The position numbers and the translations under genes are program-made. From Halovivax cerinus (lineage in GTDB: Archaea > Halobacteriota > Halobacteria > Halobacteriales > Natrialbaceae), in contig NZ_CP101824.1 of NCBI RefSeq assembly GCF_024498195.1, positions 310,001 to 374,000 of the forward strand: a stretch of DNA of 64,000 bases, written 5' to 3'. The notes beneath the pieces were generated by a model. It was given only the letters and a program-made list of their open reading frames with translations. It was not told the origin of the DNA and searched no databases. Shown one piece after another: positions 1 through 64,000 of this stretch (position 1 is its first letter; every line of letters starts with the position of its first letter).

Positions 1-4
1 CGGT

Positions 5-742
5 CTACTCGATGCCCTCTGAGACGTGGTCCGTGGCGCCGCCGTCGCTGGCGAGGCCGTCGGCCGGCGCGGCGTCCGTCGCGTCGAGCCAGCTCTCGAC
101 GGGCGGGACCGCGGCGTCGGTTCGATCGGCGAGGGTGTCGGCGAGATCGACCATCGCCGGGGTCGGCGGTTCGGACACCGCAGCGGCGCCCGTGGTAACC
201 GCGAGGTGAAGGACGTCGTGCTCGAGGCGGGCGTCGACAGCGACGGGATCGTCGGCGTCCTCCCGGGCCGTCTGGTCGCGGCCGAATCGCTGGACGGTCT
301 CGACGGCGCGGTCGGCGGCGTCCGTCCGCGAGAGCAACGAGAAACCGCGAGCGACGAGGACGTCGGCCGCGACGATCGCGAGATCCGCCTCGGCGTCGGG
401 TTCGGACGCCGGCCGACCAGCCCGATCGACAGCCGGCGATGCCGGGGTCGTGTCCGTCGACGTGTCGTCGCTCGAGACGGCTGCGTCAGACCAGGGCGGT
501 TCGCGGGCCAGTTCTCGCGTGAGTGCCAGCCCGACGTAAATGAGCTGCGTCCCCGCAGCGAGCGAGCGGACCGACCCGGGGTCGGTTCGCGGCGCGGCCG
601 CGAGCGCACTCTCGACGGTGAGCACCGCCGGGGTGAGCGCGTACGCGTCTAGTTCCTCGTAGAGCCGACGACGAAGTGGCGGCGGAGAGACGTCCGACAC
701 CGCATCGCGGGCGACTCGTCGACACCTGGCGACCCGATCCAT
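5..742 (-). CDS. DUF7114-type haloarchaeal protein
   Basis: A 245-residue acidic protein with no assigned function. It is mostly helical by appearance. The segment around residues 123-140 (AADVLVARGFSLL) resembles the helix of polyprenyl synthases that reads GDxLxARAxxLL, but I see no DDxxD catalytic motif, so a prenyl-transfer activity is not supported. It matches my recollection of the haloarchaeal family DUF7114. A low-complexity acidic/Thr stretch lies near residues 85-115. It is divergent from the enoyl-CoA hydratase gene, and the two start codons are 59 bases apart. The reading frame is complete inside the window. Confidence 0.8.
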   Translation of the reverse strand: MDRVARCRRVARDAVSDVSPPPLRRRLYEELDAYALTPAVLTVESALAAAPRTDPGSVRSLAAGTQLIYVGLALTRELAREPPWSDAAVSSDDTSTDTTPASPAVDRAGRPASEPDAEADLAIVAADVLVARGFSLLSRTDAADRAVETVQRFGRDQTAREDADDPVAVDARLEHDVLHLAVTTGAAAVSEPPTPAMVDLADTLADRTDAAVPPVESWLDATDAAPADGLASDGGATDHVSEGIE

Positions 743-801
743 CAGCGGGCAGTTGCGGCGGCGGACGCAAAGACCTTTGGAAAGTGCCTCCTCGACCGGG
801 T

Positions 802-1518
802 ATGATCGAAACGGATCCAGGTGGAGACGGCGTCTTGGAAATTACGCTGAATCGACCGGCGGCGCGAAACGCACTCACCTCCCCTGGGCTCGAAGCGCTC
901 GCGTCGGCGGTCGAGACCGCAGACGAGCGCGACGACGTGACCGTGATCGGTCTCCGCGGAGGGGGCGAGGCCTTCTGCGCCGGTGCGGACCTCGACGCTG
1001 TAGCCGACCTCGACCGCGAGTCGGGCAACGCGTTCGCCCGCCTGGGCCAGCGCGTCGCGAGGACGATCGAATCGAGCGAGACGCCCGTCGTCGCCGCGAT
1101 CGACGGTCCAGCGATGGGCGGCGGCCTGGAGCTCGCGCTGGCCTGCGACCTCCGGGTTGCGACGCCGCGGTCGACCTTCGGCGAACCTGGCGTCACGTTC
1201 GGCCTCTTCGGCGCGTGGGGTGGGACCGTCCGACTTCCCCGCATCGTGGGCGAGGGCACAGCGCTCGATCTCGCGCTCTCCGGGCGGACGATCGACGCCG
1301 AGACGGCACTCGACGTGGGTCTGATCAGTCGTATCGTCACCGACCCGGAATCGGTCGCGACGGAAGTGGCCGGGAATCCGACCGAGACGGTGGCGGTGCT
1401 CGCCGACCGGATCCGGGACCGCGACGAACTCACGTCGCAGGAGCGTCGGGAGGCGACCGCGTTCGGCGAGTGCGTCGAGCGTCACCGAGACGACCTTCGG
1501 GCACTTCGCGAGGAGTGA
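802..1518 (+). CDS. enoyl-CoA hydratase/isomerase family protein
   Basis: A 238-residue crotonase-fold enzyme, expected to act on acyl-CoA thioesters in the cytoplasm. The oxyanion-hole segments are clear: FCAGADLDAV near residue 55 and AMGGGLELALACDLR near 105. The first catalytic Glu position is kept (FGEPGVTFGL), while the second, normally Glu in the ALxxxLSG helix, appears to be Asp (ALDLALSG). The exact reaction may therefore differ from a standard hydratase. The start is the ATG at 802. The frame is open further upstream, but that part overlaps the divergent neighbour. No other beta-oxidation gene is nearby. Confidence 0.9.
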   Translation: MIETDPGGDGVLEITLNRPAARNALTSPGLEALASAVETADERDDVTVIGLRGGGEAFCAGADLDAVADLDRESGNAFARLGQRVARTIESSETPVVAAIDGPAMGGGLELALACDLRVATPRSTFGEPGVTFGLFGAWGGTVRLPRIVGEGTALDLALSGRTIDAETALDVGLISRIVTDPESVATEVAGNPTETVAVLADRIRDRDELTSQERREATAFGECVERHRDDLRALREE

Positions 1519-1575
1519 CGTGGGGCGCGCGATGTGACGGTTCCGTGGCCGTCCGTGCGAGCCCGGCTGCCCGGC

Positions 1576-2370
1576 TCACTCGATGGGATCCGGAGCCGGC
1601 GGCGGGTTTCGCTTGTGTTCGCTCGCCTCGTAGAGCGCGCGGACGTGCGCGACGGTCTCTTCGTCGACGCCGAGTTCGCGCGCGGTCGCCGCGACCGAGA
1701 GCGGGCCGTCGACGTGAGTCGCGAGGATCGCGTCGAGCGTGTCGTAGTCCATCCCGAGTTCCGCCTCGTCGGTCTGGTCGGCCCACAGTTCGGCCGTCGG
1801 CGTCTTCTCGACCAGGTCGTCCGGAACGCCGACGTGGCGGGCGAGCTGGCGAACCTGGGCCTTGTAGAGGGTCCCGATCGGGTGGCAGTCGACGGCACCG
1901 TCGCCGTACTTGGTGAAGTAGCCCACTGCCGCCTCGCTGCGGTTGCCGGTTCCGAGTACCAGGCGGTCTTCGTGATTGGCCACGAGGTAGTTGAACACCG
2001 CTCGAACGCGAGCGCGGGCGTTTCCGACAGCACGGTGGTCGCCCTCGGCCTCGGGGTAGGCCGACAGCAGCGCGTCGACGACCGGTTCGACCTCAATGAC
2101 GTCGTAGGATATCCCCAGGTCCTGGGCGACGCGCTCGGCGTCGCTCATGTGTTCGTCGGCACTGACCACCGCGGGCAGGACCAGGCCGTGGACGTGCTCA
2201 GATCCCAGGGCGTCCGTCGCGAGGTACGCAGTCAGTGTACTGTCGATACCGCCGGACAGGCCGAGGACGGCGTCGTCGACGCCTGCGGCGTCCACCTGGT
2301 CGCGGACGAACCCGACGATGTGCGTCCGGCGCGTCGCGAGTTCGTCTGCCGAGAATCGAAGGTCGAGCAT
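1576..2370 (-). CDS. nadE: NAD+ synthetase
   Basis: Ammonia-type NAD+ synthetase, 264 residues, which amidates nicotinic acid adenine dinucleotide to NAD+ at the expense of ATP. The ATP-pyrophosphatase loop LSGGIDST lies at residues 38-45. GTGNRSE and the C-terminal HKRNPPPAP signature are also present. There is no N-terminal glutaminase domain, so free ammonia should be the nitrogen donor. I start at the ATG at 2370 (MLDLRFS). Nine extra in-frame codons upstream look non-coding and the family normally begins here. The gene is convergent with the enoyl-CoA hydratase gene. Confidence 0.95.
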   Translation of the reverse strand: MLDLRFSADELATRRTHIVGFVRDQVDAAGVDDAVLGLSGGIDSTLTAYLATDALGSEHVHGLVLPAVVSADEHMSDAERVAQDLGISYDVIEVEPVVDALLSAYPEAEGDHRAVGNARARVRAVFNYLVANHEDRLVLGTGNRSEAAVGYFTKYGDGAVDCHPIGTLYKAQVRQLARHVGVPDDLVEKTPTAELWADQTDEAELGMDYDTLDAILATHVDGPLSVAATARELGVDEETVAHVRALYEASEHKRNPPPAPDPIE

Positions 2371-2523
2371 GTCACGTCGTTTGCCGTCGCCGACCAAATA
2401 GCCTCCGTCAGCTCGATATTCGTGGACGTACGTCCAATACGGTGCAATTACCCCGGTTGTTCGTCACGCCCCCGCCGGACGCCGGCAGTACGAGCACGTC
2501 CGTCAGAAACCGTCCGTGCCCGC

Positions 2524-2889
2524 TCACCGCGACCGGCCAGGCGGCAGGCTGTTGGCCGCGCGGAGGTCGTTGAGTTCGTCCATCTGGCAGATTCTGAGGC
2601 GGAGATCCGACCGAGGTCTGGCCGTACAGGGTAAGATCATGTCGGCCTCGCGGTCGACGTCGTAGTAGCGCGTCGCGTCGGACTGGTCGACCTCGCCCGC
2701 GAGCAACTCGGCGGCGCAGGTCGTACACCAACCCTGCTGGCAGTCTGCGGGGAGCCAGACCCCCTGTCGGCGGGCGGCAGAGAGGACGTACTCGTCTTCG
2801 TCGACCGTGATCGTCTCGGACCGGCCGGAGTCGATCCCCTCGACGTCGCAGTCTCCCGGCGCGACGAGTTCGACCTCGTAGCTGGTCAC
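2524..2889 (-). CDS. plant-type [2Fe-2S] ferredoxin
   Basis: A 121-residue ferredoxin. The cluster ligands are Cys50, Cys55, Cys58 and Cys88, the CX4CX2C...C spacing of plant-type 2Fe-2S ferredoxins. The sequence lacks the long N-terminal acidic insertion of the well-known halobacterial respiratory ferredoxins, so it is a shorter paralogue with an unassigned electron-transfer partner. It sits between nadE and the thioferritin gene, all on the minus strand but with separate gaps of about 80-150 bases. A role in redox or iron homeostasis is an inference from context only. Confidence 0.92.
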   Translation of the reverse strand: MTSYEVELVAPGDCDVEGIDSGRSETITVDEDEYVLSAARRQGVWLPADCQQGWCTTCAAELLAGEVDQSDATRYYDVDREADMILPCTARPRSDLRLRICQMDELNDLRAANSLPPGRSR

Positions 2890-2969
2890 GGGTGAACCCG
2901 GCCGCGGACGGCACTGTGCGTGTCGGTCACGATCGATCCCGTGGACCCGGCGAACCGTTGGACCGTCGC

Positions 2970-3632
2970 CTACGCGCTGTCGTTGAAGCGACGGTTCGTC
3001 GAGTAGGGGGCGTCACCGGGTTCGCCGCGGACGAAGTGGCCGGCGGGGTTGATCTCGCCGTCGCGCTCCATCGAGAGGAGTTCGACGAACCAGGCCTCGT
3101 GTTCGATCTCCTCCTGGAGGATCCGCGAGGCCATGTCGTACGTTCGCGGGTCGACGTCGCGGGTCATGTCACAGATCTCCGTCCAGGTTCTGATCGCACA
3201 CCGTTCGGCTTCCAGTAGCACTTCGAGGACGTCCTCAGCGGTGAGAGTCGTGATGTCGAGTTGCCCGCTCTCGTCGTCGTAGGGGACGGGCAGTCCGGCG
3301 TCCGGACAGGACGCCCGATCCGCGAAGTCGCGGATGTCGTTGGGCAGGTGACCGCCGAGTTCGTACACCCGCGGCACGACGAGTTCGAAGTGCGCGCGGT
3401 CTTCGAGGCGGGCGTCCTCGGTGATCTCCTTGTAGTCCTCGTGTCCGGCGAGGTGCATCCGGAGGTTGGTGTAATAGTAGTACGTCGTGAACTCCGCGCC
3501 GATCGCGTCGATGAGTTTCTCGCGCAGTTCCTCGGGATCGAGACCGCGTTCGCGAAGCACGGCCATCCCGACCCGTTCGCTCGTATCGCCGGGACTGATC
3601 GAGCCCGAGGCGTGAGGTTTGTCGTCGGACAT
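2970..3632 (-). CDS. Dps-like ferritin (thioferritin/DPSL type)
   Basis: A 220-residue ferritin-fold protein, probably an iron-oxidising mini-ferritin that protects DNA or proteins from peroxide. Likely diiron ligands are Glu47, Glu77, His81, Glu141/143 and the EEIEHEAWF helix (about 174-182). Cysteines at 109 (ASCPD) and 145 (ERCAIRTW) match the buried Cys pair that defines the archaeal Dps-like/thioferritin class. A further Cys is at 154. This is not the classical DpsA of Halobacterium. The start is the ATG at 3632 (MSDDKPH). The longer frame upstream adds a basic stretch unlike coding sequence. Confidence 0.88.
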
Positions 3633-3765
3633 CGGTGTTCGGTCGTCCCACAACGCGACACTTAGATGGTAGACCGTCACGACGGAGACAGTCACACCGG
3701 CCTGGGTGTCGCGTCCGGTGATCGACGCCGTCGACACCGCTTCCGGCCGCCTCGCGTTCGACCCC

Positions 3766-5064
3766 TCACCCCGTACCGTAGACGCGGACCGACGTCGAGG
3801 CCGAGTCGTCCGGTGTTCGGACAACGAGCGTGACGGTGACGTCCTGCCTGACGGGATACGTCGAGTAGCCGAGGGTGACGGTGGACCGCCCGCCGTCCGG
3901 GACGTCCACCGCCGTCGAGCCGACGACCTCGCCGCCGACGACGAGTTCGACGGGACCGGACGCTGACCCGGAGCCGGTCGCGGAGACGGTCGCTGTGGTC
4001 GACAGCCACTGTCCGCCGGTCACGGGCGCGTTGGTTCCCGCGATCGAGACCGAGAGCGATCCGCGCTCGGAACCGCCGCTCGAGTCATCGGCGGTCACGT
4101 CGATCTCGCGCGTGACGGCGTCGTCCGAACACTCCACGCGGACCGGGAACGTGACGTCCTGCTCGACGGGGTACGTCTCGTACCCGAGCGCTATCGTCGT
4201 CGACTCGGTCCAGTCGAGCGTCACTGAGCGGCTGTCGACGACTTCGTCGCCGACGACGAGGCGGACGGCCTGCGTGTTCGGTCCGACCATCATCATGTCG
4301 CCGACGTTCGCGACCGAGACGGTCGCCTCGAACCGGTCGCCAGCGGTCACGGGGGCGTTCGTCTCGACGACATCGAGCGCGAACGGCTGGCGGACCGCCG
4401 GCCCGTCGCTGGTGGCGCCCGCTCCGAGACGGCCGTCCGCACAGACGGGGTACGCCACGGTCGGATAGCCGTACTCGATCCAGTGGGGCGTCTCCTCGAG
4501 CGAGAGGGTCGAAGAGTCCGATCCACCCTCGATCTCGTGGATCGCGACGACGGTGTAATTGCGTCCCTCGACCCAGACGAGGCGCTCGAGATCGGCTTCG
4601 TCGTCGATCGCGTCCGCGACGACCGCGACCGAATCGGAAACGCCGACCGTCTCGTCGGGACACGGCGTCGTCGAGAGCGTGTCGATCCGCGGGGGGTCGC
4701 GGCCGTCGTCGGCCACCGTCACCTCCCACTCGACGGTCGTCCCGTCGTGACTGGCGCGCAACGTGTAGGTTCCCCGCGATTCGAACCGGGCCGACCTGAC
4801 GGCGGTTCCCGTGACGAAGGACAGATCCAGGAGAGGACCACCGGACAGTTCGTCGAGGTCCCAGTCGACGGCGGTCGGATCGACGCCGTCGGGAACGGCG
4901 ACCTCGAACAGAACCGCCGAGTTCGGGGTTACGGTGAGCGGGTCGGGCGATCCCAGGCGTTCGATCGACCCCGACGGAGCCGACTCCGATCGGTCGGGCC
5001 CGACCGCCCCGACGCCGCCGACCCCCGCGGCGCCGATACACGATAGATAGGCTCTGCGTCGCAT
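3766..5064 (-). CDS. exported protein with repeated CARDB-like beta domains
   Basis: A 432-residue protein starting [14 protein letters not shown]. The twin-arginine start and small hydrophobic run look like a Tat-type or lipoprotein-like export signal, although a perfect lipobox is not obvious. After it come a PKD/Ig-like segment (about 40-120), a middle region, and two similar domains that each contain the phrase TNAPVT, a VANVG- or ATGSG-like strand, and a closing GYxTYPVxQDVT segment. These resemble CARDB adhesion-type modules of haloarchaeal surface proteins. No catalytic motif is seen. The start at 5064 is chosen because the signal begins there. Confidence 0.82.
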
Positions 5065-5196
5065 ATCACCGACTCCAACGCGCAGCACCAATGGTTTTCG
5101 CAGTTGACAGCAACCGAGACGGTCACGACTCCGGATCCGTCACCGCGAAAGCGGTTCGTTGAAGAGGGATGAATCCCGTATCCCTACGTACACGGA

Positions 5197-5267
5197 GCGC
5201 CGATGGTCCAGTGGTAGGACATTAGCTTCCCAAGCTAATAGCCCGGGTTCAATTCCCGGTCGGCGCA
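5197..5267 (+). tRNA. tRNA-Gly (anticodon CCC)
   Basis: A 71-base cloverleaf. The acceptor strands GCGCCGA (5197-5203) and TCGGCGC pair, with A5267 as discriminator. The anticodon stem is TTAGC/GCTAA with loop TTCCCAA, giving anticodon CCC for glycine codon GGG. The T arm is CCGGG TTCAATT CCCGG. The 3' CCA is not encoded. There is no intron. The 22 bases at the 3' end (5246-5267) recur three times downstream. Confidence 0.95.
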
Positions 5268-5625
5268 TCCTGCGAGGAACGGACGTGACGAGCGGATGCG
5301 CAATAAAGGGAATTGAACTACGGAAGACGCAGCGCGAACGGAGTGAGCGACCGTCTTCAGGTGGTTCAATTCCCGGTCGGCGCATACCGCCTCGAACGAA
5401 CGTGAGAGGCGTGTCTGCGCTACGAAGGGAATTGAATCAGACCAGTCGCAGCCCGCGCAGCGAAGCGAGCAGGACCGTCTGGGCGTGGTTCAATTCCCGG
5501 TCGGCGCATCCTGCGAGGAACGGACGTGACGAGCGGATGCGCAATAAAGGGAATTGAACTACGGAAGACGCAGCGCGAACGGAGTGAGCGACCGTCTTCA
5601 GGTGGTTCAATTCCCGGTCGGCACA
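5268..5625 (+). repeat. three tandem structured units, each ending in a copy of the tRNA-Gly 3' end
   Basis: Three consecutive units of 117, 124 and 117 bases follow the tRNA. Each ends with the 22-base T-arm/acceptor strand of tRNA-Gly (5363-5384, 5487-5508, 5604-5625; the last has one mismatch). Units 1 and 3 are almost identical, and unit 2 differs in sequence but keeps the same fold. Each unit contains GGGAATTGAA, which is the inverted complement of the T-arm copy at its end. Inside that pair is a second inverted repeat (GAAGACG/CGTCTTC in units 1 and 3, CAGAC/GTCTG in unit 2). No convincing protein is encoded. The short frames that contain RPGIEP peptides are translations of the tRNA-like end. 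Confidence 0.85.
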
Positions 5626-5832
5626 CGGTCGTGAGGAGCGACGGTGACGGGAACCGTCGCAATCGAGTGGTGAACGAATCGCTCGGCGGCGGCGAGTCGC
5701 GTTCGCCTCCGGCGCCGCGACCGGTGAGCGTGGCGGTCCCGGCGACGACGGGCGGCGTTCGCCGCCGCGTATCGACTGGTTCGTGCGGGTCGCTACCGGC
5801 CCTGTCGAGGGGCCGATCGAGCGGGGACGTAC
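5626..5832. other. intergenic, nothing recognised
   Basis: GC-rich sequence between the tRNA-linked repeats and the end of trm1. I see no gene, tRNA or repeat. It would hold the 3' end of the trm1 transcript, but no T-rich terminator is obvious. Confidence 0.4.
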
Positions 5833-6978
5833 TCACGACCCCAGCGCGTCCGCCGTCGCAGCCCGTATTTCGGAGACGTCGGCGTCGGTCTTGAACGTCG
5901 TCCCGCCGTAGTGGGCCGGCGTCGCTTCGTATCCGGCCGCGCGCAAGGTCGCCAGGAAGTCGTCCATAGCGTTGGCCGGGAGCGACCACTCCTTGCACAG
6001 GCGATGCTGGTCATAGTGATGGGGCACGTCGAGTTCACCAGCTACCGTCTCACACAGGTCGCGAGCGCGTTCCGCCGTCCCGAACGATTCCGGAATCCGA
6101 TCGCGAACGGAGCGAACGAACTCGCGGTCTCGGTACGAATCGAGCCAGAGCGGCCCGGCGGTGAGGACCCGTTTCCCGCCACAGATCGGACACTGCTCGA
6201 CCGGGTCGGCGATCAATCCCCGCGTGGCCGTCCGGAAGAGACAGTCCTCACAGTGATCGAGGAAGCCGAGCGCGTCGAGCGTCGAATCCGCCGCGCTCGC
6301 ACGATGGTCCAGTTCGAGGAACGTCCGGACGTAGTGATTGCGCGCGTACGTACAGAGGGGCGTGACGCCCACGTCGTACCGCGCGGCAGTCCGTGCGAGC
6401 GCCGAGAGCAGGGTCCGAACGCCCATCTCCGCGTGGTACTCGGTGTTCCGGGGGACTGCCGAATACGATCGGATGCCGCTCTGGAGGTGCGCACCGCACA
6501 GCGGTGCCGTGTCCGTCGCCGTCACGCAGACCAGGTTGCGCGCGTTCGCGAACGCCGCGTCGGCGAAGGGCATCGGCGTACCGTACGGATCGAGGTCGAT
6601 CACGTCGAGCGCTGAATCCATATCCCGGCCGCACCCGTACATGAACGCGTTCGCGTCCTCGCGGACGACCGAGAACGACTCCTCGACGCCGTTCCGTGAC
6701 GCGTTTTCGCGAGCGAGCGAGACGGCACGCTCGTCCCTGTCGACGCCCGTCGCCTCCCAGCCGTCGGCCGCCGCACGAATCCCCCGAACGCCGCTGGCGG
6801 TCATCGCGTCGAGGTACGTCCGAGCGCGCGACTCGCGCTCCTCTCGAAACGTCCGCAGGAGTGCGATCGTCAGATCGCGGTTCAGTTCCTGACCCGGATT
6901 GTAGAACACCGGTGCCTCGACGCCCTCGGTCGACTCGGCCGGAACGTCGAGTTCGATCCCGCCCTCCGATACACGCAT
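5833..6978 (-). CDS. trm1: tRNA (guanine(26)-N(2))-dimethyltransferase Trm1
   Basis: A 381-residue SAM-dependent enzyme that dimethylates G26 of tRNA. The N-terminal half has the methyltransferase motif I region (DAMTASGVRGIRAA) and the catalytic-type DLDPYGTPMPF motif followed by TATDTAPLCG. The C-terminal part carries a zinc-binding pair, CEDC and CPICGG. The start is the ATG at 6978 (MRVSEGG), since the open frame beyond it runs into the divergent SWIM gene. Trm1 beside a small SWIM-finger gene is, as I recall, a common haloarchaeal arrangement. Confidence 0.95.
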   Translation of the reverse strand: MRVSEGGIELDVPAESTEGVEAPVFYNPGQELNRDLTIALLRTFREERESRARTYLDAMTASGVRGIRAAADGWEATGVDRDERAVSLARENASRNGVEESFSVVREDANAFMYGCGRDMDSALDVIDLDPYGTPMPFADAAFANARNLVCVTATDTAPLCGAHLQSGIRSYSAVPRNTEYHAEMGVRTLLSALARTAARYDVGVTPLCTYARNHYVRTFLELDHRASAADSTLDALGFLDHCEDCLFRTATRGLIADPVEQCPICGGKRVLTAGPLWLDSYRDREFVRSVRDRIPESFGTAERARDLCETVAGELDVPHHYDQHRLCKEWSLPANAMDDFLATLRAAGYEATPAHYGGTTFKTDADVSEIRAATADALGS

Positions 6979-7062
6979 ACCGGCGCTCGGACCGCCCGGG
7001 CGAAAAACGCCCCGGTTCGACCATCCCAAACCGATTTTACACCGTGGGCCAGATGCTCTGGT

Positions 7063-7419
7063 GTGACCGAGCGGAATCCGGTCGATCGCTGGCACGCCGA
7101 CCTCGCCGAGGCCGGCGAGCTCACACCGGACCTCGTCGAACGCATCTCGCGACTCCACGGCGACCGCGGCGTCCGCGCCATCGAGGCCGTCGCCGAGCGT
7201 CGGGTAAAATCCTATCGCGATTTCACCGTCGTCGTCGGACACGAAGACGAGTACGTCGTCGAAGACGGCGCGTGCACCTGTAAGGACGCCAGGTACAACC
7301 TGAACTCGGACGATCCCACCGACCGGTGCTGGCACGTACTCGCCGTGAGTATCGCTCGCCGAATCGGACACGTCGACGTCCACGACATGTGGTACTCGGA
7401 CGTCCGTGAATTTCTGTGA
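7063..7419 (+). CDS. SWIM zinc-finger domain protein
   Basis: A 118-residue protein beginning at a GTG codon (7063). Its C-terminal half contains a CxCx(n)CxH SWIM finger: CTCKD near residue 70 and DRCWH near 89. SWIM domains bind DNA or protein partners. The N-terminal half has a helical, basic/acidic segment with no recognised fold. The gene is divergent from trm1 and convergent with the injection-system genes, ending 25 bases before the stop of the second tube gene. Its partner and role are unknown. Confidence 0.85.
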   Translation: MTERNPVDRWHADLAEAGELTPDLVERISRLHGDRGVRAIEAVAERRVKSYRDFTVVVGHEDEYVVEDGACTCKDARYNLNSDDPTDRCWHVLAVSIARRIGHVDVHDMWYSDVREFL

Positions 7420-7443
7420 CGAACGTCGCCGCGCCGTCGATCG

Positions 7444-7905
7444 TCACTCCGGAAGGCCAGAGATCCGTGAGAACTGTTCGTACGCGAGTTCGATCGTCTC
7501 GATCGCCATCCCCTGGTTGGTACTGACGAGGTCCGGACCGCGCCACATCGTCGGATAGGCGCGTTTGAACTCCCAGCCCCAGACGCGATCCCCCTTGAAA
7601 CCGTTCTGGAGCTTCACGACGACGTTCTTTCGGGTAACGTTCCCGCTCATGACATCCTGGATCCACTCCCAGAACCCGACGTCGGTCGTCATCCCGCGCT
7701 GTAACACGAGATCGGCGTGCGCGAAGGTCCCCGGAAGCGTGTGCACGTGATCGTTGACTCCCCCTTCACGGTACGTCACCGTCTCGAGTTGCATCGTGAT
7801 CCCCGAGACTTCGGCGAAGCCCGCGACGGACTCCCCGTCGACTTGTACCTCGAAGTTGTACTGCGAATAGGGGTTGTCGTCTGCCGTGTAGGGTTGGTCT
7901 GCCAT
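7444..7905 (-). CDS. contractile injection system tube protein (gp19-like), copy 2
   Basis: A 153-residue tail-tube protein of the T4 gp19/Afp1-Afp5 class. Typical features are the N-terminal NPYSQYNFEVQVDG strand, the FAEVSG turn, the YREGG motif with downstream PG, the LVLQRG strand, and the WEWIQD helix. It should form, or initiate, the rigid inner tube. It is the last gene of a minus-strand run (sheath, tube, small ORF, chaperone-like, DUF6760-like, this gene) and lies 36 bases after the preceding gene. It is related to but clearly diverged from the tube protein at 8854-9306. Confidence 0.92.
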   Translation of the reverse strand: MADQPYTADDNPYSQYNFEVQVDGESVAGFAEVSGITMQLETVTYREGGVNDHVHTLPGTFAHADLVLQRGMTTDVGFWEWIQDVMSGNVTRKNVVVKLQNGFKGDRVWGWEFKRAYPTMWRGPDLVSTNQGMAIETIELAYEQFSRISGLPE

Positions 7906-7941
7906 TGTGTTCGTCTCAGTAACCGCGTGCGGACCGGCCCG

Positions 7942-8208
7942 TCACTCCCCCTCGAACGAGTTCTGGAGGATGACTCCCTCGCCGGTACCGTCGATGAACG
8001 AACCCCGCGTCGACGCTGCGCCGCTGGAGTCGTCCGACCGTGCCACGTCGACGGGTTCGTTCATGCGTTCGTTGATCTCGCTAATCTCCTCACACCACCG
8101 GCGACGCTCCCAGTGCGGTAACGAGAGGACCGTCTCGTGGCTCCAGCCGAAGTGGTACGCCACGAACGCTACCTCTTCGAAGACCGTGTCTGGATCGGTC
8201 ACCCCCAT
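7942..8208 (-). CDS. small DUF6760-like injection-system protein
   Basis: An 88-residue protein. The first 50 residues (EEVAFVAYHFGWSHETVL..., then HWERRRWCEEI) match the small helical proteins, as I recall DUF6760, found in contractile-tail clusters beside tube and assembly genes. The C-terminal half is acidic/Ser-rich and probably disordered. The ATG at 8208 overlaps the stop of the upstream gene as TGATG. A GTG one codon earlier (8211) is an alternative. The tight overlap argues for translational coupling with the tail-assembly gene. Confidence 0.75.
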   Translation of the reverse strand: MGVTDPDTVFEEVAFVAYHFGWSHETVLSLPHWERRRWCEEISEINERMNEPVDVARSDDSSGAASTRGSFIDGTGEGVILQNSFEGE

Positions 8209-8693
8209 CACTCGCTCGCGTTTCCCGCTTCGACCTCCGCGGCACCGTCCAGATGGGCGTCTCCGTCGGCACCATCGCCGTCCGACTCTGCCGCTGCGGA
8301 ACCGTCCGGTGTCTCGACCAGCACCGCACCCGTCTCGACCTCGACGTCGAACCGCTCACCACAGTCGGGACAGGCCGTCACGACGGCGTTTCGGCCCCGA
8401 TTGTTGACCCGTTCGTACATCGACTGCAGGTACTCCAGATCGGCGACGAACAGGTTCTCGATGACGTCGGCGTCGACGGTCTCGAGCGTCCCCAGTTCGG
8501 TCACGACGCGGGCGAGCAAGGTGATCGTCAGGTACGAGGAGTTGGACTGGACCTGCGCGTCCGACAGCGGTCGAATCTCGTCGGCCGCCGTCGCGAGTCG
8601 CATACGCCCCTCCCGGTGGAGGGTGCCCTCGTCGTCGACGTATCCCTGTGGAAGGGTGAACTCGAACTCTGTCTGGAGTGTGTTGTCGGTCAT
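8208..8693 (-). CDS. tail-assembly chaperone-like protein with zinc-ribbon half
   Basis: A 161-residue protein. The N-terminal part (residues 1-100) resembles tail-assembly proteins of contractile systems: a FTLPQGYVD start, then a helical YLTITLLARVV and the FVADLEYLQSMY segment. A CPDCGERFDV knuckle follows near residue 108, suggesting metal binding by a dimer or partner. The tail is very acidic (Asp/Glu/Ala). It is coupled on both sides: its ATG overlaps the stop of the 55-residue gene (ATGA) and its stop overlaps the next start. Confidence 0.78.
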   Translation of the reverse strand: MTDNTLQTEFEFTLPQGYVDDEGTLHREGRMRLATAADEIRPLSDAQVQSNSSYLTITLLARVVTELGTLETVDADVIENLFVADLEYLQSMYERVNNRGRNAVVTACPDCGERFDVEVETGAVLVETPDGSAAAESDGDGADGDAHLDGAAEVEAGNASE

Positions 8694-8857
8694 GGATGGG
8701 TCCCCACGTAGGTAGCCGTCATCCGGACGGCGTTCGACTCGACGAACGAGCCACGCGTCCCGGTGTGAAGGTACCCGTCACCGTCGAGGCGCCACGTCCG
8801 GTCGAGACCGTGACGAGAGATGGCGAACGATCCGAGTGCCTCACGCGATCCGGTCAT
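8690..8857 (-). CDS. 55-residue coupled protein of the injection-system operon
   Basis: A short gene squeezed between the tube and assembly genes. Its ATG (8855-8857) overlaps the tube stop as ATGA, and its own TGA overlaps the next ATG in the same way. This double four-base overlap and an in-frame fit on both sides are the main evidence that it is translated. The protein is polar, with a GxLxRTWRLDGDGYLHTGTRGSF-like beta pattern, and has no motif I recognise. It may be a small tail or assembly component. Confidence 0.7.
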   Translation of the reverse strand: MTGSREALGSFAISRHGLDRTWRLDGDGYLHTGTRGSFVESNAVRMTATYVGTHP

Positions 8858-9306
8858 ACGTTTTTGCGCTTCATCTCCTCGAACTCGACGGTGTACGTTT
8901 CGACGGCGATGGCGTTCTGGCCACCGCCAGCCTGTGCGTTCAGCGTCGGCGGGTCGTACTTTCGGATCCAGGCGTTCGTGAACTCGAACCGGATGACCGA
9001 CGTTCCGGCCTGGTCCTTGAGGACGACGGCGATGTTCTTTCGCGCTTTTTCGCCGTCGCCCTCCTCGACCGCCTTTCGCCACTCGTCGAGACGTTTGTTG
9101 TCCTCTTCTGCACCGCGTGCGAGTACGAGTGGCGAGTACCGCGTGTCACCGAAGAGCTTGCGTGCGTGCTTGGCCTCGTCTCCTTCACGGTAGTCGAGCT
9201 GGTCGGTCTCCTGCGTGGGTAGCTGTACCTCGAGGAATCCAGGGACGTCGACGCCATCGAGTTCGACGGTGAATTCCGTACTTGGTAGCGGTCCGTGTTC
9301 TGGCAT
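8854..9306 (-). CDS. contractile injection system tube protein (gp19-like), copy 1
   Basis: A 150-residue gp19-class tube protein. It shows the FTVELDGVDVPGFLEVQLP entry strands, the DYREGDEAKH motif, LVLARG, a WRKAVEEG helix and a C-terminal VETYTVEFEE strand. It follows the sheath gene by 38 bases, the usual sheath-tube order, and is likely the main tube subunit. Its closest relative in the window is the protein at 7444-7905. Two tube paralogues are standard in Afp/PVC-type systems, where one caps or starts the tube. Confidence 0.93.
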   Translation of the reverse strand: MPEHGPLPSTEFTVELDGVDVPGFLEVQLPTQETDQLDYREGDEAKHARKLFGDTRYSPLVLARGAEEDNKRLDEWRKAVEEGDGEKARKNIAVVLKDQAGTSVIRFEFTNAWIRKYDPPTLNAQAGGGQNAIAVETYTVEFEEMKRKNV

Positions 9307-9344
9307 GTGTTATGGTACTGGTGGAAGTGGTTGCTGGTGGCTGT

Positions 9345-11069
9345 TCAGGCGTCGCCGGTGTCCTGGCTGATGCGGAAGATGACGAACTCGGCTGGCTTGA
9401 CCGGTGCGACGCCGATCTCGACGATGAGACGTCCATTGTCGATGTCGTCTTCGGTCATCGTCTCCTCGCCACAGCGGACGTAGAAGGCCTCGTCGGCCGT
9501 CGACCCCTGCAGGCCACCCTCACGCCAGACGGTCGTCAGGAAGTTCTCGACCGACTGCCGAATGCGCGCCCACAGGTCCTGGTCGTTCGGTTCGAAGACC
9601 GACCACTGCGTCCCCTCGTCGATGGACTGTTCGATGAACAGGAACAGGCGGCGGACGTTGAGATACTTCCACTCGGGATCGCTCGAGGTCGTCCGAGCAC
9701 CCCAGACACGGATGCCACGGCCCTGGAAGCTACGGATGCAGTTGATCCCCTTCGGGTTGAGGACGTCCTGTTCGCCCTTGGTGATGTCGTGCTGGAGACC
9801 GACGACACCCCGCACGGTCTCGTTCGCTGGCGCCTTGTGCACGCCGTGCTGGGCGTCGCTACGAGCGTAGATGCCGGCGATGTGACCACCCGGAGGCGCG
9901 AGTTTCTCGCGGTTGGTGACCGGGTCGAGAACGGAGAGCCACGGATAGTAGTAAGCAGCGTACGAAGAGTCGACGGGCGTCTCTATCTCCTGAACCGGAC
10001 CCGGGTTCTGCTCGGCCTGCAGGACGGCGAATCGGTCACCCATGTTCTCACAGTGAGCGACGATCGCGTCCGTCAGCCCCTGAACGTCGTTCTCGTCGGG
10101 GACGCAGACGATCGAGATGTCGTCGAGCGCCGTGAACGCTGCCAGACCGGTTCGCAAGCCGGGCTGGTCGATACCCTCGTAATCGGAGAGGGTCACGTCG
10201 CCCTCGGCGTCGGGCTTCGTCGGTTCCTCGGTGACGACCTCGACGTCGACGTCGACCTCGCCCGAACGGATATCGTCGAGTTGTGTGATGAGATCGTCCT
10301 TCGAGGGGTTGCCTTCCGTCTCGAACGGCCGAGCGATCCCCTTGAGGTCGTTGTACTTGAGGTCGTCGAGGTTGTCGGGGATGTAAACGACCGTCTCGTC
10401 CCCCTCCGTCTGTACGAGACCACCGTCGGCCGCTGCCGTCGGCGTGTTTCGGTGCAACCAGGTGAGACCGGGTACCGGTCGACCGTCCTCGACGTACTCG
10501 ACGTCGACGAGAACGGAGCTCGTGAGCTGTTTCTCGTAGAACTGGCTCGACTTCGGATCGGCGCTGAGGCCATCGAAGACCTCCTCGACGTCCGGCGCCG
10601 GTTCGGGCCGTGCCGATTCTGGCTGGCTGACTTCCTCGAGTTCACCCGACCAGTACCGCACGACGATGTCGAACTGGTCGCCTCGCTGACCGTCACGTAC
10701 GATGACGGCCACCGACGATCCCCAGGATCCTGGACCGTTCGCTTCGACGTTCATGACGTCCGTCTGGCCGTCGTCGACCAGGGACGCCACCGCGACGTCG
10801 TTCGGATCTGCCGTCGTGACGCGGCCGACGTAACAGCGCCCGCCGCCGTTCTTGAAGTACCCATCCAGCGCGACGTCGAGGTGAGAGTGCTTCGGGCTCG
10901 ACCCGTAGATGCGCTCGAACTCGGTGTAACTCGTGACGAGTTGGGGTTCGACCGGACCGCGGTGAGTCTGACCGAGGAAACCAGCCGTACTCGTACTGAC
11001 TCCTTCGACCGACTTGCTTCCACCGTTGACCTCTTCGACGTAGACGCCGGGGGCTTGATATTCTGGCAT
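9345..11069 (-). CDS. contractile tail sheath protein
   Basis: A 574-residue sheath protein of a phage-tail-like contractile injection system. The start YQAPGVYVEEV, the STAGFLGQTHRGP segment, the FTALDDISIVCVPD core and the C-terminal GRLIVEIGVAPVKPAEFVIFRI-type strand are hallmarks of the family (do not read the last phrase as an exact copy). Residues about 233-266 contain an insertion like a SAP/HeH/Rho-N helix-extension-helix (DDLKYNDLKGIAR, then SKDDLITQL). A strong Shine-Dalgarno GGAGGT lies eight bases upstream. An AT-rich promoter region precedes it. Confidence 0.95.
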   Translation of the reverse strand: MPEYQAPGVYVEEVNGGSKSVEGVSTSTAGFLGQTHRGPVEPQLVTSYTEFERIYGSSPKHSHLDVALDGYFKNGGGRCYVGRVTTADPNDVAVASLVDDGQTDVMNVEANGPGSWGSSVAVIVRDGQRGDQFDIVVRYWSGELEEVSQPESARPEPAPDVEEVFDGLSADPKSSQFYEKQLTSSVLVDVEYVEDGRPVPGLTWLHRNTPTAAADGGLVQTEGDETVVYIPDNLDDLKYNDLKGIARPFETEGNPSKDDLITQLDDIRSGEVDVDVEVVTEEPTKPDAEGDVTLSDYEGIDQPGLRTGLAAFTALDDISIVCVPDENDVQGLTDAIVAHCENMGDRFAVLQAEQNPGPVQEIETPVDSSYAAYYYPWLSVLDPVTNREKLAPPGGHIAGIYARSDAQHGVHKAPANETVRGVVGLQHDITKGEQDVLNPKGINCIRSFQGRGIRVWGARTTSSDPEWKYLNVRRLFLFIEQSIDEGTQWSVFEPNDQDLWARIRQSVENFLTTVWREGGLQGSTADEAFYVRCGEETMTEDDIDNGRLIVEIGVAPVKPAEFVIFRISQDTGDA

Positions 11070-11431
11070 TTCAGGTTACCTCCTAAATTTGAGTCCCTGT
11101 AGACGGGTTTTTATTGTGAGTTGGTATAAATCTTTCTGCTGTCATTCAAGCTCACATTATTAAATAATCGGGGTATTGAACCACTATGTGTGAAATATAT
11201 AGCCCGATATTTCGAATATAATAATTCCAGGGTCGGTGAATGAGGGAGGAATCGAAACCGGCCCAGGGTCCGACCACGAGAAACACACTGACAGATCGGG
11301 TTCGACACGGGAACTCGAAACCCCCGGACGAACCGCACGAGGGAACTACGGTGACGGAAAACTGCGGTGAGATGGTGGGCGACCGCTAAGAGTGGCCACG
11401 CAGCACGCGGTAAAATCCCCCGACGGGATCG
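11070..11431. promoter_or_regulatory. AT-rich upstream region of the sheath operon with several inverted repeats
   Basis: No gene is seen in these 362 bases. The part at 11100-11235 is much richer in A/T than its surroundings. On the minus strand a TATA-like TTTATACC (about 11131-11138) could start a transcript some 35-40 bases before the sheath ATG. TGTGAG (11115-11120) and CTCACA (11151-11156) flank it as an inverted repeat. ATTATTAAATAAT at 11156-11168 is a palindrome around a single central base. GAAATAT/ATATTTC pair at 11192-11213. These are candidate operator sites. The rest, to 11431, is GC-rich and unremarkable. Confidence 0.55.
11078..11083 (-). promoter_or_regulatory. strong Shine-Dalgarno of the sheath gene
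   Basis: The minus strand reads GGAGGT eight bases before the sheath ATG. It is the clearest ribosome-binding site in this locus and fits a high-copy structural protein with a leadered mRNA. Confidence 0.75.
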
Positions 11432-12676
11432 CTAGTCCTCCGGGACGACGTCGACCAGGACCTGAATCGAATCGGCAGCCTCGCTGACCTGATCGTGTGC
11501 GTCGATCAACTCGAGCAGTGGTTCGTCCGACTCGAGCGCCGACTGGAGTCTGGTAACTGACTTGAGATATCGTTCGAGGCTCTCTTCCGTCGTCACGTCC
11601 TCGAGCGGTTCGCCGAGTTGAATAAGCAGGTCGAGCAATCGGTCGAGTTGCTCACGGTACGTCTGTTCTCGGTCCTCGGACGACCTGAGGTCTTCACGGG
11701 AGAGTTCGGCGATGTCCCGGGCGATTCTCGCACCGTCGCCGGTGTGTGGTTCGAGTCGAGTGCTCAGGTCCGTGAAGAAACGAACCCGGTCCTTGATGGT
11801 CTTTCTGAGCGCGTAGGTGACGAACGTCTTCCGTTCTCGCTGCAGGGCGGTGACCGACTCCTCCAGCGTGGCGAGTCGCTGTGCGACCCCCTCGATGCCG
11901 TCCGGCGGCTTCTCGGGTTCCTCCCTGACCGGGGTTCGGTGCGGATTCTCGTCGTCAGTGACGTGCTGGACGAGAAGTGAGAACAAGAGCGCGGGATCGT
12001 ACACGAATGGTCGGCCAGGCCGCTCGGCCAGCGCCTCCCACTCGCCGTTCGGGGTCCGTTCGAACGAGCCGAGATAGACCGCCGGGTCAGCCTCGTCATC
12101 TGGTTCGCTCCGGTGTTCGTCGTGATACGCCTCGACGAGGCGTCTGGCGACGGTCTCGACGTCGTCGTCGGGACGAACCAGCGAGCGATCGATCGAGTGG
12201 ACGGGTATCTCGCCGTCTGGTGGCGTCTCCCGGTGGGTGACCTCGAACACTTCGACGGTGCGGTTCGCCACGGCGTCGCTGTCGACGGCACCGTCGGTGT
12301 CCGCGACCGGGACGGTCTCGACGGCTACCTCGCTGTACTGGATGAAGAGGTGAACCTCGTCCGTCGACGGGAGGGGAAGCGACTTCGTCGTCACCTGTTC
12401 GACGACGACCGGCCGCCCGCGTCCGTCGATGGCGAGTCCCGGGTCGACGGTCACGTCGAGTCCATCCGGGGTTTCGGAGACGTCTCGAACGGTCAGTCCG
12501 CAGACGATCCCCGTTCCACCGAGGTACCGCGTGAGCGTCTGTAACCGTTCGGCGTGGTACGTCTGTTCTGCCTCCATGTCGCGGGGAGTCATGAGTTTCC
12601 CCTTGAAGAATCGATTCTTCTCGAACTGGGAGAATCCGGTCGTCTCTGCTTTCGTATAGTCCGCGTCCGGAGTCAT
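11432..12676 (-). CDS. contractile-injection-system baseplate-associated-type protein
   Basis: A 414-residue protein. Residues about 13-65 read FEKNRFFKGKLMTPRDMEAEQ, then a YLGGTGIVCGL motif. This matches the N-terminal module (R-F/Y-F/Y-x-G-K, D-x-E-x-E-Q, GxGxVCGL) of proteins found in extracellular contractile injection clusters. A beta-rich middle follows, and the C-terminal 170 residues are helical, with coiled-coil-like heptads (LATLEESVTALQRERK). The start is the ATG at 12676, since the longer frame upstream is non-coding in character. A TATA box (TATATTATATA on the minus strand, 12691-12701) sits about 20-25 bases before the ATG, so the transcript should be leaderless. Confidence 0.75.
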   Translation of the reverse strand: MTPDADYTKAETTGFSQFEKNRFFKGKLMTPRDMEAEQTYHAERLQTLTRYLGGTGIVCGLTVRDVSETPDGLDVTVDPGLAIDGRGRPVVVEQVTTKSLPLPSTDEVHLFIQYSEVAVETVPVADTDGAVDSDAVANRTVEVFEVTHRETPPDGEIPVHSIDRSLVRPDDDVETVARRLVEAYHDEHRSEPDDEADPAVYLGSFERTPNGEWEALAERPGRPFVYDPALLFSLLVQHVTDDENPHRTPVREEPEKPPDGIEGVAQRLATLEESVTALQRERKTFVTYALRKTIKDRVRFFTDLSTRLEPHTGDGARIARDIAELSREDLRSSEDREQTYREQLDRLLDLLIQLGEPLEDVTTEESLERYLKSVTRLQSALESDEPLLELIDAHDQVSEAADSIQVLVDVVPED

Positions 12677-12941
12677 GGCACTGTCGTGGATATATAATAT
12701 AATCACAACAGTATAAAATACCCGATGTGCGCGTGGACGGCGGATCTGCCGATCTGTCACAAACTGCTTGCACGCTGTCCGTCCGTTCGATTCGAACTGG
12801 CCGTCGAATACTACCAGGGGCCCGGCCGATACGAGACGGACGATTATTATACGAACGGGCCCGTAGATATAGTATGAAAGAAGGTGCATTTTATATCGGT
12901 CGTGTGGTATCGATGCGCTGGACGACGGGGCCGAACGGCCG
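12677..12941. promoter_or_regulatory. divergent promoter region between the baseplate-type gene and the unknown gene
   Basis: No gene. Two TATA-like sites point outward. TATATAATAT at 12691-12700 serves the minus-strand gene starting at 12676. TTTTATATC at 12889-12897 lies about 45-50 bases before the plus-strand ATG at 12942. The shared region suggests co-regulation of the two genes, as an inference. Confidence 0.55.
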
Positions 12942-13940
12942 ATGAGAGCCAGCATCGACACCGAATCTGCGGACCGCATCACCGTCACCGTCGTCGACAA
13001 CGCCGACGATCGACACCGGATTACCGTAGAACGGGGCGGCGATGTCGTGAATCACCAGTGTGACAGGGACGGCCCGACGAGTGCCGAACCGTCGGCAGAG
13101 GATGCCGTCCGCGCCGACCGCAGCATCAGATTCGCGAAATACTATTGCTATCGCACGCGTTCCGTCGACACCCTCGATCCGTACGGGACGGACCGGCTCA
13201 CGTATCCCGAACGACTGGTTGCGACGACACTCTGGATCGCATCGATGGAGCCGCCGACGGTGACGGAACACTTCCCGTCGCTCTACCGGCTCTACGGCCC
13301 CGCCGACGACATCGACGAGGATACCGTACCGCCGCCGGACGTGGACGACGAGTGGATCGGGATCGACCAGCCAGTGTTCCTGGACGTCGAGCCGGATCGA
13401 CTCCGGACGCTCCTCGATACGACGATCGAACTCGAGGCCCTGGGTGCGCTCCGCCACCTGCTCGATCGGTATCCGGACCGGCGTGGCGACACGCTGGCCG
13501 CCCGACTCACAGCTATCCTCGGAACACGACAGACTCCGAGGCCGTCGGACGAGTCGGCTCCTGATCGGTACGACCCGTTCGTCACGACGGCACCGCTCGA
13601 TATCCGCCGACCCGACGACACCTCGAAAACCGTCCAAACAGACGACGGCGAAGCCGAAACAGCACCCGGCCTCCTCGCGGCACGAATCCAGTTCGATCGT
13701 GACGTCCGACCAGTCACCTCGCCGGCCGCGCTGCAGCGTCGACTCTTCGATCACCTCCGCTGTCAACTCCGGGACTGTTACGTGGGGATGGGGCTGGCAC
13801 CGCCACGCGACGTGCGCGTCCGCGGACCGGGAATCGCCTGGTTCGCGCGTTCGTACGACCGTGAACCGACGACGCAGCGGTATCACGATCCGGACGCGAT
13901 CGTCGACTGGACGGCGCTGGCTCCGATCCCACGATTCTAG
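12942..13940 (+). CDS. unknown protein divergent from the injection-system locus
   Basis: A 332-residue acidic protein that I do not recognise. It has two parts: residues 1-150 with a FAKYYCYRT segment and a PERLVATTLWIASMEPP helix, and residues 240-332 with a helical RRLFDHLRCQLRDCYVGMG segment and an aromatic C-terminus (IAWFARSYD...DWTALAPIPRF). The linker near 190-230 is Asp/Pro-rich. There is no signal peptide and no membrane segment. It shares a promoter region with the baseplate-type gene, so a role as effector, adaptor or regulator of the injection system is possible but unproven. Confidence 0.75.
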   Translation: MRASIDTESADRITVTVVDNADDRHRITVERGGDVVNHQCDRDGPTSAEPSAEDAVRADRSIRFAKYYCYRTRSVDTLDPYGTDRLTYPERLVATTLWIASMEPPTVTEHFPSLYRLYGPADDIDEDTVPPPDVDDEWIGIDQPVFLDVEPDRLRTLLDTTIELEALGALRHLLDRYPDRRGDTLAARLTAILGTRQTPRPSDESAPDRYDPFVTTAPLDIRRPDDTSKTVQTDDGEAETAPGLLAARIQFDRDVRPVTSPAALQRRLFDHLRCQLRDCYVGMGLAPPRDVRVRGPGIAWFARSYDREPTTQRYHDPDAIVDWTALAPIPRF

Positions 13941-14095
13941 CCCTGGCGGCTCGACCGGCCAGATGGGGGCAGGCGATAGTGGGCTGGTGCAGCGATACCG
14001 GGGACAGACACACGGCGACTGGAACGCGACCGCGATACCGGCGATTGCTCGGGTAAACGGTACGTACTAAGTGGTCGCCCACGAGAGATGGCGCC

Positions 14096-15088
14096 ATGCA
14101 CACGTTACTCCTCTCTGACGAGGACGTGGACGGTTACGCCGACATGCCGTCGGTGATCCAGGCGCTCGAAGACGCGTTCGCCGCCTACGAGCGTGGTGAC
14201 GCACAGATGCCCGCGAAGTCGTACGTCGACTTGCCCCAGTACAACGGCGACTTCCGTTCGATGCCCGCGTACCTCGCGACCGACGGGTGGGACGCCGCCG
14301 GGCTGAAGTGGGTCAACGTCCACCCCGACAACCCGGACGACCACGGCCTCCCGACCGTCATGGGAACGATGATCTACTCCGACCCGGAGACGGCCTACCC
14401 GCTCGCGATCATGGACGGCACGGAGCTGACGATGAAGCGCACCGGTGCGGCCGCCGCCGTCGCGACCGACCACCTCGCCGTCGCGGACGCCACCTCGCTG
14501 GGAATCGTCGGTGCCGGCGTCCAGGCCTACACGCAACTCGAGGCGATCAGCGAGATCCGCCCCATCGAGGAGGTCGTCGTCAGCGACCTCGACGACGAAC
14601 GCGTCGAGCGCTTCGTCGACACGTTCGCGGACGAGTTCGACATCCGCGGCGGTTCGATCTCGGAGGCCGGCCACTGTGACGTCCTCTCGACGGTGACGCC
14701 CGTCGAGAACCCCATCGTCGGGGCCGACGACGTCGGCGAGACCACCCACGTCAACGCGATGGGCGCCGACGCCGAGGGCAAGCACGAACTCGCCGACGAG
14801 CTCTTACTCGGCGCGACGATCGTCATCGACGACCACGAACAGTGTACCCACTCCGGCGAAATCAACGTTCCCTACCACGACGGGACGCTCGGCGACGACG
14901 ACATCTACGGTGAGATCGGCGAGATCGTCGTCGGCGACCGGGACGGGCGTACCGCCGACACCGGCGTGACGGTCTTCGACTCGACCGGCCTCGCCATCCA
15001 GGACGTCGCCGCCGCCCACGTCGTCTACGAGGAGGCGAGCGACGCCGACGGCGGCAGTCCGTTCGACCTCGTCGGCGCCGGAAACTGA
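14096..15088 (+). CDS. ornithine cyclodeaminase/alanine dehydrogenase family protein
   Basis: A 330-residue NAD(P)-dependent enzyme of the OCD/mu-crystallin family. In archaea this includes an alanine dehydrogenase that interconverts alanine with pyruvate and ammonia. The Rossmann fingerprint GIVGAGVQAYTQL lies near residue 136, Lys71 (GLKWVNVHP) matches the conserved active-site lysine, and TMKRTGAAAAVATDHLA is the family signature. The substrate (alanine, ornithine or another amino acid) cannot be settled by sequence. It stands alone between the injection locus and the cupin gene. Confidence 0.9.
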   Translation: MHTLLLSDEDVDGYADMPSVIQALEDAFAAYERGDAQMPAKSYVDLPQYNGDFRSMPAYLATDGWDAAGLKWVNVHPDNPDDHGLPTVMGTMIYSDPETAYPLAIMDGTELTMKRTGAAAAVATDHLAVADATSLGIVGAGVQAYTQLEAISEIRPIEEVVVSDLDDERVERFVDTFADEFDIRGGSISEAGHCDVLSTVTPVENPIVGADDVGETTHVNAMGADAEGKHELADELLLGATIVIDDHEQCTHSGEINVPYHDGTLGDDDIYGEIGEIVVGDRDGRTADTGVTVFDSTGLAIQDVAAAHVVYEEASDADGGSPFDLVGAGN

Positions 15089-15183
15089 TCGTCGCGACGC
15101 GACAGCGATTACGACGACACGACGTTGCTATCGACGACGCAGTTCTGTGACGCTTCGGCGTCTCTCGTCCCCGATCGGTTCGC

Positions 15184-15663
15184 TCACGAGGGTTCGACCT
15201 CGACCGCAATGTCGCCACACGCCGTACAGATCCCCTCGAAGACGCCCGTCTCGCGGTTCAACTCGAGGTCCTGTAGGGTTTCTTTCCCGCACGTCGGGCA
15301 CGCACGCTGGTACTGGATCTCCCGGCTCCCTCGCGGTGCGCCGAGGGCGAGCACCGTCGCTCGCTCGTCGTCGACGTTGCGGGCGAGCTGGAACTCGTCG
15401 GGGGCGAAGCGAATCGCCTCGCCGGCCCGGACGGCGACGTCGCCGTCTTCGGTCTCGAACGTCACCGTCCCGCCCGTGACGACGAAGACCTCCTCCTGGT
15501 CGCGGTGGCGGTGGTAGTCCAGCCCGAGTTGCCCGTCGGGTTCGATCTCGGCGTAGTTGATCGCGAGGTGATCGGTATCGAGGGGATTCGAGAGGCGACG
15601 GTACACGTCCGCTTCGGCGATCGACGGCCCCGTACGGTCGTCCCGGATGTCTACTTTCTCCAT
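15184..15663 (-). CDS. cupin-domain protein with C-terminal zinc ribbon
   Basis: A 159-residue protein. The cupin barrel holds the metal-ligand set in DYHRHRDQEEVFVVTGG (two His and a Glu), and a C-terminal CPTCGKE...GICTACGD pair forms a likely zinc ribbon. The start is the ATG at 15663 (MEKVDIRDD). Cupins of this size bind small ligands or act as simple dioxygenases or isomerases, and no substrate is evident. It is convergent with the alanine dehydrogenase gene and downstream of the DUF2071 gene on the same strand. Confidence 0.85.
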   Translation of the reverse strand: MEKVDIRDDRTGPSIAEADVYRRLSNPLDTDHLAINYAEIEPDGQLGLDYHRHRDQEEVFVVTGGTVTFETEDGDVAVRAGEAIRFAPDEFQLARNVDDERATVLALGAPRGSREIQYQRACPTCGKETLQDLELNRETGVFEGICTACGDIAVEVEPS

Positions 15664-15746
15664 GACGTCTGCGGTATCGGAGGCCAGGTGAATAAATCTG
15701 GACGGCCGAGACGGTCGGTTCCAGTCGCCCGGCCGGTGGGACGCGC

Positions 15747-16619
15747 TCATCGGTCCCGTACTCGTCGGGGGATCGACGCCGTCATCCGAAGTTCGGGGCA
15801 GTACTGGGCGATCGGCTCGGCCTCCGGTTCCGGGAGTTCGTTGGCTGCAAACAGCGTGTTCTCGGAGAGCGTGACCGCCGTCGATTGCAGCGGCCACGGG
15901 GCGTGGGTGACCTCGCCCCCGAAGACGGTCCGATCACGCCGTCGTCTCCCCCGCCGATTTCGCCGGCGACTCCGTCTGGCGGACCGACCGGGAGCGAAGA
16001 ACCGGCGCCGGTCGGTCAGCCACGCCGCTCGCGTCCCAGGCTCCGCGAACGCGATCGCGTCGTCGGGTTCGTAGGTCACGGCGAACCGGGCCTCGGAACC
16101 GACCGGCGCATCGTCGCGCGACCGGCTACCGAGGCCGGTCGTCACGTCGCGCGTGCTCGCGAACGAGACGGTATTACCGCCGTCCGGAGCCGTACCCTCC
16201 GTTCGCGAGACGTGCATCCGGGCGCAGCGGACCGGCACGTGAGTGACGCGGCCGAAGATGGACGCGAGCGCGGCGCTATCGACGTCGACGCCGAATAGGT
16301 ACAGCCCCGGCTCGCCGCGGTAGGCGACGTAGGTCTGAACGGTGATCGCCGCCGTCGTGTACCGTAGGAATCGTGGTGTGTACCGGAGGCCGGCGTTCGA
16401 CGCGACGAACGGGACGACGCTCATCCAGGCTCGATCCTCTCGGGTGTCGAGGGTCAGGGGGGCAGGAACGTGCGGCCGCAGGACGTCGGGATCGATCGGC
16501 CAGTGGAGGAAGAGGCCGTCGCGCCAGGTGAGCGTTAAGGGGGTCGACAACCGGCCGAGAACACCGTCGACACTCACCTGGGATCGGTCCGTCTCGCGTA
16601 TCGAATCACCGCGGCTCAT
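15747..16619 (-). CDS. DUF2071 (YqjF-type) protein with an anomalous Arg-rich segment
   Basis: A 290-residue DUF2071 protein. FLHWPIDPDVLRPHVPAPL near the N-terminus and FGGEVTHAPWPL near the C-terminus are typical. The family fold is related to acetoacetate decarboxylase-like proteins and the function is unknown. Residues about 210-230 form an Arg-rich run that is foreign to an acidic halophile protein and uses rare codons (aga, agt, aat, cgt). The next frame over the same DNA (about 15929-15992) gives a normal acidic/Gly-rich sequence with GC-ending codons, so two compensating frameshifts are likely. Confidence 0.82.
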   Translation of the reverse strand: MSRGDSIRETDRSQVSVDGVLGRLSTPLTLTWRDGLFLHWPIDPDVLRPHVPAPLTLDTREDRAWMSVVPFVASNAGLRYTPRFLRYTTAAITVQTYVAYRGEPGLYLFGVDVDSAALASIFGRVTHVPVRCARMHVSRTEGTAPDGGNTVSFASTRDVTTGLGSRSRDDAPVGSEARFAVTYEPDDAIAFAEPGTRAAWLTDRRRFFAPGRSARRSRRRNRRGRRRRDRTVFGGEVTHAPWPLQSTAVTLSENTLFAANELPEPEAEPIAQYCPELRMTASIPRRVRDR

Positions 16620-16672
16620 GGCCGTGTTCCGACGACGACGGGTAAATAGGCGGGTTCAGTGACCCGTGACCG

Positions 16673-17209
16673 TCACGCCTCGCTGGATTCCAGTTCGAGG
16701 GAGTAGACGAGCGTCGGATACGCCTCGCAACCGATCTCGTGCGTCGTCTCGTCGGTCACCTCGAACCCTCTCGCCCGGTAGAAAACGTGGCCGATCTCGT
16801 TGCCCTCGAGCATCTCCAGCCTGAGCGTCTCTATCGACGCTGGCAAGAGCGAGATACCGTGATCGAGCAGCGCCGTCCCGGCCCCCTGGCCCCAGCAGTC
16901 GGGCTCGACGTAGATCGCCTTCAGATCGGCCTCGTTCTCGCCGACGAAGGCCTTCGTCTCGACGTCGCCCCACCGGAAGTCCGCGAAGCCCCGGGTTTCG
17001 CCCGCCTCGTCCTCGGCGAGCAGGACGCCCTGTCGGTTCGCGGCCAATTCGCGCGTCCACGCGGCGACCGCCTCGTCGTCGGGGTCGGCCGTCATTCGGT
17101 CGAGGACCTCCTCCGGAAGTAAGCCGGCGTACGCCTCGCGCCAGGCGCGAGCCTGAATCTCGAACAGGCGACGCGTGTCGGTTCGGTCCTCGAACTGGCG
17201 GACGTGCAT
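16673..17209 (-). CDS. GNAT family N-acetyltransferase
   Basis: A 178-residue acetyltransferase. The acetyl-CoA loop is the VEPDCWGQGAGTALLDHG segment (motif A, QGxGxA/G), followed by LEMLEGNEIGHVFYRARGF (motif B), which is standard for GNAT. The N-terminal AWREAYAGLLPEEVLD is typical of a subfamily that acts on small molecules or protein N-termini. The target is unknown. A minus-strand TATA box at 17235-17242 lies 26-33 bases before the ATG, suggesting a leaderless or nearly leaderless mRNA. Confidence 0.92.
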   Translation of the reverse strand: MHVRQFEDRTDTRRLFEIQARAWREAYAGLLPEEVLDRMTADPDDEAVAAWTRELAANRQGVLLAEDEAGETRGFADFRWGDVETKAFVGENEADLKAIYVEPDCWGQGAGTALLDHGISLLPASIETLRLEMLEGNEIGHVFYRARGFEVTDETTHEIGCEAYPTLVYSLELESSEA

Positions 17210-17234
17210 GGGTGTCGATTACTCGTACTAGACT

Positions 17235-17242
17235 GATATAAA
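17235..17242 (-). promoter_or_regulatory. TATA box of the GNAT gene
   Basis: The minus strand reads TTTATATC, 26-33 bases before the ATG at 17209. This is the spacing expected for a leaderless archaeal transcript. Confidence 0.6.
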
Positions 17243-17348
17243 CGGTGATGAACTCTCTACAGGTGATTCTGTCTCCAACGTGGTGGGCAGTACAGTGCCT
17301 GTTGGCATCACTCTGTTCGTGCAGTCTGGCCCGGGAACCACTGACTGG

Positions 17349-18167
17349 CTACCGCACCGGGTTCGCCACGGGGAGCAGCCCCGAGGAGATTATTCGGCGA
17401 AGGAGGACGACGATACCGTTCTCCAGGCCGTTGGCGAAGACCGCCTGCTCGTGTGATTCGTCGCGGTCGTCGTCCGGGTAGAACGAACTGACCAGTAACG
17501 TCGTACGGTCGACCAACAACAGGCGGCTGATCGCAACCTCGTCGTCGCTCGCGGGCCCCAGGAGCCAGTCCAGTTCGGTTTCGAACACCTTCACGGATGG
17601 CATCTCGGTATCGAGCTTGCCGATGATCGCGTCCGTTTCGCCACCGATGATCACGTCGACGCCGCGATCGACCGCGTCGTGGAGCCGGTCGTACAACGCC
17701 TCCGTCAGAAGTTCCTCCTCGACGACCAGCAAGACGATCTCCGAGTCCGCGTCCGCCAGCAGATTGTGCGTCCGAGCCTCGATGCCATCGTGGCCGGACA
17801 GCGCCCAGACCTCCTGCATTCGATCGCTGTCGGCGGTCGGCGGTTGGGAATCGAGCGCTTCGAGGTGTGACCGAAGGGTGTCGATCCGCGCGTCGTACTG
17901 CTGACGCAAGATCGCGGTTGCCTCCTCGATGCTGACCGCGCGAAACTGCTGGGGGTTCGAGTGTTGTACCTGGACCAGCCCCTTCGACTCCAGCACTCGA
18001 ACGGAGTCGTACACCCGGGTCCGAGGAACCTCCGAGATCTCGCTGATTTCCTTGGCGGTCCCCGCCGAGAGTTGGGTTAATGCCAGGAAACTCCACGCCT
18101 CGTACTCCTTCAGCCCGAGGCCCTGCAGCAGACTCACCGTCTCGGCTTTACGTTCTTGAGCTGTCAT
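17349..18167 (-). CDS. TrmB-family transcriptional regulator
   Basis: A 272-residue TrmB-type regulator. The N-terminal winged helix (residues about 10-80) contains LGLKEYEAWSFLAL and the recognition region VPRTRVYDSVRVLESKGLV. A linker helix follows. The C-terminal part (about 120-250) is the PLD-like TrmB ligand domain with a VIIGGETDAI strand. TrmB proteins sense sugars or other metabolites and act as activators or repressors. There is no transporter or sugar gene beside it, so its targets are probably elsewhere. Confidence 0.92.
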   Translation of the reverse strand: MTAQERKAETVSLLQGLGLKEYEAWSFLALTQLSAGTAKEISEISEVPRTRVYDSVRVLESKGLVQVQHSNPQQFRAVSIEEATAILRQQYDARIDTLRSHLEALDSQPPTADSDRMQEVWALSGHDGIEARTHNLLADADSEIVLLVVEEELLTEALYDRLHDAVDRGVDVIIGGETDAIIGKLDTEMPSVKVFETELDWLLGPASDDEVAISRLLLVDRTTLLVSSFYPDDDRDESHEQAVFANGLENGIVVLLRRIISSGLLPVANPVR

Positions 18168-18213
18168 CAGGTGGTCCGATCATGGTCGGTTGGTTGAGAG
18201 GGGTAATTCACGT

Positions 18214-18612
18214 TCAGTCGGGAATGAGGTTGCGCAGAGGCCGGTTCATGGGGGTACGGCCGTCCCCCCCGGGTAGTTCGTCTTCGTGGTCGGCCATCAC
18301 CCGGAGTAACGGCGCGTTCTCGTCGAAGTTGGGCCCCCGCCGAATCGTGTGGGTGTCTGCATCCCACGCGATATAGCCTGCCTCGGCGAGTTTGGGCAGG
18401 TGCATATGATAGAGGGCCGTGCGAATCTCGGCGAGGCTGGCGTCGTCGACGACGTCCGGGTCGTTGTCGGTCTGCCAGGCGGCAACCCGAGTGGCGAGAC
18501 GGTCGAAGGAGACTGGAGGCTCCTGTTCGGCGAGGTAGTACAGGACGTCCCGACGAACGGAGTCTATCAATGTACTGATGGAATTGATTGCCGCCTCGGT
18601 TGACTCGGCCAT
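18214..18612 (-). CDS. winged-helix protein, DUF7344-like
   Basis: A 132-residue haloarchaeal regulator. SVRRDVLYYLAEQEPPVSFDRLA is a helix-turn-helix entry and TALYHMHLPKLAEAGYIAWD is the recognition helix plus wing (HMHLPKL is characteristic of this haloarchaeal group). The start is the ATG at 18612. The frame upstream runs through the promoter palindrome and is not coding. A near-perfect palindrome 34 bases upstream suggests autoregulation. Confidence 0.85.
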   Translation of the reverse strand: MAESTEAAINSISTLIDSVRRDVLYYLAEQEPPVSFDRLATRVAAWQTDNDPDVVDDASLAEIRTALYHMHLPKLAEAGYIAWDADTHTIRRGPNFDENAPLLRVMADHEDELPGGDGRTPMNRPLRNLIPD

Positions 18613-18645
18613 ACTCTGGCGAGAAGGTGCTAACGGATAAGGGCT

Positions 18646-18675
18646 TTTTCCAATATAATTGTTATATTTGGAAAA
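18646..18675. promoter_or_regulatory. palindromic operator/promoter element upstream of the DUF7344-like gene
   Basis: Thirty bases with arms TTTTCCAATATAA and TTATATTTGGAAAA, one base out of perfect symmetry. The TATA-like core lies inside the palindrome, 34-63 bases before the ATG at 18612. A dimeric repressor bound here would block TBP. The sequence is unlike the GC-rich surroundings. Confidence 0.6.
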
Positions 18676-18774
18676 TACAACCCTAACCAGGTATCTGTGG
18701 ACATATTGAAGCCCGAACGTGGGACAGAGGCCCATAAACGTGGCTTAATTTGAAATTTCCAAGCGGTTCCCCGG

Positions 18775-19296
18775 CTACCCTTGATCGGTGACCGACCCGT
18801 CGTCGCTGTCGTCGTCCTGATCCGCGTCGGGCCCCATCCGTGGATAGAAGTGGTCCCACGACTGGACCCGCGTCTCGGAGATAATCTCGGAGCTGTTGAT
18901 CGTCATGCCCAAGCCAGCCAGTTCGTTGCGGATCTCTTCGATCTCCCTGACCGAGCCGGCGACGATCTCGACGTGGACATTCCGTTCGCCCCCGAGCAAA
19001 TCGCGGGTGTTCACAACACCGCGAACGTCGAGGACCTGTTCGGCCAGCGTGTCCAGCTCATTCGGATCGACCGTGCAAACGAACATGACGTGGAGGGGGT
19101 AGCCCGCTTCCTCGTAGTTGATCTCGGGGTAATAGCCCCGGATCACGCCCTTCCCTTCGAGGTTGTCGAGGCGATTCCGGACCGTCGTTGAGGTCACATC
19201 CACCTTCTCGGCGATCTCCGTATCGGTCTGGCGGGCGTCGAGCTGGAGTTGGTGCAGGATGCTCCGGTCCACGTCGTCGAGTAGGTCGTCGTCCAT
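18775..19296 (-). CDS. Lrp/AsnC family transcriptional regulator
   Basis: A 173-residue Lrp/AsnC regulator. The AsnC-type helix-turn-helix is at residues about 5-55 (DVDRSILHQLQLDARQTDTE, then TSTTVRNRLDNLEGKGVI) and the RAM effector-binding sandwich follows at about 65-140. The C-terminus is acidic. The start is the ATG at 19296. A minus-strand TATA box at 19348-19354 (ATTTATG) sits 52-58 bases upstream, giving a leader of about 25-30 bases. Lrp proteins typically sense amino acids. Confidence 0.93.
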   Translation of the reverse strand: MDDDLLDDVDRSILHQLQLDARQTDTEIAEKVDVTSTTVRNRLDNLEGKGVIRGYYPEINYEEAGYPLHVMFVCTVDPNELDTLAEQVLDVRGVVNTRDLLGGERNVHVEIVAGSVREIEEIRNELAGLGMTINSSEIISETRVQSWDHFYPRMGPDADQDDDSDDGSVTDQG

Positions 19297-19658
19297 ACGG
19301 TGTCCTTGGACGGGACGACTCAAAAGTCCGCATGGGCCCTTCACTGGCATAAATTGAAGCAGTCTGTCCGATAACTCCGCACACCTACTTACCACTTGTT
19401 TCAACAGGAAGAGGGACCAAACTACTGCGTTCAGCAAGACTCACGGCACCAGTTTTACCGGAGGCGTCCATCGGTCGCGTTCGGCCCGTCCGAGACAGCC
19501 GAGTAGGTGACTGAAACCCCTTGGCGGTGCTGTGATCGGCACTTACTCCGCGATTTCGATGCCGTCGACGCGTTCGGCGTTGCTCATTCGCTCACCTCGC
19601 CAGCAGTGAGACCGGGAGGTTTCACGACGGACAGCGGACGCGTTGGGACGAAATCTTC
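19297..19658. other. intergenic, Lrp promoter and no recognised gene
   Basis: These 362 bases hold the Lrp TATA box (19348-19354) and the 3' flank of the next regulator. A 14-codon minus-strand frame at 19543-19587 (MSNAERVDGIEIAE) has some purine-rich sequence ahead of it. It is too short to support as a gene, although a leader peptide or a remnant of a lost gene is conceivable. Confidence 0.4.
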
Positions 19659-20021
19659 TCAACTCGAGGCGTCCGCTCCGGCGGCCCTGATCACCCCATC
19701 CAACCGGATGAGCGCCTGACTGACCGCGTTCTCCGTATCGAATCGGAACCGTTGCGGACTGGACCCATCGACGCGTTCGACGATCCCCAGGTTCGCGAGC
19801 AAATCGATGTGGCGATTGACGGATTGGCGACTCACGTTTGCCATGTCGGCGAGTTCGGTCTGGTTGAACTCCCGGTGTGGCGGAAGGTCGAGCATCGCGT
19901 CGATCATCGCACACACGCTGTCGTTCTTCGTCAGGGCTCGCCACCCCGACGGGTACGCTTCTCGAAACGGGACATCGGACTCGGTGGACGTGTTTTGCGG
20001 GGCGGCTGTGCGTTCACTCAT
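19659..20021 (-). CDS. winged-helix DNA-binding protein
   Basis: A 120-residue regulator. The helix-turn-helix is EFNQTELADMANVSRQSVNRH (about residues 53-73), followed by a wing with LANLGIVERV. The N-terminal 25 residues are Thr/Ser/Pro-rich. This compact MarR/ArsR-like arrangement is common in haloarchaea as an uncharacterised regulator. The start is the ATG at 20021. It is divergent from the frameshifted gene at 20184, with a short inverted repeat between them. Confidence 0.85.
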   Translation of the reverse strand: MSERTAAPQNTSTESDVPFREAYPSGWRALTKNDSVCAMIDAMLDLPPHREFNQTELADMANVSRQSVNRHIDLLANLGIVERVDGSSPQRFRFDTENAVSQALIRLDGVIRAAGADASS

Positions 20022-20133
20022 GGTGTCGTGGGGGCACGTGCGAAGTCGTCCGCTGGTATCGACAGCGTGGGTGTGATCGCCGTGCCGTTGGCTATTCGAC
20101 GGAACGAGAGGTGTTAAACCTGATGGAAAAGGT

Positions 20134-20151
20134 TGTAACTTGAATGTTACA
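20134..20151. promoter_or_regulatory. short inverted repeat between two divergent genes
   Basis: TGTAAC and GTTACA separated by six bases lie in the gap between the winged-helix gene (start 20021) and the plus-strand gene (start 20184). It is a plausible half-site pair for the adjacent regulator. The repeat is short, so chance is possible. Confidence 0.35.
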
Positions 20152-20183
20152 CGGGTCACTCGAACGACGATGCTTCATATACC

Positions 20184-20586
20184 ATGACACAACCAGAGTG
20201 GGTTGGATATCCTACTGTCTCCAACTCGGAAGTCGGACTCGGAGATCAAATGCAACTTGCTCTGGAAACTCTGTCGGCGACACGGGTGGAGTACGCCCAT
20301 CTCTCGAGCCAATCTCGTGACCGGGGCGGTGGAGAGTAGCGAACAGGGGCGGGGAAAGCAACTCGTAGCGGAGCTCGTGGACGAACCCTACATTTCGTAC
20401 CAGCGCGGGACAGGGTATCGGATCGAGAATAGTCCCGACGCCCAGGCGTACGCCGCGTTTCGACTCAGGGAGACCTGCGGGTATTCGACACTTCAGATCG
20501 AGAGCACCCTCTCCCGATTCGAACAGGCTGGCGGGTTCGATAGGTACGACCGCGACGCCGTGTTCGCGACTGACGACGAGTGGTAA
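20184..20586 (+). CDS. haloarchaeal unknown protein, apparently frameshifted near its 5' end
   Basis: As sequenced, the main frame can only begin at a TTG (20203) and gives 127 residues. The ATG at 20184 opens another frame that reads MTQPEWVGYPTVSNSEV and then stops at 51 codons. Removing one G from the GG at 20235-20236 joins the two into SNSEVDSEIKCNLLWKL, giving an uninterrupted 133-residue protein. The downstream part (GRGKQLVAELVDEPYISYQ, then RLRETCGYSTLQIESTLSRF) is intact and looks like a conserved haloarchaeal family of unknown function. Either a sequencing error or a recent inactivating mutation explains it. Confidence 0.6.
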
Positions 20587-20632
20587 GACCAATCGCCGCG
20601 ACGGACTACGCGTCGATCGGCTCCGTCCTCAC

Positions 20633-23290
20633 TCACTCCACGATGTCGATGCCCGGCCGACCGGGTTCGGCGTTTTTCACCGTTCCCTCGTCGGCTTCGT
20701 CGGCGTCCAGTACCGTCACGGGCGCGTCGAACTCGCGCTCGATCAGCCACGCCGCGGACTCCAGCGCCTCGCGTTCGGCGTCGGGATCCAGCGTCTCCCG
20801 GAGCGCCTCGCGTTCGGCCTGCAAGTCCTGGCCGTAGTCCGCGGCGGCGTCGCCCTGCTCGCGGATGTGGTCGTGGCCCATCAGTTCGCCGATCAGGTTG
20901 GACGCGTCGCTCTCGATGGCGATCTCGAGGGCGTCGTACTTCCAGTCGGGCGCGACGACGACGTCGATCCGCTCGGGGTCCTCGAGGCCGGCCACCTCGA
21001 CGATGTCGCGAACGTCCTCGCGTGTGTTCTCGACCAGGCGGCGTCGATCCTCGACCCGCTCGCGGTCGACCGCGGCCGTCGGCCACTCGGCGTCGACGAC
21101 GAAGCCGTCGCGACCGAGTTCGTCCCACAGCTCCTCGGCGAGGTGAGGCGCGACGGGCGCCAGCAGGCGCACGACCGCCGAGAGGCCGCGCTCGAACGTG
21201 TCCGGGTCGGGTTCGGTGTAGTCGGCGTACTGGCGCAGCGTCCGCACCAGGTCCTGGGTCTCGCGCAGCGCTCGGTTGTACCGGAGTTCGTCGTACTCCT
21301 CGCCCGCGATGGCGATCGTCGCGTCGATCTCACCGTCGACGTAGCTCGAAACGGCGTCGGCCTCCCCGTTGGGCGGGTCTGCGACGAAATCCGCCACCGC
21401 CTCCTGCAGTCGCGTCAAGAACGCGTACGTCGAGCGGACGCCCTCCTCGCTCCAGTCGAAGGCAGTGTCGGGCTGGGCGGCCTGCATCATGAACAGGCGG
21501 GCCGTGTCGGCGCCGTACTCGTCGACGATACGCTGGGGTGAGACGGTGTTGCCCTTCGACTTCGACATCTTCGAGCCCTCCAGTTGCACCATCCCCTGCG
21601 CGAGCAGGTTGTCGAACGGTTCGCGGAACGTGAGGCCCTCGTGGTCGGCGAGCACCTTCGTGAAGAAGCGCGAGTACAGCAGGTGCATCACGGCGTGCTC
21701 GATGCCGCCGACGTACTGGTCGACGGGCAGCCAGTCGTTGGCCCGCTCGACGTCGAACGGCGCCTCGTCGAGGTCGGGCGAGACGTACCGCAGGAAGTAC
21801 CACGAGGAGTCGACGAAGGTGTCCATCGTGTCCGTCTCGCGCGTTGCAGGTCCACCGCAGTCCGGACAGGTCGTCTCCGTCCACTCGTCGGCGGCGTCGA
21901 GTGGGTTGCCGGTCGTGTTGATGAACTCGGGCAACTCGACCGGCAGGTCCTCGTCGGGTACCGTGACCGCGCCGCAGTCCTCGCAGTGGACGACGGGGAT
22001 CGGCGTCCCCCAGTACCGCTGGCGGGAGATGCCCCAGTCACGTAGCTGGTACTGCGCCGTGTGCTCGGCGCTCTCGATGTCAGCGGTCAGGCGCTCGCGA
22101 GCCGTCTCGCTATCCAGGCCGCTGTACTCGCCGGAGTCGACGAGGACGCCGTCGTCGGTGAAGGCTCCCTCGCTCACGTCGGGCGCGTCAGGGTTCGGCT
22201 CGCCGTCGGAATCCTCCGGTTCCGGCGCGATAACGGGTCGGATCTCGACGCCCATCTTCTCGGCGAAGGCGTGGTCACGGTCGTCGTGGCCGGGGACGCC
22301 CATCAGCGCGCCCGTCCCGACGTCCGAGAGGACGAAGTCGGCGACGAAGACCGGGATCTCCTCGCCGGTCGCCGGGTTCGTCGCGGTCAGGTCCGTCGCG
22401 ACACCGTTGGGCTCGTCACCGTCGGGGTCGGCCTCGTGCTCGACGAAGTGGCGAACGTCTTCGTCTTCCTCGGCGAGGTTTTCGCTGATCGGGTGATCCG
22501 GCGCGAGCGCGAAGAACGTCGCGCCGTAGATGGTGTCGACGCGGGTGGTGAAGGCCTCGACGGGGCCGTGACCAGAAATATCGAACTCCAGTTCCGTCCC
22601 GTACTGCCGGCCGATCCAGTTGCGCTGCATCTGGCGGACCGAGTTCGGCCAGCCGTCCAGGTCGTCGATCGCCTCCAGCAGTTCGTCGGCGTACTCGGTG
22701 ATCTTCAGGAACCACTGCTCCAGCTCGCGCGTCTCGACGGGCGTGTCACACCGCCAGCACAGTTCGGCTTCCCCCTCGACTTGCTCGTCGGCGAGCACGG
22801 TCTCGCAGTGGGGGCACCAGTTGACCTCGGCTGCGCGGCGGTCGACCAGCCCCTCGTCGTAGAATCGGGAGAAGAGCCACTGGTTCCACCGATAGTACTC
22901 GGGGACACAGGTCGTGACCTCCCGGTCCCAGTCGAAGCCCAGGCCGATCGACTCCATCTGGTCGCGCATGCGGTCGATGCAGTCGAACGTCCAGTCCCGC
23001 GGGTTCGTATCGCGCTCCTTCGCCGCGTTCTCGGCCGGCAAGCCGAAGGCGTCCCACCCCATCGGGTGCAGGACGTCGTCGCCACGCATCCGGCGGTACC
23101 GGGCGTAGGCGTCCGTGATCGTGTAGTTCCGAACGTGACCCATGTGGAGTTCGCCCGAGGGATACGGATACATTCCGAGGACGTACGTCGGATCGTCGAC
23201 GTCGTCCGGTGTCCGATACACGTCCGCATCGTCCCACGCGTCCCGCCACCGCCGCTCGACGGACGCGTGGTCGTAGCCCTCGTCGCTCAT
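20633..23290 (-). CDS. leuS: leucyl-tRNA synthetase
   Basis: An 885-residue class I synthetase that charges tRNA-Leu. The HIGH-type motif is in PYPSGELHMGHVRNYT (residues about 42-57) and the KMSKS loop is GSKMSKSKGNTV near residue 585. A zinc knuckle CPHC...CWRC lies near 153-180. The large CP1 editing domain (about 215-420) is present, with the Thr-rich region before the acidic/Pro insert near 375-390. The layout is of the bacterial-type LeuRS that haloarchaea carry, with the editing domain after the zinc region. The anticodon-binding domain and the C-terminal extension are complete. Confidence 0.97.
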   Translation of the reverse strand: MSDEGYDHASVERRWRDAWDDADVYRTPDDVDDPTYVLGMYPYPSGELHMGHVRNYTITDAYARYRRMRGDDVLHPMGWDAFGLPAENAAKERDTNPRDWTFDCIDRMRDQMESIGLGFDWDREVTTCVPEYYRWNQWLFSRFYDEGLVDRRAAEVNWCPHCETVLADEQVEGEAELCWRCDTPVETRELEQWFLKITEYADELLEAIDDLDGWPNSVRQMQRNWIGRQYGTELEFDISGHGPVEAFTTRVDTIYGATFFALAPDHPISENLAEEDEDVRHFVEHEADPDGDEPNGVATDLTATNPATGEEIPVFVADFVLSDVGTGALMGVPGHDDRDHAFAEKMGVEIRPVIAPEPEDSDGEPNPDAPDVSEGAFTDDGVLVDSGEYSGLDSETARERLTADIESAEHTAQYQLRDWGISRQRYWGTPIPVVHCEDCGAVTVPDEDLPVELPEFINTTGNPLDAADEWTETTCPDCGGPATRETDTMDTFVDSSWYFLRYVSPDLDEAPFDVERANDWLPVDQYVGGIEHAVMHLLYSRFFTKVLADHEGLTFREPFDNLLAQGMVQLEGSKMSKSKGNTVSPQRIVDEYGADTARLFMMQAAQPDTAFDWSEEGVRSTYAFLTRLQEAVADFVADPPNGEADAVSSYVDGEIDATIAIAGEEYDELRYNRALRETQDLVRTLRQYADYTEPDPDTFERGLSAVVRLLAPVAPHLAEELWDELGRDGFVVDAEWPTAAVDRERVEDRRRLVENTREDVRDIVEVAGLEDPERIDVVVAPDWKYDALEIAIESDASNLIGELMGHDHIREQGDAAADYGQDLQAEREALRETLDPDAEREALESAAWLIEREFDAPVTVLDADEADEGTVKNAEPGRPGIDIVE

Positions 23291-23411
23291 CAGTATCTAC
23301 ACGTCGAGTGACGGGCGACCCTATAGCTTTCCATGCAGGTGCCTCCCCGTGATCGGAGAACCGCCGATCGGCGTCGGGGCAGGAGGTCCGACGGATCGAT
23401 CGACGCAACGC

Positions 23412-23837
23412 TCAGCTGATGTCGATCTCGTGGCCGCCGCCCTCGCCACCGGAGAGTTTCGGAAGGGTCACGGTCAGGATGCCGTTGTTGTACGTGGCTT
23501 CGACGCCGTCCTCCTCGACCGGTTCGGGGATTCGGATCCGTCGGTTGATCGATCGCTGCGTCCGCTCGCGACGGATGTAGTCGCCGTCCTCGTAGGTCTC
23601 GGAGCCGCTCCGGCTGGCCTCGAGGCGCAGCGCGCCGTCGACCAGCCGGAGATCGACGTCGTCCGTGTCGTAGCCCGGCAGGTCGGCGGTGACGACGTAC
23701 TCGTCGCCGGTATCGGCGACGTCCACGCCGATCGTTCCGGGAACGGTCAGCCCGCTCTCGCCGGCCATCGTGTCCTCGAACTGGTTGCTGAGGCGATCGA
23801 ACAGCTCCTCCAGGTCGTCGAACGGGTTTCGGCGCAT
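23412..23837 (-). CDS. Hsp20/alpha-crystallin small heat-shock protein
   Basis: A 141-residue small heat-shock chaperone. After an N-terminal helical stretch (NPFDDLEELFDRLSNQFED) comes the alpha-crystallin beta-sandwich (about 40-130) with YVVTADLPGYDTDDVDL and the closing YNNGILTVTLPK motif. The C-terminus is acidic. The start is the ATG at 23837. The longer open frame upstream is antisense noise over pheA. It acts as an ATP-independent holdase, and no regulatory site was identified. Confidence 0.94.
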   Translation of the reverse strand: MRRNPFDDLEELFDRLSNQFEDTMAGESGLTVPGTIGVDVADTGDEYVVTADLPGYDTDDVDLRLVDGALRLEASRSGSETYEDGDYIRRERTQRSINRRIRIPEPVEEDGVEATYNNGILTVTLPKLSGGEGGGHEIDIS

Positions 23838-23980
23838 ACGTGACACTAAGGCGCCGAACGGAGATAAGTACTGCCCACGGCGCTCGAACGTACCGGACGA
23901 AGCCCGAACGGAACGGCCGTTCGCGACCGACGGAATCGGACCGTCACCGGCCGGACGGCCCCGGGACAACGGCGTACCGA

Positions 23981-24787
23981 CTACTCCACGACGTGTTCGA
24001 CGTCGTACGATCCCAGTCGCCGAACCCACCCGTCGTCGAGCGCCGCCTCCACGGCCGCCACCGCCGACTCGATCCGCGGCTCGTAGAGCCCGCCCTCGAG
24101 ATCGAGGTGGAAGAGGTACTCGCCCAGCTGCGCCCCGGTCGGTCGGGATTCGATCCGCGTCAGGTTGACGCCGTTCTCGTCGAACGGCTCCAGCAGCGCG
24201 AGGAGCAAGCCGGGGTAGTTCGACGCCGGGTAGATGACGAGCGACGTCTTGCCGCCGGCCGTCGACCCGGCCGACTCCGGTCCCAGCACGAAAAAGCGCG
24301 TCTCGTTCGAGGGACGGTCCTGGATCTCGGTGGCGAGGACGCGAAGGGACTCGCCCGCCGATCCCGGATGGGCGATAGCGGCGATCGAGGGATCCTCTCT
24401 GGCGAGATCGACGGCTTCCGCCGTGCTCGAGACCGCCTCGCGCGACGCGTCGGCGTGGTGTTCTGAGAGGTACGACCGACACTGGGCGAGCGCCTGCGAG
24501 TGGCTCGCGACGGTCTCGAACGACTCGTCCTGGGCGAGTAATGCGTGTCTGATCGGCGTGACGATCTCCCGAAGGACGGAGACCTCTTCGACGGCCAGCG
24601 CGTCGACGGTTTCGGTGACGCTCCCCTCGATACTGTTCTCGATCGGAACGACGACACGGTCGTAGGCGCCATCGGCGACCGCTTCCACGATCGACGTCAC
24701 CGACGAACTGAACGAGACCTCGTCGCTCACGGTGCGGGCGGCCCGGTGAGAGTACGTCCCCTCCGGACCGAGCGTGACGGTTCGCAT
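23981..24787 (-). CDS. pheA: prephenate dehydratase
   Basis: A 268-residue enzyme that converts prephenate to phenylpyruvate in phenylalanine synthesis. The catalytic domain (1-180) has LGPEGTYSHRAA, the VVPIENSIEGSV motif, SHSQALAQC and the NETRFFVLG signature. The C-terminal ACT domain (about 187-268) carries the PGLLLALLEPF and LTRIESRPT motifs used for phenylalanine feedback. No chorismate mutase is fused. It lies upstream of hsp20 on the same strand. Confidence 0.96.
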   Translation of the reverse strand: MRTVTLGPEGTYSHRAARTVSDEVSFSSSVTSIVEAVADGAYDRVVVPIENSIEGSVTETVDALAVEEVSVLREIVTPIRHALLAQDESFETVASHSQALAQCRSYLSEHHADASREAVSSTAEAVDLAREDPSIAAIAHPGSAGESLRVLATEIQDRPSNETRFFVLGPESAGSTAGGKTSLVIYPASNYPGLLLALLEPFDENGVNLTRIESRPTGAQLGEYLFHLDLEGGLYEPRIESAVAAVEAALDDGWVRRLGSYDVEHVVE

Positions 24788-24859
24788 ACGCCAGCATAGC
24801 GTCGCTCGGGGAAAAGGCCGCGGGTACGTCCAATACTGGACACCGTTCGGGCACCCGAG

Positions 24860-24962
24860 GCAAGTCGGTTCGCTCGACGAGTGCAGGTCAGTTCGCTCGA
24901 CGAGTGCAGGTCAGTTCGCTCGACGAGTGCAGGTCGGTCCGCTCGACGAGTGCAAGTCGGTT
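24860..24962 (+). repeat. 23-bp tandem repeat, 4.5 copies
   Basis: Units at 24860-24882, 24883-24905, 24906-24928 and 24929-24951, plus a partial fifth. The consensus is GCAGGTCAGTTCGCTCGACG followed by AGT. The middle two copies are identical and the outer ones differ at two or three positions. No spacers are present, so this is not a CRISPR. Confidence 0.9.
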
Positions 24963-25033
24963 GACCGGGCGTGATCCGACGCTACAGACCAGTCGTCGGC
25001 CCCGAGACAGTTCGAGGGGACGGACCCTGTGCA

Positions 25034-25108
25034 TCGTGCCGAGACGGTTCGGGACAACAGTCGCTGGTCGTCGTGCCGGGATGGTCCGAGACAGCAAACG
25101 CTGGTCGG
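25034..25108 (+). repeat. 37-bp imperfect direct repeat, two copies
   Basis: Two adjacent copies begin TCGTGCCGAGACGGTTCGGG (25034) and TCGTGCCGGGATGGTCCGAG (25071), and both end with CGCTGGTCG. A weaker third similarity lies just upstream near 25000. Confidence 0.7.
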
Positions 25109-25151
25109 CGCATGTTCGGGCCGGAGAAGGGGGGCTCAGTACGACGTCCGA

Positions 25152-25460
25152 TTACTCGTCAAGGTGTTCGATGCCCTGTTTCGAGACGTTCGCCTCGGTG
25201 ATCTCCTGGGGCATCCAATCCGGCTTGTCGTCGGGAGCCGTCTCCTCCCAGGCCCAGCCCTCGTAGATGTGTACCTTGTCGGTGCCCTTCTCCCGGAGCC
25301 GAAGCTCGACGCGGTCGGCGCCCGACTCGCTCGATCCCGGTTCGAGCCGCCGGGCGGCCTTCAGCGCGGCCTGCCTCGGCGTGTTTCCGGAGAAGACACT
25401 CGATTCGTCACCGCTTCCTTCGCGAAGCGCGAAGTTTCGTTTGCCGTCTTCACGTACCAT
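25152..25460 (-). CDS. MC1-type non-histone chromosomal protein
   Basis: A 102-residue archaeal DNA-bending protein of the methanogen chromosomal protein MC1 family, here in the acidic haloarchaeal form. Family features are KRNFALREG, FSGNTPRQAALKAARRLEP, RLREKGTDKVHIYEGW and DWMPQEITEANVSKQGIE. MC1 binds kinked or four-way DNA and compacts the chromosome. I use the ATG at 25460 (MVREDGK). An ATG at 25475 is possible and would be leaderless with the TATA near 25499-25506. The upstream inverted repeat is listed separately. Confidence 0.93.
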   Translation of the reverse strand: MVREDGKRNFALREGSGDESSVFSGNTPRQAALKAARRLEPGSSESGADRVELRLREKGTDKVHIYEGWAWEETAPDDKPDWMPQEITEANVSKQGIEHLDE

Positions 25461-25499
25461 GGTTCCAGCCTCCATGACAACCCAGCGCACAATGTGACA

Positions 25500-25542
25500 T
25501 AAAGATATCCCCGACAATCAGCCGACAGCGTCGGTATCTTTA
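25500..25542. promoter_or_regulatory. inverted repeat overlapping the MC1 promoter
   Basis: TAAAGATA (25500-25507) with CCGAC (25511-25515) is mirrored by GTCGG and TATCTTTA (25530-25542). The left arm contains the minus-strand TATA box of MC1 (TCTTTATG). The right arm gives a second TATA-like site facing the other way. It is a candidate operator or bidirectional promoter. Confidence 0.5.
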
Positions 25543-25769
25543 AGTGAAGTGCGCAAGCATCGGTCTGGGAAATTCCGGCCGCCTGGCGTCAGTCCCTCGG
25601 TTTGGCCGGTCCCGCGGTTCGGCCGGTGAGGGCACACCCTATCAGACAGACACTATGGTATCGATCGTCCCGGGACCCGGAGCCCGTCCGGATGGACCAG
25701 CGGACGGAGCCGACATCGTTCACGGCCGCCGTCGGAGTCGGGACGTCCCCGCTGTTGCGTAGAAAACAC

Positions 25770-25779
25770 TTAAGTATAT
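25770..25779 (+). promoter_or_regulatory. TATA box of the AbrB-like small gene
   Basis: TTAAGTATAT preceded by an A-rich BRE-like GAAAACAC, 32-41 bases before the ATG at 25811. This implies a very short 5' leader. Confidence 0.65.
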
Positions 25780-25810
25780 CCTACGGCGAACCAATCAGTA
25801 GAACCCCGCG

Positions 25811-26008
25811 ATGGTCCGGAAAAAGAAGCTGAGTCCGAGTGGTGCCAAAGACGACGACGGCAACTATCACAACGTTCACCTCAACTTACACGAGGACGAA
25901 CTCGCCGTTGCAGGCATGGACATCGGGGACGACGTGTTCGTACGCGTTCGCGACGGGAAGATCATCATCCAGAAAGCCGACGAGGACCAGCTCGATCACG
26001 AATTCTGA
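25811..26008 (+). CDS. small AbrB-like conserved haloarchaeal protein
   Basis: A 65-residue protein starting MVRKKKLSPSG. The core HLNLHEDELAVAGMDIGDDVFVRVRDGKIIIQ has the swapped-hairpin pattern of SpoVT/AbrB DNA-binding domains (strand, ELxxxG-IGDxVxVR, strand). The basic N-terminus and acidic C-terminus (DEDQLDHEF) are typical of the highly conserved haloarchaeal version. A strong TATA box precedes it. It is probably a DNA-binding homodimer, with unknown targets. Confidence 0.85.
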   Translation: MVRKKKLSPSGAKDDDGNYHNVHLNLHEDELAVAGMDIGDDVFVRVRDGKIIIQKADEDQLDHEF

Positions 26009-26159
26009 GACCCGCTCACCTGGCTCCCGGTTCGACACCAGGGAACGGTGACGACACGACGCGAGGCCCGCCGGTATCGGGCGTAGGCGCACACTAACGC
26101 CCGACGGATCCGCGCTGGTGGCCCCATAACTACGCCAGTTCCTCGGTCTCGGGTAGATA

Positions 26160-27464
26160 ATGGACTCGCCAGCGCGCACGAGGGACGGACCGGCATCGGT
26201 GGTCGTTCCCGCCATCGACGCGCCGAGTAGCGTCGCCTGCCTGCGGTCGCTCGGACGGCGGAACGTACGCACGATCGTCGTCTCGGAGTCACCGACCGCG
26301 CCGGCCGTTCACTCCGCGTTCTGTGACGAGGTCGTCCCGATCTGCGCTCCGGAAACCGACCTGCTCGCCTACCGCGACGGACTCCTCTCGCTCGCCCGAC
26401 GGGACGACGTCCGGGCGATCGTCCCGGTCCGCGAGGCGGACGTCTACGTCCTCGCCGCCTACCGCGACGAGTTCGCGGAGCACGTGAAGACACCCTGGCC
26501 GGATCGCGAGACGCTCGCCAGGGTGCAGGATCGGTGTCGGCTCTTCGACGCCGCCAACCGCGCCGACGTCGGCGCACCCGAGACCGCCCTCCTGAGCGAG
26601 GTCGACGATCGCGAGCGCGAGTGGATCGTCAAGCCGCGCTACTCCATCCTCACCGACGCGTACGTCGACTGCGACCCAGCCGAGTGCGTCGCACCGCCGA
26701 CGACCACCTACCTCCCGCCAGGAACCGACCCCGACGTCGACTGCCTCACCGCCGAGATGGGCCACGAACCCATCTGCCAGTCGTACGTCCGGACGCCCCA
26801 CGAGTACGGCTTCTTCGCCCTCTACGACGACGGCGCCCCGGTCGCGACATTTCAGCACCGACAGCGTCGCGGCTACAGCTACGCAGGTGGACCGAGCGCG
26901 TTCCGCGAATCCGTCGACATCCCGGCCCTCGAAGACGCCGGGCTCTCACTCCTCGACGAACTCGACTGGCAGGGGCTGGCGATGGTCGAGTTCTTACGGG
27001 ACGAGGAGACCGGCGAGTTCAAACTCATGGAGATAAACCCCCGCTTCTGGTCGTCGCTCCCGTTCACCGTCCAGGCCGGTGTCGACTTCCCGTACTACTA
27101 CTGGAAGCTGTGCAACGGCGGCTGCGAACCCGTCGGTGCCCCCTACGACGTCGGCGTCGCCGGGCACCTCCTCCGCGGTGAGGCGCTCTACCTCTACTCC
27201 ATCCTCGCCGACGACGTCGAACTCGTCGACCGGCCGTCGTTTCTCGGCGAACTCGGCACGGTCGCCCGGTCGCTCGTCTCCCACCCCCGGTTCGACTATC
27301 TCCAGCGAGACGACCCGCGACCGTTCGTCCGGGATCTCCAGAACGCGATCGGCTCGATCCGGCACGGGTGGCGAGAACCGCCCCGAAACGGAACCGAGAA
27401 CCGTACGAAGCAGGCGGATCACTCCGCGCCGGTGGATCACTCCCCACCGATAGATCGTTCGTAG
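26160..27464 (+). CDS. ATP-grasp domain protein
   Basis: A 434-residue enzyme of the ATP-grasp superfamily, which joins a carboxylate to an amine or thiol through an acyl-phosphate. A Rossmann-like N-terminal part (VVVPAIDAPSSVACLRSLGR) is followed by the ATP-binding lobe (WIVKPRYS). The metal-binding signature is ELDWQGLAMVEFL...KLMEINPRFWSSLPFT, with the Glu and Asn ligands. The architecture resembles carboxylate-amine ligases of surface-sugar or peptide modification. The C-terminus ends in a small repeat (DHSAPVDHSPPIDRS). The product is unknown and no pathway partner is adjacent. Confidence 0.88.
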   Translation: MDSPARTRDGPASVVVPAIDAPSSVACLRSLGRRNVRTIVVSESPTAPAVHSAFCDEVVPICAPETDLLAYRDGLLSLARRDDVRAIVPVREADVYVLAAYRDEFAEHVKTPWPDRETLARVQDRCRLFDAANRADVGAPETALLSEVDDREREWIVKPRYSILTDAYVDCDPAECVAPPTTTYLPPGTDPDVDCLTAEMGHEPICQSYVRTPHEYGFFALYDDGAPVATFQHRQRRGYSYAGGPSAFRESVDIPALEDAGLSLLDELDWQGLAMVEFLRDEETGEFKLMEINPRFWSSLPFTVQAGVDFPYYYWKLCNGGCEPVGAPYDVGVAGHLLRGEALYLYSILADDVELVDRPSFLGELGTVARSLVSHPRFDYLQRDDPRPFVRDLQNAIGSIRHGWREPPRNGTENRTKQADHSAPVDHSPPIDRS

Positions 27465-27485
27465 CAGTTCCCGGCCGGCGACTCG

Positions 27486-29315
27486 CTACTCGTCTCTCAG
27501 TGCGGTCAGGTCGAACTCGAAGGCCGCGACGGGTACTTCGAGATCGTGTTCGACGAGCACCGCGGGGTGGAGTTCGCCGAGGACGCCCACCTCGTCGCCG
27601 TCGACGACGACAGTCGCCGTGCGCCCGCCGACGAACGAGGGGTGCTCCGTCGACGGTGTCTCCAGGTCGACGTCGAACGCGCGACAGAGCGCCTGGAGGC
27701 GGGCTTTGGCGTCCTCGTAGGCGGCGTCGTGGCGGGCGAGGACACCGGCGACGTGGCGCGATTCGGCGACGCCCGTGTTCTCGTGCTCGTCGACCTCGGC
27801 GACGAAGCCCACCTCGGCGAGGTCCTGCGGGTACGCGCGGTGGGTGTTGTTCTCGAGGACGGTGAGCAGCGATGGGAGCGCCCAGGTGCGGACGATGCCG
27901 AAGGCCTCGCTGTAGGGGTTCTTGATCCGCGCGGGCTCGCCCCCGCCGAGGACGTCCGTCCCCGGTTCGACGCTCATCCGATCGTAGGTGTCCGCCTCGC
28001 CGATCAGGTGGAAGTTCAGCATGTCCTCGAAGCCGAGGCCGACGAGCGTCTCGCGGACCGCCTCCTCGAGGCGACTGCGTTCGTGTCGTCCGCCGACGGT
28101 GCCGATCTCGGGGTAGCGCGCGTCGAGGTCGTTGAAGCCCCAGGCCCGTCCGAGGTCGTCGATCACGTCCAGCGGGTGGAGCACGTCGACGCGGTAGGGC
28201 GGGATCGTCACCTCGTACGCGAGGCCGTCGGTGGCGGTGGTCCCATCGTTGGACGCACCCTCGATGGCGGCCTCCAGTCCGGAGCGCTCGGCGAGATCCT
28301 GGACGGCCTCGGGGTCCAGATCGATGCCGAGGATCGTCTCGATCCGGTCGTGTGCGACGGTCTTGGTCTTCGTCGAGAGCTCCGGGCGGACGAGTGACGG
28401 TGCGTCGTCCTCGTTCTCGCCGTCGTCGACTTCGCCGTCACCTGCCTCGGTGCGCCCGCCGCTCGCCTCGATGGCTTCGGCGGCGACCGACGGGTCAGCG
28501 TACTCGACGGTGACGTCCTCGATCGTCGCGCCGCGAGCGTCGAAGGCGTAACAGACGATCGCGAGCATCTTGTCGATCGTCCACTGGTCGGTGCCGGTCA
28601 TCTCGACGAACAGCTCGCGCGAGTCGGTCGAGACCTCCGTCCGGCGGCCGTTGATCACCGGCGGGAACGAGAACAGCCCGATGTCGTCGTAGATCGCGGG
28701 CATGGCCGCGTAGTCGTCGACGACAGGGGCGTACTCGCGTCCCGTCGGGTGCTCTTCGAGGACCTCGCCCGGCGTCAACTCCTGATCGGAGTCGAGGGGG
28801 ACGAAGCGCTCGCCGTCGGGTTCGACCCCCGTATACCGGATCGTCGGGTTACCTTCGGTGGCAGGGGCCCCTCTGAGCATCGCGAGGTCGTGAATCCCGA
28901 TCGCGCCCTTCACCCGGTTGCGTCCCATCGTCGCGTGGAGTTTCTCCTGTAGCTGGATGACCGAGTCGAGCGAGTCCTCGTCCAGGTCGACCCCGCGGAT
29001 CACCGCGCCGGTGACGTAGGGGCGCTCGGCGGGGACGGACTCGTCGACCAGGATCGTCCAGTCTGCCTCGGTCGTCGTCGGGACGTAGACGCCCCGATCC
29101 TCGCCGTACTGGTAGCGAAGCGAGCGGGCGATCCCCTCGACGGAGAGGCGATCCAGCCGGTCCGGCGCGAACTCGAGCTCGAAGTCGCCGTCCTCGGTCT
29201 CGCCCTCGTACTCCAGCCCGAGGGCGAAGAGGTCGTCTTTCAACTCCGCGTCGGCCACGTCGGTCGCGCCGGTCAGGGTGCGCAGTTCGTCGGGGTCGAT
29301 GTCGACGGTTGGCAT
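27486..29315 (-). CDS. pheT: phenylalanyl-tRNA synthetase beta subunit
   Basis: A 609-residue archaeal-type beta subunit. It begins MPTVDIDPDELR and contains the B3/4 editing region (about 100-270), the B5 domain with an acidic insert near residues 305-325, and the B6-B7 pseudo-catalytic region (FNDLDARYPEIGTVG...AVRETLVGLGFEDMLN). It lacks the EMAP and ferredoxin-fold anticodon domains of bacterial PheT, as expected for archaea. Its ATG overlaps the pheS stop (TGATG), so the two chains are translationally coupled. Upstream in-frame codons belong to the pheS antiframe. Confidence 0.96.
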   Translation of the reverse strand: MPTVDIDPDELRTLTGATDVADAELKDDLFALGLEYEGETEDGDFELEFAPDRLDRLSVEGIARSLRYQYGEDRGVYVPTTTEADWTILVDESVPAERPYVTGAVIRGVDLDEDSLDSVIQLQEKLHATMGRNRVKGAIGIHDLAMLRGAPATEGNPTIRYTGVEPDGERFVPLDSDQELTPGEVLEEHPTGREYAPVVDDYAAMPAIYDDIGLFSFPPVINGRRTEVSTDSRELFVEMTGTDQWTIDKMLAIVCYAFDARGATIEDVTVEYADPSVAAEAIEASGGRTEAGDGEVDDGENEDDAPSLVRPELSTKTKTVAHDRIETILGIDLDPEAVQDLAERSGLEAAIEGASNDGTTATDGLAYEVTIPPYRVDVLHPLDVIDDLGRAWGFNDLDARYPEIGTVGGRHERSRLEEAVRETLVGLGFEDMLNFHLIGEADTYDRMSVEPGTDVLGGGEPARIKNPYSEAFGIVRTWALPSLLTVLENNTHRAYPQDLAEVGFVAEVDEHENTGVAESRHVAGVLARHDAAYEDAKARLQALCRAFDVDLETPSTEHPSFVGGRTATVVVDGDEVGVLGELHPAVLVEHDLEVPVAAFEFDLTALRDE

Positions 29316-30847
29316 CAGTAGATCACCTCCGCGTTGCGCAGGAACTCGAGGTCGGCCAGCGAGCCGTGCAAGTCGCGGATGTCCTCCGCGCCGGTGACGA
29401 GCATCGCCAGCCGTTCGAGGGCGAGCCCCCAGGCCATCACGTCGGCCTCGACGCCCAACGGTTCGAGCATCTCCTCGCGGAAGATCCCCGAGTTGCCGAT
29501 CTCGATCAGTTCGCCCGTCGTCGGGTGCGTCCCGAACAGTTCGAAGCTCGGCTCCGTGTAGGGGTTGTAGTGCGGTTTGAACTCGATGTCCGTGATCCCG
29601 AACTGGGCGTAGAACTCCTCGAAGGTGCCCATCAGGTCGCGCACGGAGAGTTCGTCGGCCATCACCCAGCCCTCGATCTGGAAGAACTCGAGCAAGTGCG
29701 TCGAGTCGAGCGTGTCGTTCCGGTAGGCCTTCTCGACGCTGAAGAAGCGCGCCGGCGGCTCGATCTCGCCGATCTGGTGGCCCGAAAGGTGTCTCGTGGT
29801 GAGCGACGTGGTGTGGCCGCGAAGCGCGAGCGCGCGGGCGAAGTCCTCGTCCCAGGGCGAGTGATAGCCCTCGCCGTCCTCGCCGACGCCCTCGCGGTGG
29901 GCCCGTTCGACTCGCTCGACGAGGTCGGCCGGCAACTCGTCGATGTGGCTCGGCTCCTCCAGGGCGAAGCGGTCCCAGTGGGTCCGGGCCGGGTGGTCCT
30001 GGGGCATGAACAGGCAGTCGTTGATCCAGAAGTCCGCGTCGACGTGCGGGCCGTCCATCTCCTGAAAGCCCATGCCGACGAGGACCTCCTTCACCCGCTC
30101 CGCGGTCCGCCGGAGGACGTGCATCCGGCCGCCCCGTAACTCCTCGGCGTCGGCTTCGACGTTGTACTCGGCGAACGCGGCGTCGCGCCACTCGCCGCTC
30201 GTGAGCAACTCGGGGGTGAGCTGCCCGACGGTCTCGGCCGTCTCGACGCCGGCCATCAGCTCGGTCACACCGGCGTCGGTGAGCGTCGCCGAACGGACGG
30301 TCGACTCCTCGCGGGTCAGCAGGTCCCGCCGTTCGAGCTGGTCGAGCGTCTCCCCGTCCACCTCGAGGTCGTCCACGGAGACGCCACCGTCCCCGTCCGC
30401 CGCGGCGATCGCCGTCAGTGCGGCGGCCTCCGGATCCGTCTCGGGGTCGGCGGCGGGGTCCGCGGTGAGTTCGCCGCTGTCGATCGTTCCGTAGCCCTTC
30501 CGGGCGTAGTTCGAGAGGGCGATGTCGACCTGCGGGCCCTCGAGTCCGGAGGCGCCGATGACCTGGCCCAGCTGGACCGGTTCGTCGGCGGCGCCGTCCA
30601 GTGCCGTCTCGTAGAGGCGCACCTCCGGCAGTCCCTCGCTCGCGTACGTTTTACCCTCTTCGGTGAGCGAGATCGATTCCTCGACGGCCTCGCTGACGGT
30701 GACCAGCCCCTCCTCGGAGAGCGCGAAGAGCGCGCCCGTGACCGTCTCCGGCGGAAGGTCGGTCGCCGCCGCGAGGGCGTCGACTGATTCTGCGTCGTCT
30801 GCGCTCGCGGCCTCCAAGACCGCGACCTGTGCCTGTGGCAGTTGCAT
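29315..30847 (-). CDS. pheS: phenylalanyl-tRNA synthetase alpha subunit
   Basis: A 510-residue catalytic subunit. The N-terminal 200 residues contain tandem winged-helix segments that bind tRNA, with haloarchaeal acidic linkers. The class II core follows, with motif 1 near GFQEMDGPHVDADFWI, motif 2 (ARFFSVEKAYRND, then LEFFQIEGWVM) and motif 3 (MAWGLALERLAMLVTG). The YNPYTEPSFELFGTHP region binds phenylalanine. It is the first gene of the pheST operon. The start is the ATG at 30847. Confidence 0.97.
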   Translation of the reverse strand: MQLPQAQVAVLEAASADDAESVDALAAATDLPPETVTGALFALSEEGLVTVSEAVEESISLTEEGKTYASEGLPEVRLYETALDGAADEPVQLGQVIGASGLEGPQVDIALSNYARKGYGTIDSGELTADPAADPETDPEAAALTAIAAADGDGGVSVDDLEVDGETLDQLERRDLLTREESTVRSATLTDAGVTELMAGVETAETVGQLTPELLTSGEWRDAAFAEYNVEADAEELRGGRMHVLRRTAERVKEVLVGMGFQEMDGPHVDADFWINDCLFMPQDHPARTHWDRFALEEPSHIDELPADLVERVERAHREGVGEDGEGYHSPWDEDFARALALRGHTTSLTTRHLSGHQIGEIEPPARFFSVEKAYRNDTLDSTHLLEFFQIEGWVMADELSVRDLMGTFEEFYAQFGITDIEFKPHYNPYTEPSFELFGTHPTTGELIEIGNSGIFREEMLEPLGVEADVMAWGLALERLAMLVTGAEDIRDLHGSLADLEFLRNAEVIY

Positions 30848-31255
30848 TCGCTTGTGTAGTAGCGTGCGTGTCGGTCAGTTAGCGCTTCCGACTCCTGCCC
30901 ATCGCGGGCGGACGTCGTCGGATCGAGTGGACGGTTTCGCCCCGATTGCCCGGTGTGAGCGATCTGGGATCCACCGCGCCCGTCACCGGGCGAGGAAAAA
31001 GCCGAATCCCGACCGCGATCGCGGCGGCTGGCGGGCGACGCACCGACGGCGGGATTCGCTCGTCATACGCGTATCGCCGGCGAGAAGCGGGAAAAAGATT
31101 GCGAACGGTCTCCCGAGGGTCGCCCGGTCAGGCGTGGCCGGCTGACGAACCGCGAGCGTGCCGTCGACGCCGTACGACCCGGACTGGTGTCGGTCGACCC
31201 CGGTTCGGGTGCGCTCGGGAACAATACATTTCACGCCGCGACGCAACGGTCAGAT
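30848..31255. other. intergenic between pheS and a methyltransferase gene
   Basis: These 408 GC-rich bases separate two divergent genes. I see no convincing small gene on either strand. A CGCGATCGCG palindrome occurs near 31016-31025, but no clear TATA box. It must carry the pheST and methyltransferase promoters. Confidence 0.4.
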
Positions 31256-31921
31256 ATGGGTCGAGGATGGGAGCGCGTCTACGACGAGTCCGACTACGAC
31301 CGCCGCGCGTACCTCGGTGGCGAGGAGATGGTCGACTGTCTCAGCCGCTTCGTCGACCGGTTCGGTCCGTTCGAAGACGTCGTCTCGGTTGGCTGCGGTC
31401 CGGCGGTCGTCCCCTTCGCGCTGGCCGAACGGCGTCCGTCGATTTCGATCACCGGCCTGGACGCCGCCGAACCGGTCGTCACCGACAACCGCGACCTGGC
31501 GGCCGAACGCGGCCTCGAGAACCTCTCGTTCGCGGTGGACACGCTGCCGGACCTCGACGTCGACCGTCAGTTCGACCTCGTCTACTGCGTCGCGACGCTC
31601 TACTTCGTCCGTGAGGCGGAACGCGCGGTCGAACGCCTCTTCGAGCACGTTCGACCCGGCGGGTACCTCGTCCTGAACTACCCGAACGAACGCACCCGGT
31701 CGTGGGCCAGGGAGAACGGCGCGGACAAGACGGTGGACTTCTCGCTGGTCGCCGAGGGCGAGAACGTCCTCTCGCGCGATGGAATCGGTCGGCTACTCGG
31801 CGCCGAACCGAGGGACTACTGGACCGCCGTGGACGCAGCCGACGCTGACTTCGCCACGTCGGACACGCCCATGGTGTACGTCGAGCGACCCGACGACGGC
31901 GACACGAAACCGAGCGGCTGA
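31256..31921 (+). CDS. class I SAM-dependent methyltransferase
   Basis: A 221-residue methyltransferase. Motif I is VVSVGCGPAVVPFALAE (about residues 41-57), the acidic end of strand 2 is ITGLDAAEP, and motif II/post-I lies in FDLVYCVATLYFV. VRPGGYLVLNYP is the motif III strand. The substrate is unknown. The start is the ATG at 31256 (MGRGWERVYDES), and codons upstream look non-coding. A 40-bp purine-rich tandem repeat lies just downstream. Confidence 0.88.
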   Translation: MGRGWERVYDESDYDRRAYLGGEEMVDCLSRFVDRFGPFEDVVSVGCGPAVVPFALAERRPSISITGLDAAEPVVTDNRDLAAERGLENLSFAVDTLPDLDVDRQFDLVYCVATLYFVREAERAVERLFEHVRPGGYLVLNYPNERTRSWARENGADKTVDFSLVAEGENVLSRDGIGRLLGAEPRDYWTAVDAADADFATSDTPMVYVERPDDGDTKPSG

Positions 31922-31989
31922 CCGACCTGCCGGATGGTAGCGGGACGGCGATACCCCTGGTAGCGGCTGCATGCATCGCGGCTTCCGAG

Positions 31990-32150
31990 TGAGAGTGTGA
32001 GCGTGAGGATGGGAGCGTGAGTTAGTGAGTGAGGATGGGAGAGATTGAAGGAGCGAGTGAGTTAGTGAGTGAGAATGAGAGAGATTGAAGGAGCGAGTGA
32101 GTTAGTGAGTGAGAATGAGAGAGATTGAAGGAGTGAGTGAGGATGTGAGA
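31990..32150 (+). repeat. 40-bp purine-rich tandem repeat, about three copies
   Basis: The phrase GAGATTGAAG recurs at 32041, 32081 and 32121, defining a 40-bp period. A degenerate partial copy precedes it. The plus strand is built from GAGT/GAGA/GATT words and has very little C (only in AGCG). Antisense frames over it read as Ser/His/Leu/Thr repeats and are artefacts of the low complexity. Confidence 0.88.
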
Positions 32151-32197
32151 GGATGGGAGCGCAACCATTCTTGTATCGGAGTACCGTACGAGCCAGC

Positions 32198-32674
32198 GTG
32201 ACAGTTCCGCACCCGGCCCCCGACGGCGTGACGATCCGTCGAGCCGAGCGTGCGGATCTGCTGGCCGTGATCCGCATCGAGTCGGCTTCGTTCCCACAGC
32301 CGTGGCCGGCGAACGCGTTCGAGGCGTTCCTCGGCGAACCGGGGTTCCTCGTCGCCGTCGACGCCGCCAACCGCGTCGTCGGGTACGCCGTCGCCGACGT
32401 CACGCCGACCCACGGCGGCCTCCTGGGGCACCTGAAGGACATCGCCGTCCACCCCGACCGCCGCGGCAACGGCATCGCCACGGCCCTGCTGGAGCGGGTC
32501 TTCGTGCTCATGCACACGAGCGGAGCCGACAGCCTGAAACTCGAGGTTCGCGAGTCGAACGAACCGGCGCTCGAACTCTACCGCGGGGCAGGGTTCGAAC
32601 CCTTACGCCGTGTCGACGACTACTACGCGGACGGTGAAGACGCCATCGTGATGCTTCACGACCTCGACGAGTGA
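32198..32674 (+). CDS. rimI: ribosomal-protein-alanine N-acetyltransferase RimI
   Basis: A 158-residue GNAT enzyme that acetylates protein N-termini. IESASFPQPWPANAFEAFL is the RimI-type substrate region, KDIAVHPDRRGNGIATALLE is the acetyl-CoA loop, and LEVRESNEPALELYRGAGFEP is motif B. I favour the GTG at 32198 as start. The ATG at 32153 would add 15 residues encoded by the end of the purine repeat and promoter-like DNA. Archaeal RimI homologues carry out general N-terminal acetylation. Confidence 0.9.
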   Translation: MTVPHPAPDGVTIRRAERADLLAVIRIESASFPQPWPANAFEAFLGEPGFLVAVDAANRVVGYAVADVTPTHGGLLGHLKDIAVHPDRRGNGIATALLERVFVLMHTSGADSLKLEVRESNEPALELYRGAGFEPLRRVDDYYADGEDAIVMLHDLDE

Positions 32675-32775
32675 CCAGCCGGACGACGGGCTGACGGCCC
32701 CGAGCGACGAGCGGTAGGCGTGAATCGAGAGTCGGGAGCGTCGTCGTTTTCTCCCTCGCGCCAGTAGGACCGGCT

Positions 32776-33276
32776 ATGGGATACGCCTGCCCGATCTGTG
32801 GCGCCGAACAAGCCGACGGTGTCCACCTCGCGAACCACCTCGCCGTGACGGCGTCGCTCGGCCGCCCCGACCACGAGGCGTGGCTCGCCGAGTACGCGCC
32901 GGACTGGCGCGACGACTCGCCCGACGAACTCGCCGACAGGGTCACACCCCACGCCACGGAGATCGAGACGCCCACGTTCGAAACCGACGAGGGCAGCCGC
33001 CCCCAGACGGGCTTCGAGCACGAGCTGGCCGCCCAGACACGCGGTCCCGGCCGCGGCAGTCGGGCGACCGCCGGCCGCGAGATGAGAGCGGATCCGCTGA
33101 CCGACACCGCCGATCGATCGGCCGACGTCGAGTCGGTTCTCGCCGAGGCACGCGAACTGACCGCGGAGATGCGCGCCGACCCCGACGACGAACGGGACGA
33201 CGCCGAGACGGGCGGCGACGAGCACGAGGAGGCCACCGACGGCCCCGCACCGACGGACGGAGACGAAAACGCGTAA
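32776..33276 (+). CDS. DUF5810 zinc-knuckle protein
   Basis: A 166-residue protein beginning GYACPICGAEQADGVHLANHLA, a CxxC...HxxxH zinc finger. A Trp-containing segment follows (HEAWLAEYAPDW), and then a long acidic, disordered tail. It corresponds to the haloarchaeal family I know as DUF5810. The function is unknown. It is followed 25 bases later by a DUF5809 gene, a pair that usually travels together in haloarchaea. Confidence 0.85.
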   Translation: MGYACPICGAEQADGVHLANHLAVTASLGRPDHEAWLAEYAPDWRDDSPDELADRVTPHATEIETPTFETDEGSRPQTGFEHELAAQTRGPGRGSRATAGREMRADPLTDTADRSADVESVLAEARELTAEMRADPDDERDDAETGGDEHEEATDGPAPTDGDENA

Positions 33277-33301
33277 CTACCCGCCGTCCCTCCCGTCGGG
33301 T

Positions 33302-33730
33302 ATGGAGACGAGAGGGCTCTTCGCCCCGGAGACGGTCGAGGAGGCGCGCGAGTACTTCGAGGCGGTCGGACCGGCCGCACAGACGACCGTCCGCGAGGCC
33401 GCCCGGGTGATGGGGTTCGACCGGGAAGAGTACGCCGATCGCGTGACGAGCGAGGTCGTCACGACCGCCCGCGACGCCACCTTCGCCAGTTTACTCGAGG
33501 TCACCGTCGCCGACCGCGAGGCGTTCGACGACTGGCGGGCAACGTACGACGGCGACGTACAGGTCAACGGTCACGAGGCCGTCGACAACGTGGCCTGGCA
33601 CGCCGGGCCTGCCGGCGAGGCGGTCGCCGCGACCTTCCAGGACGAGCCCGACGCCGCCGTCGCGACGCTGCGCCGGCAGGCGTTCGGACGGATGTACCGG
33701 GAACTGTTCGAGTTGGTCGACGACGAGTAA
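33302..33730 (+). CDS. DUF5809 protein
   Basis: A 142-residue acidic, helical protein (METRGLFAPETVEEAREYFEAVG start, YDGDVQVNGHEAVDNVAWH middle). It matches the haloarchaeal family DUF5809, found beside DUF5810. The conserved N-G-H-E and W-H residues could form a metal or ligand site, but no activity is known. It is in an apparent operon with the upstream zinc-knuckle gene. Confidence 0.85.
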   Translation: METRGLFAPETVEEAREYFEAVGPAAQTTVREAARVMGFDREEYADRVTSEVVTTARDATFASLLEVTVADREAFDDWRATYDGDVQVNGHEAVDNVAWHAGPAGEAVAATFQDEPDAAVATLRRQAFGRMYRELFELVDDE

Positions 33731-33786
33731 CGAAGACACGCTGCGGGTCGCGACCTGGAAACTGGTATCGCTTGGTCGCCAGTCGG

Positions 33787-33795
33787 TATTTATAC
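33787..33795 (+). promoter_or_regulatory. TATA box of the 62-residue ORF
   Basis: TATTTATAC lies 21-29 bases before the ATG at 33816, the right distance for a leaderless mRNA. It is the main evidence that the short gene downstream is real. Confidence 0.6.
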
Positions 33796-33815
33796 GCCGA
33801 AAAACAATACACAGT

Positions 33816-34004
33816 ATGACTCGCGGAGGCGATGATAGTTCGAGCGAGAACTCCGAAACGAGCAGCTCACGAGTGGTTACCGTCGAGGCACTGGAGGGTT
33901 GTATCACCGAAGCGACGAAAGGAGAGGCTGTGGAGGAACTAACACCGGCAGACCTCAAAGACGACTGGACGGAGGATCTACCGGTTCGCTCTCGAAATTC
34001 GTAA
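33816..34004 (+). CDS. small acidic protein of unknown function
   Basis: A 62-residue protein with a Ser/Glu-rich N-terminus and a helical middle (VVTVEALEGCITEATK...AVEELTPADLKDDW). No domain is recognised. A good TATA box at leaderless distance and absence of another gene in this gap support it. It could be a small regulator or partner, but this is not supported by any motif. Confidence 0.6.
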   Translation: MTRGGDDSSSENSETSSSRVVTVEALEGCITEATKGEAVEELTPADLKDDWTEDLPVRSRNS

Positions 34005-34060
34005 CGGTCCACTCCACCGAAACCGCCACCTTCTATCACGTCGACCGCGTCGGAACGCGC

Positions 34061-34621
34061 ATGAGTGATTCGGCTCCGTCTGACGACCCCGACGCCCACG
34101 ACTGGCCGGTGCGCGAGTCGGCCACCGAGTACGAGACCGGCTGGTACGACGGCGGATACGACCTCGTCACCCAGCCCGACGGCAGCGAGAAGCGCTACTA
34201 CTGGGCCGACCTCCCGCCCGCCGTCGTGATCGTCGCGAACACGGGCGAGGAGATCTGTTTCGTCGAACAGTATCGACCGGCGACCCGCGAGACCCACCTC
34301 GAACTCCCCGCCGGTATCGTCGAGGACGGCGAGTCCTACACGCAGGCCGCGGCCCGAGAGCTCGAAGAGGAGACCGGTTTCCGGCCGGAGACGACCGTGC
34401 TGCTTCAGGAGTACGCCGTCGCGACCGGCGTCCTCCGGCACGACCGCGGGATCGTCTACGCCGACGGCCTCGTCCCCGGCGAACGCGAACTCGACTCGAA
34501 CGAGTTCCTCGACGTCACGACCATCCCAATCGACGAGGCGATCCATCGGGCGCGCGAACCGCCGGCCAACGACGCCTCGATCAGCGCCCTGTTGCTGGCT
34601 GCCGAAGACGGATTCATCTGA
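34061..34621 (+). CDS. NUDIX hydrolase (ADP-ribose pyrophosphatase-like)
   Basis: A 186-residue NUDIX enzyme. The Nudix box runs from GIVEDGESY to RELEEETGF (GX5EX7REUXEEXGU, complete). ICFVEQYRPATRETHLELPAG before it is typical of ADP-ribose pyrophosphatases, which hydrolyse ADP-ribose or similar nucleoside diphosphate sugars. The start is the ATG at 34061 (MSDSAPSDD). It is 58 bases upstream of the rhodanese gene. Confidence 0.9.
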   Translation: MSDSAPSDDPDAHDWPVRESATEYETGWYDGGYDLVTQPDGSEKRYYWADLPPAVVIVANTGEEICFVEQYRPATRETHLELPAGIVEDGESYTQAAARELEEETGFRPETTVLLQEYAVATGVLRHDRGIVYADGLVPGERELDSNEFLDVTTIPIDEAIHRAREPPANDASISALLLAAEDGFI

Positions 34622-34679
34622 GCGGTCGTCGGTCGAACCCGTCGGCCTTATTCCTCGCTGGAACCACGTTCCGGTATCG

Positions 34680-35033
34680 ATGGACGGAGAGACGACCCCC
34701 GACGAACTCGCCGACGTACTCGCGGAACCCGACGACGTTCGCGTCGTCGACATCCGCACCCCGGTCAGTTTCGCCCAGGGACACATCCCCGGCAGTGAGA
34801 ACGTCCCGTTCCAGGAGTTGCCACAGCAAGTTCAGGACCTCGCCGGTGCCGAGCACATCGTGACGGTCTGTCCGCACGGCAAATCGAGCGTCCAGGCCGC
34901 CCGCCTCATCGCCTCCTACGAGGGTTGCGCCGACGCGACGGTCGAGAGTCTGGCCGGTGGTCTGACCGCCTGGTGCGACCAGTACGACCTGGAACGGGCT
35001 GACGAGACCGAGACGACCGAATCACCGTTCTGA
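34680..35033 (+). CDS. rhodanese-like sulfurtransferase
   Basis: A 117-residue single-domain rhodanese. VRVVDIRTPVSFAQGHIPGS and the active loop CPHGKSS (Cys about 63) are present. The loop holds the persulfide cysteine, and the six-residue length fits sulfur rather than phosphate substrates. LAGGLTAW is the closing motif. The sulfur acceptor is unknown. Confidence 0.92.
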   Translation: MDGETTPDELADVLAEPDDVRVVDIRTPVSFAQGHIPGSENVPFQELPQQVQDLAGAEHIVTVCPHGKSSVQAARLIASYEGCADATVESLAGGLTAWCDQYDLERADETETTESPF

Positions 35034-35165
35034 GGTGTCACTCCGTCGATGCGCGGACGAGCCCGAGACGACCCACACCGACCGATCTGTTGTGCTGACC
35101 GGTAGCGCCGCTGGTGCGATCACGGCCGTCGGCAAAACGCGGAAGCGGTGATCAGATCATCGGGT

Positions 35166-35459
35166 CTACGCGACGTTGAAGCCCCGATCGCGGAGGAAGT
35201 CCTCGATGCGACCGGTGTGGTTGCCCTGGAGTTCGATGTGGCTGTCCTCGACGGTGCCACCACAGGCGAACTTCGATTTGAGATCCGACGAGAGACTGTC
35301 GAGGTCGACGTCTTTCGGATCGAACCCTTCGATGATCGTTACCTCCTTGCCGTACCTGCGCTCGTCAATGCGGATCGTGAGCTGCTGCTGGCCCTTGGCG
35401 ACGTCCTCACAGACGCAGAGCTCGTCAGGCAACCCGCACGTCGAGCAGACTTCCGACAT
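35166..35459 (-). CDS. SUI1-family translation initiation factor (aIF1/YciH-type)
   Basis: A 97-residue SUI1-fold protein. The N-terminus has a zinc knuckle ([14 protein letters not shown]). The SUI1 core includes [29 protein letters not shown] and [19 protein letters not shown]. It is expected to bind the small ribosomal subunit near the P site and police start-codon selection. It stands alone, convergent with the rhodanese gene. Confidence 0.94.
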
Positions 35460-35552
35460 TACATCAGATGGTACGAAATGGGCATATTAAACACTATCGG
35501 GACCGAGATGCCGTCTGGTGGTCCTTTTTGAGTCGCGGGGAGCCTCGGCCGG

Positions 35553-37790
35553 TCACTCGTGCCGGCCGCCGGTCGGTCCGTACCGACCGACGAGGGCGTC
35601 GACGGCGTCGATCGCGGCCTCTGCGTCCGCCGGAGTGACACCGCTTCCGTACGTCGCCCGTTCGCGAGTCAGCGCCACGTCGTACACTCGCTCGTCGAGA
35701 GTGACCTCCGACGAGAGCGCATCGAGGTAGGCACGTGGCGACTCCGCCGGGCGCCTGGGCCGGTAGCGTCGACCGAGCAGGATCTCGAGTCGGCGATACG
35801 CCCGTTCCGCGTCTCGCGCCGGCTCACCGCTCCGGCGCTGCCAGTAGAGTCTGATCGTCCCGACTACGACCCGACTGAGTCCCGACCGGTATCCGGCCGC
35901 CGCCAGTCCGAGGACCAGTAGAAGCGCCATCGCAAGCTGTTCGGGTGATGGGGTCGGGACGTCGAAGCCACTCTCCCCGCTCGAGTCACCCCCGTTCGCA
36001 CCACCGGTTTCCCCGACGGTCTCGTTTCCGGTGCCGGTCGACGGGCTCTCGTCGGTCGGATCGGTCGTCGACTCGTTCTCCCCGGGCTGGGTTTCGTTGG
36101 ACGGATCAGGCCCCTCGGGTTCGCTCTCGTCGGTGTCCACGTCGGGATTGTCGTTCTCGCGCGCCGATTCGAGTCGGTCCTGATGGACGTCGTCTCGCTC
36201 GTCCGCCGGCGTCGGTTCGAACGGCACCCAGCCAACCCCCGGGAAGTAGACCTCCGGCCAGGCGTGCGCGTCGGTCCCGCGAACGACCCAGGTATCGCCG
36301 TCGATCTGCTCACCCTCCGTGTACCCCGTCGCATAGCGGGCCGGAATGCCCTCCTCTCTGAGCATCATGACCATCGTCGTCGCGAAGTAGACGCAGTACC
36401 CCTCGTCCATCTCCAGGAGGAACGCCGACGCGGTATCACCATCCGGTCGATCGACGTCGAGCGAGTACGACTTCGAATCCCTGAGGTGAGACTCGATACG
36501 CAGAGCCGTCTCGTACGGTGAGTCGGCCCCCTCGACGATGGCGTCCGTCCGGGCCGCGAACGCGTCGGACTGCCCGTCCGATTGCTGGAGGTACCGCGCT
36601 GCGATCGACTCAGGGTACTCCGATCCGGCCGAGTGGAGGCGTGACGGATCCAGGTCGATAACGGCACTCTCGACCGTATACTGATCACCTTCAGTCAACG
36701 GAACGGACGGGTAGATCTGCCCGTGCTCGTCGACCTCCGTGAAGGTGGTCATCTCGCCGTCGATCGAGCGCGCGGATGCCGCTGCCGGCATGACCTGCAC
36801 CGGACTCTCGACGGTCACCGTCTGTGTCAGCCGGTCGGTGCGACCGGGCGGTGTCGAGAGCGGCCCATCGTAGGCCGTCGACCCGCCGGTCGTTATCCAC
36901 TCGTCGCCCGTATACCGGTCGTAGATACCCGTTCGCCAGTAGGCGGGTTCCTCACTGTCGATGGTAAAGCGCACTTCCGGTGAGAGCTCCACGCTCCCGC
37001 TGATCAGCGACCGGTCGGGCGTACCGGCGATGCTCCCTTCGAGCGTTCCCGGACCGCTCCCCTCGACGAGCGGTGACTCCCCGCCGCCCGGGACGAAGGG
37101 AACGAACAGCGCACAGAGGATCATCGTCACGAGGACGATCGTGAGGACGTCGAGGGCCTCGAATCCCGCGTTCCGGCGGGCCAGCTCGCCGAAGGCCACC
37201 GTGCCCGTCGCCGCGACGGCGCCGGCGAGCGTCGGTCCCATCGACGCGTCACCAGTCAACACGAGAAAACAGAGGGCGAGACCCGCCGGCACAACCGCGG
37301 CGGCGTATCGACCCCGAAGCGCGAGATACCACGTCAGGAAGGCCGGGACCGGCGCGTACGCGAGAGCCATCGTTCGCGCTTCGACGACCCGGATCAGGTT
37401 GAGGCCGCGCGCGAGCGTCAGTACGTCTGAGAGCACCGAATCGAGTTGCGCGACGAGCGTCGGGAGGTCGATGCCGGCTACGCTGAAGTACAGCAAGAGC
37501 GCACCGACCCAGGCCAGGGCGCTGAGCGGGATCACGACGCGTTCACTGACGAACGGGGCGACGAGCAAGCCGATCCCCACTGCCGTGACGACGATGGCCA
37601 GCAACTGGTCGGTCCCGCCAACGACGCGAGTTATCTCCCGAAGGACGCTCACGTACGAGCCGATCACTCCGAGGGCACACGCCAGGGCGACGGTCCGGAG
37701 GAGCGTCGGTCCCGGCTGACGATCGCCGGGGAGCCACGCGGAGAGTCGACGATCGACCCGGTCGCCGACGCCAGCGGTCGCGACACTCAT
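35553..37790 (-). CDS. membrane transglutaminase-like protein (DUF3488-TGc-DUF4129)
   Basis: A 745-residue membrane protein. The N-terminal third has seven or more hydrophobic helices (for example ALACALGVIGSYVSVL and VTAVGIGLLVAPFV; DUF3488-like). A large extracellular part contains the transglutaminase core with the catalytic Cys in EGYCVYFATTMVMML, then GTDAHAWPEVYFPG (His) and GWVPFEPTP. An acidic Asn/Glu/Thr linker, a last transmembrane helix and a DUF4129-type cytoplasmic tail (ARDAERAYRRLEILLG) follow. It is the last gene of the MoxR-DUF58-TGc operon, and its ATG overlaps the DUF58 stop. Confidence 0.92.
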   Translation of the reverse strand: MSVATAGVGDRVDRRLSAWLPGDRQPGPTLLRTVALACALGVIGSYVSVLREITRVVGGTDQLLAIVVTAVGIGLLVAPFVSERVVIPLSALAWVGALLLYFSVAGIDLPTLVAQLDSVLSDVLTLARGLNLIRVVEARTMALAYAPVPAFLTWYLALRGRYAAAVVPAGLALCFLVLTGDASMGPTLAGAVAATGTVAFGELARRNAGFEALDVLTIVLVTMILCALFVPFVPGGGESPLVEGSGPGTLEGSIAGTPDRSLISGSVELSPEVRFTIDSEEPAYWRTGIYDRYTGDEWITTGGSTAYDGPLSTPPGRTDRLTQTVTVESPVQVMPAAASARSIDGEMTTFTEVDEHGQIYPSVPLTEGDQYTVESAVIDLDPSRLHSAGSEYPESIAARYLQQSDGQSDAFAARTDAIVEGADSPYETALRIESHLRDSKSYSLDVDRPDGDTASAFLLEMDEGYCVYFATTMVMMLREEGIPARYATGYTEGEQIDGDTWVVRGTDAHAWPEVYFPGVGWVPFEPTPADERDDVHQDRLESARENDNPDVDTDESEPEGPDPSNETQPGENESTTDPTDESPSTGTGNETVGETGGANGGDSSGESGFDVPTPSPEQLAMALLLVLGLAAAGYRSGLSRVVVGTIRLYWQRRSGEPARDAERAYRRLEILLGRRYRPRRPAESPRAYLDALSSEVTLDERVYDVALTRERATYGSGVTPADAEAAIDAVDALVGRYGPTGGRHE

Positions 37791-38848
37791 CCGCTCACCA
37801 CCCTCGCGGGTCCGGTCGTGCTACCCGGTGGCGAGACCGACGAGTCGGTAGTCGCTCCCGCTCCGTCATCCGACGCGACGACGCAGAGGTCGGCGAACGG
37901 CACCGTCCGCTCACCCAGCGTAACCGACACGCCGTCCTCGTCCGCGTCGACGACGACGTCCGCGGCCTCGATTGCCTCCGGTGCGACGGGGCCCGTATCG
38001 AGTCGAGTCAGCGCCACGAAGACGTCGGCGCGTGCGCTCGGCATCGCGTCCAGCTCAGGCTCGCCGGGAAGCGTCAACGAGACGCCCACGTCCAGTTCGA
38101 ACAGGTGGTCCACGAGCGTCGCAACCGCCGCCGCGAGTTCGTCCGGGTCGCCGCCGTCACACGCGCCGACCATGGTGAGGCGATCGAGACCGTCGTCAGC
38201 GACGAACTCCTTTACCACGAGTTCCCCGTCGGGGCGTTTGGCGGCCGATTTCCAGTGAACGTCGCGGAGTGAATCGCCGCGTTCGTACTCGCGCAGGTGC
38301 TCGAAGATCGACCGATCGAACGCCGACGCGTCCGTCGCGAACCCCTCGAGCGTGGCACGGGCCGACGAGGTGAGTTCGTACACCGGCGGGTAGACGAACA
38401 CCGGTTCGGTCGCCTCGTACCGATACCGCGTCACGACGAGGCCCAACGGATCCTGCACAGTCACCGTGAGTGGACCGACGGTTCTGACACCGCGCGACCG
38501 AAGCGAGACCTCGTACGATAGCGTCGTCCGTCCCGAAAGGACGCGTTCGAGGCGTCGCTCCGCGGCGTAGAGCCCGGTCCCGACCGAATCCGTCGCCGTG
38601 ACGACCGTTCCGCGCGTCGCATCGAGTTCGAACGAGACCGTCCGCGTCTCGCCCACGTACCCGGGCGTCACCGGCCGACGCCGCACCGTCGGTCGCGAAC
38701 TCGCGGCGACGATGCCGACCGCGGCAACGGTGACGACGACGAGTGGGGCGACGATGGCGTTCAGCGCCGCACGGCCCCCGTTCAGGGCGATCACCACGCA
38801 CACACCGATCACACCGAGTGCGACGACGCCGCGTACCGTCGGCCTCAT
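37787..38848 (-). CDS. DUF58 membrane-anchored protein
   Basis: A 353-residue protein with two N-terminal transmembrane helices (GVVALGVIGVCVVIALNGG and IVAPLVVVTVAAVGIVAA) and the DUF58 core (REYERGDSLRDVHWKSAAKR at about 188-207). DUF58 is related to the von Willebrand A fold. Such proteins work with MoxR ATPases and transglutaminase-like partners in an uncharacterised maturation or envelope process. Its ends overlap both neighbours by a few bases. Confidence 0.93.
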   Translation of the reverse strand: MRPTVRGVVALGVIGVCVVIALNGGRAALNAIVAPLVVVTVAAVGIVAASSRPTVRRRPVTPGYVGETRTVSFELDATRGTVVTATDSVGTGLYAAERRLERVLSGRTTLSYEVSLRSRGVRTVGPLTVTVQDPLGLVVTRYRYEATEPVFVYPPVYELTSSARATLEGFATDASAFDRSIFEHLREYERGDSLRDVHWKSAAKRPDGELVVKEFVADDGLDRLTMVGACDGGDPDELAAAVATLVDHLFELDVGVSLTLPGEPELDAMPSARADVFVALTRLDTGPVAPEAIEAADVVVDADEDGVSVTLGERTVPFADLCVVASDDGAGATTDSSVSPPGSTTGPARVVSG

Positions 38849-39834
38849 TCGACTGGGACGGTCGAGAGGGCCTCCGCGACGAGGTCGGCGGCGGCAGCGT
38901 CCTCGTGCGCCGTGGAGAACCGAATTCGGTGTGCGAGCGTCTCCTGAGCGACCGCGGCGATATCCTCGGGGATCACGTATCCGCGCTCTTCGGCCACTGC
39001 CCTGGCCATGGCCGCACGGACAAGAGCGATCGTCCCGCGCGGGCTCACGCCGATTTCTGCGTGTTCACGGGTGTACGCGGCGATCCTGGCTGCGTAGTGG
39101 CGGACGGGCTCGCGCACTGTCGTCTCGGCGACGGTCTCGCGCGCGCGAAGGACGTCGCGCCGATCCGCGACCGGTTCGAGCGCCGCGATCGGGTGGTGCG
39201 AGGTGGTCCGATCGAGGAGCCTCGACTCGTCCGCCGGGTCCGGGTAGCCGAGAGAGAGCTTCTTCATGAAGCGGTCGAGTTCCGCGAGCGGAAGCTCGTA
39301 CGTCTGGCTGGGTTCGACGGCGTTCTGCGTCGCGATGACGGTAAACGGGGACGGCAGCGGCCGCGTCTCGCCGTCGACGGTGACCTGCGTCTCCTCCATC
39401 GATTCCAGCAGGGCACTCTGGGTCTTCGGCGGGGCACGGTTGATCTCGTCTGCGAGGACGACGTTCCCGAACACCGGCCCCGGCTGGAACTCGAACTCGC
39501 GCGTCTGCTGATTGAACACGTTCACGCCGGTGATGTCCGACGGGAGGAGGTCGGGCGTAAACTGCACGCGGCTGAACTCGCAGTCGACCGACCGGGCGAT
39601 CGACCGCGTCAGCATCGTCTTTCCCACGCCGGGGACGTCCTCGATGAGGACGTGTCCCCGGGCCAGGATCGCCGTGACGACCTCCCGAATGACGCCCTCG
39701 TTGCCGACGATGACTTCGCTCACGTTTCGCTCGACTCGTTCACACAGGCTCGCGGCCTCGTCGACCGGGAGCGCGTCGACGTCGCCCGTCGAGTGTGCCG
39801 ATTCCTCCAGTCCGGTGCTGTCGACTCCTGTCAT
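38845..39834 (-). CDS. MoxR-family AAA+ ATPase
   Basis: A 329-residue AAA+ ATPase. Walker A is EDVPGVGKTML and Walker B is VLADEINRAPPKTQSALLE, followed by MEETQVTVDG (the MoxR hairpin) and the sensor-1 strand FTVIATQNAVE. The start is the ATG at 39834. A TATA-like CCTATTTTG on the minus strand near 39890 fits a leader of about 30 bases. It is the first gene of the three-gene operon with DUF58 and the transglutaminase protein, and probably acts as its chaperone. Confidence 0.94.
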   Translation of the reverse strand: MTGVDSTGLEESAHSTGDVDALPVDEAASLCERVERNVSEVIVGNEGVIREVVTAILARGHVLIEDVPGVGKTMLTRSIARSVDCEFSRVQFTPDLLPSDITGVNVFNQQTREFEFQPGPVFGNVVLADEINRAPPKTQSALLESMEETQVTVDGETRPLPSPFTVIATQNAVEPSQTYELPLAELDRFMKKLSLGYPDPADESRLLDRTTSHHPIAALEPVADRRDVLRARETVAETTVREPVRHYAARIAAYTREHAEIGVSPRGTIALVRAAMARAVAEERGYVIPEDIAAVAQETLAHRIRFSTAHEDAAAADLVAEALSTVPVE

Positions 39835-40141
39835 TGTGGCTCTCCAGGGCGGCGGCTGCAGATTCGTTACCCAAACAACGGGTTCCGTACAAAATAGGCT
39901 TTGCGTTCTACTCTGATGGCGATGGCTGTCGAAAACGGGGGATGGAAACCCGGACAGTCGGTCCGCGCGTCGCCTCTCCCACGGGCTCCCGTGCGCGTTC
40001 CACACTGAACCGCAGCGGTCAGGCGCATCAGGCCGGGCGTGTCAGGTCCGACGGGTCTGAGAATCCCGCGGCTGGTCGGACGTCAGTGCGTTCGAAAATC
40101 GATTCCTCCGTGGGTTCGCGTGACAGGCGATCGAAGTCGCC
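39835..40141. other. intergenic: moxR promoter and 3' flank of the cold-shock gene
   Basis: No gene seen. The TATA-like site for moxR lies near 39886-39896 (AAAATAGG on the plus strand). The rest is GC-rich without repeats. Confidence 0.4.
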
Positions 40142-40336
40142 TTACAACCGTTCGACGTTCTGCGCTCGGGGGCCCTTCTCGGCCTCGACGATCTCGAACT
40201 CCAGTTCCTGGCCCTCCTCCAGGTCCGGACCGCCAATGTCTTCCATGTGGAAGAAGACGTCCTCGTCCGCGTCGTCAGTTTCGATGAAGCCGTAACCGCC
40301 CGTATCGTTGAAGAACGCAACCGTACCTTTCGCCAT
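40142..40336 (-). CDS. cold-shock protein (CspA-type)
   Basis: A 64-residue single OB-fold cold-shock domain that binds single-stranded nucleic acids. RNP1 is GGYGFIE and RNP2 is DVFFHMED. The start MAKGTVAFFND and the end GPRAQNVERL are standard. The start is the ATG at 40336. A minus-strand TATA box (ATTTATGC, 40363-40370) is 27-34 bases upstream, so the mRNA should be leaderless or nearly so. Confidence 0.96.
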   Translation of the reverse strand: MAKGTVAFFNDTGGYGFIETDDADEDVFFHMEDIGGPDLEEGQELEFEIVEAEKGPRAQNVERL

Positions 40337-40362
40337 TGCACGCCAATGTAGACGTGTTGACG

Positions 40363-40370
40363 GCATAAAT
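40363..40370 (-). promoter_or_regulatory. TATA box of the cold-shock gene
   Basis: The minus strand reads ATTTATGC, 27-34 bases before the ATG at 40336, giving a transcript start at or next to the start codon. Confidence 0.6.
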
Positions 40371-40447
40371 GTTCTGGAGGGTGGTACCGAACCACGTGCT
40401 GTCGTGTCGATCTCCTGCGACGGCGGACAGCGAGGTGAGACGAGTAG

Positions 40448-40564
40448 TCACCGAACTCCGCGCCAGCAACTCCCAACGAACGTATCGTAAAACCAGACAC
40501 CAGCGCCTACGAAGCCGACGAAGACACCGACCCCCCAGGAGTCGAACGAGAAGATCGAGCGCAC
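40448..40564 (-). CDS. possible 38-residue hydrophobic peptide
   Basis: A short frame from a GTG at 40564. It reads as one hydrophobic, Gly/Val/Phe/Trp-rich helix (WGVGVFVGFVGAGVWFYD) ending with Arg residues, and codons mostly end in C or G as in real genes here. The other two frames over the same DNA are Leu/Arg-rich and unlikely. No Shine-Dalgarno or TATA was identified. It lies in the 330-base gap between the cold-shock gene and the zinc-finger gene, which otherwise holds nothing I recognise. Confidence 0.3.
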   Translation of the reverse strand: MRSIFSFDSWGVGVFVGFVGAGVWFYDTFVGSCWRGVR

Positions 40565-40666
40565 CCATCGGACCCAATAGGAGCGTGGAGTCGGTCGTAC
40601 GCCCCAATTTCTAATTCGACAGACTGTACAGTGATCCTGAGAACGCCTCGCACGTCGGACCGGACG

Positions 40667-40987
40667 TCACCACTCGATGCACTCGGGACAGACGAATCCC
40701 GATTCCGTACGCCACTGTCGGCTGGTTTCGCGACCACAATGGGCACACGGCCGGCCCTGCCCGACCGCGAGTGTGACCGTCGGTCGATCCGCGCCGTCGG
40801 ACGATTCGGATTCGGCAACGTCCGGAGCGTCAGCTGACTCGTCTCCCTCGACCCCACCAGCCTCCGGACTCTCGTCGCCGTCGGGGTTCGGTTCGGCCGC
40901 TGACGCGCTCGATGGTGCGGCCGATTCGTCTCCATCCGCGTGCGACTCCGTGGATCCGGCGAAGTCGGAGAGCGTCGACCGTTTCAC
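40667..40987 (-). CDS. small zinc-finger protein (DUF7573-like)
   Basis: A 106-residue protein that starts at a GTG (40987); no ATG is in frame upstream before non-coding sequence. The N-terminus VKRSTLSDFAG begins a helical segment. A long acidic/Ser/Ala linker follows, and the C-terminus is a compact treble-clef-like finger CAHCGRETSRQW...FVCPECIEW. It resembles the haloarchaeal family DUF7573. It may bind nucleic acid or a protein partner. Confidence 0.75.
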   Translation of the reverse strand: MKRSTLSDFAGSTESHADGDESAAPSSASAAEPNPDGDESPEAGGVEGDESADAPDVAESESSDGADRPTVTLAVGQGRPCAHCGRETSRQWRTESGFVCPECIEW

Positions 40988-41105
40988 GGAAGAACCGTCG
41001 GGCCAGAGGACCGTAAGTCATCCGGGCCGGCGCCGCGCCGGCGGCGGTAACCGGCAGCCTGACGCAACCGGTATCACCAAATACCGCCGGTCGAAAGCGA
41101 GACGT

Positions 41106-41297
41106 ATGACGGACATTCCCCCGACGCACTTCGGCGAACAGCTCTCGGAACTGGTCGCGCTCTTCGGCGACGTCGCCACCGGCGAGTTGCTCGCGCCGCT
41201 GCTCTTTCTCGTCGGCGCCGCCCTGGTCGGCGGGTCGGTCGCGTTCGTCGGCTACCTGGCCGCCGGTGCCGCCGTCGACAGCGTTACGCCGAGCTGA
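41106..41297 (+). CDS. small single- or double-spanning membrane protein
   Basis: A 63-residue protein. After a polar start (MTDIPPTHFGEQLSELVALFGD) there is a long hydrophobic stretch (LLAPLLFLVGAALVGGSVAFVGYLAAGAAV) that could span the membrane once or form a hairpin with a Gly-rich turn. No family is recognised. The start is the ATG at 41106. It is divergent from the zinc-finger gene and convergent with the F420 reductase gene. Confidence 0.72.
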   Translation: MTDIPPTHFGEQLSELVALFGDVATGELLAPLLFLVGAALVGGSVAFVGYLAAGAAVDSVTPS

Positions 41298-41361
41298 GGA
41301 GTTGGCGTCACACGGGTAGCCGCTGTCAGTCGAGTTAGCGCCACCACTCGGCACGTCAGCG

Positions 41362-42411
41362 TCACTCGGCCCCGCTCGACGCTCGGTCCAGTGCCGTCGC
41401 CGCGTCGTCGACAGCCCTGTCGATGTCGGGACCCAGGGGTGAGCCGACGACGATTCCGTCGACGTGCTCCAGGAGGTCACGGTACCGCTCGGTCACCGTC
41501 TCGACCGTCCCCGCGACGCAGAACGCGTCGATCATCGTGGGCGTCACCCGGTCGAACGCCTCGCCGAGGGATCCCCGTTCGAGGGCCTCGCTCACCGCCC
41601 GCGCCGCGTCGGGGTCGATATCGTGACGGTCGAGAGTCGGCTCTGCGGCGCCGCCGGCGATGAACGCGACCGGCGGGCGGGCGGCCTCCCGGGCGGCCTC
41701 GTCGGTTTCGGCGACACTCGTGCTGGCGAACGCGAGCGTTCGTGGCGGGTCGCGCTCCGCGTCCCGTTTCGCGAGTCCGTCCTCGAGGGAATCGCGCGCC
41801 CACGCGAGATCACGTGGGTGGGCCGCGTTGATCAGTACGCCGTCTCCGTGCGCGGCGCTCATGCCGAGCATCCCAGGCCCCTGCGCGCCGACGAAGACCG
41901 GGACGTCGACGGGGTCCAGGTTCAGAGACGCGTCCTCGACGGTCACGGCCCCGTCGTGGGTGACCGTCTCTCCGGCCCACAACCGGCGGGCGACCCGCAT
42001 CGTCTCGAGTACGCGTCGCAGGGGCCGATCGCGCTCGATACCGAGTGCGGCGAGCGTCGATCGATCCCCCGCGCCCAGCCCGCAGATCGCTCGGCCATCA
42101 CTGACCTCGTCGAGTGTCGCTATGGCCGAGGCGAGCGTGGCCGGGTGGCTCTCGTAGGGGTTGACGACGCCCGGTCCGAGAGCGATTGCCTCGGTGGCGT
42201 CCGCCATCCTGGTGAGGGTTATCCACGGGTCCCGATTGAAGTAGTGCGAACTGGTAAACGCCGCGTCGAAGCCCGCTGTCTCGGCGTGAGCGGCCAGTTC
42301 GGCGATCCGCTCGAGCGGGTGTTCGGGCGTGAGTTCGATCCCCCACGAGACCTCGGCGGGGTCGACGTCGTCGTCCGCTTGCCCCGACCCCTCTTCGGCG
42401 TCGGCGGTCAT
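41362..42411 (-). CDS. F420-dependent LLM-class oxidoreductase (Mer-like)
   Basis: A 349-residue bacterial-luciferase-like (LLM) flavin/F420 enzyme similar to methylene-tetrahydromethanopterin reductase. Typical segments are AETAGFDAAFTSSHYFNRDPWI, GPGVVNPYESHPATLASAIATLDEVS, AICGLGAGD and VPVFVGAQGPGMLGMSAAHGDGVLIN. The start is the ATG at 42411, which overlaps the stop of cofE (ATGA). This coupling to an F420 biosynthesis gene strongly supports F420 as cofactor. In haloarchaea, which lack methanogenesis, the substrate may be a folate-type C1 carrier or something else. Confidence 0.9.
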   Translation of the reverse strand: MTADAEEGSGQADDDVDPAEVSWGIELTPEHPLERIAELAAHAETAGFDAAFTSSHYFNRDPWITLTRMADATEAIALGPGVVNPYESHPATLASAIATLDEVSDGRAICGLGAGDRSTLAALGIERDRPLRRVLETMRVARRLWAGETVTHDGAVTVEDASLNLDPVDVPVFVGAQGPGMLGMSAAHGDGVLINAAHPRDLAWARDSLEDGLAKRDAERDPPRTLAFASTSVAETDEAAREAARPPVAFIAGGAAEPTLDRHDIDPDAARAVSEALERGSLGEAFDRVTPTMIDAFCVAGTVETVTERYRDLLEHVDGIVVGSPLGPDIDRAVDDAATALDRASSGAE

Positions 42412-43244
42412 TCGTACGACCACTCCCGCAACGCCTGTCGTACCTGATCCTTCTCGATCGAGCGGAAGAGTTCCGCGCCGCCGGCGTGATCGCCGAAGTC
42501 GAAGTCGCGGACGACCACGGCCGGGGTGCCGTCGTCGCCCTCGCCGGTGACGAGGTTGGCGGCCGAGGCGAGTTCGTCGACGATCGCCTGGACGGTGACG
42601 CCGAGTTCGCGCCCGTCGCGATCCGTCTCGCCGCGCCAGTCGCGACTGGCCGGCATCCCCGCCCACCCGAGGGCGACGCCGCGCTGGCCGTGGCGGAACG
42701 GCCGGCCGCAGGTGTCGGTGACGATCACGCCCACCTCGTCGATGCCGTCGGGGACGGCCCCATCGCTGCCCGCAGTATCAATTTGGTCGGCCGCTTCGGC
42801 GTCGAGACCGTCGGCGCGTTCGAGCAGCCCGGCCCGAATCTCGGCTGCGCGGTCGGCCGGCCGCTTCGGGAGCAAGAGGAGGTCGTGTCCCGGGACGTTC
42901 GAGCGGTCGATACCCGCGTTGACGCACGTGTGCCCGAAACACGTCTCCGTCAGGAGGAACGGCGTCTCGACGATGACCTCGGTACTCTCTTCGAGGACGG
43001 CCTGGGCGAATTGCGGGTCCTTCTCCTCGCCCGTCAGCGCCTCGAACCGCTCGGCGAGCTCGACGGCCCGTGGACCGGCCGGGAAGTCCGCGAGGTCGGC
43101 CGTCCGACCGCGCGCCTTCGAGACGACCGTGCTCGCGACGGTAACCACGTCGCCCGGTTCGAGGGCGGCGCGCTCCGCGATCATCGTCGCGAGGTCGTCG
43201 CCCGGTTCTATCTCGGGGAGGTCCGGGACCGGGTGGAGTTGCAT
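42408..43244 (-). CDS. cofE: coenzyme F420-0:L-glutamate ligase
   Basis: A 278-residue enzyme that adds glutamates to F420-0 using GTP, the last step of F420 synthesis. Family motifs seen are VVTVASTVVSKARGR, ETCFGHTCVNAGIDRSNV, GVIVTDTCGRPFRHGQRGVALG and the C-terminal DELASAANLVTGEGDD. The start is the ATG at 43244 (MQLHPVPDLP). It precedes and overlaps the LLM reductase gene. Confidence 0.95.
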   Translation of the reverse strand: MQLHPVPDLPEIEPGDDLATMIAERAALEPGDVVTVASTVVSKARGRTADLADFPAGPRAVELAERFEALTGEEKDPQFAQAVLEESTEVIVETPFLLTETCFGHTCVNAGIDRSNVPGHDLLLLPKRPADRAAEIRAGLLERADGLDAEAADQIDTAGSDGAVPDGIDEVGVIVTDTCGRPFRHGQRGVALGWAGMPASRDWRGETDRDGRELGVTVQAIVDELASAANLVTGEGDDGTPAVVVRDFDFGDHAGGAELFRSIEKDQVRQALREWSYE

Positions 43245-43368
43245 GGTCGATTCGAGGGGAAGCCGCGTAAAAAGGTCACCGTCACCGGAGATGGGAGACG
43301 ACGACCGCAGCACGCCAGTCGCGGGCCGGGGCAAAACAGGTAAGCACTCGTTGCCAATAGTTGTGTGC

Positions 43369-43623
43369 ATGGGTGAGACGGAGTACCGCGAGATCAGACT
43401 CACGGAGGACGCGTATCAGCGTCTCGAAGCATGCAGGCGGCCGGACGAGTCGATCTCGGAGGTGGTCGAACGGATCGCCGGTGAACGGTCGCTCGTCGAA
43501 CTGGCCGGACTCGTCACCGACGAGGAAGCGAGTGCCATGCGGAAGGCGATTCGGAAGCGAGAACGCCAGTATCGAGCCCGCCTGGGAAGGGACGCTACGG
43601 AAATCGAAGTGACCCGGGGCTGA
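43369..43623 (+). CDS. VapB-type (DUF217) antitoxin
   Basis: An 84-residue protein with an N-terminal beta-strand/helix that looks like a ribbon-helix-helix (YREIRLTEDAYQRLEACRRP, then ESISEVVERI) and a helical tail. It fits archaeal VapB antitoxins. The expected VapC PIN-domain gene is not on either side: only 115 bases separate it from the NUDIX-IF2B gene. It may act in trans, be a remnant, or be a free-standing regulator. The start is the ATG at 43369. Confidence 0.8.
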   Translation: MGETEYREIRLTEDAYQRLEACRRPDESISEVVERIAGERSLVELAGLVTDEEASAMRKAIRKRERQYRARLGRDATEIEVTRG

Positions 43624-43645
43624 AACTCGTGATTCACCCGCCGTT

Positions 43646-43699
43646 CACGATTCTCGGGATCGGGCCGTCCGCCACGATCTTCGGGATCCGACCGTCCGC
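43646..43699 (+). repeat. 27-bp direct repeat, two copies
   Basis: CACGATTCTCGGGATCGGGC (43646) and CACGATCTTCGGGATCCGAC (43673) begin two adjacent 27-bp units ending CCGTCCGC. A degenerate third copy follows towards the next ATG. The region lies between the antitoxin gene and the NUDIX-IF2B gene. Confidence 0.7.
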
Positions 43700-43738
43700 C
43701 GCAATTCCCAAGATTCCCCGCCACGGACGACGCAACCG

Positions 43739-45253
43739 ATGACCGACGAGAACCCCGTAGACGGCGACGAATCCGACTCGACCAGTACGGAGCCGGACCA
43801 CGTCGTCACCGCGTTCCTCCGCAACCGCGGCGAGATCCTCGCCTGCCGCCGCAGCGACGACGTCGGAACCTACCCCGGCGCCTGGGGCGGCGTCTCGGGC
43901 TTCGCCGAGGGCGACCCCGACGAACAGGTCCGGGTCGAGATCCGCGAAGAGACCGGCCTGCCGGACGACGCGGTATCGCTCGTCCGGTCGGGACGACCGC
44001 TATCGGTATCTGACCCCGACATCGGTCGCGAGTGGGTCGTCCACCCGTTCCTCTTCGACGTCGACACCCGCGAGATCGAACTGAGCGACGAGCACACCGA
44101 CGCGGCCTGGATCCCGCCGACCGACCTCGCCGTCGGCGACCGCGAGACCGTCCCGAAGCTCTGGGAGACCTACGAGCGCGTCGCACCGACCGTTCGCTCG
44201 ATCACCGCGGACGACGAACACGGCGCGGCCTGGCTCTCGATTCGCGCGCTCGACGTACTCCGCGACCGGGCGGGGCTACTCGTTCGAGAACGTGGCGACG
44301 AGTCCGCGTCCGGATCGACCGCCGAGCAGGTCGGCGACGCGAACGCGGACGACGAGTGGGACGAGCTCGCGGCGCTCGCGACCCGGTTGCTCGAAGCGCG
44401 CCCGAGTATGGCCGTCCTGCGAAACCGGGTCAACCGGGCGATGAACGACGCGCTGACCGCACACGACGATTCGTCGGCCGACACCGACGGTGATCCGGCG
44501 GGATCCGGGACGGCGACGGAACCGACGACGGGCGCCGGCGCCGTCCTCGAATCCACGATCGACGGGATCGACCGGGCGGTCGACGCCGATGCGGCAGCGA
44601 CGCGTGCGGGCGCCGAGTTCGTGACGGGACGGGTCCTCACACTCTCACGATCGGGAACCGTCCGCGACGCACTGCGAGCTGGTGAACTGGATCGGGTCTT
44701 CGTCGCCGAATCCCGGCCGGGTAGCGAGACCGACCGGAGGGAGGTCTCGGAGAATTCGAGCGGTGAAACCGCGGGTAGCGAGACCGACCGGCGGGAGGGC
44801 TCGGAAGATGCGGGCGGCGAGGGCGTCGGCGTCGCCGAGGAACTCGCGGCGTTCGTCCCGGTCACGCTGTGTGCCGACGCCGCGGTCGCTCACGTGCTCG
44901 CGACGGAATCGATCGACGCCGTCGTCGTGGGGGCCGACACTGTCCTCCCCGACGGAGGTGTGGTCAACAAGGTCGGGACGCGGGCCGCGGCGATTGCGGC
45001 GGCGGCCGAAAACGTCCCCGTCTACGCGATCACCGCGAGCGCGAAGGTCTCGACGCGCGACGGCGTCAATCTCGAGTCGGGCGACCGGCGAGCGCTCTAC
45101 GTCGGCGACGCCGCTATCGACGTGACGAACCCGACGTTCGACGTGACGCCGGCCGAGTACGTCACGGGGCTCGTCACCGAACGCGGGATCCTCGACCCGG
45201 ACGAGATCGAGCCGATCGCGGACGACTTTCGCGCGTACGAGGCGTGGCGCTGA
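43739..45253 (+). CDS. NUDIX domain fused to an IF2B-like domain
   Basis: A 504-residue two-domain protein. Residues about 20-160 form a NUDIX domain (the box runs through GGVSGFAEGDPDEQVRVEIR, then EETGL). Residues about 165-504 form an initiation-factor-2B alpha/beta/delta or ribose-1,5-bisphosphate isomerase-like fold, with VVVGADTVLPDGGVVNKVGT and the helical N-part RNRVNRAMNDAL. The gene contains a 54-bp internal duplication (copies from 44719 and 44773) that repeats GSETDRRE in a linker. Such proteins are annotated as initiation-factor 2B homologues in haloarchaea. A metabolic role on a phosphorylated sugar or nucleotide is more likely. Confidence 0.9.
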   Translation: MTDENPVDGDESDSTSTEPDHVVTAFLRNRGEILACRRSDDVGTYPGAWGGVSGFAEGDPDEQVRVEIREETGLPDDAVSLVRSGRPLSVSDPDIGREWVVHPFLFDVDTREIELSDEHTDAAWIPPTDLAVGDRETVPKLWETYERVAPTVRSITADDEHGAAWLSIRALDVLRDRAGLLVRERGDESASGSTAEQVGDANADDEWDELAALATRLLEARPSMAVLRNRVNRAMNDALTAHDDSSADTDGDPAGSGTATEPTTGAGAVLESTIDGIDRAVDADAAATRAGAEFVTGRVLTLSRSGTVRDALRAGELDRVFVAESRPGSETDRREVSENSSGETAGSETDRREGSEDAGGEGVGVAEELAAFVPVTLCADAAVAHVLATESIDAVVVGADTVLPDGGVVNKVGTRAAAIAAAAENVPVYAITASAKVSTRDGVNLESGDRRALYVGDAAIDVTNPTFDVTPAEYVTGLVTERGILDPDEIEPIADDFRAYEAWR

Positions 45254-45715
45254 CGCCGTCGCGGCGTCCGGAGTGACGGGCCCTGGCGACGGGCCTGCCG
45301 ATCGACCGAAGCGACACATCGATACCGGTTCGGCGAGAAGGACACGTGGGCGGCGGTGACGAACAGTTACCCCCACCGAGCCCCGTGTGACGAGGGACTT
45401 TCCCGAGCCGCCCATTCTCCGGGATCGGTACGTCACCAGCGCCGGTTCTCCGGGAGTGCGTACTCTGAGGAGCCCGTCCTGTCGCTGATCGACCAGTCCG
45501 TGCGGTCTATCCCGACGCGATCGTCGAATCGATCGCTCGTCGTGAAAATCATCTACACGGATATACGACCGATGTACTAAGAATCTATATACGTTTAGAT
45601 CGGCATGAGAGAAGGGTTTCTCGTCGAAAGTGTATTCGATCACCGATATGTATGAGTATCTATATAATTTCGGTTCGGACGCAATCCTTTTCCACCGCAC
45701 CATCGAACGTCTGGT
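45254..45715. promoter_or_regulatory. intergenic with AT-rich promoter of the hydrolase gene
   Basis: No gene in these 462 bases. The left two-thirds is GC-rich and featureless. From about 45540 it is AT-rich. TATATAATTT at 45661-45670 lies 46-55 bases before the ATG at 45716 and fits a leader of about 20 bases. A second TATA-like TCTATATACG occurs near 45583-45592. Confidence 0.5.
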
Positions 45716-46504
45716 ATGTCACGAGTTACCGAATTTCGTGAGGTGTTCGGAGAGACCTTCGCGAGCGACGAGACGGAGTCGCCCGTCGAGACCCGAGAGA
45801 TCACGTACGAGACGCGCGACGGGAGAGAACTCACCGGAACGATCTACGACTCGGGTGTTCGCCCCTCGCCGGCGGTCGCGATGGTCTACAGCCCGATCTT
45901 ACACCTCCCAGATAAGTACGAGACGTACGGGCAGTTCCTGGCGAAGCGAGGGTACACCGCGTTCGTCCCGAACCACAGTCTCTCGGGGATGGAAGAAGCG
46001 ATCGACGAGTTCGCCGACGCCGGGCGCTGGCTCAAAGACCGGGACTGGATCGACGAGGACCGCGTCGCCGTCTACGGTCGGTCGGCGGGCGGTCACGACG
46101 TCTACTTCCAGTTGGCCAAATACCCGGGCCTCTGGGCCGCCGGGATCGTCTGGGCAGGTGTCGCCGATATGATTCCGCTCCTCGAGTGGGGCCACATTCC
46201 GGACCACGTCCTCCGACGACTCGGAGATCCGTACGAGAACGCAGAACACTGGTGGGATCGGAGTCCGATCACCCACTTCGAGAACATCGAGGATCCCCTG
46301 CTGGTACTGCACGGGACGGCCGACGAGATCGTCCCGACCTCACAGGCCAGGCTGGTGCAGCGTCGACTCCACAGCCTGGGTTTCGAGGAGGGAGAGGACT
46401 TCGAGTTCGACACGTTCGCCGGGCTCACTCACGGCGATCTCGACGCGGACGGGAAGTACAAGAAGTGGAACCGGATCGATACGTTCCTCGACGACCGACT
46501 CTAG
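45716..46504 (+). CDS. alpha/beta hydrolase (prolyl-oligopeptidase/dienelactone-hydrolase-like)
   Basis: A 262-residue serine hydrolase. The nucleophile elbow is VYGRSAGGHD (about residue 122), the Asp lies in LLVLHGTADEIVPTSQA, and the His in FAGLTHGDLDADGK. The order and the ADEIVP phrase match S9-type peptidases and related esterases. There is no N-terminal propeller, so it can act on small substrates. It is the left-most gene of the putative peptide/amide degradation region and is in tandem with an M24 peptidase. Confidence 0.88.
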   Translation: MSRVTEFREVFGETFASDETESPVETREITYETRDGRELTGTIYDSGVRPSPAVAMVYSPILHLPDKYETYGQFLAKRGYTAFVPNHSLSGMEEAIDEFADAGRWLKDRDWIDEDRVAVYGRSAGGHDVYFQLAKYPGLWAAGIVWAGVADMIPLLEWGHIPDHVLRRLGDPYENAEHWWDRSPITHFENIEDPLLVLHGTADEIVPTSQARLVQRRLHSLGFEEGEDFEFDTFAGLTHGDLDADGKYKKWNRIDTFLDDRL

Positions 46505-46729
46505 GGAGTGGACGACAGTCGAGTCCGTCACCCCGCCGAGTTCGGTGACGAGGATGCTCGCCGGGACCGCGACGAGCCGATCGAGGTATCTCGACTGACC
46601 GGATCCAATCGATCCACGTGCGGTGACCGGTCGACCGGCACGGTGCAGTACGGTTCGGGGCCCGTCTCGGTCGAAACACGACAGAGACAATAAACAAGCT
46701 TCTTCCCGAACTGTCGCTACATCTTCGAC

Positions 46730-47905
46730 ATGGACACAGCGTACCCCCAGCTGACGAGGTACCTCGAAGCGTCAGACGCGGACGGCTACCTCGTAGACGC
46801 TGACGGCGAAGACAGCGATCAGTACTACCTCTCCGGCTACCACGCCCCAGACGATTTCGTCACGCTGTACGCCGACGGGACGGTTTCCCTTCTGGTCTCA
46901 GAACTCGAGTACACGCGGGCGAAAGACGACAGCGACGCGGACGTCGTGTACAAACTGTCCGACTTCGACTACGCCGACAGGGTCGATCGACTGGGGCCGG
47001 ATCGCGGGCGGGCCGAAACCGTCGCCGAATTCCTGGCGGACAGCGGGGTCGAGTCCGTCGCGGTCCCGCCGGCGTTCCCGATCGGGACTGGCGACGCTCT
47101 GCGCGAGTTCGGGATCGACGTCGTCACCGACCGCGACTCCGTGGTCGAGACGACCAGAGCGGTCAAGACGGAGACCGAAATCGACCACGTCGCAGAGACC
47201 CAACGGGCGAACGAGGCGGCGATGGACGCCGCCGCGGAGATGCTAGAGCGGGCGACGATCGACGGGGACACCCTCTACCTGGACGGAGAACAGTTGACCA
47301 GCGAACGAGTGCGCCGACGCATCGAACTGACCCTGTTAGAGCACGGGTGCGGGATGGACGACTGCATCGTCGCGTCCGGTGCCTCGTCCGCCCGCGCCCA
47401 CGACTCGGGGTACGGCCCGCTCGACGCGAACGTCCCGATCACCGTCGACATCTTCCCCCGGAACAAGCGAACCCGGTACCACGCGGATATGACGCGCACG
47501 TTCGTCAAGGGCGAACCGACCGAGCGCATCCGCGAGTGGTACGCGTTGACCGAGGAGGCCTATCGAGCGGCACTCGACGCGATCGCTCCAGGCGTCACCG
47601 GTGAAGCCGTCCACGGCGCGGCGTGCGAGGTCTACGAGGAGGCCGGATACCCGACGTTACGGACCGACGAGTCGACCGAGGACGGGTTCTTCCACAGCAC
47701 CGGACACGGCGTCGGGCTCGACGTCCACGAAGCGCCGTCACTCTCGCTGGGCGGCGGCGAACTGGCGGCCGGCCACGTCGTCACCGTCGAACCGGGCCTG
47801 TACGAACAGGGGACTGGCGGGGTCAGGATCGAGGATCTCGTCGTGGTGACCGAAGACGGCTACAGGAATCTGACGTCGTACCCGACCGATTTCCAGATCG
47901 TGTGA
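46730..47905 (+). CDS. M24-family (Xaa-Pro-type) metallopeptidase
   Basis: A 391-residue creatinase-fold peptidase. The dinuclear-metal ligand set is complete: Asp in TVDIFPRNK, Asp in YHADMTRT, His in STGHGVGLDVHE, Glu in VTVEPGLYEQG and Glu in RIEDLVVV. Retained ligands favour a peptidase over creatinase, which lacks them. The N-terminal domain (1-150) is the usual non-catalytic fold. It shares the reading direction of the upstream hydrolase and is 225 bases from it. It is more distant from the two tandem M24 genes at 57-59 kb than they are from each other. Confidence 0.92.
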   Translation: MDTAYPQLTRYLEASDADGYLVDADGEDSDQYYLSGYHAPDDFVTLYADGTVSLLVSELEYTRAKDDSDADVVYKLSDFDYADRVDRLGPDRGRAETVAEFLADSGVESVAVPPAFPIGTGDALREFGIDVVTDRDSVVETTRAVKTETEIDHVAETQRANEAAMDAAAEMLERATIDGDTLYLDGEQLTSERVRRRIELTLLEHGCGMDDCIVASGASSARAHDSGYGPLDANVPITVDIFPRNKRTRYHADMTRTFVKGEPTERIREWYALTEEAYRAALDAIAPGVTGEAVHGAACEVYEEAGYPTLRTDESTEDGFFHSTGHGVGLDVHEAPSLSLGGGELAAGHVVTVEPGLYEQGTGGVRIEDLVVVTEDGYRNLTSYPTDFQIV

Positions 47906-48084
47906 GCAGCCACCCACGGGGGAGAGCGGCTTCTGACACGACCGTTGTCCGCTGATACCGCCGTCTCGCGAACGACCTGCGTCCGGTGTGACCGTCGACG
48001 GAAACGTGACCGACGACAGAAACGTGACCGGCGTGGTTCACACAGCACGCGAGCAGCGGCCGGCAGTCGGACGGACCCGCCGCG

Positions 48085-49395
48085 TCACCGCTCGTCCGCG
48101 GTGACGCGGTGGCAGGCGCAGTACCGGCCGGCCTCGGATTCGACCCCGTAGCCCGGATCCTCCGTCGCGCAGACGCTCTCCATCGTGATCCGTTCGTCGA
48201 GGATGGCCGCCGCGCGTTCGACGTCGTCTGCTTTCAGTGCGGAGAGCGCATCGTCGACGATCCGCGCCGACCGACCGTCTAGCGTAACGTCGCCGAAGTA
48301 CGCGGATTCGAGCTCGGAAACCGTCATGAGGGGATCGAACGTTCGTCGCTCGACGGCCCTGACGAACGAGAGGAGCGCCGCCCACTCGTCCTCGGCCACG
48401 TCCAGGTCGTCCGGTGCGATGAGTTCGGGACACCGCGTCCGGAACCGGCATCCGCTCGGCGGGTCGGACGGGCTCGGGACCTCGCCTTCGAGGATCGTCC
48501 GATCCTGGCTGTGTTCCGGATCGGGGATGGGAAGGGCGTTCAGTAACGACTTCGTGTAGGGGTGTTGCGGATCTTCGAAGAGGTCCGTCGTCTCGGCGAT
48601 CTCGACGATGTTTCCGAGGTACATCACCGCAACGCGGTCGGTGATGTACCGAACGACGGACAGGTCGTGCGTGATGAAGAGGTAGGTGAGGCCGAACTCC
48701 TCCTGTAACTCTTTCATCGTGTTGAGGACGCTCGCCTGGATCGAGACGTCGAGCGCGCTGACGGGTTCGTCACAGACGATGAAGTCCGGGTCGACGGACA
48801 GCGCGCGGGCCAGGTTGACCCGCTGGCGCTGCCCCCCGGAGAACTCGTGCGGGTACCGATTGTAGTGGTGTGGCTCCAGTCCGACCTTCTCGAGGAGTTC
48901 GGCCGTTCGCTCCTTGCGACCCTCTTTCGTGAGCATGTCGTGGGCCTTCATCGGCGCTTCGATGATCTGGCCGACCTTCATGCGCGGGTTCAACGACGAC
49001 TGCGGGTCCTGGAACACCATCTGGACGTCCTGTCGGCGGTTTCGAAGGGCCGATCGTGAGAGCGACGAGAGATCTTCTCCCTTGAATCGAACCTCGCCCG
49101 CCGTCGGCTGTATCAGGTTGAGGACCGCCTGTGCGAGGGTGCTCTTTCCACACCCAGATTCGCCGACCAGACCGAGAATCTCTCCCTCGCGGATGTCGAA
49201 ACTGACGTCGTCGACGGCCCGAACCCACGTTCGATCGAGTTCGACCGGACGAGTGGGGTTCGAGAGATCGACCGAGAGGGCATCGAAGAAGCTCTCGTCG
49301 TTCGGAAAGTGCTTCGTGAGGCCGTCCACTTCGAGGAGCGCGTCGGTTCCGGCGTCGGGGCGTGCGTCCCCGTCTGCGATCGAATTACGACTCAT
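48085..49395 (-). CDS. dipeptide/oligopeptide ABC transporter ATP-binding protein (DppF/OppF-type)
   Basis: A 436-residue ATPase. Walker A is LVGESGCGKSTLAQ, the signature is FSGGQRQRVNLARAL, and the H-loop is LFITHDLSV. The C-terminal oligopeptide-ATPase domain begins GCRFRTRCP and is split by an insertion of about 80 residues before the final CATEDPG...YCACHR cysteines, a layout I recall from haloarchaeal DppF. It overlaps the DppD-type gene by 11 bases and is the distal gene of the transporter operon. Confidence 0.95.
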   Translation of the reverse strand: MSRNSIADGDARPDAGTDALLEVDGLTKHFPNDESFFDALSVDLSNPTRPVELDRTWVRAVDDVSFDIREGEILGLVGESGCGKSTLAQAVLNLIQPTAGEVRFKGEDLSSLSRSALRNRRQDVQMVFQDPQSSLNPRMKVGQIIEAPMKAHDMLTKEGRKERTAELLEKVGLEPHHYNRYPHEFSGGQRQRVNLARALSVDPDFIVCDEPVSALDVSIQASVLNTMKELQEEFGLTYLFITHDLSVVRYITDRVAVMYLGNIVEIAETTDLFEDPQHPYTKSLLNALPIPDPEHSQDRTILEGEVPSPSDPPSGCRFRTRCPELIAPDDLDVAEDEWAALLSFVRAVERRTFDPLMTVSELESAYFGDVTLDGRSARIVDDALSALKADDVERAAAILDERITMESVCATEDPGYGVESEAGRYCACHRVTADER

Positions 49396-50491
49396 CGGGA
49401 ACGGTCACCTCCGTTTCGTCGGCGAGCCGAGTCGCTTCCGTGTCCAGCGGGCTGCTCGTGTCGTATCCGACGTCGAAGGCGTCGTGTTTGACGCACGCCG
49501 CTCGCCTCGCGCTGTCCCGCTCGCCGGCCGTCCCGTCGACGAGCCGGGGGTCCGGACGGACCGTTTGACAGACGTCCCGTGCGTCCGGACATCGCGGGTG
49601 GAAGCGACACCCCTCCGGCGGATCGAGCCCGTTCGGCATCCGACCGGCGATGGTCTGGAGCAGTTCGACGTCTCGATCCGGTCGTGGGATCGAGGAGAGC
49701 AACGCTTCCGTGTAGGGGTGGGCCGGGTCCCGAAAGAGGTCACGGACGCCGGCCTGTTCGACAACCTCACCGAGGTACATCACGTTCACCCGGTCACAGA
49801 GCTCCGCGACGACGCCCATGTCGTGAGTGATCCAGACGAAGCTCGTATCGTACTTGTCCTGTAGCTCCTGGACCATTCGCAGGATCTGACCCTCGACGGT
49901 GACGTCGAGTGCCGTGGTCGGTTCGTCCGCCACGATCAATCGTGGCTCGCACGCGAGTGCCATCGCGATGAGGACTCGCTGGCGCATTCCCCCCGAAAAC
50001 TCGTGTGGATACTCGTCGTACCGGGATTCCGGGTCCGGGATGCCCACTTCGTGCAGCATCTCGATCGCCGCCGTCCGTGCCGCCTGTCCGTCGACGTCCC
50101 GGTTCGACTCGATGATCTCTCGCATCTGGGCGCCGACAGTGAAGACAGGGTTCAGACTCTCCATCGGATCCTGGAAGATGAGGGAGATCTCCTGGCCACG
50201 AATCTCGGATCGAAGCCGGTCCATCGACATCGAATTCTCGGGATTGTCGCCGTCTACGATCGTCTGACCGCGAAACGTCACGGTCCCGCCGACGATGGCA
50301 CCCGGCGACTCGACGAGACGGAGGAGGCTCCGACCGGTCACGCTCTTTCCGGCGCCCGATTCGCCGACGAGACCGACTATTTCTCCGCCGTGGATGTCGA
50401 ACGAGACGTCATCGACGGCGCGAACGATCCCCGCTTCGGTGTCGAACTCGACGGTGAGATTGTCGACGCTGAGTAACGGTTGTTCACTCAT
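49385..50491 (-). CDS. dipeptide/oligopeptide ABC transporter ATP-binding protein (DppD/OppD-type)
   Basis: A 368-residue ATPase. Walker A is [15 protein letters not shown], the signature is [15 protein letters not shown], Walker B/D is [17 protein letters not shown] and the H-loop is [24 protein letters not shown] is the oligopeptide C-terminal motif. It pairs with the DppF-type subunit to power import of peptides or other small organic solutes. It ends by overlapping dppF and begins two bases after dppC. Confidence 0.95.
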
Positions 50492-50493
50492 TG

Positions 50494-51468
50494 TTAGTTA
50501 TCAATTCGAGGGTCGAGTGCGTCCTGCAGCCCGTCACCGAACGTGTTGAAGGCCACGACGGTGAGCAGGATGGCCGCCCCCGGCCAGATACTGAACCAGG
50601 GGTTCGGAAGCATGTAATCGCGCGACTGTGCGAGCATCTGGCCCCAACTCGGCGTCGGCGGTTGCACGCCGAACCCGAGGAAGGAGAGGCCGGCGATCGC
50701 GAGGATCGCGTAGCCGATCTGTAACGTGCCCTGGACGAGCACGGGGGCGAAGCTGTTCGGGATGATGTACCGGAGGATGATCGTCCGGTTTCGTATCCCG
50801 CTGGCCTTCGCGGCCTTGATGTACTCCTCTTCGCGGACGCTGACCACCCGCGAGCGGATCAGCCGGTTGAACACCGGCATCGAGATGATCCCGATGCCGA
50901 GCATCGCGAACATCAGGTTCTGCCCGAACGCGGCCATGAACGCGATCACGAGGACCAGGAACGGGATCGCGTACAGCGTCTCCATCGCTCGCTGGAGCAC
51001 GTCGTCGACCCAGCCGCCGTAGTAGCCGGAGACGGCACCCGTCAGCGTGCCGCCGACGAAGCCGATGAGCGTCGCGAGTAGTCCCGCAGTGACAGCGATT
51101 CGGGTCCCGTAGAGTAAGCGGACGAGAATGTCGCGACCTCGGTGGTCGGTGCCGAGCGGGTGTTCCAACGCGCCGCTCCCGTGGGTGTTTTCGATGCCGA
51201 TAGGGGGTAGATGTGGTCGATACACCTCTGGGTCTTTTTCGGGGTGATAGAGGAACCGCTCCGCGAACGCGTAGTCGAAGACGTAGTAATCGATCGACGT
51301 GAGTACCGCAATGGCGAACACGAGCGAGATGACGAAGAGGCCGATACGTGCCGTCGTATCTCGGCGAACCTGTTTGAACGTATACGACAGTCCGACGTTG
51401 GGGTCGACGGTTCGGTCGTCGCCGGTGTCATCGATTTCGTCCTCGACCTCCGAGCCGTGGACGCTCAT
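50494..51468 (-). CDS. dipeptide/oligopeptide ABC transporter permease (DppC-type)
   Basis: A 324-residue inner-membrane subunit. There is a hydrophilic acidic N-terminus, a first transmembrane helix ([18 protein letters not shown]), a long loop with [21 protein letters not shown], then five more helices. The EAA coupling loop [16 protein letters not shown] contacts the ATPase. [11 protein letters not shown] is the DppC-type signature. It overlaps the stop of dppB. Confidence 0.95.
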
Positions 51469-52466
51469 TCCGCATCACCGTACGTGACGCGCGGATCGAT
51501 GTACGCGTAGGCGACGTCCGTGATGATCGTTCCGACGACGAACACGATTCCGTAGACGAGCGTCGTTCCCATGATGAGTTCGTAATCTCTGGTGTTTATC
51601 GCCTGGATGATCAACCGACCCATCCCGTTGATCTGGAACACGGTCTCGACCAGTACCGACCCGCCGAGTGCCGTGCTCATCCCGAGACCGACGATGGTGA
51701 TGACGGGCATCTGCGCCGGTTTGAACGCGTACTTTCGAACGATCTTCTTCCGATCGACGCCGAACGCCTCCATCAGCTTCACGTAATCTTTCTGGAAGGA
51801 TTCGACCATCGAAGAGCGTTCGATTCTGGTGATCTGCGCCATCTGAAGCGTCCCGAGTGCGATCATCGGAAGGAGGAGGTGACGGATCGAACTGACGACG
51901 ACGTCGAGTTGCGTCGTCGCTCCTCTGATAGTCTCGGGCGCCGCCCAGGGGAGTGGGAGTCCGGTCGCCGGAAACCATCCGAGGTGGAAGGCGAAGACGA
52001 TGATAAGTACGAGGCCGATCCAGAAGTCGGGGGTGCTCACGCCGATGAGCGAAACGATTCGGGAGCCGTGATCGACGGGTTCGTTCCGCCGTTTCGCGGA
52101 GAGGACGCCGAGTGGAATGGAGACCGCGAGCGCGAACACGAACGAAGCGAGGACGAGGTAGAGCGTCACCGGGATCCGCGCCACGATGACGGTTCGAACC
52201 GGAACGCCGTAGTTGATACTCCAGCCGAGGTCGCCCTGGGCCACGCCGACGAGATAGCTGATGAAGCGCCGGTGGGCGGGCTGGTCGAGTCCGTAGCGGG
52301 CCCTGACAGAATCGATAACCTCCTGCGGGACGTTCTGACCCGCCAGCATTACTTCGACCGGATCGCCAGGGATCCGGTTGGTGAGAAAAAACGTTATCGT
52401 GATTATTCCGAAGACTATCGGCACCGCCTGAACGAATCGCCAGAGTATGTATCGTGCATTCTTCAT
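51465..52466 (-). CDS. dipeptide/oligopeptide ABC transporter permease (DppB-type)
   Basis: A 333-residue membrane subunit. The N-terminal helix IVFGIITITFFLTNRIPGDPVEVM, the RYGLDQPAHRRFISYLVG region and the coupling loop KDYVKLMEAFGVDRKK are DppB features. It is the first gene of a four-gene run (dppB-dppC-dppD-dppF). A minus-strand TATA (ATTTATC, 52521-52527) lies 55-61 bases before the ATG, giving a leader of about 30 bases. The binding-protein gene lies 255 bases upstream, on the same strand, and has its own promoter. Confidence 0.95.
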   Translation of the reverse strand: MKNARYILWRFVQAVPIVFGIITITFFLTNRIPGDPVEVMLAGQNVPQEVIDSVRARYGLDQPAHRRFISYLVGVAQGDLGWSINYGVPVRTVIVARIPVTLYLVLASFVFALAVSIPLGVLSAKRRNEPVDHGSRIVSLIGVSTPDFWIGLVLIIVFAFHLGWFPATGLPLPWAAPETIRGATTQLDVVVSSIRHLLLPMIALGTLQMAQITRIERSSMVESFQKDYVKLMEAFGVDRKKIVRKYAFKPAQMPVITIVGLGMSTALGGSVLVETVFQINGMGRLIIQAINTRDYELIMGTTLVYGIVFVVGTIITDVAYAYIDPRVTYGDAE

Positions 52467-52520
52467 GTCTAGCCATCACATGCTAAATGGTATCGCATCC
52501 GAAGGAGGGACCCAGGCTCA

Positions 52521-52527
52521 GATAAAT
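52521..52527 (-). promoter_or_regulatory. TATA box of the permease/ATPase operon
   Basis: The minus strand reads ATTTATC, 55-61 bases before the ATG at 52466, within an AT-rich gap (52500-52640). Confidence 0.5.
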
Positions 52528-52721
52528 CTTCTGACTATCTAAAGAATTTCCGTAAATAATTCCAGGACAATAGTCTAATTCGAATAATAGCCGATTGTTT
52601 GTTTGTTAATTCTCCCAATAAGTGATAGAGAAGTGTGATTTCTATCTGACCCGTCTACCGGCAGAAGCCGGCGAGTACAGTCTACCGCGCTCGACGACGG
52701 TACGAACGGCTGGAACGGACG

Positions 52722-54317
52722 CTACTCGACGCCCACGTTGTAGTTTTCACCGACGAAACGCGGGTTCGCGGACGGCCGCGGGTTCAACGCGTAATCGGTG
52801 ATGTGGTTGGCGACACCCCAGGACACGTTCGACCCGTGCGTTGGCAGGTGGACGCGATTTTCCAGGACGTGCGTAATCGCCTTGGAGTACAGTTCCTGGC
52901 GTTCGTCCCTGTCGGTCGTCTGATCCGCCTGATCGATCCAGTCGAACAACTGGTCGTTTCGGTAGTAGTGACCGTTGTCGACGCCCTCACGGTCGCTGTG
53001 ATACAGCGTGTAGACGAACTCGCCCGGGTCCGGTTCGCCGCTCAATCCGAGCAGGTACAGGTTCATGTCGTCGGCGCTGCCGGAGTTGAACGTGCTGATG
53101 AACGTCCCCCACTCGAGTCGTTCGACCGTCGCCGAGTACCCGGCCTCCTGAATGCCGTTCGCGATCGTAACGGCGTCGTCTTCCCTGTCGGCTCCGGAGA
53201 CCAGGATTTTGAGTTCGTAGTCCGGATCGAGTCCGCCCGATTCGAACAGTTCTGCGGCGCGGTCGACGTCCTTCTCGTTCGAAATACCTTCCCACTCGTC
53301 GACGGGGAAATCCCACTCCTCGGCGAGATTCCTGGGAATGGGTGAGTGCATCCGGTAGGCTGATTCCCCGTAGTTGACGTCGATCATGCGGTCGATATCG
53401 ATGCAGTGCTCGACGCCTTTGCGAACGTCCAGGTTGGCCGTGGGCCCCTCGATGCAGTTGAACGCGATGAAGTTACACCGGAGCCCTTCGGTCGTCTCCA
53501 GCGAGGCACCGCCGATTCCCTCGACCGTGTCGTAGAGCTGTCCCGGCACCTGCTCGACCATGTCCGATTCTCCGGTCTCGAGGGTCGTCACCCGCGTCGA
53601 AGACTCCTCGATCAGGTTGAAGGTGGCCTCCTCGATCTCGGGATCGGTTCCCTTCCAGTAATCCTCGGTGGCTCGCATCGTGACCGACTCCCCGGTGGTC
53701 CAGTCGACGAACTCGAACGGTCCGCTCCCGACGTAATTCTCGCTCCACTCGTTTTCCGACCCCTTGTTGTCCTCCCGCACGCTCTTCGGCACGACGTGCG
53801 TGTTGAGAGAGAGCATGAACCGGGCGTACGGGTTCTTGAGGTCGAACTGAAGCGTGTTGTCGTCGACCTCCTCGATCGTGTCGATGATGTTGAACGTCGC
53901 GGCGTTCCCCCGCTCCTCGACGACGGGCTGGGTCATCGTGTACTTCACGTCCTCCATGGTGACCGGATCGCCGTTGTGGAACTCCGCGTCCGATTCGAAC
54001 TCGACGATCCACCGCTGCCCGCCGCGCTCGGTTTCGGGCATCGACGCCGCTAGATCGGGATAGTAGCTCAGGTCGGTCCCGATGCCGACGATGTTGTTGA
54101 AGATGTTGTTCAGCACCTGTGCGTCCGGCGTGCTCAGGTACCGGATCGGATCGAGCGTCCGCGGTTGCGAACCCAGCCCGACCTGTACGCTCGAACCGCC
54201 ACTTGACGAGGGGTCTGAGTCCCCACCGAGACACCCGGCGAGCAACCCGGCTGTCGTCGCCCCTCCGGCCAATTTAGTGAAATTACGTCTCGTGAGTGGA
54301 ACCCGTTGTTGTTCCAT
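52722..54317 (-). CDS. ABC transporter solute-binding lipoprotein (family 5, peptide type)
   Basis: A 531-residue periplasmic-type binding protein. The N-terminus LTRRNFTKLAGGATTAGLLAGC has a twin-arginine motif and a lipobox (LAGC), so it should be exported by Tat and anchored by lipid at Cys. The SBP_bac_5 fold follows (GSQPRTLDPIRYLST; VVPKSVREDNKG; LRCNFIAFNCIEGP). It delivers peptide-like substrates to the permease encoded downstream. I use the ATG at 54317, four codons after the first possible start. Confidence 0.95.
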   Translation of the reverse strand: MEQQRVPLTRRNFTKLAGGATTAGLLAGCLGGDSDPSSSGGSSVQVGLGSQPRTLDPIRYLSTPDAQVLNNIFNNIVGIGTDLSYYPDLAASMPETERGGQRWIVEFESDAEFHNGDPVTMEDVKYTMTQPVVEERGNAATFNIIDTIEEVDDNTLQFDLKNPYARFMLSLNTHVVPKSVREDNKGSENEWSENYVGSGPFEFVDWTTGESVTMRATEDYWKGTDPEIEEATFNLIEESSTRVTTLETGESDMVEQVPGQLYDTVEGIGGASLETTEGLRCNFIAFNCIEGPTANLDVRKGVEHCIDIDRMIDVNYGESAYRMHSPIPRNLAEEWDFPVDEWEGISNEKDVDRAAELFESGGLDPDYELKILVSGADREDDAVTIANGIQEAGYSATVERLEWGTFISTFNSGSADDMNLYLLGLSGEPDPGEFVYTLYHSDREGVDNGHYYRNDQLFDWIDQADQTTDRDERQELYSKAITHVLENRVHLPTHGSNVSWGVANHITDYALNPRPSANPRFVGENYNVGVE

Positions 54318-54468
54318 GATACCAGCCACACGGGGTTCGTGTGTAATAGTATTTCTGGCAAAAAGTAGCTATCTGCCACGATATATGAAATATTATCGCA
54401 AATATTACGCAATGTTTTAAATTATTTGTCCACTCTGGGCCGAATCGATCCCGTAATGGAAACTACCG

Positions 54469-56472
54469 TTACCGACCGAGTTCGTTCGACCGCGACCAGC
54501 ACTCCTCGAAGACGGACTGGCCGTCCATCGTCGTCCGCACAGAATAATCGGTTCGGGTGGGCGAAATCCGGCACTCGACGCGTGATTCGACGCGCGTCGT
54601 CTCGTGTTCGACAGCCGCTTCCGTCGTGGCCCTGACGACGAATTCTGTAGGGTCGGTCGGCGCAGCTGACGCCTCGATCGACTGATCGAACGACATCGAC
54701 CCGCCGTGGGGTACCGTCATCGCGTGTGCCATCCCCGCCTCCACGGTGGCAACGTCGGTCAGGTGATCACGAGTCGTGCTCCAGCCGCCCTCCTTCCGGG
54801 TCGCGTACGGTGAAGACGCCGGAACGGTGGATTCGTCGGGATCACCCATCTCGATTCGATCCTCGAACGTCGGGTCCGCGTCGTGGGTCGTCCCCGGGAA
54901 CGAGACCACCGCCGGATCGTCCGGGCTCGACAGCACGGTGTATCGACCGGGTTCGGTCGTCGTCGGCAACGCGAGCGGGAAAAACGCCGCGCTGATCGCG
55001 AGTCGAAGCCGGTGCCCCGGTTCGAAGACGTGCGATTTCGGTTTCATGTCGAGCGTCACCGTGTACTCGGTCCCCGGTTCGACAGGCTCCGGATCGGCGT
55101 GGCCGTTACGGTGGCTCGTCCGGAGTCGCCCGTGAGAGACCAACCGCGCCGTCCCATCCGGTGCGACGTCGACGAGGCGCCCGACGACCAGCGGATCGTC
55201 GACGGTCGATCGCAAGCGCAGCGTCACGGTTGGCGAACCGGTGAGTTCGATCGGGTCGTCCACCGGATCGGTCTCGAAGCACAGCGATCGGGCGTCGTCC
55301 GGCCCGACGTCGACCGGAACGGAGAACGGTCGATCGTCGGGTGAGTACATCCCGACCGTGTAGTCGTGTTCGTACTCCACGTCGAGGGGACCCGACTGGT
55401 AGGACGACTCCGGCGTCAGCCCGTCGGGCGTGAGGGCGTACGATAGCGTCTCCCCGGACGGCGGCCACGAGTCGGTCTCTCTCCAGGTACCACCCTCGAC
55501 GACGCCACCGCCATCGCGTTCCGTCCAGAAGGAAAAAGTCGGCCACTCGGGCACCTCGTTGTCCACGTCTTTGAGGTAGTGATCGAACCACGCGACGACG
55601 CGGGGACGGAAGTCGATCGTCGTCTCTCTGGCGCGGTGGGGCATCGCGTGGCGCCACGGGCCGAGCAGGACGGTCGTCGGGGCTTCGATCCGGTTTCCGA
55701 ATTCGATCGTCGGCGACGGGAAGTAATCCCGCCACCCGCTCACGGCGAACGTCGGCACGGAGACGTCCTCTACGGGCAGTTCACGTCGTTCCCAGTACTC
55801 GTCTTTCTGCGGGTGCGAGAGCGTGTTGAACAGCCACGGCCCGCCGTCGCGGAGTTGCGCCAGGTGGTCGTGCCACGCCTCCTCCCACTGGCCGTCGGCA
55901 TCTCGAAAACTCGTGGGAAGTGACTGCAGCGCGAGCATCTGAGAGTTCCAGTGACCGCCGCGCTCGAACGGGTTCAACGTGCCCCCGAGGTAGGCCACTT
56001 CCTCGTACGAGGAGATGCCGGCCATGATCGGGACGATCGCTTCGAGCGGTTCCGGCTCTCTCGCCGCCGCCGCGAGACAGTTGTTTCCCCCGTACGACTT
56101 GCCGAACATGCCGACGCGGCCGTTACACCAGGGCTGATCGGCGATCCAGTCGATCACCGCCTCCGCCTCCGCCCCTTCGTCGGCGACGTCAGACGTCTCC
56201 AGCTTCTGCCCGGTAGAGCCGCCCGTCCCCACCATGTCCGCGGTGATCACTTCGTAGCCGTGGGTCGCCACGTACTCGATTATCGGGGCGTAGGCGCCGT
56301 AGGCGAGGTGATCGTCCGTTCGATACGGATAGTAGAACAGGAGCGCGGGACGCGGCGAGTCGCCGTCGTCGGGTTCGTACCGAGTCGCCCTGACACGCTC
56401 GTCTCCGACGGGGATGGACACGCCGTAGTGGCGAGTGAATCCCCCGCCATCGCGTGAGTTGGTAGCAACCAT
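54469..56472 (-). CDS. CocE/NonD-family hydrolase
   Basis: A 667-residue alpha/beta hydrolase. The nucleophile elbow is MFGKSYGGNN (Ser), the acid lies in AVSGWRDYFPS (Asp) and the base in GPWRHAMPHR (His). A CocE-type jelly-roll domain (about 430-570) completes the family. Members cleave acyl-ester or acyl-amide bonds, including cocaine esterase, amino-ester hydrolases and X-Pro dipeptidyl peptidases. The C-terminal 100 residues are extra. The start is the ATG at 56472. The gene precedes the solute-binding protein gene by 151 bases, which favours a joint role. Confidence 0.93.
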   Translation of the reverse strand: MVATNSRDGGGFTRHYGVSIPVGDERVRATRYEPDDGDSPRPALLFYYPYRTDDHLAYGAYAPIIEYVATHGYEVITADMVGTGGSTGQKLETSDVADEGAEAEAVIDWIADQPWCNGRVGMFGKSYGGNNCLAAAAREPEPLEAIVPIMAGISSYEEVAYLGGTLNPFERGGHWNSQMLALQSLPTSFRDADGQWEEAWHDHLAQLRDGGPWLFNTLSHPQKDEYWERRELPVEDVSVPTFAVSGWRDYFPSPTIEFGNRIEAPTTVLLGPWRHAMPHRARETTIDFRPRVVAWFDHYLKDVDNEVPEWPTFSFWTERDGGGVVEGGTWRETDSWPPSGETLSYALTPDGLTPESSYQSGPLDVEYEHDYTVGMYSPDDRPFSVPVDVGPDDARSLCFETDPVDDPIELTGSPTVTLRLRSTVDDPLVVGRLVDVAPDGTARLVSHGRLRTSHRNGHADPEPVEPGTEYTVTLDMKPKSHVFEPGHRLRLAISAAFFPLALPTTTEPGRYTVLSSPDDPAVVSFPGTTHDADPTFEDRIEMGDPDESTVPASSPYATRKEGGWSTTRDHLTDVATVEAGMAHAMTVPHGGSMSFDQSIEASAAPTDPTEFVVRATTEAAVEHETTRVESRVECRISPTRTDYSVRTTMDGQSVFEECWSRSNELGR

Positions 56473-56659
56473 GCCACAAGAAGGGGTGCGGGTTCTGTTA
56501 AATGTGAAGGTCGGCCACCCACGAACTACCATAATAATTATAATTATCTGCTTCAGATGTTTTCTATGTAGTATACGGTATCTAGTAGGAATTCGGTCGC
56601 GACGACGGTCACCGGGCAGAACGGCGGTCGATCGAAGACGGGTGCTCGATCCGGCGCGA

Positions 56660-57049
56660 TTACTCCGACACGATCGCCTCTGCCTCGATCTCGAGGACCA
56701 TTCCCGGTTCGGGAAGACTGTCCACACCGATCATCGTCGAGGCCGGTTTCTCGTCGGGAAACGCCTCGCCGTGCGCGCGGCCGATCTCCTCCCAGTCTGC
56801 GAAGTCGGTCACCAGGACGCGGGTGATGACGACGTCGCTCATCTCGGCACCGACCTCCTGGAGGGACTCTTCGATCCTGTCGAGCGCGAACGACGCCTGC
56901 TCGTACGGGTCTCCGGGGGCGACCACCTCGCCATCCTCGACGGCGACGGTGCCGGCGATGCGGACCGAATCGCCCACTCTGACGGCCCGGTTGTAGCCAA
57001 ATTCGGTCTCGAACACGGTTCCGGTCGAATACGATTGTCGCTCGGCCAT
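56660..57049 (-). CDS. RidA/YjgF family protein
   Basis: A 129-residue RidA-fold trimer subunit. GYNRAVRVGDSVRIAGTVA, the EESLQEVGAEMSDVVITRV helix and the STMIGVDSLPEPGMVLEIEAEAI end are typical. RidA-type proteins hydrolyse reactive imine/enamine intermediates from PLP or flavin enzymes. An amino-acid oxidase-like gene and an aminotransferase gene nearby could produce such imines. The usual catalytic Arg in the RidA CIExxA segment is not evident, so it may belong to another subgroup. Confidence 0.9.
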   Translation of the reverse strand: MAERQSYSTGTVFETEFGYNRAVRVGDSVRIAGTVAVEDGEVVAPGDPYEQASFALDRIEESLQEVGAEMSDVVITRVLVTDFADWEEIGRAHGEAFPDEKPASTMIGVDSLPEPGMVLEIEAEAIVSE

Positions 57050-57216
57050 GCCCGATACACCCAATCCCACCACTTGGCTCTGGCGATACCGCACGAATCG
57101 GCCCTCTTACCCGACGATCCGGACCGTGAACTGATGGGGTGTCGGGCGCGAACGGGTCGGGCCGAACGTGGCGGGACGAACGGGGCGTCACAGCGACGGT
57201 AGACAGGCAGTTCGTT

Positions 57217-58347
57217 TCAGAGCGCCTGCCAGGAGTGGTCGGAGTGGGTCAACCGCTCTGTCCCGTCTTCCGTGACGAGAACGTCGTCTTCGACACGAAC
57301 GCCCCACTCGTCGTCGTAGATCGCCGGTTCGACGGCGAACACCATTCCCGGCTCGATCGTGAGTTCGTTTCCGCCGTCCATGTACGACCCGGACATGAGG
57401 TACGGCGGTTCGTGGATACCGAGCCCGAGCCCGTGTCCAGTCACGTGGAGGAACTGCCCCTCGTAACCGGCGTCTTCGATGATCGAACGCGCCACGTCGT
57501 CGACGTCGGCGGCCGTCACCCCGGGTTCGATCGCGTCGATCGCCGCTTCGCGAGCCTCTCGAGCGGTCTCGAAGGCGTCGACGAAGCCCGCCGGCGGGTC
57601 GCCCTCGTAGACGACCACACGACTCTGATCGCTCAGGTAGCCCTCGACACTGCAACCGAAATCCAGAACGACGGGATCGCCGGCTTCGATCGTTCGATCG
57701 CTGCAGGCGTGGGGCGGATGTGCGCTGTTGGGACCGCTCGCGACCTGCGTCGAGCCGCGGTCGCCGGCGCCGTGTTTGCGCACCCGGTACTCGATCTCCG
57801 CGGCGAGTTCGTTCTCCGTCATCCCCACCGCGTCCAGCGAGCGAACCTCCTCGGAGACCGCGTCGGTTATCGAACACGCCTCGCGGATGTGATCGATCTC
57901 GCTCTCGCTCTTCCGGCGACGGAGCGTCATCAGGAGGTCCGTCGCGACGTCGAACTCGGCGTCGACGACGTTCAACAGATCGAGGACGTACATTCCCCAC
58001 ATCCCCTGGTTCACCAGGATCCGATCGGCGTCTTCGAGTCCGATAGCCGCGACCGTCTCCCGAAGGCGAGCGACCGGGTCCTCCGTGTCGTCCCACGTGT
58101 AGAGCGTCTCCACCCACGAACTCTCCTCCAACTGTCGACGGTACGGCTCCGGCGCGAAGAAGACCGGCTCACCGCTCGCCGGCACGATCAGGAAGAGGTG
58201 ACGCTTCTGCGGCGGCGTCAGAAAACCGCTCAGATAGTACTGGTCGATTCCCTTCGACAGTACGAGGGCATCTGCGTCGCGCTCGCGTAACTGCGCCTGG
58301 GCGCGCTCCGTTCGTTCCTGGCGGTCGTCCGTCGGGTCAGGTACCAT
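57217..58347 (-). CDS. M24-family Xaa-Pro-type peptidase, tandem copy 1
   Basis: A 376-residue metallopeptidase. The ligand set is Asp229, Asp240, His305, Glu340 and Glu353 (DFG, SDQSR, TGHG, VEP, VED). It is the same length as the copy at 58498-59628, and the two align with no gap at an offset of 1281 bases. A 238-base tract (57995-58232) is identical to the other copy. A 9-bp inverted repeat lies just upstream of its start. The nucleophile-free metal site and intact ligands suggest Xaa-Pro or related dipeptidase activity. Confidence 0.94.
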   Translation of the reverse strand: MVPDPTDDRQERTERAQAQLRERDADALVLSKGIDQYYLSGFLTPPQKRHLFLIVPASGEPVFFAPEPYRRQLEESSWVETLYTWDDTEDPVARLRETVAAIGLEDADRILVNQGMWGMYVLDLLNVVDAEFDVATDLLMTLRRRKSESEIDHIREACSITDAVSEEVRSLDAVGMTENELAAEIEYRVRKHGAGDRGSTQVASGPNSAHPPHACSDRTIEAGDPVVLDFGCSVEGYLSDQSRVVVYEGDPPAGFVDAFETAREAREAAIDAIEPGVTAADVDDVARSIIEDAGYEGQFLHVTGHGLGLGIHEPPYLMSGSYMDGGNELTIEPGMVFAVEPAIYDDEWGVRVEDDVLVTEDGTERLTHSDHSWQAL

Positions 58348-58378
58348 GGTCGAGCGTCACAATCGAGTACGTTAAGAG

Positions 58379-58418
58379 TTGCCATATCTCCATAGAGGAC
58401 ATATCCGCTATATGGCAA
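58379..58418. promoter_or_regulatory. inverted repeat at the promoter of M24 copy 1
   Basis: TTGCCATAT (58379-58387) and ATATGGCAA (58410-58418) are perfect inverted 9-mers separated by 22 bases. A minus-strand TATA-like ACATATATTCC lies just beyond (58421-58432). It is a candidate operator. I do not see it before copy 2. Confidence 0.5.
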
Positions 58419-58497
58419 TACGGAATATATGTTTTTATCTAGGTAGTATATTCTAAAGAACGAAGGGGCGTCGACACCGCCCACGTACGACGGGATA

Positions 58498-59628
58498 TCA
58501 CAGCGGCTCCCACCCGTGGTACGAATCGGTCAATCGTTCGGTGCCGTCGTCCGTAACCAGGACCAGATCTTCGATGCGGATGCCCCACTCGTCGTCGTAG
58601 ATCGCCGGTTCGACCGTCATCACCATTCCGGGTTCGATGGGGATCTCGTTCCCGCCGTCCATGTACGACCCGGACATGAGGTACGGCGGTTCGTGGATAC
58701 CGAGGCCCACACCGTGTCCGGTCACGTGCAGGAACTGCCCCTCGTATCCCGCGTCGTCGATGATCGAGCGCGCCACGTCGTCGACGGCGGCGCCCGTCAC
58801 CCCGGGTTCGATCGCGTCGATCGCCGCTTCCTGAGCCTCCCGAACGGTCTCGAAGGCGTCGACGAACCCGGCCGGGGGATCGCCTTCGTAGACGACGGTG
58901 CGACTCTGGTCGCTCAGATAGCCGTCGACGCGTGAGCCCAGATCGACGATCACCGGATCGCCTGGCTCGATCGTTCGATCGCTGTAGGCGTGGGGCGGGT
59001 GCGCGCTGTTCGGACCGCTCTGGACCTGTGTGGTCCCCTTGTCCGTCGCTCCGTGTTTGCGCACCCGGTACTCGATCTCCGCGGCGAGTTCGTTCTCCGT
59101 CATCCCCACCGCGTCCAGCGAGCGAACCTCCTCGGAGACTGTGTCGGCTATCGACGCCGCGTCGCGGATGCGATCGCGCTCGCGCTCGCTCTTTCGCTGG
59201 CGCAACGTCATCAGGAGGTCCGTCGCGACGTCGAATTCGGCCCCGAGTACGGTCCGGAAATCGAGGACGTACATCCCCCACATCCCCTGGTTCACCAGGA
59301 TCCGATCGGCGTCTTCGAGTCCGATAGCCGCGACCGTCTCCCGAAGGCGAGCGACCGGGTCCTCCGTGTCGTCCCACGTGTAGAGCGTCTCCACCCACGA
59401 ACTCTCCTCCAACTGTCGACGGTACGGCTCCGGCGCGAAGAAGACCGGCTCACCGCTCGCCGGCACGATCAGGAAGAGGTGACGCTTCTGCGGCGGCGTC
59501 AGAAAACCGCTCAGATAGTACTGATCGACTCCCTTCGACAGCACGAGCGCGTCCGCGCCCCGCTCGCGTAACGCCGCCTGGACGCGTTCCGTTCGCTCCC
59601 GTCGATCGTCCGTCGGGTCGGGTGCCAT
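58498..59628 (-). CDS. M24-family Xaa-Pro-type peptidase, tandem copy 2
   Basis: A 376-residue paralogue of the preceding gene with the same metal ligands (VIVDLGSRVDG, SDQSRTV, TGHGVGLGIHEPP, TVEPAIY, RIEDLVLV). Outside the 238-base identical tract the copies differ at many synonymous and replacement sites. The main differences cluster near residues 123-165, 195-240 and 325-376, around the substrate pocket, so different specificities are possible. The two genes are separated by 150 bases and each has its own AT-rich upstream region. Confidence 0.94.
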   Translation of the reverse strand: MAPDPTDDRRERTERVQAALRERGADALVLSKGVDQYYLSGFLTPPQKRHLFLIVPASGEPVFFAPEPYRRQLEESSWVETLYTWDDTEDPVARLRETVAAIGLEDADRILVNQGMWGMYVLDFRTVLGAEFDVATDLLMTLRQRKSERERDRIRDAASIADTVSEEVRSLDAVGMTENELAAEIEYRVRKHGATDKGTTQVQSGPNSAHPPHAYSDRTIEPGDPVIVDLGSRVDGYLSDQSRTVVYEGDPPAGFVDAFETVREAQEAAIDAIEPGVTGAAVDDVARSIIDDAGYEGQFLHVTGHGVGLGIHEPPYLMSGSYMDGGNEIPIEPGMVMTVEPAIYDDEWGIRIEDLVLVTDDGTERLTDSYHGWEPL

Positions 59629-59854
59629 ACTCGAGTGTCACGAGTGTGCGCGTTAAACATTTGCATAGATTCTGCGTTTCGTACGCATATACTGTCGAAT
59701 ACATGGGCTACTCCTCTTCAAATTATATCGACAGATCGGGACCCACGTTCTCGCGTTCGATCCCCGATCGACGACTCGAACGGGTGCCGACGACGGAACG
59801 ACGGCACCGCACCCGTCGGACCCGGACAATCGGGCGACGAACTGGCCGAGCGAA

Positions 59855-61009
59855 TCAGATGAAGCTCCGTTCGGCGTCCGGAGACCGATCCGCGAAGCGA
59901 TCCGCGGACAACGAGGAGATATCGACGAGGGAAGGACTGCCCTCGTCGACCATCTCCGCGACGAGTTGACCAGTCGCCGGCGCGTGCATGAAGCCGTGTC
60001 CGGAGAATCCGGCGGCGACGACGAACCCGGGGAGCGGTTCGTCGAGTATCGGGTTCCCGTCGGGCGTTTGCGCGTAGACACCCGAGATCTCCCGCTGGAC
60101 GCGCGTCTCGTCGGTGAAGAAGTCGGCCATCTCCCCGAGCCCTTCGAGGACGTCGATCGTCCACTCCGTCGACGGGTCGGCGTTCGTGTGACCGGGGTCG
60201 ACGCGCGGCATCTGTTCTTGCGGGGCGCTCGCGATCATCACCTCGTCGTCTTCCGGATAGAAGACGGAGCCGGTGTCGACGTCCATCGTCAGCGGAAGGT
60301 CGGGTTCGTACGCATCTCCCGGCCGAACGAGGAGCTGGTAGCGAAGCCGGGGTTCGATCGGTAGCCGGAGCGAGACCATGTCCAGAATCCGACCGGCCCA
60401 CGGCCCGGCGGCGTCGACCACGTAATCGCACTCGATCCGACCGTCGCCCGTCTCGACCCCGCACACCGACCGGTCCGGACCCGTTCCCTCGAGGAGGACG
60501 TCGGTTATCTCGGTCCCGATCTCGAACGTCGAACCGGCCGCCTCGGACGCATCGGCGAGGGCGTTCAGTGCGATCGTCGGGGAGACGAACCTATCGCGGG
60601 GCGAGTACGACGCACCGACGTACCGGGACGCATCCAGACCCGGGCAGTGAGCCGCCGCCTCCGCCGGGTCCAGAAACTCGTTCGGGAAGCCGTGCTCGCG
60701 CTGTAGCGAGACGTCCCGGCGGAGCTGGTCGGCACTCTCATCCGTTCGTGCGAGAAAGAGGTACCCGTTCGTCCGTTCTCGAACGTCGACCCCGAACTCC
60801 TCGTCGAAGTCGGCCCAGACCTCCATACTGTGGCGGGAGAGTTCGACGTTTACGGGCGTCGAGAACTGCGATCGAATGCCACCGCCAGCGCCGGTCGAAC
60901 CGGCGCCGACGTGAGATTTCTCACAAACCGTCACGTCGATTCCGCGTCGAGCGAGATAGTACGAGGCGGCAGTACCGACGATTCCGCCACCGGCGACGAC
61001 AACGTGCAT
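59855..61009 (-). CDS. FAD-dependent oxidoreductase (DAO/sarcosine-glycine oxidase family)
   Basis: A 384-residue flavoprotein. The FAD-binding GxGxxG is VVAGGGIVGTAASYYLARRG at the N-terminus. GAGSTGAGGGIRSQFSTPVN is the second conserved loop, and GFVVAAGFSGHGFMHAPATG is the C-terminal DAO signature. This family oxidises N-methyl- or alpha-amino acids (sarcosine, glycine, D-amino acids, proline-like substrates) to imines. The start is the ATG at 61009. It lies between the M24 pair and the aminotransferase operon. Confidence 0.93.
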   Translation of the reverse strand: MHVVVAGGGIVGTAASYYLARRGIDVTVCEKSHVGAGSTGAGGGIRSQFSTPVNVELSRHSMEVWADFDEEFGVDVRERTNGYLFLARTDESADQLRRDVSLQREHGFPNEFLDPAEAAAHCPGLDASRYVGASYSPRDRFVSPTIALNALADASEAAGSTFEIGTEITDVLLEGTGPDRSVCGVETGDGRIECDYVVDAAGPWAGRILDMVSLRLPIEPRLRYQLLVRPGDAYEPDLPLTMDVDTGSVFYPEDDEVMIASAPQEQMPRVDPGHTNADPSTEWTIDVLEGLGEMADFFTDETRVQREISGVYAQTPDGNPILDEPLPGFVVAAGFSGHGFMHAPATGQLVAEMVDEGSPSLVDISSLSADRFADRSPDAERSFI

Positions 61010-61211
61010 GTCTCTCGATGTCGGTCGATACTGGTTAACTCTTCGGGCAAATGTGGAGTATCCACAATTATGGAGTTGGATTCGTCGATGGTGATGGATT
61101 ATTCGCTCACATCGGTCAAAAAAGTGACCACGCTTCGAACGTCGTGACCACCGCTCGTGAGCCGGGGCGTGACGCGTCGGCTTCGGATCGTCGCCCGCCG
61201 GCGACGATCGG

Positions 61212-62453
61212 CTATCGTGGCGTCGCGTGCTCCGCCAGCGCCTCGATCGCCGCCTCCATCTCGGCGTCGGTGTTGTAGAAGTGCGGTGAGAGGCGAACGC
61301 CGCCACCGCGCGTACTGACGTTGAACCCGTCTTCGATGAGCGCGTCGGCCGCGGCGTCGGGATCGGCCACCTGCACGTTGACGACGCCCCCGCGGTGTGC
61401 GTCCTTGTGCGGAGTCCGAACCTCGAACCCGGCGTCCTCTGCCAGGTCGATGAGGGCGCCGGTCAGTTCCAGGCTGCGTTCGCGGATGCGGTCGACGCCG
61501 ACCTCGAGGATGAGTTCCATCCCCGCCGCCGCGGTGTAGGCGTTCGGTGCCGGGGGCGTTCCGAGCTCGAACCGGCGCGCGCCGTCGGCGAACGAGGGAT
61601 CGTCCGTCTCGAACCCGAAGATGTCGTCGGTACCGAACCAGCCCATGTTCGTCGGAACCAGGTCGTTGGCGACCGCGTCGTCGACGTAGAGGAACGCGAT
61701 ACCGGGCCCGCCGAGGAGGAACTTCAGGTTGCCGGAGACGAGCATGTCGATGTCCTGTTCTTCGACGTCGATGGGGACGATCCCCATCGACTGGTAGGCG
61801 TCGAGGAAGAGGTACCCGCCGCGATCGTGGACGGCGTCGGCGACCGCCTTCGGGTCCATGAGCCCGCCGGTGAACGAGAAGGCGTGGGCCGTCGAGACCA
61901 GCAGCGTATCGTCGCTCATCGCCCTCGCGTACTCGTCGGCGGACACCCGGAGGCCGTCGTCGGATTCGACCACGATCCGGTTCGCACCGCGACGCTCCTG
62001 GGCGTGCCAGAACTGCGGCACCGTCGGGAACTCCAGATCGGTCGTGACGATCTCGTCGCTATCGTCGTAGGAGAGTGCACTGGCGACCTGGGCCAGCGCC
62101 TGCGTCGCCGAGGCCACGACGGCGATCTCGTCTGGGTCGGCGTTGATGAGCTCCGCGAACAGCGCCTTCGACTCCTCGACCGCCGACATCCACTGGCCCC
62201 AGGGGTTGCCGGCTTCGATCCAGATACGTTCGCACTCCCGGCGCGCATCGAGTCCGCGCTGCGGGACGGGCGCGGCCGAGCAGTTGTTCAGGTGGATCCG
62301 ATCCTCCTCGGCGATCGCCGGAAACGTCTCGCGATAGTCGGCGAGCGGCTTCGCACTCGCGTCGCCCACTGGCTCGCCGCCGTCGGTAAGGACGCGGTCG
62401 CGGCCGGGCACTGTGACGGATCGATTGCCGCCTTCGGAGTCGGGTCTGCCCAT
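61212..62453 (-). CDS. class-V aminotransferase-fold PLP enzyme
   Basis: A 413-residue PLP enzyme of the cysteine desulfurase/isopenicillin-N epimerase/kynureninase group. The cofactor lysine is in VSGNLKFLLGGPGIAFLY, the Asp in LFLDAYQSMGIVP and the phosphate-contact segment in ATQALAQVASALSY. HLNNCSAAPVPQRG opens the fold. No conserved Cys loop of a desulfurase is evident, so epimerase, lyase or transaminase activity is likelier. The ATG at 62453 follows directly on the stop of the zinc-ribbon gene. Confidence 0.92.
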   Translation of the reverse strand: MGRPDSEGGNRSVTVPGRDRVLTDGGEPVGDASAKPLADYRETFPAIAEEDRIHLNNCSAAPVPQRGLDARRECERIWIEAGNPWGQWMSAVEESKALFAELINADPDEIAVVASATQALAQVASALSYDDSDEIVTTDLEFPTVPQFWHAQERRGANRIVVESDDGLRVSADEYARAMSDDTLLVSTAHAFSFTGGLMDPKAVADAVHDRGGYLFLDAYQSMGIVPIDVEEQDIDMLVSGNLKFLLGGPGIAFLYVDDAVANDLVPTNMGWFGTDDIFGFETDDPSFADGARRFELGTPPAPNAYTAAAGMELILEVGVDRIRERSLELTGALIDLAEDAGFEVRTPHKDAHRGGVVNVQVADPDAAADALIEDGFNVSTRGGGVRLSPHFYNTDAEMEAAIEALAEHATPR

Positions 62454-62756
62454 CTAACGATCACCGGTGGCGAGCTCTTTGTCGTGGATCGGTGGGATCT
62501 CGGCCAGGATGACCTCGGTCTCCAGCTGTTTCGCACAGCCGGGGCAGTAGTACCGGCGGAACTCGAACTCCTCGTCGACGTAGAGCGACGGATCGTTGAC
62601 GAGCGGACCGGCTTCTTCGAGCGGCGACCGGTCGCACAGCACGTGTTCCTTGTAGTTCTCGTCGGCCGCACACAGCTCCTCACCACACTCGCGACAGACC
62701 ATCACGTCGCGATCGGTGTCGATGGCGATGTGTGCGTCGACGCGGCGCTCAGTCAT
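62454..62756 (-). CDS. acetone carboxylase gamma-like zinc-ribbon protein
   Basis: A 100-residue protein with two CxxC knuckles, VCRECGEEL (about residue 23) and YCPGCAKQLE (about residue 79). It resembles the small gamma subunit of acetone/acetophenone carboxylases, which accompany hydantoinase-type A and B subunits. Its ATG lies inside the 3' end of the hyuB gene (8-base overlap) and its stop touches the aminotransferase start, so all three are one operon. Confidence 0.85.
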   Translation of the reverse strand: MTERRVDAHIAIDTDRDVMVCRECGEELCAADENYKEHVLCDRSPLEEAGPLVNDPSLYVDEEFEFRRYYCPGCAKQLETEVILAEIPPIHDKELATGDR

Positions 62757-64000
62757 CGGACTCACCCCACGGGCTGGCAGCAAGTCGGTCCGCCCTGATC
62801 TCCTCGCGGCGGTCCGTCGTGGCCGCCACGTCCACGTCACCGTCCGAGAGGACGACGCCGTAGGTCCGTCGCGCTTCCTCCTCGGAGACGTAGCCGGCCC
62901 TGACGTCTGCCGCCACGCGCTCCGGGTCGCGATCGATCGGGTCACCGTAGCCGCCGCCGCCCTGCCAGATGCTGTAGTAGATGTCGTCGGCCTCCTGGAC
63001 GAACTTCGCCTTCGGCGAGACGATATCGCGGTCGCCATCGATTTCGCCGACGTCGGCTGGAATCTCGCCCGACTCGAGCAGATCGGCGGCGTTCGAGTCA
63101 CGGACGAGTTCGTACCGAACAGAGTTCGACGGGTGGCCACCGCTGACGCCGTGACTCGTCGGCGCAGCCGCGCCGAACGCCGAGATGACGTGCTGCATGG
63201 GCGCGTCGGTGTCGTGGGGAAGCCAGCACATGCTCGCAGTGACGCCGCCGCGGTGCTCCCCAGGACCGCCGGAGTCGGCCATCTCCTTGCGGTACATGTA
63301 CAGCATCGGGAACGCGAGTTCGTTCGACTCGACGTTCGCGGTGATGCCGCCGGGGGCGGCGAAGATGCCCGCCGTGTTGATGCCGTCCGAGTGCGAGCGG
63401 GCACCCCACCCGCCGGACATCGGATCCATGAACTGCGTGACGAACTGGTCGCCGCGCTGGTCGATGCCCATCGCGTTCATCGTCACCCAGGAGCCGGAGG
63501 AGCCGGCGACCAGGTCCTCGCTGTACTCGTCGCTCGCCGCGAGGAGCTTGGCGACGCACTGGTTCGAAAGGTTGACCGTGTGCCAGGTGCCCGCGATGGC
63601 CGCCATCCCCGTCCCCGCCGGGAACTCGGCGTTGACGACGATGTTCGACTCGGCTTCGAACTCGATCGCCCGGAAGATGCCGCCCAGTGCCCAGGGCAGG
63701 TCGTGACAGAGCATCGGGAGGACGGGGGCGACGAGCCCGCCGCGCATGCCGGCGTACGTGGTGTTGATCATGCCGGCTGCGGGGTCACCGTCGACGTGGA
63801 AGCGGAGCGTGTCGCCGTCCTTCTCGAGGGCGACCTCGGTACGGTGGACGCCCCTGTCGTCGGCGTTCGCGACCTCCTGGTAGTCGACGTGGCGCCAGAC
63901 GCCGTCCGGCAGTTCGCGGAGTCGATTGCGGAGGCTCGTCTCGGCGTAATCCATCGTCTCCTTCATCACCGCCTTGACCGTGTCGGCGCCGTAGTCGTCG
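62749..64000 (-). CDS. hydantoinase B/oxoprolinase-family subunit, 5' end outside the window
   Basis: At least 417 residues of the HyuB family, and the frame is open to the right edge (YGADTVKAVMKETMDYAE at the visible start). Typical segments are GMINTTYAGMRGGLVAPVLPML, MGIDQRGDQFVTQFMDPMSGGWGARSHSDGINT in two pieces, and GGGYGDPIDRDPERVAADV near the end. HyuB works with HyuA to open hydantoin, 5-oxoproline or similar cyclic amides, or to carboxylate ketones with a gamma subunit. The missing N-terminus (roughly 150 residues by comparison with the family) and any hyuA lie beyond 64000. Confidence 0.92.
   Translation of the reverse strand, partial: DDYGADTVKAVMKETMDYAETSLRNRLRELPDGVWRHVDYQEVANADDRGVHRTEVALEKDGDTLRFHVDGDPAAGMINTTYAGMRGGLVAPVLPMLCHDLPWALGGIFRAIEFEAESNIVVNAEFPAGTGMAAIAGTWHTVNLSNQCVAKLLAASDEYSEDLVAGSSGSWVTMNAMGIDQRGDQFVTQFMDPMSGGWGARSHSDGINTAGIFAAPGGITANVESNELAFPMLYMYRKEMADSGGPGEHRGGVTASMCWLPHDTDAPMQHVISAFGAAAPTSHGVSGGHPSNSVRYELVRDSNAADLLESGEIPADVGEIDGDRDIVSPKAKFVQEADDIYYSIWQGGGGYGDPIDRDPERVAADVRAGYVSEEEARRTYGVVLSDGDVDVAATTDRREEIRADRLAASPWGESDD

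Follow-up and report, generated by a model that had tools for sequence, protein, structure and literature searches.

Structured units ending in a copy of the tRNA 3' end lie in tandem behind tRNA-Gly(CCC) of Halovivax cerinus and have relatives across the Halobacteria

RtT RNA of Escherichia coli is released from tRNA precursors, and a role for it has been proposed. In strain K-12, 178-nt tandem units follow tyrV; they end in AATCCTTCCCCCACCACCA, a copy of the 3' end of tRNA-Tyr, and contain GGGGAAGGAT, the complement of that tail copy. Judged by analogy, these tyrT/rttR repeats (RtT RNA, RF00391) are the closest known case to the array described here: the architecture is the same, with tandem units after a tRNA, a tail copy and a complementary strand, and there is no sequence homology. 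The E. coli repeats belong to one operon and one tRNA, carry a 19-nt copy that includes CCA, and have a longer unit, whereas the haloarchaeal units are class-wide, follow many tRNA isotypes and share modules. The RtT model has no match in the H. cerinus genome, and among the controls it matches only E. coli, so the relationship is one of likeness and not of membership. The haloarchaeal units are a phylogenetically broad parallel to the tyrT repeats and make the function of those repeats testable in genetically tractable haloarchaea.

The MITE, PATE and SMR repeats described in Haloquadratum (PMC3119063) are short, non-coding, palindromic and without a transposase, as the present units are. They are dispersed, however, whereas the units stay at tRNA 3' ends, each closing with a copy of the tRNA it follows, and covary in the manner of an RNA. 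Haloarchaeal proviruses and islands that target tRNA genes likewise duplicate the tRNA 3' end as a direct repeat, but they are kilobases long, carry an integrase and separate the tRNA from the unit.

The array behind tRNA-Gly(CCC)

The window is a 64,000-nt stretch of the H. cerinus genome. A first-pass annotation of it had described three tandem units of 117, 124 and 117 nt after a tRNA-Gly, each ending in the 22-base tail of that tRNA. This is confirmed, with one change in the copy that closes unit 3. The features, in window coordinates, are as follows.

5197-5267 (+): tRNA-Gly(CCC) (ARAGORN; Rfam RF00005, 73.7 bits)
5246-5267 (+): last 22 bases of tRNA-Gly(CCC), the source of the copied segment
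5268-5384 (+): unit 1, 117 nt (repeat search; fold -53.9 kcal/mol, z -5.5)
5270-5295 (+): hairpin P1 of unit 1, with tandem G-A positions (fold)
5308-5374 (+): core hairpin P2 of unit 1 (covariance model match G000:C1:315308-315374, E 2.4e-16)
5308-5321 and 5361-5374 (+): anti-T strand and T-arm strand of P2 in unit 1, with the inner stem between them
5363-5384 (+): copy in unit 1 of the tRNA T-arm/acceptor 3' strand to the discriminator base, 0 mismatches
5385-5508 (+): unit 2, 124 nt, with a P1 and an inner module both unlike those of unit 1
5386-5414 (+): hairpin P1 of unit 2 (fold)
5427-5498 (+): core hairpin P2 of unit 2 (covariance model match G000:C1:315427-315498, E 7.7e-17)
5427-5439 and 5486-5498 (+): anti-T strand and T-arm strand of P2 in unit 2
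5487-5508 (+): copy of the tRNA 3' end in unit 2, 0 mismatches
5509-5625 (+): unit 3, 117 nt, 99% identical to unit 1 (repeat search)
5549-5615 (+): core hairpin P2 of unit 3 (covariance model match G000:C1:315549-315615, E 2.4e-16)
5549-5562 and 5602-5615 (+): anti-T strand and T-arm strand of P2 in unit 3
5604-5625 (+): copy of the tRNA 3' end in unit 3, with one change (GGCACA for GGCGCA)

No gap separates the tRNA from unit 1. From 5' to 3' a unit consists of hairpin P1, a linker, the anti-T strand (GGGAATTGAA...), an inner hairpin and the 22-base tail copy GGTTCAATTCCCGGTCGGCGCA, which reproduces tRNA-Gly from immediately ahead of the T-loop through the discriminator base. The pairing strand GGGAATTGAA had been reported in every unit and is indeed found in all three, forming 14 bp with the tail copy in units 1 and 3 and 13 bp in unit 2. 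Folding z-scores against dinucleotide shuffles are -5.5 for unit 1 and -3.5 for unit 2. Because units 1 and 3 are so nearly identical, the window supplies only two independent units.

The inner stem was said to be kept although its sequence changes. Two inner modules do exist, but the stem given for unit 2, CAGAC/GTCTG, is better drawn as CCAG.CG/CG.CTGG, which is favoured both by the minimum-energy fold and by the family alignment. The outer stem GCGCATCC/GGATGCGC assigned to unit 1 needs correction: it would borrow the end of the preceding tRNA, and the hairpin within the unit is the shorter stem at 5270-5295. Hairpins with tandem G-A close to the tip (such as CGAACGNAGTGAG and GGTGACGGGAACC) also recur outside the units, at 5626-5660 of the window and in haloarchaeal intergenic DNA generally.

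The gene for the Trm1 tRNA methyltransferase (PF02005; 5833-7383, - strand) faces the array from the downstream side. Further on, the stretch 7444-11069 (-) encodes proteins of a tail tube (PF06841) and a tail sheath (PF04984, PF17482). This cluster resembles a contractile tail and may be an extracellular injection system or part of a provirus.

A family at tRNA 3' ends with a conserved fold

Relatives of the units were found at other tRNA genes of the same genome by DNA similarity search. Inspection of downstream regions revealed the same architecture after Gly, Glu, Lys, Arg, Val, Asp, Asn, Cys, Ile, Ala, Leu, Met, Ser and Thr tRNAs; the number of units behind a tRNA gene runs from one to five. 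Every clear unit ends in the T-loop-to-discriminator sequence of its own tRNA, and its complementary strand fits that tail. The general anatomy, over about 100-180 nt, is a P1 hairpin at the tRNA end, often opening with a run of T immediately 3' of the tRNA, followed by the anti-T strand, an inner hairpin with a few exchangeable internal-loop modules, and the T-loop-to-discriminator copy. Degenerate copies are common.

A covariance model of the core hairpin, R1, was built from 52 units; its E-values are rough. It has 42 matches at E < 0.001 in the H. cerinus genome, 39 of which have a same-strand tRNA no more than 700 nt upstream (chance expectation 0.15) and together cover 23 of the 41 tRNA genes. 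Insertion at many unrelated sites, as in a dispersed repeat of the MITE/PATE type, is not seen; the three remaining matches lie behind apparently displaced DNA, again on the same strand as the tRNA.

A covariance search of other haloarchaeal genomes had been proposed as a check, and with R1 it recovers the family in 190 of 194 Halobacteria genomes and in 62 of 65 genera. The number of units per genome ranges from 0 to more than 40; at most 17-25 candidates were scored per genome in the large genome samples, and counts from these are lower bounds. In a phylum-wide sample of 295 genomes, 51 have R1 matches, all of them in the order to which the window belongs and none outside it. Among the four Halobacteria genomes without strong R1 matches, two stay empty even when searched more sensitively, a third gives no more than very weak matches, and the fourth (G138, 1.9 Mb) has shorter units after Ile, Arg, Val, Ser and Leu tRNAs. 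The inner part of these mini-units (loci L324, L332, L333 and L334) is minimal, AGGGA...TGACCG.

An exact pattern was also scanned against 84,980 species genomes, and haloarchaea account for all 80 records among the matches listed. In named haloarchaeal loci a tRNA lies at most 690 nt upstream of 111 of 125 pattern matches, and 70 of these 111 have perfect tail copies; 10 of the 14 matches without an upstream tRNA are within about 600 nt of the end of the locus. Neither IMG/VR nor the phage collection contains a match, and matches in plasmid records are limited to two haloarchaeal megaplasmids. Comparison with Rfam 15, first at the gathering score and then with E relaxed to 1, gave nothing beyond the tRNA apart from chance matches located on it. 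The element is widespread and apparently undescribed, being absent from Rfam 15 and from the literature searched, a search that left subscription journals largely uncovered. It lies behind most tRNA genes in nearly every haloarchaeon and bears on archaeal tRNA 3'-end processing and termination, on how integrative elements locate tRNA genes, and on how a repeat tracks the sequence of the gene on which it sits.

Selection on an RNA or DNA structure had been inferred from the array alone. The support is thin on the two independent units of the window and is strongly borne out by the covariation and kept pairing of the family. Across the 52 units, changes on both sides occur in 16 of 24 pairs, and 91.1% of cells pair, against 79.9% in shuffled alignments and 19-52% in slid registers; the covariation score is reached by no shuffle. 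In a second set, 133 units taken from named haloarchaea, 91.7% of cells are paired and 16 of 24 pairs again have both-side changes, but this set was chosen by pattern and fitted to the model and thus leans towards it. The anti-T strand fits the T copy of its own unit better than other copies (1361 versus 1226 +/- 8, 0 of 2000 permutations). With these results the structure of the family, like its distribution, is well shown.

G-U pairs outnumber A-C mismatches by 60 to 11 in the first set (A1), and by 32 to 10 in that set when the two G-U-rich positions next to the T-loop are left out; the inner helices of the second set (A2) have 18 G-U pairs and no A-C mismatch. The unit sequences are related, and the pair and mismatch counts are not independent. 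The excess of G-U indicates that the fold is kept as RNA or as single-stranded DNA of the tRNA-sense strand, and RNA appears likelier than double-stranded DNA as the selected form, a preference derived from sequence comparison alone. Certain positions are conserved as non-pairs, namely a U.U in 32 of 52 units, tandem G-A near the tips, and a CAG/AC loop.

Turnover at the tRNA end and its possible causes

Three congeneric species (H. cerinus, G000, and its relatives G038 and G057) differ in which tRNAs bear units and in the number of units. None of the three has adjacent units at the His, Tyr, Ser-GCT, initiator Met or rRNA-operon Ala-TGC tRNAs; for Tyr, G000 and G057 have units about 18 kb downstream. 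At Ala-CGC the flank of a sister species follows the tRNA directly, with 81.6% identity from the first base, and in H. cerinus one 150-nt unit stands between the tRNA and this flank. A similar empty site is found at Leu-CAA. Such precise sites imply that units are either gained or lost right at the tRNA end; an empty site may thus reflect a deletion as well as a lack of insertion.

For only 9 of 36 cores is the closest relative found behind the corresponding tRNA of a sister species. The Glu-CTC core of H. cerinus is identical (43/43 nt) to a Gly-GCC core of a sister species, although the T-loops of these two tRNAs differ and the anti-T strand matches the local tRNA in each case. Inner modules are thus exchanged between different tRNA genes, whether by gene conversion among units already in place or by genuine spread to tRNAs that had none.

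The function of the units and their mode of spread are inferred. The explanation we prefer, and are as ready to doubt as to believe, is that of a non-autonomous tRNA-bound repeat which is transcribed in the tRNA trailer, is copied between tRNA genes via the T-loop and multiplies in tandem; there are no transcript data. The array would be transcribed as the trailer of the tRNA precursor and removed by cleavage at the tRNA 3' end; within this trailer, each false T-arm copy would be locked in a hairpin by the complementary strand. Copying would carry a unit from one tRNA gene to the next and would re-enter the recipient tRNA at its near-invariant T-loop (GGTTCRAAT). Because copying would re-enter at the conserved T-loop, the copy would start there and end with the acceptor strand of the recipient. 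Units may then multiply in tandem and be lost precisely by recombination between the 20-nt copies.

To our knowledge no enzyme copies such units. Predicted minimum-energy folds of a tRNA together with a unit give no support for the false copy being fully locked away: the tRNA is often disturbed, and part of its acceptor strand is captured with or without the tail copy. Complementarity between the P1/anti-T region and the acceptor strand is weak and exceeds that of shuffles only modestly. The conserved loops (3x2, 2x2 and 1x1) look unlike the two 3-nt bulges around 4 bp that form the bulge-helix-bulge substrate of the splicing endonuclease. The accessible part of a Haloferax volcanii study does not mention such trailers.

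A trailer RNA that serves the host, whether as a fail-safe terminator, as an aid to tRNA 3' processing or as a stable small RNA released from tRNA precursors, in the manner suggested for RtT RNA of E. coli, remains a tentative alternative of some weight. The near-universal presence of the units could equally mean a host function, and a use to the host is favoured because they are near-universal in the class and keep their fold. The structure of the sense strand with its conserved mismatches, the T-run of P1 that often lies directly after the tRNA, and the mini-units that follow tRNAs even in the small-genome member point the same way. A tolerated repeat is favoured because presence varies and copies decay: species of one genus differ in whether a given tRNA has units, degenerate copies are common, and genomes hold anything from no unit to more than 40. 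For a terminator in particular, no sign was found, since neither the orientation nor the distance of the next gene differs between tRNAs with and without units.

It is also conceivable, but in our judgement unlikely, that the units are a mobile element of the whole class which uses the T-loop as its homing site and passes between tRNA genes as folded RNA or as single-stranded DNA of the sense strand, renewing its tail copy and complementary strand at each new site and so never damaging the host tRNA.

We find little reason to regard the units as a neutral by-product, in which slippage or template switching would duplicate the tRNA tail and quasi-palindrome correction would keep the arms complementary without selection. 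The close match of the arms over the T-loop, the tandem copies and the precise loss are all compatible with such a process. Correction would, however, also remove the mismatches that are conserved (U.U, tandem G-A and CAG/AC), which argues against mere palindrome correction, and it would not favour G-U over A-C on one strand. In addition, the P1 and inner modules common to different tRNAs need a shared origin.

Displaced units and integrative elements

The three outlying R1 matches lie 11, 18 and 51 kb downstream of the Thr-CGT, Tyr and Phe tRNAs, respectively, and share their strand. Directly ahead of each stands a 3' fragment of exactly that tRNA (22 nt for Thr, 15 nt for Phe and ~13 nt for Tyr), and a tyrosine integrase (PF00589) adjoins the Thr fragment. 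The simplest reading is that tRNA-targeting elements were inserted between the tRNA and the unit; an integrase was identified for Thr, and none was sought or found for Phe and Tyr. Since the element lies between tRNA and unit, the unit is a resident of the tRNA 3' flank and not the scar of such an element.

The tRNA-tail segment copied in the units is a usual attachment core of integrative elements. The tail copies might be decoy attachment sites that divert virus and plasmid integrases from the tRNA gene, and integrative elements do target these tRNAs. This explanation is very improbable: the genuine tRNA was used in the traced insertions, where the element lies between tRNA and unit, and a bare copy would suffice as a decoy, so that the covarying hairpin is left unexplained.

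That the repeats are scars or miniature elements of serial tyrosine-recombinase integration, as the first-pass annotation had also suggested, is scarcely credible, for although direct repeats of the tRNA 3' end bound short segments and an integrase lies next to one displaced unit, the units themselves contain no integrase and at about 100-180 nt have no room for its gene, no unit occurs in the viral or phage collections, the elements sit between tRNA and unit, a unit arriving from another tRNA would swap the acceptor strand and break the tRNA, and the conserved structure would remain unexplained.

In H. cerinus the integrative element in tRNA-Thr(CGT) is ~11 kb long (C1:2522400-2534500, L318) and has its integrase beside the displaced tRNA fragment and unit; it also holds a large N-6 methylase/restriction-like ORF. 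The intervals of the other displacements are C1:1782861-1834251 for tRNA-Phe (51 kb) and C1:2067349-2085689 for tRNA-Tyr (18 kb). At the latter, the flank behind the displaced unit resembles the flank that now lies directly behind the tRNA.
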